Shown here piece by piece: positions 1 through 36,033 of a stretch of 36,033 nt of DNA (within the stretch, counting starts at the first letter, position 1; each line of letters starts with the position of its first letter). The stretch lies in contig JAURVQ010000096.1 of the NCBI GenBank assembly GCA_030655395.1, positions 1 through 36,033 on the forward strand, written 5' to 3'. The notes under the pieces were generated by a model that was given only the letters and a program-made list of their open reading frames with translations, made no database searches and had not been told where the DNA came from. Origin of the DNA: Gammaproteobacteria bacterium (GTDB taxonomy: Bacteria > Pseudomonadota > Gammaproteobacteria > SURF-13). The translations under genes were made by a program, and so were the position numbers.

Positions 1-454
1 AATAACGCACCTTGATGCCGTATTTGTTGAGTTGCGCCATTTCGCCGTGCATCTTTCTGCAGTAGCCGCAGTCGATGTCGGTAAACACCGTAATGGTATG
101 TTTTACCTGTTTGGGCGCAAATACAATCATGCTGTTTTCGCTGATCCCGTTAATCACCTTGAGGCGCGCCTGGTTCCGCTTTAACTCCGTCAGGTTTTCC
201 TGCTGCGCCACGTCGATGACATCACCGCGGATAAGGTAGCGGCCATCCTGCGTCATGTATAAAAGTGTGGCGCCGTAGCTGATTTCGTACACGCCGGGAA
301 TTGCCGAGGCGGTGACACTGTCAGGCTTTTTGCCGGGCAGCAACGTCTCCAGTGCCTTATTGATCTTCGCCATCTCGTCCGCGGCCTCTACGGGCGCGAA
401 TGCCGCCAGTAATAGTGTCGCAAGCACTCCCGCCAGCACTGATTTTTTATCCAC
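1..454 (-). CDS. dsbC: Thiol:disulfide interchange protein DsbC, 3' part outside window
   Basis: Periplasmic disulfide isomerase that reshuffles wrong disulfides in exported proteins and is kept reduced by DsbD. The first 151 residues are visible; the gene runs off the left edge. A GTG start at 454 is chosen because CGGAG lies 8 nt upstream and it opens directly into a signal peptide: MDKKS, a hydrophobic stretch, then a likely cleavage after VEAA near residue 25. Residues 26-110 match the DsbC dimerisation region, followed by the thioredoxin-fold start with the active site CGYC at 129-132, the DsbC/DsbG-type motif. It lies 20 bp downstream of yajQ and near xerD; xerD-dsbC adjacency is common in gammaproteobacteria. 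DsbG is the main alternative, but CGYC with this context favours DsbC. Confidence 0.9.
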   Translation of the reverse strand, partial: MDKKSVLAGVLATLLLAAFAPVEAADEMAKINKALETLLPGKKPDSVTASAIPGVYEISYGATLLYMTQDGRYLIRGDVIDVAQQENLTELKRNQARLKVINGISENSMIVFAPKQVKHTITVFTDIDCGYCRKMHGEMAQLNKYGIKVRY

Positions 455-474
455 GTAGCACACTCCGAAAATGG

Positions 475-957
475 TCAGTCACGAAAATTGGTGTATTGCA
501 GCGGCAACTCCAGGGGGGTGCCTCGCAGCAGCGCCATCACCTCCTGCAGGTCATCGCGCTTTTTGCCGGTGACGCGCACCTGCTCGCCCTGAATCGCCGC
601 CTGCACCTTCAGCTTCGAGTCCTTGATCAGCTTGACGATCTTCTTGGCCAACTCACTCTCGATGCCCTGCCGCACGGTGATTTTCTGCTGCGCCTTGCTG
701 CCGCTGATTTCGATCTTGTCGGCCTTGAGCACGGCGATGTCCACGCCGCGCTTGGCCAGCTTGCCGTGCAGGATGTCGGTAATCTGCTTGATCTGGAATT
801 CGTTATCCGCGTGCAGCGTGAGCAGCATTTCCGCATGTTCGATATTCGCGCCGGTGCCCTTGAAGTCGAAGCGCGTGCCGATCTCGCGGTTGGCCTGATC
901 GACGGCGTTGGCGAGCTCGTGCATGTCCACTTCGGAGACCACATCAAACGACGGCAT
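475..957 (-). CDS. yajQ: YajQ family nucleotide-binding protein
   Basis: Cytoplasmic protein of 160 residues, full length for the YajQ/UPF0234 family, which has two ferredoxin-like domains and binds nucleotides; some family members act as cyclic di-GMP effectors. The N-terminus [20 protein letters not shown] and the FDFKGT segment at about 32-37 are family hallmarks, and the C-terminus ends in the typical [10 protein letters not shown]. The ATG at 957 has AGGA about 8 nt upstream. It sits between xerD and dsbC on the same strand, separated from xerD by a 141-bp inverted-repeat element, so it may or may not share the xerD transcript. Whether this copy binds cyclic di-GMP cannot be seen from sequence. 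Confidence 0.95.
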
Positions 958-999
958 AATAATTATCCTGATTCATAAAATATCGGAAAATAGTAGCAT

Positions 1000-1140
1000 G
1001 GGTGCCTCTAAAAATGATGGATTTTGCTTCAAGACAAGGCGCAGCGCAGGCGAGCAGCGCAGCATACACGTCAGTATGTGAGCAGCGGAGACAAGCTGCA
1101 ACGCAGTATTGGAGCAAAAGATGCATTTTTAGCGGTGCCC
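1000..1140. repeat. Long imperfect inverted-repeat element (141 bp)
   Basis: The two ends are inverted copies: GGGTGCCTCTAAAAATG on the left and the complement of CATTTTTAGCGGTGCCC on the right, matching at 14 of 17 positions. The symmetry continues inward: TTTTGCTTCAAGAC near 1022 mirrors GTATTGGAGCAAAA near 1105-1119. The centre near 1065-1085 carries ACACGTCAGTATGTGAGCAG. The whole element could fold into one long hairpin. It begins 5 bp after the xerD stop and contains no credible gene. It looks like a miniature non-autonomous or REP-type element and could also act as a terminator or RNA-stabilising structure for xerD. The class is inferred. Confidence 0.7.
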
Positions 1141-1145
1141 ACACG

Positions 1146-2078
1146 TCAGCCGCGCGGGTGATGCCGCTCATGCAGACTTTTTAATCGCTCGCGCGCCACG
1201 TGCGTATAGATTTGCGTGGTGGACAAATCACTGTGGCCGAGCAGCATCTGCACTACACGCAGATCGGCGCCGTGATTGAGTAGGTGGGTGGCGAATGCAT
1301 GGCGCAAGGTGTGCGGTGACAAATGCTTGGTAATGCCCGCGCGCTGTGCGTGGCGCCGGATGAGGTGCCAGAAGCCTTGCCGCGTCATATCCTTTCCGCG
1401 CCGCGTGGGAAACAGAAAGGCGCAGACCTTTCCGTGCAGCACTTGCGGGCGGGCGTCGCTCAGATAGCGTTCCAGCCAGGCGTAGGCCTCCTCGCCGAAC
1501 GGGATCAGGCGCTCCTTCGACCCTTTGCCGATGACACGCAGCACGCCCTGATGCAGGTTGATCTGCGGCGCCGTGAGCTGTACCAGCTCCGACACGCGCA
1601 ATCCGCAACCGTAGAGCAACTCCAGCATGGTCCGGTCGCGCAGGCCGAGGGCGTCATTGATGTCGGGTGCGGCGAGCAGCGCCTCGACTTCGGCCTCGGT
1701 GAGCGACTTGGGGAGATTGCGTCCCACTTTAGGACTCGCCACCTGTGCACTGGGGTCGTGCTGCAGGCGACCTGCACTTACCATATGGCGATAAAAGCGG
1801 CGCAGCGTCGAAACCAGCCGTGCGCGGGAGCGCGGTTGCCTGCCCTGCTGCGTGCGCAGCTCCAGATAATCCATCACTTGTGCACGCTCGCAGCGCAGCA
1901 GGCTGCATTGATGTTGCGCCAGCCAGCGCGCATAGCCCTGCAGGTCATTGCGATAGGCGGCGCGCGTGTTGGCGCTCAGCCCGTGCTCCAGCCAGAGCAC
2001 GTCGAGAAAGCTCTCGATCAGCGCGCTTTCCCCTGCGGCCAGAGGAAGAGGTGCCGTATCAGATGGGCTGTCGCTCAT
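1146..2078 (-). CDS. xerD: Tyrosine recombinase XerD
   Basis: Site-specific recombinase that, with XerC, resolves chromosome dimers at dif under FtsK control. The 310-residue product has the N-terminal SAM-like core-binding domain (about 18-105) and the C-terminal catalytic domain. All catalytic residues are visible: R161 in GCGLRVSE, K185 in VIGKGSKE, H256 and R259 in SPHTLRHAFA, H282 in LLGHSD, and nucleophile Y291 in TQIYTHV. The ATG at 2078 is chosen because the reading frame farther upstream lies inside ogt and is not XerD-like; GGAG precedes it closely. Its start overlaps the end of ogt by 20 bp, suggesting coupled translation. XerC is the alternative, but the dsbC neighbourhood is typical of xerD. 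Confidence 0.95.
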   Translation of the reverse strand: MSDSPSDTAPLPLAAGESALIESFLDVLWLEHGLSANTRAAYRNDLQGYARWLAQHQCSLLRCERAQVMDYLELRTQQGRQPRSRARLVSTLRRFYRHMVSAGRLQHDPSAQVASPKVGRNLPKSLTEAEVEALLAAPDINDALGLRDRTMLELLYGCGLRVSELVQLTAPQINLHQGVLRVIGKGSKERLIPFGEEAYAWLERYLSDARPQVLHGKVCAFLFPTRRGKDMTRQGFWHLIRRHAQRAGITKHLSPHTLRHAFATHLLNHGADLRVVQMLLGHSDLSTTQIYTHVARERLKSLHERHHPRG

Positions 2079-2556
2079 GCTCCAGCAGCCAGCGTTTGAT
2101 GCCGAGTTGGGTGCCCGCGATGGCCCCGGAATAGCCGCCCAGGCCATCGCGCGCCACGATGCGGTGACACGGGACAATGATCGGTACCGGATTGGCGCGG
2201 CAGGCGTTGCCCACGGCGCGCGCGCCGGTAGCCAGTTGTGTGGCGAGCGCGCCATAACTTGTGGTCGCGCCGGCAGGGAGGTTCAACAGTGCGTGCCACA
2301 CGCGCTGTTGAAACGGTGTGCCGTGCAGGAACAAGGGGGTGGAAAAGGTATGACGCGGGTGGGTGAAGTAACGCAACAACTGGTCAACAACGCGTTGCGC
2401 GGAGGCCGTGGCGGGTGCGAGATCGGCGTGACGCAGGGAGAGAAAATCCAGGCCGCAGACGGCATCCTGCCGGAGACGCACGCCAAGCTTGGCGTGCAGG
2501 CCGGGGGGGGCGGCCAGAATGGCCGCGTAGGTCCGTACAGCGACCGGCGCGGCCAT
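2059..2556 (-). CDS. ogt: Methylated-DNA--protein-cysteine methyltransferase
   Basis: Suicide DNA repair enzyme that transfers the alkyl group from O6-methylguanine (and O4-methylthymine) to its own cysteine. The 165-residue protein has the usual two parts: a poorly conserved N-terminal domain (1-75) and the C-terminal DNA-binding/active-site domain with GTPFQQRVWHAL (79-90), YGALA, NPVPIIVPCHR and the GGYSGAIAGT loop. The acceptor cysteine is C130 in PCHR. The ATG at 2556 has a strong GGAG, and its ribosome binding site overlaps the rplS stop codon, so it is read as an extension of the rpsP operon. Length and lack of an AraC-like domain fit Ogt rather than Ada; the symbol is by type. Confidence 0.92.
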   Translation of the reverse strand: MAAPVAVRTYAAILAAPPGLHAKLGVRLRQDAVCGLDFLSLRHADLAPATASAQRVVDQLLRYFTHPRHTFSTPLFLHGTPFQQRVWHALLNLPAGATTSYGALATQLATGARAVGNACRANPVPIIVPCHRIVARDGLGGYSGAIAGTQLGIKRWLLEHERQPI

Positions 2557-2563
2557 GTTTCTC

Positions 2564-2908
2564 CTACAGCTTTTCCTGAATGCGCGCTTCCTTGCCCTGC
2601 AGGTCGCGCAGATAGTACAGCTTGGCGCGGCGCACCGCTCCACGGCGTTTCACGGTGATGTCATGGATGCTCGGGCTGTAGGTCTGGAACACGCGCTCCA
2701 CACCTTCGCCATGCGACATCTTGCGCACGGTAAAGGCCGAGTTGAGGCCACGGTTGCGGCGCGCGATTACGATACCTTCAAAGGCCTGCAAGCGTTCGCG
2801 CGTGCCTTCCTTCACCTTGATCTGAACCACGACGGTGTCGCCCGGCGAGAAATCCGGCACCTTGCGTGACATTTGTTCGGCTTCAATTTGTTGAATGATG
2901 TTGCTCAT
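2564..2908 (-). CDS. rplS: 50S ribosomal protein L19
   Basis: Large-subunit protein at the 30S-50S interface. The 114-residue product is the usual length and aligns throughout, with the signatures [49 protein letters not shown] and [18 protein letters not shown]. It is the fourth gene of the conserved rpsP-rimM-trmD-rplS operon, 21 bp downstream of trmD. GGAA lies upstream of the ATG at 2908. Identification is unambiguous. Confidence 0.98.
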
Positions 2909-2929
2909 GGCGTGTTCCTATTGATTGAT

Positions 2930-3667
2930 TCAATTATTCTCTTCAATAAACTCGTCCAGCAGACGGCGCTGCTCCGGCGTCAATGCTATCCCTTCCAGCA
3001 GATCGGGCCGCCGCAACCAGGTGCGCCCCAGCGCCTGCTTCTCGCGCCAGCGCGCAATCGCGCGATGGTCACCGCTCAGCAGCACCTCCGGCACCCGCAG
3101 GCCGTCGATTTCCTCGGGCCGCGTGTAGTGCGGAGTATCGAGCAGTCCGCTGGCAAATGAATCCTGCGCGGCGGAATCCTCGTGCCCCAGAGCACCCGGC
3201 AACAAGCGGGTGATGGCGTCGATCATCACCATCGCCGCCAACTCTCCGCCGGAGAGCACATAGTCGCCTATCGACCATTCCGCGTCGACATGCGTGGCAA
3301 TCACACGCTCATCGATGCCTTCATAACGTCCGGCCACCAGCACCAGTCGTGCGTGTGCGGCCAGCTCCTGCGCCCCGGCCTGATCCAGCCGCCGTCCCTG
3401 CGGCGTGAGGTAGACCACATGGGCCTGTTCCTCACCCCCACCGCGCGCTGCCTCTATCGCATCGCGCAGGGGCTGCACCTGCATCACCATCCCCGGTCCG
3501 CCACCGTAAGGGCGGTCATCCACCGTATTGTGGCGGTCGTGCGCGTAATCGCGCGGGTTCCAGCGCGTGAGCCGCAGCACGCCGCTTTTCAGCGCCCGGC
3601 TCGTGATGCCGTAATCCGCCAGCGCATCAAACATCTGCGGAAACAGCGTGACCACGGCTATCTCCAC
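2930..3667 (-). CDS. trmD: tRNA (guanine37-N1)-methyltransferase TrmD
   Basis: SPOUT-class enzyme that methylates G37 next to the anticodon using S-adenosylmethionine, preventing +1 frameshifting. The 245-residue product has the N-terminal VVTLFPQMF, the AdoMet trefoil-knot segments [24 protein letters not shown] and [13 protein letters not shown], and the catalytic-region [17 protein letters not shown]. The frame is open up to a TTG at 3688, but GTG at 3667 is chosen because it follows the rimM stop by 2 nt and gives the family-like start [10 protein letters not shown]. Its translation is probably coupled to rimM. Confidence 0.97.
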
Positions 3668-3669
3668 AA

Positions 3670-4206
3670 CTAAAATTCCGGGTCCCAATCCACTCGCAGC
3701 ACAGCCTGCGCGCGGTCGACCTCACGTACCACTGCACCCGGGATATAGGGGATCAAACGCTCCCGCTCACCCCTGACCACCAGTACATCATTCGCGCCGG
3801 TCTCCATCAGGTGATCGACCACGCCCAATGCGACCCCATCCAGCGTCACCACCTTGAGCCCCACCAGATCAGCCCAGTAATACTCGCCCGCCTCGAGCGC
3901 GGGCAACTGGTCACGGCTGACGGCGATCTCGGCACCCAGCACTCGCTGGGCCGCGTCGCGGTCGTGGTGCGCATCAAACCGCACGACGACACCCTTGCCC
4001 TGATGCCGCCCTTCGGCGACCGCCTGCTCCAGCCAGGGCGCGTCTGCCGCTGCGCCAGCGGCGCGCAGGTACCACGGACGGTAGTGCAGGATATTTTCTA
4101 CAGGCGCGGTATAGGAAACAATCTTCAGCCAGCCCCGCACCCCGAACAGGCCGGCGACCCGGCCCACTACAATCAGGCGCGGCGTCCCTGCCTCGCCAAC
4201 CGGCAA
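3670..4206 (-). CDS. rimM: Ribosome maturation factor RimM
   Basis: 16S rRNA processing factor that binds S19 during assembly of the 30S head. The 178-residue reading has the N-terminal RimM domain ([16 protein letters not shown] near 14-29) and the C-terminal PRC-barrel ([14 protein letters not shown] and [11 protein letters not shown]), ending in the typical VDWDPEF. The start is not obvious: the frame continues upstream through rpsP to 4290 with non-RimM sequence. TTG at 4206, one base after the rpsP stop, is chosen because it gives near-standard length, compared with 182 residues in E. coli. A downstream GTG is possible. Confidence 0.93.
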
Positions 4207-4207
4207 C

Positions 4208-4450
4208 TCAGGCCGCGTGGCTCTTGATGAGCCCGGCGACACGGTCGGACGGTTTTGCGCCCTGGGAAATCCAGTAGCCGATGCGTTCATTGTCCAGCGT
4301 GAGCTTCACTTCACCGCCGGTGGCAATAGGATTGAAAAATCCCACGCGCTCGATGTAACGGCCATCGCGCGGCTGACGGCTGTCAGTCACGACGATGTTG
4401 TAAAACGGGCGCTTCTTCGCGCCACCGCGGGCCATGCGTATGGTTACCAT
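4208..4450 (-). CDS. rpsP: 30S ribosomal protein S16
   Basis: Small-subunit assembly protein of 80 residues, the usual size. It shows [25 protein letters not shown] and the [14 protein letters not shown] signature. GAGGA lies about 9 nt before the ATG at 4450. It is the first gene of the rpsP-rimM-trmD-rplS unit and is separated from ffh by 133 bp holding a candidate promoter and a short leader. Identification is unambiguous. Confidence 0.98.
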
Positions 4451-4513
4451 CGTTGTCTATCCTCATTAAAATTCGGGCTCAGGCCTTACGGCAACAGCCT
4501 GAACAAGCGCATT

Positions 4514-4542
4514 ATTCTACGCGAAAAGTCCACGCCAAGGAA
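4514..4542 (-). promoter_or_regulatory. Candidate sigma-70 promoter for the rpsP operon
   Basis: Reading the minus strand, a -10 box TAGAAT (4514-4519) is preceded by a 17-bp spacer and a weak -35 TTCCTT (4537-4542). It lies about 65 bp upstream of rpsP in the only sizeable gap between ffh and rpsP. A short inverted repeat, TCAGGC/GCCTGA (4479-4484 and 4497-4502), lies in the leader. The -35 match is poor, so this is tentative. Confidence 0.4.
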
Positions 4543-4583
4543 GGTTTTATCGCCGGGGAAACGGGATGGGGAAACGCCACCCG

Positions 4584-5930
4584 CTAGAATGGCAAGCGCC
4601 CCTTGAGGCCGCGCAGCATCTTGGCCATGCCGCCTTTGGCCATTTGCTTCATCATGCGCTGCATCTGGTCAAACTGCTTCAGCATGCGGTTGACATCCTG
4701 CACCTGGGTGCCGGAACCGGCGGCGATGCGGCGCTTGCGCGGGCCATTGAGGATGTCCGGCCGGCGGCGCTCTTTGAGTGTCATGGAGTTGATGATAGCC
4801 TCCATGCGCTGCGGGTCCTTGTCATTGATCTGGCCTTTGGCCACGCCGGGAATATTGGCCATATCGGGCAGTTTTTCCATCATCCCCGCCATGCCGCCCA
4901 TGGCGCGTATCTGTTGCAACTGGTCGCGGAAATCCTCCAAGTTGAAGTCTTTGCCCTGCTTGAGCCGGGCGGCCATCTTTTCCGCCTGTTGCAGGTCGAG
5001 GTTGCGGCCCGCCTCCTCCACCAGGCCCAGCACGTCGCCCATGCCGAGGATGCGCGACGCGACGCGCTCGGGGTGGAACGGCTCCAGCGCGCCGGTCTTT
5101 TCCCCGGTGCCGAGAAACTTGATCGGTTTGCCGGTGACATGGCGCACGGAAAGTGCCGCGCCGCCGCGCGCATCGCCGTCGGTCTTGGTGAGGATCACGC
5201 CGGTGAGCGGCAGCGCTTCATTGAAGACGCGCGCGGTATTGACGGCGTCCTGGCCGGTCATGCTGTCCACCACGAACAGCGTTTCCACCGGGTGCAGCGC
5301 CGCATGCAGGCGCTTGATCTCGTCCATCATCTCGCTGTCGATATGCAATCGACCTGCGCTGTCGATGATGAGGACATCGATGAAATGCAGCCGCGCGCAG
5401 GCGAGCGCGCCTGCGGCGATCACGACCGGGTCTTGCGTGGCCTCGCTGGGAAAAAACTCCGCACCGACTTCCGCCGCCAGCACGCGCAACTGCTCGATGG
5501 CCGCAGGCCGGTAGACGTCCACACTGGCCAGCAGCACACGTTTTTTCATGCGCTCCTTGAGCAGGCGCGCGAGCTTGGCGCTGCTGGTGGTCTTGCCCGA
5601 GCCCTGCAACCCCGCCATCAGAATCACGGCGGGCGGCGGCACGTTGAGCTTCAGTTCATCGCACGCCGCGCCCATGATCGCGACCAGCTCGTCATGCACG
5701 ATCTTGATGAGCGCCTGTCCCGGAGTCAGGCTTTGCGCCACTTCCTGGCCGAGGGCGCGTGTGCGCACGCGCTCGATGAATTCACGCGCCACGGGCAACG
5801 CGACATCGGCCTCCAGCAGCGCCATGCGCACCTCGCGCAGCGTGTCCTTGATGTTGTCTTCGCTGAGGCGGCCCTGTCCGCGCAGACTCTTGAGGGTGCG
5901 CGCCAGCCGTGCGCTGAGGTTGTCAAACAT
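4584..5930 (-). CDS. ffh: Signal recognition particle protein Ffh
   Basis: SRP GTPase that binds 4.5S RNA and hydrophobic signal sequences and delivers ribosomes to FtsY at the membrane. The 448-residue product has the N-domain bundle (1-90), the GTPase G domain with P-loop GLQGSGKT (107-114), G3 DSAGR (190-194, serine where DTAGR is usual), G4 TKTDGDARGG (248-257) and GTGEK, then a methionine-rich M domain (about 300-445) with GGMAGMMEKLPDM, RRRPDILNGPRKRRIAAGSG and MQRMMKQMAKGGM. The ATG at 5930 gives the typical MFDNLSARLARTLKSLRG. The upstream gap holds repeat copy 1; rpsP follows after 133 bp. Confidence 0.98.
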   Translation of the reverse strand: MFDNLSARLARTLKSLRGQGRLSEDNIKDTLREVRMALLEADVALPVAREFIERVRTRALGQEVAQSLTPGQALIKIVHDELVAIMGAACDELKLNVPPPAVILMAGLQGSGKTTSSAKLARLLKERMKKRVLLASVDVYRPAAIEQLRVLAAEVGAEFFPSEATQDPVVIAAGALACARLHFIDVLIIDSAGRLHIDSEMMDEIKRLHAALHPVETLFVVDSMTGQDAVNTARVFNEALPLTGVILTKTDGDARGGAALSVRHVTGKPIKFLGTGEKTGALEPFHPERVASRILGMGDVLGLVEEAGRNLDLQQAEKMAARLKQGKDFNLEDFRDQLQQIRAMGGMAGMMEKLPDMANIPGVAKGQINDKDPQRMEAIINSMTLKERRRPDILNGPRKRRIAAGSGTQVQDVNRMLKQFDQMQRMMKQMAKGGMAKMLRGLKGRLPF

Positions 5931-5971
5931 TGGAAATGCTCTGAAAGCTACAGGGCGCTATTGTACTGATT

Positions 5972-6129
5972 CAGTCAATAAATTAAGACCACACTTTCCG
6001 CTGCGTCCCCGCCCCCTGTTCAGGGGGCGGGACAGGGGGCGGGACAGGGGGCGGGGTAGATTAAACAGGGTTTTTACTCAGGAGTCACCTATTTAAAGTA
6101 ACGTGCTTTGCTTGATGACTCCTGAGTAA
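5972..6129. repeat. Composite intergenic repeat, copy 1
   Basis: This block closely matches 25899-26042. Shared parts in order are: a TAAGACCACACTT lead-in; a C-run/G-run hairpin (CCGCCCCCTG/CAGGGGGCGG); further G-runs; TTAAACAG or GTAAACAG; and a perfect inverted repeat TTACTCAGGAGTCA (6074-6087) with TGACTCCTGAGTAA (6116-6129) around a 28-nt loop. In this copy the 12-bp unit CAGGGGGCGGGA is repeated three times (6021-6056, last base variable), giving a strand with G-quadruplex potential. The right part overlaps the 3' end of the histidine kinase gene. No coding function of its own is seen. Confidence 0.85.
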
Positions 6130-7506
6130 TGGAAAACGCAGCGTCACCTTCAAGCCGGGATGGTGGTCGGATAATTCCAGCGCAGCGTGGTGCAAATTAG
6201 CCACCGCGCGCACCAGACTCAGGCCCAGCCCGCTGCCGGGCTGATGCCGGCTCGCATCCAGACGTACGAAGCGCTCCAGCACGCGCTCGCGCGCTGCGGC
6301 TGGAATGCCGGGGCCGTTGTCAGACACGCTGAGTTCGATGGCGCCGTCGGCACGCGTCGCGCCGAGTTCGATGCGGCTGCCGCGCGGCGTGTATTTGATC
6401 GCGTTGTCGAGCAGGTTGGCGAGGGCCTGCGCCACCAGTTCGCGGCTGCCGTGCAGCACAAGGCCTTCGCCAATGTGTGTCGTGAGCGTATCACCCTGTT
6501 CTTCGATGGCGGGCTGGTAAAGCTCCGCGACATCACGCGCGAGCTCGCCCAGATCGAGCGGCACCCAGTCGCTGCGGTGCGCGCCGGCCTCGGCCTGCGC
6601 GATGCGCAGCAACGCGTTGAAGGTGGCGAGCACGCCATCCACCTCACTCAGGGTTTGCTCCAGCGTGGCACGGTAGCGGGCGCCGTCGAACGTTTCGCGC
6701 AAACCGGATTCGAGACGGCTTTTGAGGCGCGTGAGCGGGCTGCGCAGGTCGTGCGCGATGTTGTCGGTGACTTCGCGCAGGCCGTTCATCAGGCGCTCAA
6801 TCTGATCCAGCATGAGATTGAGATTCTGCGCCAGTTGATCGAACTCGTCGCCGCTCCCGCTCAGCGGCATGCGCTGCTCGAGATGTCCGGCCATGATGGC
6901 GCGGCTGGTGTGATTGATGCGCTCGATGCGCCGCAGCACGCCGCGGCTCAATATCAACCCGCCCGCAAGCGCCAGCGCCAGAATGACACCCAGCGCCCAG
7001 AATAAAGTGGACAGGGTATGCTCGCGCAATTCTTCGCGCTCGCGCAGGTCGCGCCCGACCAGCAGGTGAGCGCCGCCGGGCAAGGTCACGCTCAGCGCGC
7101 GCGCCTCGCGCACGTCGTGCTCATCGCGCGCCTCCTTGTCGCGCTCCGTCAGGGTGAGCCGCGCCCAGCCTGCGCCGCGACGCAAGTCCTCCGGCCAGGC
7201 CGGAAGATTGCCCGCCAGCAGCGTGTAGCCGGGATTTGCGAGCAGGTAGATGTGGTCAGTGTCCTCACCGCCTGCGGCAGCGCGCTCAGCGACGGTGCGT
7301 TGCAGGCTGTTCAGGCCATGTATCTGGTAGGTTTCGCGCAACGCGTTCATCTCGGAGCGGATGACCGTATCGGTCTGCTCTTCCAGATAACTCGTTGTCG
7401 TCCAGTAAATAAAGCCAAGCGCAGCGAAACCGGAAAAGCCGAACAGACCCGCATACAGCAGTGCCACGCGGAATGCGGTGGTGCGAAAAAGATTAGGAAG
7501 GTGCAC
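6085..7506 (-). CDS. Two-component sensor histidine kinase
   Basis: Inner-membrane histidine kinase of 473 residues. Two transmembrane segments (about 12-34 and 167-187) flank a periplasmic loop of about 130 residues. A HAMP domain follows (188-240), then HisKA with phospho-acceptor H252 in DNIAHDLRSPLTR, and an HATPase domain with N-box LANLLDNAIKYTP (362-374), DNGPG (396-400) and GSGLGL (424-429). The start overlaps the end of the upstream response-regulator gene by 14 bp, so the two are one operon. The last 14 residues (from L460) are encoded by the composite repeat and do not look like a normal kinase C-terminus. The signal sensed is unknown; QseC/PmrB-like architecture is the nearest description. 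Confidence 0.93.
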   Translation of the reverse strand: MHLPNLFRTTAFRVALLYAGLFGFSGFAALGFIYWTTTSYLEEQTDTVIRSEMNALRETYQIHGLNSLQRTVAERAAAGGEDTDHIYLLANPGYTLLAGNLPAWPEDLRRGAGWARLTLTERDKEARDEHDVREARALSVTLPGGAHLLVGRDLREREELREHTLSTLFWALGVILALALAGGLILSRGVLRRIERINHTSRAIMAGHLEQRMPLSGSGDEFDQLAQNLNLMLDQIERLMNGLREVTDNIAHDLRSPLTRLKSRLESGLRETFDGARYRATLEQTLSEVDGVLATFNALLRIAQAEAGAHRSDWVPLDLGELARDVAELYQPAIEEQGDTLTTHIGEGLVLHGSRELVAQALANLLDNAIKYTPRGSRIELGATRADGAIELSVSDNGPGIPAAARERVLERFVRLDASRHQPGSGLGLSLVRAVANLHHAALELSDHHPGLKVTLRFPLLRSHQAKHVTLNR

Positions 7507-8167
7507 GCAGGCAATACCCGGCGCCGCGCACGGTGTGCAGCAGCGGCGTGGAAAAACTCTTGTCGATCTTCTGGCGCAGGCGGCTGATGTGGACGTCGAT
7601 CACATTGGTCTGCGGATCGAAGTGGTAGTCCCACACGTGCTCCAGCAGCATGGTGCGCGTGACTACCTGATTGCTGTGACGCATCAGATATTCGAGCAAA
7701 CGGAATTCGCGCGGCTGCAAATCAATGTGTTTGCCGGCGCGTGTCACGCTGCGCGCGAGCAGGTCCATTTCCAGATCGGCGACACGCAGATGGCTGTCCA
7801 CACCGCCCGTGCTCCTGCGCAGCAGCGCCTCAAGCCGCGCGAGCAGTTCGGAAAAGGCGTAGGGCTTGGGAAGGTAATCGTCGCCGCCGGCGCGCAGGCC
7901 CTTGACGCGGTCGTCTACTTCACCGAGCGCGCTGAGTATCAGCACCGGCGTAGTATTGCCACTGGCCCGCAGCGCCTCGATGATGGACAGACCATCACCT
8001 CCCGGTAGCATGCGGTCGACGATCATGGCGTCATAACTCTCCTGCAGCGCGAGATGCCTGCCCTCTTCCGCATTGGCGGCATGGTCCACCGCATAGCCGC
8101 TCTCCTTCAGGCCCTTGACCAGGTAGGCCGCCGCCTGGCGGTCGTCTTCAATCACCAGAATACGCAT
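7493..8167 (-). CDS. OmpR/PhoB-family response regulator
   Basis: DNA-binding partner of the adjacent kinase. The 224-residue protein has a receiver domain (1-115) with acidic pocket E7-D9, phospho-acceptor D51 in IVDRMLPGGDG, S79 and K101 in YLPKPYAF, then a winged-helix output domain with LLARSVTRAGKHIDLQPREFRLLEYL in pieces and the recognition region NVIDVHISRLRQKID. The ATG at 8167 is chosen because it begins with the family-standard MRILVIEDD; a longer form from 8203 lacks a ribosome binding site. It is divergent from the acidic exported protein at 8309, whose promoter is the most likely local target. That target is an inference. Confidence 0.93.
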   Translation of the reverse strand: MRILVIEDDRQAAAYLVKGLKESGYAVDHAANAEEGRHLALQESYDAMIVDRMLPGGDGLSIIEALRASGNTTPVLILSALGEVDDRVKGLRAGGDDYLPKPYAFSELLARLEALLRRSTGGVDSHLRVADLEMDLLARSVTRAGKHIDLQPREFRLLEYLMRHSNQVVTRTMLLEHVWDYHFDPQTNVIDVHISRLRQKIDKSFSTPLLHTVRGAGYCLRAPS

Positions 8168-8308
8168 GGCGCCATCATAAGGCAGCGCGGCATCCCGCGA
8201 CATTACGAATTTTTAATGCTGCGGAAAGGCTGGGGTAATGCAGCCGCTGTCATGCTCTGCTCCAACGTGTTGAATGGTTCAATGCGTCACTGACAGAGGA
8301 GTTAACTC

Positions 8309-8608
8309 ATGATACACAAAAACACACTCAGCGCCACACTGGCGGCCACCCTGTTTGCGTTGGGCCTGGCCGGCACAGCCGTTGCGGACGACGACAAGAC
8401 TTCCGCAGCCTCTAGCACGGCAGAATCGGTCAACGATGCACGACGCCCTCATGCAGGTCGTGAAGATGGCAAACATGAAGCCGCTGACAAGCACCATGAA
8501 CACAGGGTCAAGGGCAAGGCCCAGAAAAAGGAAGTCGAGGAACATGAAGATGAAGAATCCTCCGATGATGACCAGGAGGAATCCGCCGAGGATTATCACA
8601 AGAAGTAA
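8309..8608 (+). CDS. Small exported acidic/histidine-rich protein, unknown function
   Basis: A 99-residue protein with a clear signal peptide (MIHKNTLSATLAATLFALGLAGTAVA, cleaved near residue 26) and a mature part of about 73 residues made almost wholly of D, E, K, H, S and A. Examples are HEAADKHHEHR and EEHEDEESSDDDQEES. It is probably disordered, periplasmic, and could bind divalent metal cations or buffer charge; no family is recognised. GAGGAG sits 7 nt before the ATG, a strong site. It is divergent from the response regulator and is followed after 62 bp by the cytochrome b561 gene, with a hairpin in between. The reading frame and signal peptide make it credible as a real gene. Confidence 0.8.
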   Translation: MIHKNTLSATLAATLFALGLAGTAVADDDKTSAASSTAESVNDARRPHAGREDGKHEAADKHHEHRVKGKAQKKEVEEHEDEESSDDDQEESAEDYHKK

Positions 8609-8624
8609 TCTTACTACTGTCAGC

Positions 8625-8654
8625 GCACGCCGGGCAACAATCTGTCCGGCGTGC
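8625..8654 (+). terminator. Intercistronic hairpin before the cytochrome gene
   Basis: A perfect 9-bp inverted repeat, GCACGCCGG (8625-8633) and CCGGCGTGC (8646-8654), with a 12-nt loop lies between the acidic-protein stop and the cytochrome start. There is no following T-run, so it is more likely an attenuating or mRNA-stabilising stem than a full intrinsic terminator. Confidence 0.45.
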
Positions 8655-8670
8655 CCACTGGAGACCAATC

Positions 8671-9285
8671 ATGAACACAACCCACAGCACACAACATCCG
8701 CGTTGGGGCCGCACCACACGCTTCTTGCACATGGGGCTCGCCCTGATCGTGAGCCTGCAATTATTAAACAGCCTGGTGATGGAGGCGCCGGAACCGGATC
8801 ACCCGCTCAGCGGACTCGAAGCCCTGCTGTTTCACAGTCACGCATGGCTGGGGATGACGGCGCTTGCGGTGGTGCTGCTGCACTGGGCATGGAGCCTGTG
8901 GGGTGCGGGCGGCATCGGCATGCGCCACCTGTTTCCCTGGCGGGCGGCCGAGCGCACTGCCATCGCACAGGAACTGCGTGGTTTGCTGACGCTACGGCTG
9001 CCGCCAGGCGGCCCGACAGGCAAGCTCTCGGGGCTTATCCACGGCCTCGGCATATTGGCCGTGACCGGCGCGGCGCTCACGGGTGCGGTACTATTTTTCG
9101 CACTGCCGGAAAACGGCCAGACCAACCTTGTCACCGGCGCGGCCAAAGAAGCGCATGAGCTTATCTCCACCTTTGTATGGACCTACTGGATTGGGCATGT
9201 GATGATGGGACTGCTGCACCACTTTGTCACGCGCGACACGACCTTGCGCGACATGCTTAACCTGCGCGCAGATCAGCGGGGCTAA
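8671..9285 (+). CDS. Cytochrome b561-type membrane protein
   Basis: Integral membrane di-heme cytochrome b of the bacterial b561/hydrogenase b-subunit superfamily, expected to move electrons between quinone and periplasmic partners. The 204-residue protein has about four hydrophobic helices (roughly 17-36, 57-77, 120-143, 166-186) with candidate heme-ligand histidines H20, H57, H71, H124, H162, H176 and H183/184. TGGAGA precedes the ATG at 8671. It follows the acidic exported protein and ends 6 bp from the convergent hemL. Related cytochromes often occur with two-component systems and small heme proteins; here no c-type cytochrome gene is adjacent. Confidence 0.85.
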   Translation: MNTTHSTQHPRWGRTTRFLHMGLALIVSLQLLNSLVMEAPEPDHPLSGLEALLFHSHAWLGMTALAVVLLHWAWSLWGAGGIGMRHLFPWRAAERTAIAQELRGLLTLRLPPGGPTGKLSGLIHGLGILAVTGAALTGAVLFFALPENGQTNLVTGAAKEAHELISTFVWTYWIGHVMMGLLHHFVTRDTTLRDMLNLRADQRG

Positions 9286-9291
9286 AGGTGA

Positions 9292-10572
9292 CTACAGCCG
9301 CGCGAACACCTTCTCTGCTGCAGCCAGGGTGGCGTCGATCTCGGCGTCACCATGCGCGCTCGACACGAAACCGGCCTCGAAGGCCGACGGTGCGAGATAT
9401 ACGCCTTCGTCCAGCATGCCGTGGAAGAATTTCTTGAAACGCTCCACGTCACACGCCATTACCTGCGCGAAGTTGTGTATGTTTTTTTCACCGCTGAAAA
9501 AGATGCCGAACATGCCGCCGACCTGATTCGCGCACAGCGCCACACCCGCCTGCTGCGCGCGCTGCACCAGTCCGTCGGTGAGGCGCCGCGTGGTAGCGGT
9601 AAGACGCGCGAAGAATCCCGGCTCGCTGACGAGACTTAACATCGCGAGCCCGGCGGCCATCGCCAGCGGATTGCCCGACAGCGTACCGGCCTGATACACC
9701 GGCCCCAGCGGCGCGATCATCTGCATGATGTCTCTGCGCCCGCCGAATGCACCGACCGGCAGGCCGCCGCCAATCACCTTGCCGAGCGTGGTGAGGTCCG
9801 GCTGCACACCGTAATGCTGCTGCGCGCCGCCGAGCGCGACGCGGAAGCCGGTCATCACCTCGTCGAAGATCAGCACACTGCCGTGCTCGTCGCATAATCT
9901 GCGCAACCCTTCGAGAAATCCGGGCTGCGGTGGTACGCAGTTCATGTTGCCCGCCACTGGCTCGACGATGATGCAGGCGATCTGCTTGCTGTAATGCGCA
10001 AAGGCGTTGCGCACCTGTTCGAGGTCGTTGTACGCGAGCGTCAGCGTAAGCTCCGCAAGCGAGGCAGGCACACCGGGCGAGGTCGGCACGCCAAGGGTGA
10101 GTGCGCCGGAGCCCGCCTTCACCAGCAACGAGTCGGAATGGCCGTGATAGCAGCCTTCAAACTTGATGATCTTGTCGCGCCCGGTGTAGCCGCGCGCAAG
10201 ACGGATTGCACTCATGGTGGCCTCGGTGCCCGAACTCACCATGCGCACCATCTCGATCGACGGCACCAGTGCGCACACCTTGTCTGCCATCTCGGTCTCG
10301 ATCGCAGTGGGCGCGCCAAAGCCCAGGCCCTGCTCCACCGCCGCCTGCACCGCCTCAATCACGCGCGGGTGCGCATGACCCGCAATCATCGGCCCCCATG
10401 AGCCGACGTAATCGATGTAGCGCCTGCCGTCCTCGTCGATGAGATACGCGCCTTCGCCACGCTTGAAAAATACCGGCTCGCCGCCCACGCCGCGAAACGC
10501 GCGCACCGGTGAGTTGACGCCGCCGGGGATGTGGCGCTGGGCCAAGGTGAAAAGTTCGTGTGATTTGGTCAT
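9292..10572 (-). CDS. hemL: Glutamate-1-semialdehyde 2,1-aminomutase
   Basis: PLP-dependent enzyme converting glutamate-1-semialdehyde to 5-aminolevulinate in the C5 heme pathway. The 426-residue product covers the whole family, starting [23 protein letters not shown], with [16 protein letters not shown] (113-128), [11 protein letters not shown] (137-147), the FDEVMTGFR segment (236-244) and the PLP-binding lysine K265 in [17 protein letters not shown]. The ATG at 10572 overlaps the thiE stop as ATGA, so it is translationally coupled as the last gene of thiD-thiE-hemL. This is the heme/tetrapyrrole enzyme, not a general class III transaminase, by its substrate-loop motifs. Confidence 0.98.
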
Positions 10573-11240
10573 GATGCTTTTTCCTGCTGTTCAAATAATT
10601 GTGCATAGCGGTGCGCCGCGCCACGGATGTCGTCCGCGCCGAACACGCCCTCCACCACTGCGAGCATGTCGGCACCCGCCTCGATCAGGCGCGCGCCGGT
10701 AGCGTGTGTGATACCGCCGATGGCGACAATCGGGATGCGCAGCTCGGCACGTGCGCTACGCAACAATTCCAGATCGGCCATGACGGCGTGTGGCTTGGTG
10801 CGTGACACGAAGAAGCGTCCGAACGCGACATAGTCCGCGCCTGCGGCCTCTGCCGCGCGCGCGCGCGCCAACAGGTTGTAGCACGACACCCCGATGATGG
10901 CGTTACGGCCCAGCGTGCGCCGCGCGTCAGCGACGCCGGCATCGTCACGCCCCAGATGTACGCCGTCTGCACCCACCGCGCGCGCCAGATCGACATCATC
11001 ATTGATGATGAGCGGCACCTGATAACTGCGGCATATCTCAAGCAGGACTCGCACCTCGGCTTCGCGCTGCACCACATCAGTGCTTTTATCGCGGTATTGT
11101 ATCAGCGTCGCGCCACCCTCTATCGCCAGCGTCACTGCCTGCGCAATGCGCTCCGCGCCCAGCGCATCGCCGCCGGTAATCGCATAGAGGCCGCGCAAGC
11201 GCTGCGTTGCCGCACGCGTGAGATAAGCCAGGCGGGTCAT
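10569..11240 (-). CDS. thiE: Thiamine-phosphate synthase
   Basis: Joins HMP pyrophosphate with the thiazole phosphate to give thiamine monophosphate. The 223-residue TIM-barrel protein shows GLYAITGG (17-24), the substrate-binding YRDKSTD and [25 protein letters not shown], the conserved [21 protein letters not shown] and IVAIGGIT, typical of ThiE. The ATG at 11240 overlaps the thiD stop as ATGA; the longer open frame to 11411 lies inside thiD and is rejected. Its own stop overlaps hemL in the same way. The order thiD-thiE-hemL matches known gammaproteobacterial arrangements. Confidence 0.96.
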
Positions 11241-12046
11241 TCGCCGCTTTCGTGCTTCACCCAGAACAGACGGTTGGGCAAATACTGTCCTTTGCCCAAC
11301 CGGTGCGCATGCTTGAGCGCACCCCAGGTGTATTGCTGCGCCTCGTGTATGGCGGTGAACGGCTCCAGGCCGTGTGCCAGCATGCCGGCGATGGCCGAGG
11401 CCAGTGTGCAACCGGAGCCGTGATAGCTGCCCGGCAGACGCTCCCAGTGAAAGGTTTCGAGCTTGCGGTGATTGCCGTACAAGGTGTTGACGACTTCAGG
11501 TGTGTTTTCATGCGTACCGGTAATCAGCACAAATTCGCTGCCGTATTCCATGATCTGCTGCGCGCAGGCATCCAGTGTATCGGCGGACGACGCCAGCGCC
11601 CGCGCCTCAAGGCTGTTGGGGGTCAGCACGGTGGCCAGCGGGAATAACAGCGCGATCATCACCTCTCGCAGCGGCTCATCGGCCAGCTCATAGCCGCGCG
11701 CGGAAGTGAGCACAGGGTCGAGCACTACGGGTACACCGGGATAGTCCTTGAGAATAGTGTGCACGGCCTCGGCTATCGCGCGGCTGCCCAGCATGCCGAT
11801 CTTGAACGCCGCCACGGCCAAGTCATCAAGCACCGCGCGCGCCTGCTCGATCACCAGCGTGGCCTCTACGGCCATGAAATCCTTGACGCCTTCCGTGTCC
11901 TGCGCGGTGAGCGCGGTAATCACAGGCGCCGCGTGACAACCTTGGCTCGCCAGTGTCTCAATATCCGCCTGGATGCCCGCACCGCCGGTGGGGTCATTAC
12001 CCGCGAACACCATCACCACCGGGGGATTTTCCAGCTCGTTATCCAT
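11237..12046 (-). CDS. thiD: Hydroxymethylpyrimidine/phosphomethylpyrimidine kinase
   Basis: Phosphorylates HMP and HMP phosphate to make the pyrimidine half of thiamine. The 269-residue ribokinase-fold protein has the N-terminal VVMVFAGNDPTGGAGIQADI, the VLDPVLTSARGYELAD segment, LTPNSLEA, ITGTHE and the phosphate-binding GSGCTLASAIAG near residues 211-222. It is first in the thiD-thiE-hemL operon. The chosen ATG at 12046 has no strong ribosome binding site; ATG at the MVFAG position is a shorter alternative but would trim the first strand. It is divergent from the rubredoxin gene across about 126 bp. No TPP riboswitch was recognised upstream. Confidence 0.95.
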   Translation of the reverse strand: MDNELENPPVVMVFAGNDPTGGAGIQADIETLASQGCHAAPVITALTAQDTEGVKDFMAVEATLVIEQARAVLDDLAVAAFKIGMLGSRAIAEAVHTILKDYPGVPVVLDPVLTSARGYELADEPLREVMIALLFPLATVLTPNSLEARALASSADTLDACAQQIMEYGSEFVLITGTHENTPEVVNTLYGNHRKLETFHWERLPGSYHGSGCTLASAIAGMLAHGLEPFTAIHEAQQYTWGALKHAHRLGKGQYLPNRLFWVKHESGE

Positions 12047-12172
12047 ATAAGTACTATATCATTTGTCGCGCGTGTATATCAGCGGCGGATGGTTACATCT
12101 GGCCTGTGGACGTGAGAAAATGCACCCTTCGCGGCGGCAGCATGGTTGCCGCTGCATCACATCAGGAGTGTT

Positions 12173-12337
12173 ATGAAGTCATACATGTGCGTGATCTGCG
12201 GTTTTATTTACGATGAAGCCGCGGGCCTGCCCCAGGAGGGCATCCCCCCCGGAACAAAATGGGAAGACATCCCGCTCAACTGGAAGTGTCCGGAGTGCGG
12301 CGCCGGCAAAGAAGATTTTGAAATGATCGAGGTGTAA
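12173..12337 (+). CDS. Rubredoxin
   Basis: Small cytoplasmic electron carrier with one iron held by four cysteines. The 54-residue protein has the two classic loops, CVICG near residues 6-10 and CPECG near 39-43, and the core sequence [24 protein letters not shown]. Start at 12173 is set by AGGAG 6 nt upstream and by the family N-terminus; a longer frame to 12146 has no function. It stands alone between the thiDE-hemL operon and a convergent lipoprotein gene, so its redox partner is not visible here. Confidence 0.96.
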
Positions 12338-12391
12338 CGCCCATACTGCCTGCCCTGTTCAAAGGGTCTGCCTCGCTGCATGCAGCAGCTT

Positions 12392-12685
12392 TCAGGGCGC
12401 AGGCGCAGACTTCAGTGCTTCGCCACGTGCCTTGATCGCCTCGCGCCGAGCCGCGAGCGCCTCTTCACGCGCCTGCTCGTAGGCGCCCGCATCGAGGGCC
12501 TGCTTGGCCTTGTTGAGCAGCGCCTCCGCATTTTCCATCGGCTCCGGTGCGAGTTCGCCCGCATTCGCCTCACGTGCCGCCTGCACCGCCTGGCGCGCAT
12601 CGCTCATCTCCTGCGTGGGAATGCTGGTGCAGCCGAGCACGGCGCCAAGCACAAGCGTGAGATAGCGGAAGCGGAGTTGAATCAT
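12392..12685 (-). CDS. Small DUF4398-type lipoprotein
   Basis: A 97-residue protein with a lipoprotein signal (hydrophobic stretch ending LGAVLGC, cysteine near 19) followed by an alanine/glutamate-rich helical region, ARQAVQAAREANA and AEALLNKAKQALDAGAYEQAREEALAAR. This resembles DUF4398 outer-membrane lipoproteins, which carry a short TPR-like helical pair. The function is unknown; envelope-associated by inference. The start at 12685 is chosen for the signal peptide; the ribosome binding site is weak (AGG), and an ATG at 12715 is possible. A good promoter lies at 12738-12766. It is divergent from the wrbA-like gene. Confidence 0.8.
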   Translation of the reverse strand: MIQLRFRYLTLVLGAVLGCTSIPTQEMSDARQAVQAAREANAGELAPEPMENAEALLNKAKQALDAGAYEQAREEALAARREAIKARGEALKSAPAP

Positions 12686-12737
12686 CGGCAGAGCCTGACG
12701 CGTTGCGAATGGCATAGAGAAACAGCGTGACGGCTCA

Positions 12738-12766
12738 AAGCTAGCACCCGTGTCCTGCACTGTCAA
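12738..12766 (-). promoter_or_regulatory. Sigma-70-like promoter upstream of the DUF4398 lipoprotein
   Basis: On the minus strand a perfect -35 TTGACA (12761-12766) is followed by a 17-bp spacer and a -10 TAGCTT (12738-12743) with three of six consensus bases. It lies about 50 bp upstream of the lipoprotein start within the 142-bp divergent gap to the wrbA-like gene. Confidence 0.5.
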
Positions 12767-12791
12767 GCAAGCGTCAACTCGGCTACCATAG

Positions 12792-13430
<639 letters not shown>

Positions 13431-13453
13431 ATTCAGGCGAATAACCATTACTC

Positions 13454-15175
13454 ATGCGCGCATCTCAACTGCTCATCCCGACACTGAAAGAAGTCCCCGC
13501 CGACGCCGAGGTCATCAGCCATCAACTGATGCTGCGCGCAGGCATGATCCGCAAGCTGGCGGCAGGTATCTACAGTTGGCTGCCGCTCGGCCTGCGTGTG
13601 CTGCGCAAGGTCGAAGGCATCGTGCGCGAGGAGATGGATCGCGTCGGCGCGCAAGAGGTGCTGATGCCGGCAATACAGCCCGCAGAGTTGTGGCAGGAGT
13701 CGGGACGCTGGGGATTTTACGGCTCCGAATTACTGCGCATCAAGGATCGTCATCAGCGCGATTTCTGTTTCGGCCCCACGCACGAGGAGGTCATCACCGA
13801 TCTCATCCGCAACGAAATCCGCAGCTATAAACAACTGCCCGCGACGTTCTACCAGATTCAGACCAAATTCCGCGACGAACCGCGTCCACGTTTCGGCATC
13901 ATGCGCGCACGCGAGTTTTTGATGAAAGATGCGTACTCGTTTCATCTCGATCAGGCATCGCTGCAGGAAACGTATGACATCATGCACGAAACGTACACGC
14001 GCATCTTCACGCGTCTCGGCCTGAAATTCCGCGCGGTGTATGCCGACACCGGCGCCATCGGCGGCAGCGGCTCGCAGGAATTTCATGTGCTCGCCGACTC
14101 CGGCGAGGATGCCATCGCGTTCTCCAACGCGAGCGACTTCGCCGCCAACGTGGAATTGGCGGAGGCTGTAGCACCCGGCGGCAAGCGCCCCGCTCCGCAG
14201 CAAACACTGAAGACCGTTGACACCCCCGGCCAGCACAGCATTGAAGACGTCAGCCGTTTCCTGAAAGTGCCGCGCGAGCAATGCGTGAAAACATTGCTGG
14301 TGCAGGGCGCCAAGGACAATGTCGTGGCGCTGGTGTTGCGCGGCGATCACGAACTCAACATGGTCAAGGCTGGCAAACTCACCGGGGTGGCAAACCCTGT
14401 TGTATTCGCTACCGGCGAGCAGGTGCGTGCTGCAGTCGGGTGCGAACCCGGCTCGCTCGGCCCAGTGGGTTTAAAGATTGACGTGATTGTGGATCGCGCC
14501 GCCGCTCATCTCGCCGATTTTGTCTGCGGCGCAAATCAGGACGACAAGCATTACAGCGGCGTCAACTGGGGGCGCGATCTGGTGGAGCCGCTGATCGCGG
14601 ACATCCGCAACGTGGTCGCGGGCGACCCCTCGCCTGACGGCAAGGGCACGCTCGCCATCGCGCGCGGTATCGAGGTCGGCCACATCTTCCAGCTCGGCAC
14701 CAAATACAGTGCGGCGATGAACGCCAGCGTGCTCGATCAGACCGGGCAATCGGTGGTGATGACCATGGGCTGCTACGGGATCGGCGTTTCGCGCATCGTC
14801 GCCGCCGCCATCGAACAGAATCACGACGACCGCGGCATCATCTGGCCCCATGCGATAGCGCCGTTTCAGGTCGCCCTGCTGCCGATGAACATGCAGAAAT
14901 CGCAGCGCGTGCGCGAGGCCGCGGAAAGGCTTTACCGGGAATTACAGGACGCCGGTATCGCGGTGCTGTTCGACGACCGCCCGCTGCGCGCCGGCGTGAT
15001 GTTCGCCGACATGGAGCTGATCGGCATTCCGCATCGTCTGGTGCTGGGCGAACGGGGTCTCGATGCGGGCACTATCGAATATAAAGGACGGCGCGACGCA
15101 GAAAACCAGGATCTGTCGCTCTCAACCATTGTTGAATTTATTCAGTCGCAACTCGCTGTTGGCGGCATGCACTAA
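13454..15175 (+). CDS. proS: Prolyl-tRNA synthetase (bacterial type)
   Basis: Class II aminoacyl-tRNA synthetase charging tRNA-Pro. The 573-residue product has the bacterial layout: catalytic N-terminal half with GPTHEE (107-112) and motif 2 [10 protein letters not shown] (139-148), an inserted editing (INS/YbaK-like) domain at about 220-385 including [12 protein letters not shown], catalytic motif 3 [14 protein letters not shown] near 441, and an anticodon-binding domain ([12 protein letters not shown] to the end). The editing domain would hydrolyse Ala-tRNA-Pro. It ends 12 bp from the convergent glgB. Confidence 0.98.
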
Positions 15176-15187
15176 TAAATCTGCGCA

Positions 15188-17365
15188 TTAGCCCAAGTGC
15201 CTGAATACGGCGCCGGCCAGCGGCGGCAGTGAAATGTAAATGGAATAGGGTCGGCCCATCCACGGCGTTGGCTCCGCCTGTATCCCCGCGTTACCCAGGT
15301 TGCCGCCGCCGTAGTACGCCGAATCGGAATTGAATATTTCCTGGTAATAGCCCGCGTACGGTACGCCGAGCCTATAACCGTGACGCGGCACCGGCGTGAA
15401 GTTAAGCACTACCACCAGATTTTCCTGCTCGCTCTTACGCATGTAGGACACTACCGACTGTGCGGCGTCGTGACAGTCGATCCACTCGAAACCCTGCACC
15501 TCAAAGTCGTAGCGGTGCAGTGCGGACGACTGGCGGTACAGGCGGTTGAGATCACCCACCAGCGAGTGTACGCCCCGGTGCGGCGGATAATCGAGCACGT
15601 ACCAGTCGAGTTCGCGCGCATGGTCCCACTCCGGCCCTTGCGCGAATTCGCAGCCCATGAACAGCAGTTTCTTGCCGGGGTAGGTGTACATATAGGTGTA
15701 CAACAGGCGCAGGTTGGCCAGCCGCTGCCATTCGTCGCCAGCCATCTTGTAGTGCATCGAGGCCTTGCCATGCACGACTTCGTCGTGCGAAAACGGCAGC
15801 ACGAAGTTTTCCGTGTACGCATAGAGCATACCGAAGGTGAGGCGGTCGTGGTGGTAATGGCGATGCACCGGATCGAGACACATATACTCCAGCGTGTCGT
15901 GCATCCAGCCCATGTTCCACTTCATGCTGAAGCCGAGCCCGCCCAGCCACACCGGACGCGACACCATCGGCCAAGCGGTGGACTCCTCCGCCATCGTCAG
16001 CGTGCCGGGGTGGAGTTCGTGCGTGACGCTGTTGAGTTCGCGCAGGAAGTCGATCGCTTCGAGGTTTTCACGCCCGCCGTGAATATTGGGCAGCCAGTCG
16101 CCCGGATCGCGTGAGTAGTCGAGATAGAGCATGGAGGCGACGGCGTCGACGCGCAGTCCGTCGATGTGAAATTCCTCCAGCCAGTAGAGGGCGCTGGAGA
16201 TGAGGAAGTTCCTCACCTCGTTGCGGCCGTAATTGAAGATCAGCGTGCCCCAGTCACGGTGCTCGCCGCGACGCGGATCTTCATGCTCATACAGCGCGGT
16301 GCCGTCGAAGCGCGCGAGGCCGTGCGGGTCTTTCGGAAAATGCGCAGGCACCCAATCGAGCAGCACGCCGATGCCGTGACTGTGACAGTAGTCCACGAAA
16401 AAGCGCAGGTCATCCGGTGTGCCGTGGCGGCTGGTGGCGGCGAAATAACCGATGGTCTGATAGCCCCACGAGGCGTCGAGCGGATGCTCGGTGACCGGCA
16501 GCAGTTCGATGTGGGTAAATCCCAGCGGCTGCACGTAAGCCACCAGGCGCTCGGCCAGTTCCCGGTAGTTCAGGAATCCGTCCGTGGCACTGCGTTGCCA
16601 TGACCCGAGGTGCACCTCGTAGATGGACAGCGGCTCGTGTAGCCAGTCGGCGCGTTTGCGTGTTTCCAGCCAGGCGTCGTCATGCCACTGGAATGCGTCA
16701 TCTGCGCTCACGATGGACGCCGTACTCGGGCGTATTTCAAATCGCTGCGCGTAGGGATCGGCCTTGAGCAAAATCATGCTGTCGCGCGCGCGCAATTCAA
16801 ATTTATACAGCGCGCCCGCCGTCACGCCCGGAATGAACAGTTCCCACACCCCGTTGCTGCGCATGCGCATGGGATGACGCCGGCCGTCCCAGGCGTTGAA
16901 ATCGCTCACTACACTGACGCGTTCGGCGTTCGGCGCCCACACCACAAACAACACGCCTGCCACCCCATCCGCATCATGCAGATGGGCGCCCATGAAGCGC
17001 CAGGTATGACGATGACGCCCCTCGCCAAACAGGTGCAGATCGTATTCGGAAACCTGCGGCGGGAAACTGTAGGGATCGAACGCACGTGTGGTGTGACCCG
17101 CACCGTCGCCCAAGATGAGTTCGTAACGCTCCGGCACAACACCCGGGCGTCCGCGCCATTCGTACACATCCGTGCCGGGCACGCGCTGCATGGGGAACTG
17201 TGTGTCCCTGCTGGCGACCGCAACCTCCTTCACTCCTGGGATAAAGGCGCGGATCAGTTCCTCGCCGTTGTCCGCAGCATGCCGTCCGAGCAGCGCAAAC
17301 GGATCATGATGGCGCGCCTCAACGAGGCGCTGCAGTTCCTTATTGCGTTGAGCGGTCTTTTTCAC
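15188..17365 (-). CDS. glgB: 1,4-alpha-glucan branching enzyme
   Basis: GH13 enzyme that introduces alpha-1,6 branches in glycogen. The 725-residue product has an N-terminal domain and CBM48 module (to about 225), then the catalytic barrel: IYEVHLGSW (248-256), LLPVTEHP (288-295), and the triad D407 in GLRVDAV, E460 in MAEEST and transition-state D528 in [11 protein letters not shown]-terminal beta domain ends the protein. The start is GTG at 17365, with AGGA 7 nt upstream; the overlapping ATG at 17367 is followed at once by a stop. It is divergent from glgC across about 294 bp rich in hairpins. No glgA or glgP is in the window. Confidence 0.97.
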
Positions 17366-17429
17366 ATGAAATTCCTGAACTTATGGCCCGAACCTTGCAA
17401 TTTAATGCAGGAGTGCGTGTATCATAACC

Positions 17430-17622
17430 GTATTCTTGGGGGATGGGGGAACCCCCTCTTCTCACGGCGGGTAACACGCGCATTCCTTGGTGCGCGTATT
17501 GCTGCACTAATAGATTAGATTGTTGGAAAAGCCCTTCCATGGGCTTTCCCAACACGCAAAGCGAAAAATGTGATTTTCGCTTTGCTCCATTTTTCAAGTA
17601 CTGCGGCGTATTTGAAAAATGG
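17430..17622 (+). promoter_or_regulatory. Multi-hairpin glgB-glgC intergenic region, possible glgC leader
   Basis: This gap holds consecutive inverted repeats. ACGCGCA/TGCGCGT lies at 17476-17482 and 17491-17497. GTTGGAAAAGCCC/GGGCTTTCCCAAC lies at 17522-17534 and 17541-17553, with one mismatch and a 6-nt loop. GCAAAGCGAAAA/TTTTCGCTTTGC, 12 bp perfect, lies at 17556-17567 and 17574-17585. CCATTTTTCAA/TTGAAAAATGG, 11 bp perfect, lies at 17587-17597 and 17612-17622. GAAAAATG occurs in both the second-to-last left arm (17563-17570) and the last right arm (17614-17621), so the CATTTTTC segment between them can pair with either. A GGGGGA motif also occurs twice near 17438-17450. The regulatory role is inferred. 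Confidence 0.5.
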
Positions 17623-17659
17623 CGACACATCCATGTATCGCACCGCAGGGAGACTTTCC

Positions 17660-18928
17660 GTGCATAAAGGTCATATTCGCCGCTTCGAGCGGCGTCGCAT
17701 GCGCAACACCCTGGCCTTGATCCTGGCGGGAGGTCGCGGCTCACGGCTGGAACACCTCACCCTCTGGCGTGCCAAGCCGGCGGTACCGTTCGGCGGCAAA
17801 TTCCGCATCATCGATTTTCCGTTGTCCAACTGCATCAATTCCGGCATCCGCAGCATCTCGGTACTCACCCAGTACAAGGCGCACTCGCTGATCGGCCATA
17901 TCCAGCGCGGCTGGGGCTTCATGCGCGGCGAATTCGGCGAATTTGTCGAACTGCTGCCGGCCCAGCAGCGTATTGAAACCTCGTGGTACACCGGCACAGC
18001 AGACGCCGTATTCCAGAATCTGGACATCATTCGCGGACACAAGGCGAAATACCTCCTCGTGCTCGCCGGCGATCACATCTACAAGATGGACTATGGGCAG
18101 ATGATTGCCTTTCACGCCATGCACAACGCCGACATGACCGTGGGCTGTATCGAGGTACCGATTGAGCGCGCCAGCGCCTTCGGCGTGATGACCGTGCAGG
18201 AACACGGGCGCGTGGTGCGCTTTCAGGAAAAGCCCGCGCAGCCGGAGCCGCTGCCGGGGCGTACCGATGCCGCCCTGTGCTCCATGGGCATCTACGTCTT
18301 CAACACTGAATTTCTCTACGAACAGCTCATCAAGGATGCCGACACTCAGCACTCCTCGCATGATTTCGGCAAGGACATCATTCCCTCGATCATCGAAAAA
18401 TATCACGTCGTCGCGTTCCCGTTTCTTGATCACGAGAGCGGCAAGTGCGCCTACTGGCGCGACGTGGGTACCGTGGACGCCTTCTGGGAGGCCAACATGG
18501 AGCTGATCGGCGTCACCCCCGAACTCAATCTGTATGATGAAGACTGGCCGATCTGGACCTATCAGGAGCAACTGCCACCGGCCAAATTCGTGTTCGACGA
18601 CGAAGACCGGCGCGGCATGGCGGTGGATTCGACGGTCTCGGGCGGCTGTATCGTGTCCGGCGCCATGGTGCGTCACTCGCTCCTGTTTTCCAATGTACTC
18701 GTCAACTCATACTCAACGATCACCGACTCCGTTATCCTGCCCGATGTGAAAATAGGAACTCACTGCAAGCTGCACAAGGTCATCATCGACAAGGCCTGCG
18801 TGATTCCGGACGGCACCGTCATCGGCTTCGATCACGCCGAAGACGCCAGGCGTTTTCATGTCACACCGGCAGGAGTGGTGCTGGTGACGCCTGAAATGCT
18901 GGGGCAGTCCATACACCATGTCCGCTGA
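17660..18928 (+). CDS. glgC: Glucose-1-phosphate adenylyltransferase
   Basis: Makes ADP-glucose, the committed precursor for glycogen. The protein has the N-terminal nucleotide-binding [11 protein letters not shown], the effector/substrate region [68 protein letters not shown] and the C-terminal left-handed helix repeats to DEARR-like [17 protein letters not shown]. The start is uncertain. GTG at 17660 is chosen (422 residues) because AGGGAG lies about 7 nt upstream. ATG at 17633 and ATG at 17699 are alternatives with weaker ribosome sites. It overlaps the following GH57 gene by 11 bp. Confidence 0.95.
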
Positions 18929-20624
18929 GCCGCGTCTCAAGGTAGTGCTGTGCTGGCACATGCACCAGCCGGTGTATCGTGACCTCATCACCCAGGAATA
19001 TCAGTTGCCGTGGACCTATCTCCACGCGATCAAGGATTACGCGGACATGGCAGCGCTGCTCGAAGCCACGCCAGCTGCGCGTGTGGTCGTCAACTTCGCC
19101 CCCATCCTGCTCGAACAGATCAGCGATTATGCGCACCAGATCAAGGGATTTATCACCTCCCATACCCCGTTGCACGATCCGCTGCTGGCAGCGCTCGGCG
19201 CCGCCAAACTGCCGGAAGATGATGCCGCACGCGTTGCCTTGATCAAGGCCTGTCTGCGCGTCAACCGCGAACGTCTCATCGATCCCTTTCCGCAGTACCG
19301 CCGCCTGGTCGAGATCGCCACCCACCTCGGAGAGGATAGCGAGGCCCTGCGCTACCTCGGCGAGCAGTACTTTGCCGATCTCCTCATGTGGTATCACCTG
19401 GCGTGGCTGGGCGAAACGGTACGCCGCAACAACACGGCGGTACGTGCCCTCATCGAAAAAGGTTATTTATTCACCTTGAGCGACAGGCACACACTGTTAT
19501 CCATCATCGCTGAATTATTGGGTGGCCTGATCGGACGTTACCGCAAGCTTGCCGAATGCGGTCAGGTCGAACTCTCACTGACACCCTACGCGCATCCCAT
19601 CATGCCGCTGATGCTGGATTTCAATAGCGCGCGCGAGGCGATGCCTGACGTGAGCCTGCCGCAATCTCCGCAATATCCCGGCGCCGAAGAACGCGTGCGC
19701 TGGCATATCCAGCAAGGCATCGAGGTCTTCCGCCGCCACTTTGGATTTACCCCGCAGGGTTGCTGGCCGTCCGAGGGCGGCGTGAGCGATGCGACATTGC
19801 GCCTGCTGGATGAATACGGATTTCGCTGGGCGGCGAGCGGCGAGACGGTGTTGTATAACAGTCTCGCCCGCCATAACAAGGCCGAGCCCACCAACAAGGA
19901 GTGGCTGTATCAGCCCTACACTGTCGACGCGAGCAACGTCGCCACCTTCTTTCGTGATGACGGCCTCTCGGATCTCATCGGCTTCACCTATGCCAAATGG
20001 CATGCGGATGATGCCGTCAGTAATCTCATCTCCCATCTGGACAGCATTGCGAGTACGCACGACACCTCCAACAGTGTCGTTTCCATCATCCTGGATGGCG
20101 AAAACGCGTGGGAATATTATCCCTATAACGGTTATTATTTTTTAAGCGCACTGTACGAGCGCCTCAGCATGCATCCGCGGCTGCACATGACGACATTTTC
20201 GGATTGCCTGGACAGCCTGCCGCCGGCGGAAAAACTGGAGACACTGGTGGCGGGCAGCTGGGTGTACGGCACCTTCTCCACCTGGATCGGCGACGACGAC
20301 AAGAACCTGGCCTGGGACCGGTTGTGTGACGCCAAACGCGCATTCGACACTGCGCTCGCTTCAGGGCGTCTGACGGACGAACGCCGCGCCGCGCTGGAAA
20401 AACAACTGGCCGTATGCGAAGGCTCAGACTGGTTCTGGTGGTTCGGCGGTTATAACCCGGCGGACACGGTGAGCGATTTTGAATTGCTGTTCCGCCGCCA
20501 CCTCGCCAATCTCTACCGTCTGCTGGGTGAATCCATTCCGGAAGAATTGTCGCTGGTGCTGTCGCGCGGCAGCGGTGCGCCCGCACAGGGTGGCGTAATG
20601 CGTCCCGGCCAGGAGGCCCAGTGA
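18918..20624 (+). CDS. Glycoside hydrolase family 57 (alpha-amylase/glucanotransferase type)
   Basis: Acts on alpha-1,4 glucans. The 568-residue protein has the GH57 N-terminal motif HMHQP (14-18), motif 2 around [13 protein letters not shown] (220-232), motif 3 [10 protein letters not shown] with candidate nucleophile E286, a likely motif 4 in the [13 protein letters not shown] block (393-405), and a helical C-terminal region with [13 protein letters not shown]. There is no signal peptide, so it is cytoplasmic. The ATG at 18918 lies inside glgC (11-bp overlap) and the stop overlaps malQ by GTGA, so it is tightly coupled to glycogen metabolism. Exact activity (amylase, branching or transferase) cannot be assigned from motifs alone. 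Confidence 0.9.
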
Positions 20625-22084
20625 GCCCAGCGCAGGCGGGCAGAGCGCGGCGCGCGGGCGTCATACTGCATCCCACCTCCCTGCCGGGGCCGCACACCCA
20701 GGGCGATCTCGGCCCGGAGGCCTATCACTTCGTGGAATTCCTCGCGGCGAGCGGCCTGCAGGTATGGCAAGTGCTGCCGCTCGGCCCGACCCACGATGAC
20801 GGCTCGCCTTATCAATGCCTGTCGGTGAGCGCCGGCAATCCCCGTCTCATCAGCCCGGAACTATTAAAGCAGGAGGGCTGGATCGAATCTTACAAAGATA
20901 ATACAACACACTCAAAGCTGCTACAGCGTGCCTGCAAACGTTTCATACAGCACGCCTCAACGCAGGAGCGCGATGCCTACACGGATTTCATCCAGCAGCA
21001 GGGCCATTGGCTGCCCGATTACGTGCTTTATCAGGCGCTGAAGGACGAGCATGACGGCAGTTCCTGGATCGACTGGCCCACACCCCTGCGCGATCGTGAT
21101 GCCCATGCGCTGGATGAAGCGCGCACGCGACTCGACAGTGCCATCACTCAAGTCTGCTTCGAGCAGTTCATGTTTTTCCGCCAATGGAGCGCGCTCAAAT
21201 GCTACGCCAACGCGCGCGGTGTGGCGATGTTCGGCGACATGCCAATTTTCGTGGCGCACGACAGTTCCGATGTCTGGTCTCATCGTGAGCTATTCGATCT
21301 CGATGCCGGGGGGCACGCGCGCGTGGTGGCGGGCGTTCCGCCGGATTATTTCTCCGTGCATGGCCAGCGCTGGGGCAATCCGCATTATAATTGGCAGCGC
21401 ATGCGCGACGAGGGTTACCGCTGCTGGATAGAACGCATGCAGACACAACTGCAACTGTTCGACCTGATCCGCATCGACCATTTTCGCGGGTTTGAGTCCT
21501 ACTGGGAAATCCCCGCCGAGCTGCCGACCGCAGAAGGTGGGCGCTGGGTCAAGGCGCCGGGTGATGAATTGTTCGCCGTCCTGCAACGCGAGCTCGGCAA
21601 TCTGCCGCTGGTCGCGGAAGACCTGGGATTGATTACTCCCGAGGTGCATGCGCTGCGTGAAAAATACGGCTTGCCCGGCATGAAGATACTGCAATTCGCA
21701 TTTGACGGCGATCCGCGCAACCCATATTTGCCGCATCGGCATGAGGTCAACGGTGTGGTCTACACCGGCACGCACGATAACGACACCACGCTGGGCTGGT
21801 TTAACAAACTTCCCCAGGAAACAAAAAATTATGTTGACGATTATCTGGGCACGCCGGGCGAACCCATGCCCTGGCCACTCATCCGCATGGCACTTGCGTC
21901 GGTGGCGAACCTCGCCGTCGTTCCCATGCAGGACATCCTGATGCTTGGCAGCGAGCACCGCATGAACACTCCCGGCACCACCCACGGCAACTGGCAGTGG
22001 CGCTTTGACTGGGCACAACTTACACCGGACATTCCCGAACGCCTGCGCCACCTGAACCACCTCTATAACCGCAGCGATCAATGA
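20621..22084 (+). CDS. malQ: 4-alpha-glucanotransferase (amylomaltase)
   Basis: GH77 disproportionating enzyme that transfers alpha-1,4 glucan segments between malto-oligosaccharides. The 487-residue product has [20 protein letters not shown] (12-31), [18 protein letters not shown], and the catalytic residues D286 in RIDHFRGF, E333 in VAEDLG and D386 in GTHDNDT. The start is GTG at 20621, overlapping the GH57 stop as GTGA. The end overlaps the uppP ATG. Together with glgC, glgB and GH57 it forms a glycogen synthesis/recycling set. The length is that of the short bacterial/plant type without the long E. coli N-terminal extension. Confidence 0.96.
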
Positions 22085-22893
22085 CGCATATGGATAGTCT
22101 GATGTACTGGAAGGCCCTGCTGCTCGGCATCATCGAAGGGCTTACTGAATTTTTGCCGATCTCAAGCACCGGGCACCTCATCATCGCTGCGGACGCGTTG
22201 AATTTCAACGGCAACCGCGAGAAGACATTTGAAATTTCCATCCAGTTGGGCGCCATACTCGCCGTGTGCTGGCATTATCGCGCAAGACTCATCGCGCTGA
22301 CACACACCTCACCCAGCGCACAAGCGGCGAAAAATTTTAATTTTCTTTTAAATCTGTTCATCGCCTTTTTGCCCGCAGCGATGCTTGGCCTCGTCTTCCA
22401 CGGCTTCATCAAGGAGCATTTATTCACGCCCTTCAACGTCGCCATCGCATTGATCGTGGGCGGCGTGATTATTTTATTGATTGAACAACGCCGCTACACG
22501 CCACGGATTAACTCCGTGGACGATATGTGCTGGAAGACAGCACTGAAGATAGGTTTGTGTCAGGCCGTGGCGTTGATTCCGGGCACCTCGCGCTCCGGAG
22601 CGACCATCATGGGTGGTTTGCTGTTTGGACTCTCGCGCCAGACGGCGACAGAGTTTTCATTTTTTCTCGCCATACCCACCATGTTCGCTGCCACGCTCTA
22701 CGATCTCTACAAGAGTTGGCACCTGCTAAGCAGTCACGATATTGGGTTGATTGCCGTGGGATTTACTGCGGCGTTTGCAAGTGCGCTATTAACAGTCAAG
22801 GCGCTGCTCGCCTTTATCGCCCATCACAGCTTCCGGGCGTTTGCCTGGTACCGGATAGGCTTTGGCTTGCTGGTGCTGTTCTACTTCTGGTGA
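22081..22893 (+). CDS. uppP: Undecaprenyl-diphosphatase UppP/BacA
   Basis: Inner-membrane phosphatase that recycles undecaprenyl pyrophosphate to the lipid carrier for peptidoglycan and other wall polymers; overexpression gives bacitracin resistance in known cases. The 270-residue polytopic protein has both signatures: [15 protein letters not shown] (19-33) and [10 protein letters not shown] (167-176), with many hydrophobic helices. The ATG at 22081 overlaps the malQ stop as ATGA, so it ends the glgC-GH57-malQ operon; ATG at 22090 is a weaker alternative. It is convergent with lolA across 13 bp. Its co-transcription with glycogen genes is unusual for function. Confidence 0.95.
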
Positions 22894-22906
22894 TGGGCCC
22901 GATCTG

Positions 22907-23578
22907 TCATTGAGCGGTTTCACGCACGATGTCCGTGCCGGCGGGCGGGGTGAATGCGAACGACCCAGGGGCCGGTTTGATGTTGTATTTCATATGGGTG
23001 AAGCGCAGAGAGGTGGTTTGGCCGAAACTGTCGAGCATCTCCATCACCTGCAAATCATCGCGGTGAAAACCGAGACGTATGTGCTCAAAGCCGCTGTCCG
23101 GCAGCTTCGGCGTAAGCTCCACCCACTCCAGACCCTCTTTGGGTGCCGCCTCTGAGATATTAAAGTTGGCCTCAAGCGGTTGCGCACCGCTCAGCAGCGA
23201 CGCCGGCGTGCTGCCGATCACCCCGGTCATGGCTTTGATGGTCGCCTGCTGCAAATCCTCATCGTAAATCGTAATCTCTTTGCCGTCCGCAACGATGAGC
23301 TGATGATAAGGCTTTTGATAATCCCAGCGGAATTTTCCCGGACGCTGCATCACCAGCGTGCCGCTCGCCTCCTGTACCCTGTTTCCCCTGGCGTCCATCA
23401 ACGACTGCTGAAAATCCGCCTGTATCACGCGCGTGTTCTTGAAAAAAACGTGCAGACGCTCAATGGCGGAAACCGCTCCCGCGTCACTATCACGTCCCTG
23501 TGTGCCGCCGGCCTGCGCAGACAGTGGCCAGCAAAGCACGACACAGAGCGCTATAACAAAGTGTGACATTGGCTTCAT
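22907..23578 (-). CDS. lolA: Outer-membrane lipoprotein carrier protein LolA
   Basis: Periplasmic chaperone that carries lipoproteins from LolCDE to LolB. The 223-residue product has a signal peptide cleaved near residue 23 (LSAQA-GG), followed by the LolA fold: FFKNTRVIQADFQQSLMDARG, SGTLVMQRPGKFRWDYQKPYHQLIVADGKEITIYDEDLQQ, and a C-terminal NIKPAPGSFAFTPPAGTDIV. The aromatic/proline FRWDY..PY region is typical of the lipid-binding cleft. It starts 3 bp after the ftsK stop, the standard ftsK-lolA arrangement. Confidence 0.95.
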   Translation of the reverse strand: MKPMSHFVIALCVVLCWPLSAQAGGTQGRDSDAGAVSAIERLHVFFKNTRVIQADFQQSLMDARGNRVQEASGTLVMQRPGKFRWDYQKPYHQLIVADGKEITIYDEDLQQATIKAMTGVIGSTPASLLSGAQPLEANFNISEAAPKEGLEWVELTPKLPDSGFEHIRLGFHRDDLQVMEMLDSFGQTTSLRFTHMKYNIKPAPGSFAFTPPAGTDIVRETAQ

Positions 23579-23581
23579 TGC

Positions 23582-25885
23582 CTAGTCCGGAGGCGGTGCC
23601 GCCGCCAGAACTTCGCGGCTGCCGTTGGATTGCAGCGTACCTACCACACCGGTACGCTCCATCTCCTCGATCATGCGCGCCGCGCGGTTGTAGCCGATCT
23701 TGAGCCGGCGCTGAATGCCGGACACGGAGGCGCGGCGCGACTCGGTGACGATGCGTAGCGCAGCGTCATAGAGCGGATCGGCCTCGCCGGCGGCGTCCAT
23801 CTCACCGCCCACAGCGCTGGCTTCTTCATCGCTGGTCACTTGCAACACCTCAGTGCGGTAATCCGGCGCGCCGCGCTGCTTGAGATAATCCACCACCTTG
23901 TGTACCTCGTGATCGGCGACAAAGGCGCCGTGGATGCGCGTCAGCACACCGCCGCCCGGCGCGAGGTAGAGCATGTCGCCCTGCCCCAGCAACTGTTCGG
24001 CGCCCATCTGATCGAGGATGGTGCGCGAATCCACCTTGGCCGACACCTGAAACGCGATGCGCGCGGGGATATTGGCCTTGATGAGGCCAGTGATGACATC
24101 CACCGACGGACGTTGCGTGGCGAGTATCAGATGGATGCCGGAGGCGCGCGCCTTTTGCGCCAGACGCGCAATCAGGGTTTCCACCTTCTTGCCGACCACC
24201 ATCATCATGTCGGCCAGCTCGTCGATGATGACGACGATGTACGGCATGGTGTCCAGCAACGGCGGCTCGACACCTTCGATAGTCTTGATGAGCGGATCGG
24301 CCAGCGGTTTCCCGCTCTCCGCCGCGTCTTTCACCTTGCGGTTCAGGCCGGCGATGTTGCGCACGCCGAGCGCCGCCATCACGCGGTAGCGCCGCTCCAT
24401 CTCCGCCACGCACCAGCGTAGCGCGTTCGCCGCCTCGCGCACGTCGGTCACCACCGGCGTGAGCAGGTGCGCGATCCCCTGATAGACCGAGAGCTCCAGC
24501 ATCTTGGGGTCGATCATGATGAGGCGCACTTCGTCGGGCCGGGCGTTGAACAGGATACTCAGCACCATGGCGTTCATCGCCACCGATTTACCCGAACCGG
24601 TAGTGCCTGCCACCAGCAGGTGCGGCATCTTGCCCAGATCGACCACCACCGGCGCGCCGCTGATGTCCTTGCCGAGCGCCAGCGCGAGCGGCGAGCCGGC
24701 GTTTTCGTATTCCTTGGATTGGAGGGTTTCCGAGAGCCGTACCAGCGCACGGTGTTCATTGGGAAGTTCGAGACCGATCACCGACTTGCCGGGGATCACT
24801 TCCACCACGCGCACACTGGTGGTGGAGAGACTGCGCGCGAGATCCTTGGCGAGACTGGTGATCTGGCTCACCTTGATGCCGGCGGCAGGCTGAATCTCGA
24901 AACGCGTGATGACCGGCCCTGGATGCACCGCGACCACCTGCACCTCGATGCCGAAATCCATCAGCTTCATCTCGACCAGACGCGACATCGCCTCCAGCGC
25001 ACTGTCCGACAGATTCTGCTGCTGCGGTTCCGCCGGATCGAGCAGCGACAGCGGCGGCAACGCATCCGTGCCGGCTTCAAACAGCGGTACCTGACGTTCC
25101 TTCACCACACGCTCGCCGGTAGGCACGCTCTTGAGTACGGGCTCGATGCGCGGCGGGGGCCGGCGCTCGACCTTGCGCCGCTCTATCTTTGCCGCGACCT
25201 CGCGCTTGAGGCGTGACTGGCGCCCGATGAAATAGTCGCGCAGGCCAAAGCGCGTGGTGACATGTTCGGCCAAGCGGAGCGTGAAATGCCCGAGGGTATC
25301 CATCAGCCATAGCCAGGAAAGGCCGGTGAACAAGGTGATACCGGTGAGAAACAGCACCAGAAAAAACAACGTGGCGCCCAAAAAACTCACGCTGTGCACC
25401 AGCGCGCGCGCGATTTCGTCGCCCAGCAAGCCGCCGATTTCGTGCGGCAGCGCCGATGGCCCGGCAAAATGGAGCGCCGCCAGCCCGGCACCCCCCACCA
25501 AGGTGAGCAAAAACCCGAGGGAGCGTACGCCCAGGCGACGCCGGTCAAAACTGTCCGTCCCCAGCCGGGCTTCATGGATAAGCCAGCCGCCGTAACCGAT
25601 CATGAGGGGGAACAGGTACGACAGGACGCCGAACAGGTAGAGGAACACATCGGCCAGCCAGGCACCGAGCAGGCCGCCCCGGTTGGCTATTTTGTCGGTG
25701 ACGGCACTGTGCGACCAGCCGGGGTCAGAGGGCTGATAGCTGGCCAGCGACATCAGCAGATAAATGGCCAACGCAAGGCAGGCGATCAGCCCCAGCTCGT
25801 GCAGGCCATAGGCGACGGTATGCGCCCAGGGGCGACCGCGCCCCTGAAAAAGACCGTCTGATTTTTTGCGGCTCGCCTGCGACAA
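23582..25885 (-). CDS. ftsK: DNA translocase FtsK
   Basis: Septal DNA pump that positions the terminus and activates XerCD at dif. The 767-residue product has four N-terminal membrane helices (about 30-50, 75-100, 122-145, 165-190), a short linker (about 215-295), the RecA-like motor with Walker A GTTGSGKS (427-434), Walker B VVIIDELADM near 551-560 and ATQRPSVDVITG, and a C-terminal winged-helix gamma domain (about 695-755) that reads KOPS. The start is TTG at 25885: an in-frame TGA lies two codons upstream, no ATG is available near the N-terminal helix, and GGGTGA lies 4-5 nt before it. The linker is much shorter than in E. coli FtsK, like the Pseudomonas-type form. Confidence 0.97.
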   Translation of the reverse strand: MSQASRKKSDGLFQGRGRPWAHTVAYGLHELGLIACLALAIYLLMSLASYQPSDPGWSHSAVTDKIANRGGLLGAWLADVFLYLFGVLSYLFPLMIGYGGWLIHEARLGTDSFDRRRLGVRSLGFLLTLVGGAGLAALHFAGPSALPHEIGGLLGDEIARALVHSVSFLGATLFFLVLFLTGITLFTGLSWLWLMDTLGHFTLRLAEHVTTRFGLRDYFIGRQSRLKREVAAKIERRKVERRPPPRIEPVLKSVPTGERVVKERQVPLFEAGTDALPPLSLLDPAEPQQQNLSDSALEAMSRLVEMKLMDFGIEVQVVAVHPGPVITRFEIQPAAGIKVSQITSLAKDLARSLSTTSVRVVEVIPGKSVIGLELPNEHRALVRLSETLQSKEYENAGSPLALALGKDISGAPVVVDLGKMPHLLVAGTTGSGKSVAMNAMVLSILFNARPDEVRLIMIDPKMLELSVYQGIAHLLTPVVTDVREAANALRWCVAEMERRYRVMAALGVRNIAGLNRKVKDAAESGKPLADPLIKTIEGVEPPLLDTMPYIVVIIDELADMMMVVGKKVETLIARLAQKARASGIHLILATQRPSVDVITGLIKANIPARIAFQVSAKVDSRTILDQMGAEQLLGQGDMLYLAPGGGVLTRIHGAFVADHEVHKVVDYLKQRGAPDYRTEVLQVTSDEEASAVGGEMDAAGEADPLYDAALRIVTESRRASVSGIQRRLKIGYNRAARMIEEMERTGVVGTLQSNGSREVLAAAPPPD

Positions 25886-25898
25886 AATTCACCCGCTA

Positions 25899-26042
25899 AG
25901 TCAGTAAGTAAGACCACACTTCCCGCTACGTCCCCGCCCCCTATCAAGGGGGCGGGGCAGGGTGGGGGTAGAGTAAACAGTGTATTTACTCAGGAGTCAC
26001 ATTATTAACGTTGTAGCCCAAAACCTTGTGACTCCTGAGTAA
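25899..26042. repeat. Composite intergenic repeat, copy 2
   Basis: Matches copy 1 at 5972-6129: the TAAGACCACACTT lead-in, a CCGCCCCCT/AGGGGGCGG hairpin, further G-runs (25948-25968, including one GGGCAGGG, which matches the E. coli KOPS consensus), GTAAACAG, and the perfect inverted repeat TTACTCAGGAGTCAC (25986-26000) with GTGACTCCTGAGTAA (26028-26042) around a 27-nt loop. The loop sequence differs from copy 1. It lies between ftsK and ssb, both minus strand, in the same orientation relative to transcription as copy 1. It has one G-run block where copy 1 has three tandem units. Confidence 0.85.
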
Positions 26043-26045
26043 TCC

Positions 26046-26071
26046 ATATTATGAAGTATAGTTCATAATAT
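26046..26071. repeat. AT-rich perfect palindrome downstream of ssb
   Basis: ATATTATGAA (26046-26055) and TTCATAATAT (26062-26071) form a 10-bp perfect inverted repeat with a 6-nt loop, in a strongly AT-rich block (about 26043-26108) that contrasts with the GC-rich surroundings. It follows ssb in the transcribed direction and could help end that transcript. It is not a dif match. Confidence 0.55.
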
Positions 26072-26108
26072 CATAATTATTATATATTTTTATCATTAAC
26101 ATCATCAC

Positions 26109-26588
26109 TCAGAATGGGATATCATCATCAAAGTTGTCGCCCTTCCCGCCCGGCGCGTGCTCAGCCTCTTCGTGTGAGCCTTTGGCTGCGGACTGGGGCG
26201 CGCCCTTCCCGCCCGCCGCCTTCTCTGCGTACGGCGCTGAACCCCCGCCCTTGCTGCCCAGCATCTGCATCTCGTTGGCGATGATCTCGGTAGTGTAGCG
26301 GTCGGTACCGGTGGTCTTGTCCTGCCACTTGCGTGTGCGCAGGCTGCCCTCCACGTACACCTGCGAGCCCTTCTTGAGGTATTCGCCGGCAATCTCGGCC
26401 AAGCGGTTGTAAAACACCACGTTGTGCCATTCCGTGCGCTCCTGCTGCTCGCCGGTGGTCTTGTCCTTCCATGATTCGCTGGTCGCGATGGTCACATTCG
26501 CCACCGCCCCGCCGCTCGGCATGTAACGCACCTCCGGGTCTTTGCCCAGGTTGCCGACCAGTATCACCTTGTTCACGCCTCTTGCCAT
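26109..26588 (-). CDS. ssb: Single-stranded DNA-binding protein
   Basis: Coats single-stranded DNA in replication, repair and recombination and recruits partners by its C-terminal tip. The 159-residue product has the OB-fold start [61 protein letters not shown], a flexible Gly/Ala/Lys-rich tail (about 112-150) and the acidic tip FDDDIPF. GGAGA precedes the ATG at 26588. It lies 15 bp downstream of the YajR-type transporter, with uvrA divergent beyond, the common gammaproteobacterial order. Confidence 0.98.
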
Positions 26589-26603
26589 GTCGTCTCTCCT
26601 CGC

Positions 26604-27965
26604 CTATTTGGAAAACTCGCTCAACGCCGCCTCATCCAGCAACTGGGCGTCCACCCTGAGGTAGGCCGTACCTTCCGCCACCACCACCTCTACCACCCCC
26701 GGAACCTGCCGGATGCGTTCCGTCAGCACACGTGCCTGATTGTCATCCATCGAGCCCACCTTAAGCAAATGGCTTTTGAGGTAGCGCGGGCTCGCCATGG
26801 CGGAGGCCACGGCGGCCCATGCGCCCGCCAGCACGGCGCACAGCGTGAAAACGCCGATGAAGCCATAGGCCCCGTACAGCGTACCGCCCGCTATGCCGCC
26901 GATGAAGGCCCCGAGGAACTGGCTGGTGGAGTAGATGCCGAGCGCCGTACCCTTCCCGTCCACGGGGGCGGCCTTGGAGATGAGCGACGGCAGGCTCGCC
27001 TCCAGCACATTGAAGCTGATGAAAAACATGAGCAGGGCGAGCGTAATGCCCGCGACGGAGTCATACAGCAGCAGCAAGGTCAGTTGCGACAGGCCCAGCA
27101 GCACTATGGCGCCGACAAATACCTCCTTCATGCGGCGCTTTTTCTCGGCCACGATGATAAACGGCACCATCAGGACAAGCGCGATCACCAGCACCGGAAA
27201 ATAGACCTGCCAGTGCTGGCCCGCCGCCAGACCGGCCTGGTCGCGCAGCGCAAACGGCAGCGCGACAAAGCTTGCCGTCAGCATCGCGTGCAACACCAGA
27301 ATGCCGAAATTGAGCCGCAGCAATTCGACGTCCTTCAGCACGCCCATAAACTTGACCGGCATCGCCTCGGTATCGCGGTGAAAGTGACTCTCCACCGGCT
27401 GCGGCACGCCAAACCTGAGCACCGCGATACCTCCGAGCGCGAGCACGGCGGTCAACCAGAAAATGCCCGGCACACCAATCCAGCCGCTCAGCACCGGGCC
27501 CGCAATCAGCGCCAGCGCGAACGAAACGCCAATCGTCATGCCGATCACCCCCATCGCCTTGGTGCGGTGCTCCTCACGCGTCAGGTCGGCAGCGAGCGCC
27601 ATCACGGCGGCGGCAATCGCCCCGCTGCCTTGCAGCGCGCGTCCGACAATCACGCCGGTGATGGAGTCCGCGAGTGCGGCCACCACACTGCCCACGGCGA
27701 AGATCAGCAGGCCCGCGATAATCACCGGCTTGCGCCCGATACGGTCGGACAGCATCCCGAATGGTATCTGCAACACGGCCTGGGAGAGACCATAGGCCCC
27801 GATGGCAAGCCCGATCAGCATGGGTGTGGAGCCGGGGAGGTGATCGTGGGCGTAGAGTGCGAATACCGGCAGGATCAAAAACAGTCCCAGCATACGTAAG
27901 GCATAAATGGCGGCGAGTGAAAACGTGGCCCGGCGCTCCCCCGGGGTCATGCCATTCTGATGCAT
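26604..27965 (-). CDS. yajR: YajR-family MFS transporter
   Basis: Major facilitator transporter; the natural substrate of the family is not established. The 453-residue product has 12 predicted helices, the N-terminal MTPGERRATFSLAAIYALRMLGLF, the motif A loop GMLSDRIGRKPVIIAGL (about 68-85), GRALQGSGAIAAAVMAL, and, after about residue 390, a soluble C-terminal domain (RVLTERIRQVPGVVEVVVAEGTAYLRVD) like the ferredoxin-fold YAM domain of E. coli YajR. AAGGA lies upstream of the ATG at 27965. It precedes ssb in one operon and is divergent from uvrA across 66 bp. The symbol is by homology recognised from motifs. Confidence 0.88.
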   Translation of the reverse strand: MHQNGMTPGERRATFSLAAIYALRMLGLFLILPVFALYAHDHLPGSTPMLIGLAIGAYGLSQAVLQIPFGMLSDRIGRKPVIIAGLLIFAVGSVVAALADSITGVIVGRALQGSGAIAAAVMALAADLTREEHRTKAMGVIGMTIGVSFALALIAGPVLSGWIGVPGIFWLTAVLALGGIAVLRFGVPQPVESHFHRDTEAMPVKFMGVLKDVELLRLNFGILVLHAMLTASFVALPFALRDQAGLAAGQHWQVYFPVLVIALVLMVPFIIVAEKKRRMKEVFVGAIVLLGLSQLTLLLLYDSVAGITLALLMFFISFNVLEASLPSLISKAAPVDGKGTALGIYSTSQFLGAFIGGIAGGTLYGAYGFIGVFTLCAVLAGAWAAVASAMASPRYLKSHLLKVGSMDDNQARVLTERIRQVPGVVEVVVAEGTAYLRVDAQLLDEAALSEFSK

Positions 27966-28031
27966 CAGACAGGTTTCCTTTTGCTTCGCTAAACACGTAT
28001 ATTAACAGGTTTAATTCAGCCGCCGGAACCC

Positions 28032-30860
<2,829 letters not shown>

Positions 30861-30881
30861 CAGCCCGCCTTCCCGGCAAAT

Positions 30882-30907
30882 CTGACACTAGGCAGAAGGT
30901 ATATAAT
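30882..30907 (+). promoter_or_regulatory. Weak promoter candidate upstream of the peptidase gene
   Basis: A perfect -10-like TATAAT (30902-30907) is preceded by CTGACA (30882-30887), but the 14-bp spacer is short for sigma-70, so only the -10 is convincing. It lies about 50 bp before the peptidase ATG in the gap after uvrA, where no terminator is seen. Confidence 0.3.
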
Positions 30908-30955
30908 TAATCAGCCGTATGTAGGGTGTCTATTCTAGCTAGGCCAGTTGAAACC

Positions 30956-31966
30956 ATGCCGATTCCTAATGACCCCAAGAACCGTGACTGGCTTGATGTT
31001 TCAAGTGCCAACCCGAAACTTGTAGACGAGTTTCGTCCTTGTTTAGTTGGCTTCTTGGCATTTGATCATGGACAAGTACCGGGTCTTGCAGGCACGGGTT
31101 TCGTTACAAGTAGCTTTAATTTTGCCCCCAACAAAACAATTGCTGACCTTGCATTAGTCATCACGGCGAAACACGTTCTTACTGAAGGTGTGCTAAAAAT
31201 TCAACGGCCCGATCCGAGGCACGCACCTTCAGCATTGTTTATACCTGCTAGCGCTAAAACCCCTTTATTGCATGAAGAAAAACTAAGAGCCGTTTGGATG
31301 GGACATGAGAGCGGCGACTTGCTATATGCGAGACATTTGACCTATCACGACTCGTCAGATATTGCATGCTGTCTTCTTACTCCTCAGGAAGAATACGCGA
31401 CACAATTCGCACCAGCTCAGATCCCTTTGGATACAACCAGGCCTTCTGTTGGAGATGTTGTCCATATGGTATCCCAAGGTGGAAGGCAAATTACTGATGC
31501 TGATCGTTTGCCACCAACAGGCGCCAAGGGGATTGGTCAACAGTTCACGGTGCGCCGTCGCGTCAGCATTCGCATCGGAACCGTAACAGCGATATATCCG
31601 CAAGGATTTCGTCAGTACCCATGGCAATGCTTTACAACTTCTATACCAGTTGAGCCTGGGATGAGCGGTGGATTCGTGTACTTGCCACGTGATGGGAAAC
31701 AGGTTGCGGCTTGTGGAATTGTCTGTGCTGACAACTCTACACGTGAGGCACACACTGATTATTCGCTGTGTGGTGAATCGGTTATTGCGTGTGCGTGGCC
31801 AGCATTGGCTCTAAAAGTACCTGAATACTATGAAAACGATGCTCCCTTACGCACTTTACTCGACATGATGAAGATGGGAAAAATGGAACCTGCTATTGGA
31901 GGTATCGACCACATTCAAATAATCGACCGAGATGATGGGGGGTTCACTATTAAGAGATCGGATTAA
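30956..31966 (+). CDS. Trypsin-fold serine peptidase, function unknown
   Basis: A 336-residue protein with a chymotrypsin-like layout: GTGFV (47-50), then candidate triad H73 in ITAKHV, D135 in HDSSDIACC, and S237 in the GMSGG (235-239) oxyanion motif, with PVEPGMSGGFVY around it. No signal peptide or membrane helix is seen, so it is probably cytoplasmic; substrate unknown. A GTG at 30926 would add 10 residues; neither start has a strong ribosome binding site. The gene is visibly richer in A+T and uses codons unlike its GC-rich neighbours, suggesting acquisition. It stands between uvrA and hicBA. The family is not recognised beyond the fold; defence-linked trypsin-like peptidases exist but no partner gene is seen here. 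Confidence 0.75.
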   Translation: MPIPNDPKNRDWLDVSSANPKLVDEFRPCLVGFLAFDHGQVPGLAGTGFVTSSFNFAPNKTIADLALVITAKHVLTEGVLKIQRPDPRHAPSALFIPASAKTPLLHEEKLRAVWMGHESGDLLYARHLTYHDSSDIACCLLTPQEEYATQFAPAQIPLDTTRPSVGDVVHMVSQGGRQITDADRLPPTGAKGIGQQFTVRRRVSIRIGTVTAIYPQGFRQYPWQCFTTSIPVEPGMSGGFVYLPRDGKQVAACGIVCADNSTREAHTDYSLCGESVIACAWPALALKVPEYYENDAPLRTLLDMMKMGKMEPAIGGIDHIQIIDRDDGGFTIKRSD

Positions 31967-32096
31967 GTAAATCAATGAGGCCATCAAGCGTAAGGCGTAA
32001 AAAACACACGAAACCAATAGGGTCAGACTCGATTGATATTTGATTGGAAACGCTGTACAGCACTGGTGAAGGGACGTTTGGTGAATAATCAAACAC

Positions 32097-32119
32097 GTGG
32101 GCACAATCAGCGTGCCCAC
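32097..32119. repeat. Perfect GTGGGCAC hairpin, REP-like
   Basis: GTGGGCAC (32097-32104) and GTGCCCAC (32112-32119) form an 8-bp perfect stem with a 7-nt loop. It lies in the 245-bp non-coding gap between the peptidase and hicB, which holds no other gene. The motif resembles short palindromes dispersed in many proteobacterial genomes, an impression that a genome-wide search could test. Confidence 0.5.
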
Positions 32120-32154
32120 CCCGCTTGGCTGAGACGACAGATGGACAGTCTTTG

Positions 32155-32183
32155 TTGCGATTTAGATATATTCGCCGGATAAT
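32155..32183 (+). promoter_or_regulatory. Sigma-70-like promoter for hicBA
   Basis: A -35 TTGCGA (32155-32160) and a -10 GATAAT (32178-32183) are separated by exactly 17 bp and lie 28 bp before the hicB ATG. HicB-type antitoxins often repress their own promoter; a palindromic operator was not identified here. Confidence 0.5.
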
Positions 32184-32211
32184 AACCACACTTCTTGGCG
32201 ATGGTGGGCTT

Positions 32212-32421
32212 ATGAAGACATTTACGGCAATTATTGAGCGTTGTTCCGACACGGGGTTTTATATCGGTTTCATCCCCGGTTTTCCAGGCGCACATTCTCA
32301 AGCGGAATCGCTTGATGAACTGCAGCGCAATCTGCAGGAAGTAGTCTCTATGCTTCTGGAAGATGGGGAGCCTAAACTCGAAGTCGAGTTCGTAGGGTTG
32401 CAAACTGTCGCAGTGGCCTAA
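32212..32421 (+). CDS. hicB: HicB-family antitoxin
   Basis: Antitoxin of a type II toxin-antitoxin pair that binds and blocks the HicA mRNA interferase. The 69-residue protein has the partial RNase H-like HicB fold: MKTFTAIIERCSDTGFYIGFIPGFPGAHSQAESLDELQRNLQEVVSMLLED, with no added DNA-binding domain. The ATG at 32212 is set by GGTGGG just upstream and by the family start; a longer frame to 32125 is not HicB-like. It precedes hicA by 3 bp, an antitoxin-first order. It lies in accessory DNA between the peptidase and the peroxidase relic. Confidence 0.88.
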   Translation: MKTFTAIIERCSDTGFYIGFIPGFPGAHSQAESLDELQRNLQEVVSMLLEDGEPKLEVEFVGLQTVAVA

Positions 32422-32424
32422 ACG

Positions 32425-32649
32425 ATGGGGAATATCCCTGTCCTCAAGCCCAGTGAAGTTGTTGCAATCCTCAAGCGCATGGGATTCACCGAAATCCGGC
32501 AAAGGGGCTCCCACAAGCAGTTTCGTGATGACAAAGGACGCGGTACTACAGTGCCCTTCCACTCCAGCCGTGATATCTCCCCGCTCCTGCTGCGCCAGAT
32601 TGCCAAGGATATCGGGGTTACCGTTGAAGAATTTATCAGCTACCGGTAG
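32425..32649 (+). CDS. hicA: HicA-family mRNA interferase toxin
   Basis: Small toxin that cleaves translated mRNAs when free of HicB. The 74-residue protein has the dsRNA-binding-like HicA fold with the signature LKPSEVVAILKRMGFTEIRQRGSHKQF and catalytic-type H30 in GSHKQF, followed by VPFHSSRDISPLLLRQIAKDIGVTVEEF. The ATG at 32425 is 3 bp after the hicB stop, so translation is probably coupled. All key residues are present, so the toxin is presumably active. Confidence 0.9.
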   Translation: MGNIPVLKPSEVVAILKRMGFTEIRQRGSHKQFRDDKGRGTTVPFHSSRDISPLLLRQIAKDIGVTVEEFISYR

Positions 32650-32654
32650 TAAAT

Positions 32655-32768
32655 TTAATCGGTCAACTTGGCTACGGATTGCTTCGGGAACTTTCCGGTA
32701 AGGCTAGCGAGAAATGCAGCCAGATATTTCACCTGCTCATCACTCCAGTCTTGTTGTAATTGCAATCA
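32655..32768 (-). pseudogene. C-terminal relic of a di-heme cytochrome c peroxidase gene
   Basis: Reading the minus strand from about 32768, TTG CAA TTA CAA CAA GAC begins a peptide QLQQDWSDEQVKYLAAFL, then ASLTGKFPKQSVAKLTD and a TAA stop (32655-32657). It matches the C-terminus of the intact peroxidase at 34209-35210 (QLQQDLSDEQVTHLVAFLNSLSG) at 18 of 27 aligned positions by eye. An in-frame TGA lies directly upstream and no heme motif or earlier part of the gene is found. It begins 5 bp after hicA. It is a remnant of a second peroxidase gene, on the same strand as the intact one. Confidence 0.8.
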
Positions 32769-32825
32769 ACGGGGTCGATTGATACTCAATAGCACAGCGT
32801 ATTGCGCCGCATGAAACGCACACCC

Positions 32826-32854
32826 GGCGGGTTACGGCGTGCGCCTAACCTGCC
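32826..32854. repeat. REP-like imperfect palindrome
   Basis: GGCGGGTTA (32826-32834) pairs with TAACCTGCC (32846-32854) with one G-T wobble, and GGCG pairs with CGCC inside, giving a compact hairpin in the 305-bp gap (32650-32954) between hicA and the DUF4010 gene. The rest of that gap holds the peroxidase relic and short A+T-richer sequence without a gene. The hairpin resembles repeats dispersed in many proteobacteria; no RAYT transposase is in the window. Confidence 0.45.
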
Positions 32855-32954
32855 CTACGAGATCAGGGCCGAGGAGATTTAAATCAATACCGAATTCATA
32901 ACCAACGGCGGTCTGGAATATCTGCCTGCCTTCGCCATCAGTCTGGCCATCGGC

Positions 32955-34154
32955 ATGTTGATTGGTCTGGAGCGGGAGCGCACGCCGACGGCCAAGGCGG
33001 GGCTGCGCACTTTCACTCTGGTGGCGCTGTTCGGCACCCTGGCGGCGCTGTTGTCGGAGCAGACCGGCGCTGCCTGGGTGCTGGCCGGTGGCCTGCTGGT
33101 GGTGGGCGGCATGATGGTGGCGGCCTACGCGCACGCCCCTCCCGATGCGGGCGGCGACCCGGGCACCACCACGGTAGCGGCCATCGTGCTGTGCTACGGA
33201 CTGGGCGCGATGGTGTGGTATGGCTATCATCAGCTCGCGGTGATGATAGCCATCGTGGCCACCGTGCTGCTCTACTTCAAGACCGAGTTGCACGGCATCA
33301 CCCGCAGCCTCACCCGGCGCGATCTGATTTCTTTCCTGCAATTCGCGGTGTTGTCGCTGGTGATCCTGCCTCTCCTGCCGAATCAGAATTACGGCCCCTA
33401 CCAGGCTCTCAACCCCTACCGGATATGGTGGATGGTGGTGCTGATCTCCGGCATAAGCCTCGCGGGTTACGCCGCCCTCCGTATCGTCGGCCGGCGCCAC
33501 GGCGCACCGCTTCTGGGACTGTTCGGCGGACTGGTGTCGAGCACCGCCACCACCCTGGTGTTCGCGCGCCACGCGCGCGGCAACGTGGAATTGGTTCCAA
33601 TTGCCGCAGTGGTGATCCTGCTCGCCAACCTGATGGTGCTGGTACGGCTGGGGGTCATTGCCGCCGTAGTATCACCAAACCTGCTGCCCGCGCTGCTGCC
33701 GGTGCTGGGTGGCGGTCTGCTTGCAGGATTAGCCGGTACAGCCCTGTTTTGGCGCGACCTGCGCAGTGATGCCGCGTTGCCCGCCCTGGAACTCAACAAT
33801 CCCACCGAGATACGCACTGCACTGGGCTTCGGCCTGCTCTACGCGACGGTGCTGTTCGCTGCTGCCTGGTTGGCAGATTACGCGGGCAATCAGGGGCTGT
33901 ATGCCGTGGCGCTGGCGTCCGGCCTCGCCGACGTGGATCCGATCACGCTGTCCAGCCTGCGCCTGTTTGCGCTTGGCAAGCTGGCCGAAAGTCCGGTGGT
34001 AACGGCGATCACCCTCGCCTTTGTCGCCAACCTTGCGTTCAAATTCGGCCTGATGCTGTTTATCGGCGGCGCGGCGCTGTCGCGCAAGGCCGCCGTGGGC
34101 ATGCTCTCCATCGCTGTGGGCGCAGGCGCGGGGTGGGCAGCTTTCAATATTTAA
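32955..34154 (+). CDS. MgtC/SapB-type DUF4010 membrane protein
   Basis: Polytopic inner-membrane protein of unknown function from the MgtC/SapB plus DUF4010 group. It shows MLIGLERERTP, an N-terminal helix set, LLPNQNYGPYQALNPYRIWWMVVLISGISLAGY near 140-172, GGLVSSTATTL, and a C-terminal helical half with SGLADVDPITLSSLRL. From the ATG at 32955 it has 399 residues. That start, however, cuts off the first half of helix 1: the same frame is open back to TAA at 32880 and reads LEYLPAFAISLAIG just before the ATG. GAGGAG (32871-32876) precedes an ATC at 32883, where a start would be expected. The true N-terminus is therefore doubtful. It is convergent with the peroxidase gene. Confidence 0.85.
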   Translation: MLIGLERERTPTAKAGLRTFTLVALFGTLAALLSEQTGAAWVLAGGLLVVGGMMVAAYAHAPPDAGGDPGTTTVAAIVLCYGLGAMVWYGYHQLAVMIAIVATVLLYFKTELHGITRSLTRRDLISFLQFAVLSLVILPLLPNQNYGPYQALNPYRIWWMVVLISGISLAGYAALRIVGRRHGAPLLGLFGGLVSSTATTLVFARHARGNVELVPIAAVVILLANLMVLVRLGVIAAVVSPNLLPALLPVLGGGLLAGLAGTALFWRDLRSDAALPALELNNPTEIRTALGFGLLYATVLFAAAWLADYAGNQGLYAVALASGLADVDPITLSSLRLFALGKLAESPVVTAITLAFVANLAFKFGLMLFIGGAALSRKAAVGMLSIAVGAGAGWAAFNI

Positions 34155-34164
34155 TTTCAAACAA

Positions 34165-34190
34165 ACGCAAGGGCGGAATACGACTTGCGT
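34165..34190. terminator. Hairpin between convergent DUF4010 and peroxidase genes
   Basis: ACGCAAG (34165-34171) and CTTGCGT (34184-34190) form a perfect 7-bp stem around a 12-nt loop in the 54-bp gap between two converging genes. There is no T-run on either side, so termination is only a guess. Confidence 0.35.
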
Positions 34191-34208
34191 CTAACCCATC
34201 CAAACCCT

Positions 34209-35210
34209 CTAGTCAGGCAGTGTACCGCTCAGACTGTTTAGAAACGCAACCAGATGTGTAACCTGTTCATCGCTCAGGTCTTGTTGCAGTTGCGTCTTGG
34301 CCATTACGCGCACGGCCTCATCCAGCGTCGGCACACTGCCGGTATGAAAATAAGGCGCAGTCTGCGCGATATTACGCAGGCTCGGAACCTGAAACAGGCG
34401 CTTGTGTATGTCTTCTTGGGTCGTTTCATAACGCCCTAAATCATCCGTGACCAGATTATATTTCCGGTCGTACTCGCTGCCGGGATAATTGGGGAACAGC
34501 TCATAAAATCCATCACCCATCGGCACCGGCGGGCCAGAGAGGTTGATGCCGAAGTGACAGGCCGAGCATCCGATTTTCTGAAATTCCCCAAAGCCGCGCC
34601 TCGCATTTTCAGATAACGCTTTTTTATCGCCCTTCAGATAACGGTCAAAGGCGCTCTCTGGCGTGATGAGTGTGCGCACATATGCCGCCACGGCCTTGGC
34701 GATATTGATAGTAGAGACTGACTGCTCCTTGCCAAACGCACGCGTAAATTGCCTACGGTAACCTTTGATGGCCGTGATGCGTTTAACCAGACTGGCTTCG
34801 TCCGGGTTAGCCAGCACATCGAGATCAAACAGGTGATCCTTGACCGCCGCTTCCAACGATGGCGCGCGCCCATCCCGGAATTGCACACTTTGGAACGCGG
34901 CATTCAGCACCGTCGGCGTGGAGCGGCGCGGGCTCTTGCCGAGTGCTCCCATGGAACGTACGCGCCCGTCAGCGCCGCCCCTATTTAGATCGTGGCAGGT
35001 ATTGCAGGAAATCGTGTTCTTGACCGAGAGCCGGGCATCGAAATACAACTGCTTGCCCAGCGCAATCCTGGTGGGTGTCTGCGGATTGTCCGTAGGTACC
35101 GGTGCGTTGTGTGGTAGCGGCGAAAATACCTCGAACGCCAGCGATGACTGCGAACAACTCGCGAGCACAACGAGTATGGCGTTGCGTAAAATCTTCGGCA
35201 GGAGCTTCAT
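34209..35210 (-). CDS. Di-heme cytochrome c peroxidase
   Basis: Periplasmic enzyme of the CcpA/MauG superfamily, expected to reduce hydrogen peroxide with electrons from small cytochromes. The 333-residue product has a signal peptide (MKLLPKILRNAILVVLASCSQSSLA, cleaved near 25), the first heme site CNTCH (69-73) and the second CSACH (215-219), with FRDGRAPSLEAAVKDHL, RYETTQEDIHKRLFQVPSLRNIAQTAPYFHTGSVPTLDEAV between and after them as in bacterial peroxidases. The ATG at 35210 is chosen for the signal peptide; the longer open frame enters the rplQ terminator and is not real. A terminator isolates it from rplQ. A relic of a similar gene lies 1.4 kb away. Confidence 0.93.
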   Translation of the reverse strand: MKLLPKILRNAILVVLASCSQSSLAFEVFSPLPHNAPVPTDNPQTPTRIALGKQLYFDARLSVKNTISCNTCHDLNRGGADGRVRSMGALGKSPRRSTPTVLNAAFQSVQFRDGRAPSLEAAVKDHLFDLDVLANPDEASLVKRITAIKGYRRQFTRAFGKEQSVSTINIAKAVAAYVRTLITPESAFDRYLKGDKKALSENARRGFGEFQKIGCSACHFGINLSGPPVPMGDGFYELFPNYPGSEYDRKYNLVTDDLGRYETTQEDIHKRLFQVPSLRNIAQTAPYFHTGSVPTLDEAVRVMAKTQLQQDLSDEQVTHLVAFLNSLSGTLPD

Positions 35211-35234
35211 GCGTATTTCCAACCCTTCAAAATC

Positions 35235-35261
35235 AAAAAGCCGAGCAAGCTCGGCTTTTTT
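35235..35261 (-). terminator. Intrinsic terminator after rplQ
   Basis: A stem GCCGAG/CTCGGC (35240-35245 and 35250-35255) with a 4-nt loop is flanked by an A-run and a T-run, so it can act in both directions. On the minus strand it follows rplQ by about 20 bp and ends the ribosomal alpha operon just before the peroxidase start. Confidence 0.85.
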
Positions 35262-35280
35262 GTGACGCTGTGAAAAACTC

Positions 35281-35670
35281 TTACTTCGCAGCCGCTTTGA
35301 CTTCCACCGGCTGAGGACGATCCACCAGCTCCACCAGCGCCATCGGCGCGGCATCACCGGCACGGAAGCCGCACTTCAGGATGCGCAAGTAGCCGCCCGG
35401 ACGCGCCTTGTAACGCGGGCCGATTTCGTTGAACAGCTTGGTGACCATCTCGCGGTCGTGGATGCGCGCGAATGCAAGCCTGCGCTTGGAGACGCTGTCG
35501 ATCTTGGCGAGCGTGATCAGCGGCTCCACCACACGCCTCAGATCTTTGGCCTTGGGCAGCGTGGTCTCGATCACCTCGTGGCGCAGCAGGGCTGCGGCCA
35601 TGTTTTTGAACATGGCGCCGCGATGTGAGCTGTTGCGGCTTAATTGACGTCCTGCATTACGGTGGCGCAT
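35281..35670 (-). CDS. rplQ: 50S ribosomal protein L17
   Basis: Large-subunit protein near the exit tunnel. The 129-residue product has [20 protein letters not shown], the [29 protein letters not shown] core and [27 protein letters not shown], closing with a charged tail. AGGA precedes the ATG at 35670. It is last in the alpha operon, 24 bp after rpoA and before a strong terminator. Confidence 0.98.
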
Positions 35671-35694
35671 ATCAGTTCCTGAGTCCTTGCGGTG

Positions 35695-36033
35695 TTAAGC
35701 AGACGCTTTTTCTTTGTCACGCAGATGCGCGGGCGGCCAGTTTTCCAGGCGCATACCGAGCGAGAGGCCATGCGAGGCCAGTACATCCTTGATCTCGGTG
35801 AGTGACTTCTTGCCGAGGTTCGGCGTCTTCAGCAGTTCGTTCTCGGTACGCTGAATCAGGTCGCCGATGTAGTGAATGTTTTCCGCCTTGAGGCAGTTCG
35901 CGGAGCGCACCGTGAGCTCGAGATCGTCCACCGGGCGCAACAGAATGGGGTCGATCTCGGCCTGCATCGAGGCCGGCAGCACTTCTTCGCTGCCCTTCAA
36001 CTCGACGAAGGTGGAGAGCTGATCCTGCAATAT
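35695..36033 (-). CDS. rpoA: RNA polymerase alpha subunit, C-terminal part
   Basis: Only the last 112 codons are in the window; the gene continues past the right edge. The visible part holds the end of the N-terminal domain and linker ([17 protein letters not shown]) and the full C-terminal DNA- and activator-binding domain: [74 protein letters not shown]. The RSANCLK segment contains the arginine that contacts UP elements in E. coli (R265). It is followed by rplQ, the standard order. Confidence 0.97.

Follow-up and report, generated by a model that had tools for sequence, protein, structure and literature searches.

The window, the whole 36,033-nucleotide stretch that was analysed, holds two copies of a composite repeat. 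A histidine kinase gene (6085-7506, with the Pfam domains HATPase_c, HAMP and HisKA) overlaps the first copy, and the remaining neighbor genes of the two copies are ffh (SRP54), ftsK and ssb. The features are as follows.

5964-6129, plus strand: copy 1 of the element (166 bp), its G-run block enlarged, assigned by family match; its left end has diverged to TACTGATTCAGTCAATAAATTAAGACCACA
6007-6056, plus strand: C-run/G-run core of copy 1, its G-rich part expanded to GGGGGCGGGACAGGGGGCGGGACAGGGGGCGGGG, assigned from the sequence and from comparison of cores across copies
6074-6087, plus strand: internal arm of copy 1, which presents the terminal repeat a third time and pairs with the right end
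6116-6129, minus strand: right terminal inverted repeat of copy 1
6085-6129, minus strand: 3' tail that the element gives to the histidine kinase gene (6085-7506), whose product ends ...LRFPLLRSHQAKHVTLNR here and ...LRFPLSP in genome G002
25890-26042, plus strand: copy 2 of the element, with a decayed left outer end and its right TA at 26040-26041
25932-25968, plus strand: core of copy 2, CCCCGCCCCC-TATCAA-GGGGGCGGG-GCA-GGGTGGGGG
25986-26000, plus strand: internal arm of copy 2
26028-26042, minus strand: right terminal inverted repeat of copy 2

The sequence TTACTCAGGAGTCA occurs four times in the window, forming two inverted pairs (6074-6087 with 6116-6129 and 25986-25999 with 26029-26042), against a chance expectation of 0.02 when up to two mismatches are allowed; TAAGACCACACTT is found at 5984 and 25909. 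The shared, ordered parts that the initial annotation reported at these two sites, inverted repeats included, are therefore real and far beyond chance. Within the G-rich block of copy 1, repeats of GGGGGCGGGACA (6023-6056) account for the enlargement, and nearly all other copies differ from it in this respect. The histidine kinase gene takes its new C-terminal tail and its stop codon from copy 1.

We searched the window's own genome (G000; 1.72 Mb, 120 contigs, 97.9% complete) and found that what had been described as a two-copy repeat is present at many more sites. The 14-mer, with up to two mismatches, gave 125 matches across the whole genome compared with 3 for a reversed control, and a 161-bp copy gave about 40 composite matches. 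A 151-bp consensus unit built from the genome copies matched about 55 copies in the genome stretches around them, and a profile search returned 58 matches, for an overall estimate of 50 to 60 copies. The unit begins with a left terminal repeat, TTACTCATAAGTCAGTAAGTAAGACGACA, followed by a core made of CCCCGCCCCC, the loop TGTTTA, GGGGGCGGG, the loop ACA and GGGTGGGGG. On the 3' side of the core lie TAGGGTAAACAG, an internal arm TTACTCAGGAGTCAC that is a third copy of the terminal repeat, a 25-nt loop and the right end, GTGACTCCTGAGTAA, whose continuation within the loop is the reverse complement of AAGTAAGGCGACA. The terminal inverted repeats are imperfect and about 29 bp long (TTACTCAnnAGTCAnnAAGTAAGRCGACA, from the left end and the reverse complement of the right end). 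Outside TTA...TAA, conservation drops to background, giving sharp boundaries with unrelated flanks; the left ends of copies are often decayed.

This anatomy changes how the originally described parts are to be read. They lie within a longer unit (about 5964-6129 and 25890-26042), and their lead-in is the inner portion of the left terminal repeat. The perfect inverted repeat does exist: it is formed by the right end and the internal copy of the terminal repeat. The loops, which had been taken to be unrelated, contain the remainder of the right terminal repeat, blurred by divergence.

The unit, which is typically about 151 bp long and in its longest form 230 bp, contains no transposase gene and encodes no protein of its own. 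The longer form carries an insert of about 80 nt, rich in hairpins, in the core (TGAGGCCGTAAAGACGGCC...CTTTTGCGC...GCGCAAAAG); it is found at L040:3989-4221 (G000), at L093:1358-1587 (G002) and at several sites in G004 (e.g., G004:C2:1243-1470), and it seems itself to be mobile, since it is placed differently in different genomes. As the annotation had proposed, this is a dispersed element of the lineage, with many copies in the genus and family and hardly any in the rest of the class. Scans for the terminal-repeat pattern recovered copies of the element, a probable miniature inverted-repeat transposable element (MITE; see below), within the family, and a single full copy elsewhere in the class, in a different family (G027). 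Neither the window repeat nor the consensus was matched in phage and plasmid collections, and a search of the window against Rfam gave no match.

We then compared orthologous sites in two sister species of the same genus (G001 and G002) and in a further member of the family (G004). In 23 comparisons, 19 elements had an empty orthologous site in another genome. Most filled sites had the form N-TA-[element]-TA-N, the empty counterpart being N-TA-N, with TTAA as the commonest target, and 3 to 4 bases were kept at the empty site in 13 of the 23 comparisons, as N-TA-N predicts. Some empty cores deviate from NTAN (CTGA, TTGA and TGAG), which we read as later mutation; duplication of TA is the best fit, though not exact everywhere. 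Copy 1 is empty in G002 by visual inspection (CTATTG-TA-AAGGAAA, compared with filled CTATTG-TA[element]TA-ATGGAAA; CTATTGTAAAGGAAA), and we infer that its target duplication comprises 5964-5965 and 6127-6128. Copy 2, one of the 19 elements, is empty in both G001 (GAGTTAATCC, GACAAGAGTTAATCC) and G002 (GATCTAATCC, GACAAGATCTAATCC). Clear cases of empty sites include L044:9043 (G002, GCTTAATGG), L115:3165 (G000, TTTTAACATG) and window copy 2 (GTTAATCC), and at L078 the filled site reads ATA...TAA and the empty one ATAA.

Other element sites are common to G000 and G001 as older shared insertions which, together with the species-specific ones, indicate that movement spans a long time. The annotation had argued that the repeat was not a recent copy: the copies have indeed diverged, yet the many sites found empty in sister species show that the element has moved within the genus. 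One spacer carries copies in opposite orientations and of different subfamilies in two species (L060:5806-5956 in G000 and L115:1999-2148 in G001), i.e., independent insertions. At another orthologous pair (L082:1500-1650 in G001 and L032:3956-4109 in G000), flanks and stems agree and the hairpin loops largely differ, as if gene conversion from another copy had replaced the right half.

We conclude that the repeat is very probably (probability about 0.88) a family of MITEs moved in trans by a TA-duplicating, IS630/Tc1-mariner-like transposase. Such an enzyme would recognize the roughly 29-bp ends and move the element; we infer its type from the target duplication. It may by now be lost from these genomes, absent from fragmented assemblies or unrecognized. 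The IS630-type DDE domain PF13358 was not found in G000 to G003, whose assemblies are fragmented at repeats. G004 contains one IS630-like element (L146:900-2027) with 31-bp ends (CTAAACATGACGACATAAATAATGCCGCATA) and a transposase reading frame apparently split between two frames; we rejected it as the partner, as its ends (CTAAACATGACGACATAAATAATGCC) differ from those of the MITE. End-pattern scans of named genomes and of 369 genomes of the class gave, outside the family, isolated matches without a partner, and matches in Moorena, Roseivirga, Syntrophomonadaceae and Acidimicrobiales appear to be chance hits or other repeats. Three Nitrospira MAGs carry units of about 104 bp (L147:2683-2784, L158:4702-4804 and L162:177-278) that have the same ends, with TTACTCAnnAGTCAGnAAGTAAG at one end and its inverted partner about 100 bp away, but whose interiors are unrelated, leaving the full element unmatched. 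Judged by these shared ends, the transposase type may be common to different phyla.

Two other accounts of a short, palindromic, intergenic and dispersed element were weighed against the movement of a MITE in trans. A REP/BIME-like repeat spread by a Y1 (IS200-like) RAYT transposase would share those features, and the left end starts with TTAC, which is among the targets of some IS200/IS605 elements. This account is nonetheless highly improbable: both ends of the element carry long terminal inverted repeats, and the extra bases at filled sites fit a TA duplication, while IS200/IS605-type insertion is not known to duplicate its target. The regulatory or boundary role suggested by the annotation, as a dispersed regulatory RNA or a transcription boundary (terminator, attenuator or RNase III processing site) with conserved hairpins, could draw on the strength of the hairpins, with the whole consensus folding as RNA at about -69 kcal/mol on either strand, on the double changes in the right hairpin described below and on the location of copies mostly near gene ends and starts. 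Against it, neither window copy has terminator-like or promoter-like sites (0 intrinsic terminators, sought as a G+C-rich stem followed by a T-run, and no T-run), the window has no Rfam match, the orthologous spacer often lacks the element, and copies occur in convergent, divergent and both co-directional contexts. This role is without positive support and we consider it quite unlikely; a secondary effect on RNA, by analogy with Correia elements, is possible. Using a home-made gene caller on 155 copies across three genomes, we found none wholly inside a called gene (called genes make up about 88% of the G000 stretches examined). In co-directional spacers, 63 copies lay against transcription and 34 with it (two-sided binomial P value = 0.004, a somewhat optimistic value as copies shared by descent are not independent); divergent spacers held 22 copies and convergent ones 18. 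The common orientation relative to genes reported for the two window copies is thus a bias and not a uniform rule. In the favored orientation the G-rich strand is the transcription template and the mRNA bears the C-rich strand; selection would remove insertions that break genes or place G-runs in mRNA.

Within the MITE, two features called for explanations of their own, the first being the right hairpin, whose arms change together. In an alignment of 47 right hairpins, 96.9% of cells pair and double changes are found at 10 of the 15 pairs, a level reached by 0 of 500 shuffles; the signal was lost when the partner was slid. The left end does not track the right end, which makes this an effect of the hairpin and not of the terminal repeats. 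The stem also exceeded the loop in majority-base frequency (0.87 to 0.93 compared with 0.69), as the annotation had anticipated. Selection for structure, either a DNA hairpin for the transposase or an RNA, and not mutation bias, could have kept the arms complementary; the double changes favor it, and a need for paired ends is plausible given that the paired arms take in the element end. One orthologous pair, L067:7689 (G000) and L135:941 (G001), points elsewhere. In G001 the outer (right) arm carries an 8-nt deletion. The internal arm has four substitutions, each of which fits the new outer sequence, host bases beside an SRP RNA gene among them; although from a single pair, this suggests one template switch between the arms. 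(This copy is inserted immediately at the 3' terminus of the gene for the bacterial small SRP RNA, L135:841-1090 in G001, where the RNA gene was identified, and L067:7689-7836 in G000.) Template switching is known to homogenize arms and to mimic compensatory evolution (PMC8794818; PMC8604942). Switching during replication, with or without selection, would keep the arms complementary. The covariation behind the annotation's case for selection on structure thus holds, but selection is not its only explanation, because the stems are a terminal repeat and its internal copy, whose arms may be homogenized by templated change; we regard selection as the keeper of complementarity as a possibility somewhat short of even odds. 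The second feature is the core, which consists of a C-run, a G-run and a mirrored G-run, with T opposite the C interruption. Over 142 copies, conservation was 0.99 for the purine arm and mirrored third run and 0.92 for the C-run arm, compared with 0.82 to 0.87 for the terminal repeats (left, 0.82) and 0.69 for the hairpin loop. The one-strand layout of an intrastrand triplex (pyrimidine run, loop, purine run, loop, mirrored purine run) was present in 135 of the 142, with GGGGGCGGG-ACA-GGGTGGGGG exact in 100. By anatomy the core is a potential triplex, and a G-quadruplex would also fit, 82 of 88 copies having the canonical pattern of four G-runs. A quadruplex, however, needs neither the C-run arm, which is conserved, nor the mirroring of GGGGGCGGG and GGGTGGGGG about ACA, and that the core works as a quadruplex instead of a triplex is a tentative reading, about as probable as selection on the hairpin. 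The two folds are not mutually exclusive. The core may have been kept because it is useful to the element or because the source copies had it in common.

TA-targeting MITEs, Correia elements and RUP among them, show the filled/empty pattern described above (PMC2229807). Correia elements (NEMIS) of Neisseria are alike in size (about 107 to 155 bp), in having terminal inverted repeats of about 24 bp with TA at the termini, in their filled and empty sites and in size variants with an internal insert (PMC2229807). They differ in sequence and host, and the element described here adds an internal copy of the terminal repeat and the C/G-run core. RUP of Streptococcus pneumoniae is likewise a small intergenic MITE, with 108 copies and a TA-containing target (PMC2229807); in contrast to the present element, for which none was found, RUP has a proposed partner with similar ends, IS630-Spn1. 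The core resembles the potential intrastrand triplex (PIT) motifs of Escherichia coli (TM-ECO), which are intergenic, present in many copies and built of a C-run, a loop, a G-run, a 3-nt loop and a mirrored G-run, but CCCCGCCCCC...GGGGGCGGG...GGGTGGGGG does not follow the TM-ECO consensus, CCCTCNCCCN3-6GGGNGAGGGN3GGGNGAGGG (PMC4666352). Holder et al. reported that the E. coli-type motif folds as a triplex in vitro, that bacteria commonly contain potential triplex motifs and that the E. coli motifs are not associated with transposons (PMC4666352). At ten E. coli PIT sites that we checked, the conserved unit was only about 42 nt and lacked terminal repeats, and no ends similar to those of the MITE were present. 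The E. coli sites are thus analogous and not embedded in an element of the present kind, whereas the motif described here sits in a mobile element.

The new MITE family is ordinary in kind and unusual in its cargo and in the evolution of its hairpin. The latter calls for caution in covariation analysis, since compensatory changes in hairpins that occur as repeats do not necessarily imply a selected RNA structure. A more ambitious proposal, which we think unlikely, is that the element not only spreads but uses its triplex or quadruplex core, a replication stall there exposing the ends to the transposase and driving template switching, by which the end hairpin would mend itself even as the element diverged. 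If that were true, transposition would be a dispersal route for triplex motifs. In this element, whose movement the empty sites demonstrate, no part is better conserved than the triplex-like motif, and this makes testable both how such motifs spread and whether they are of benefit or cost to the carrier.
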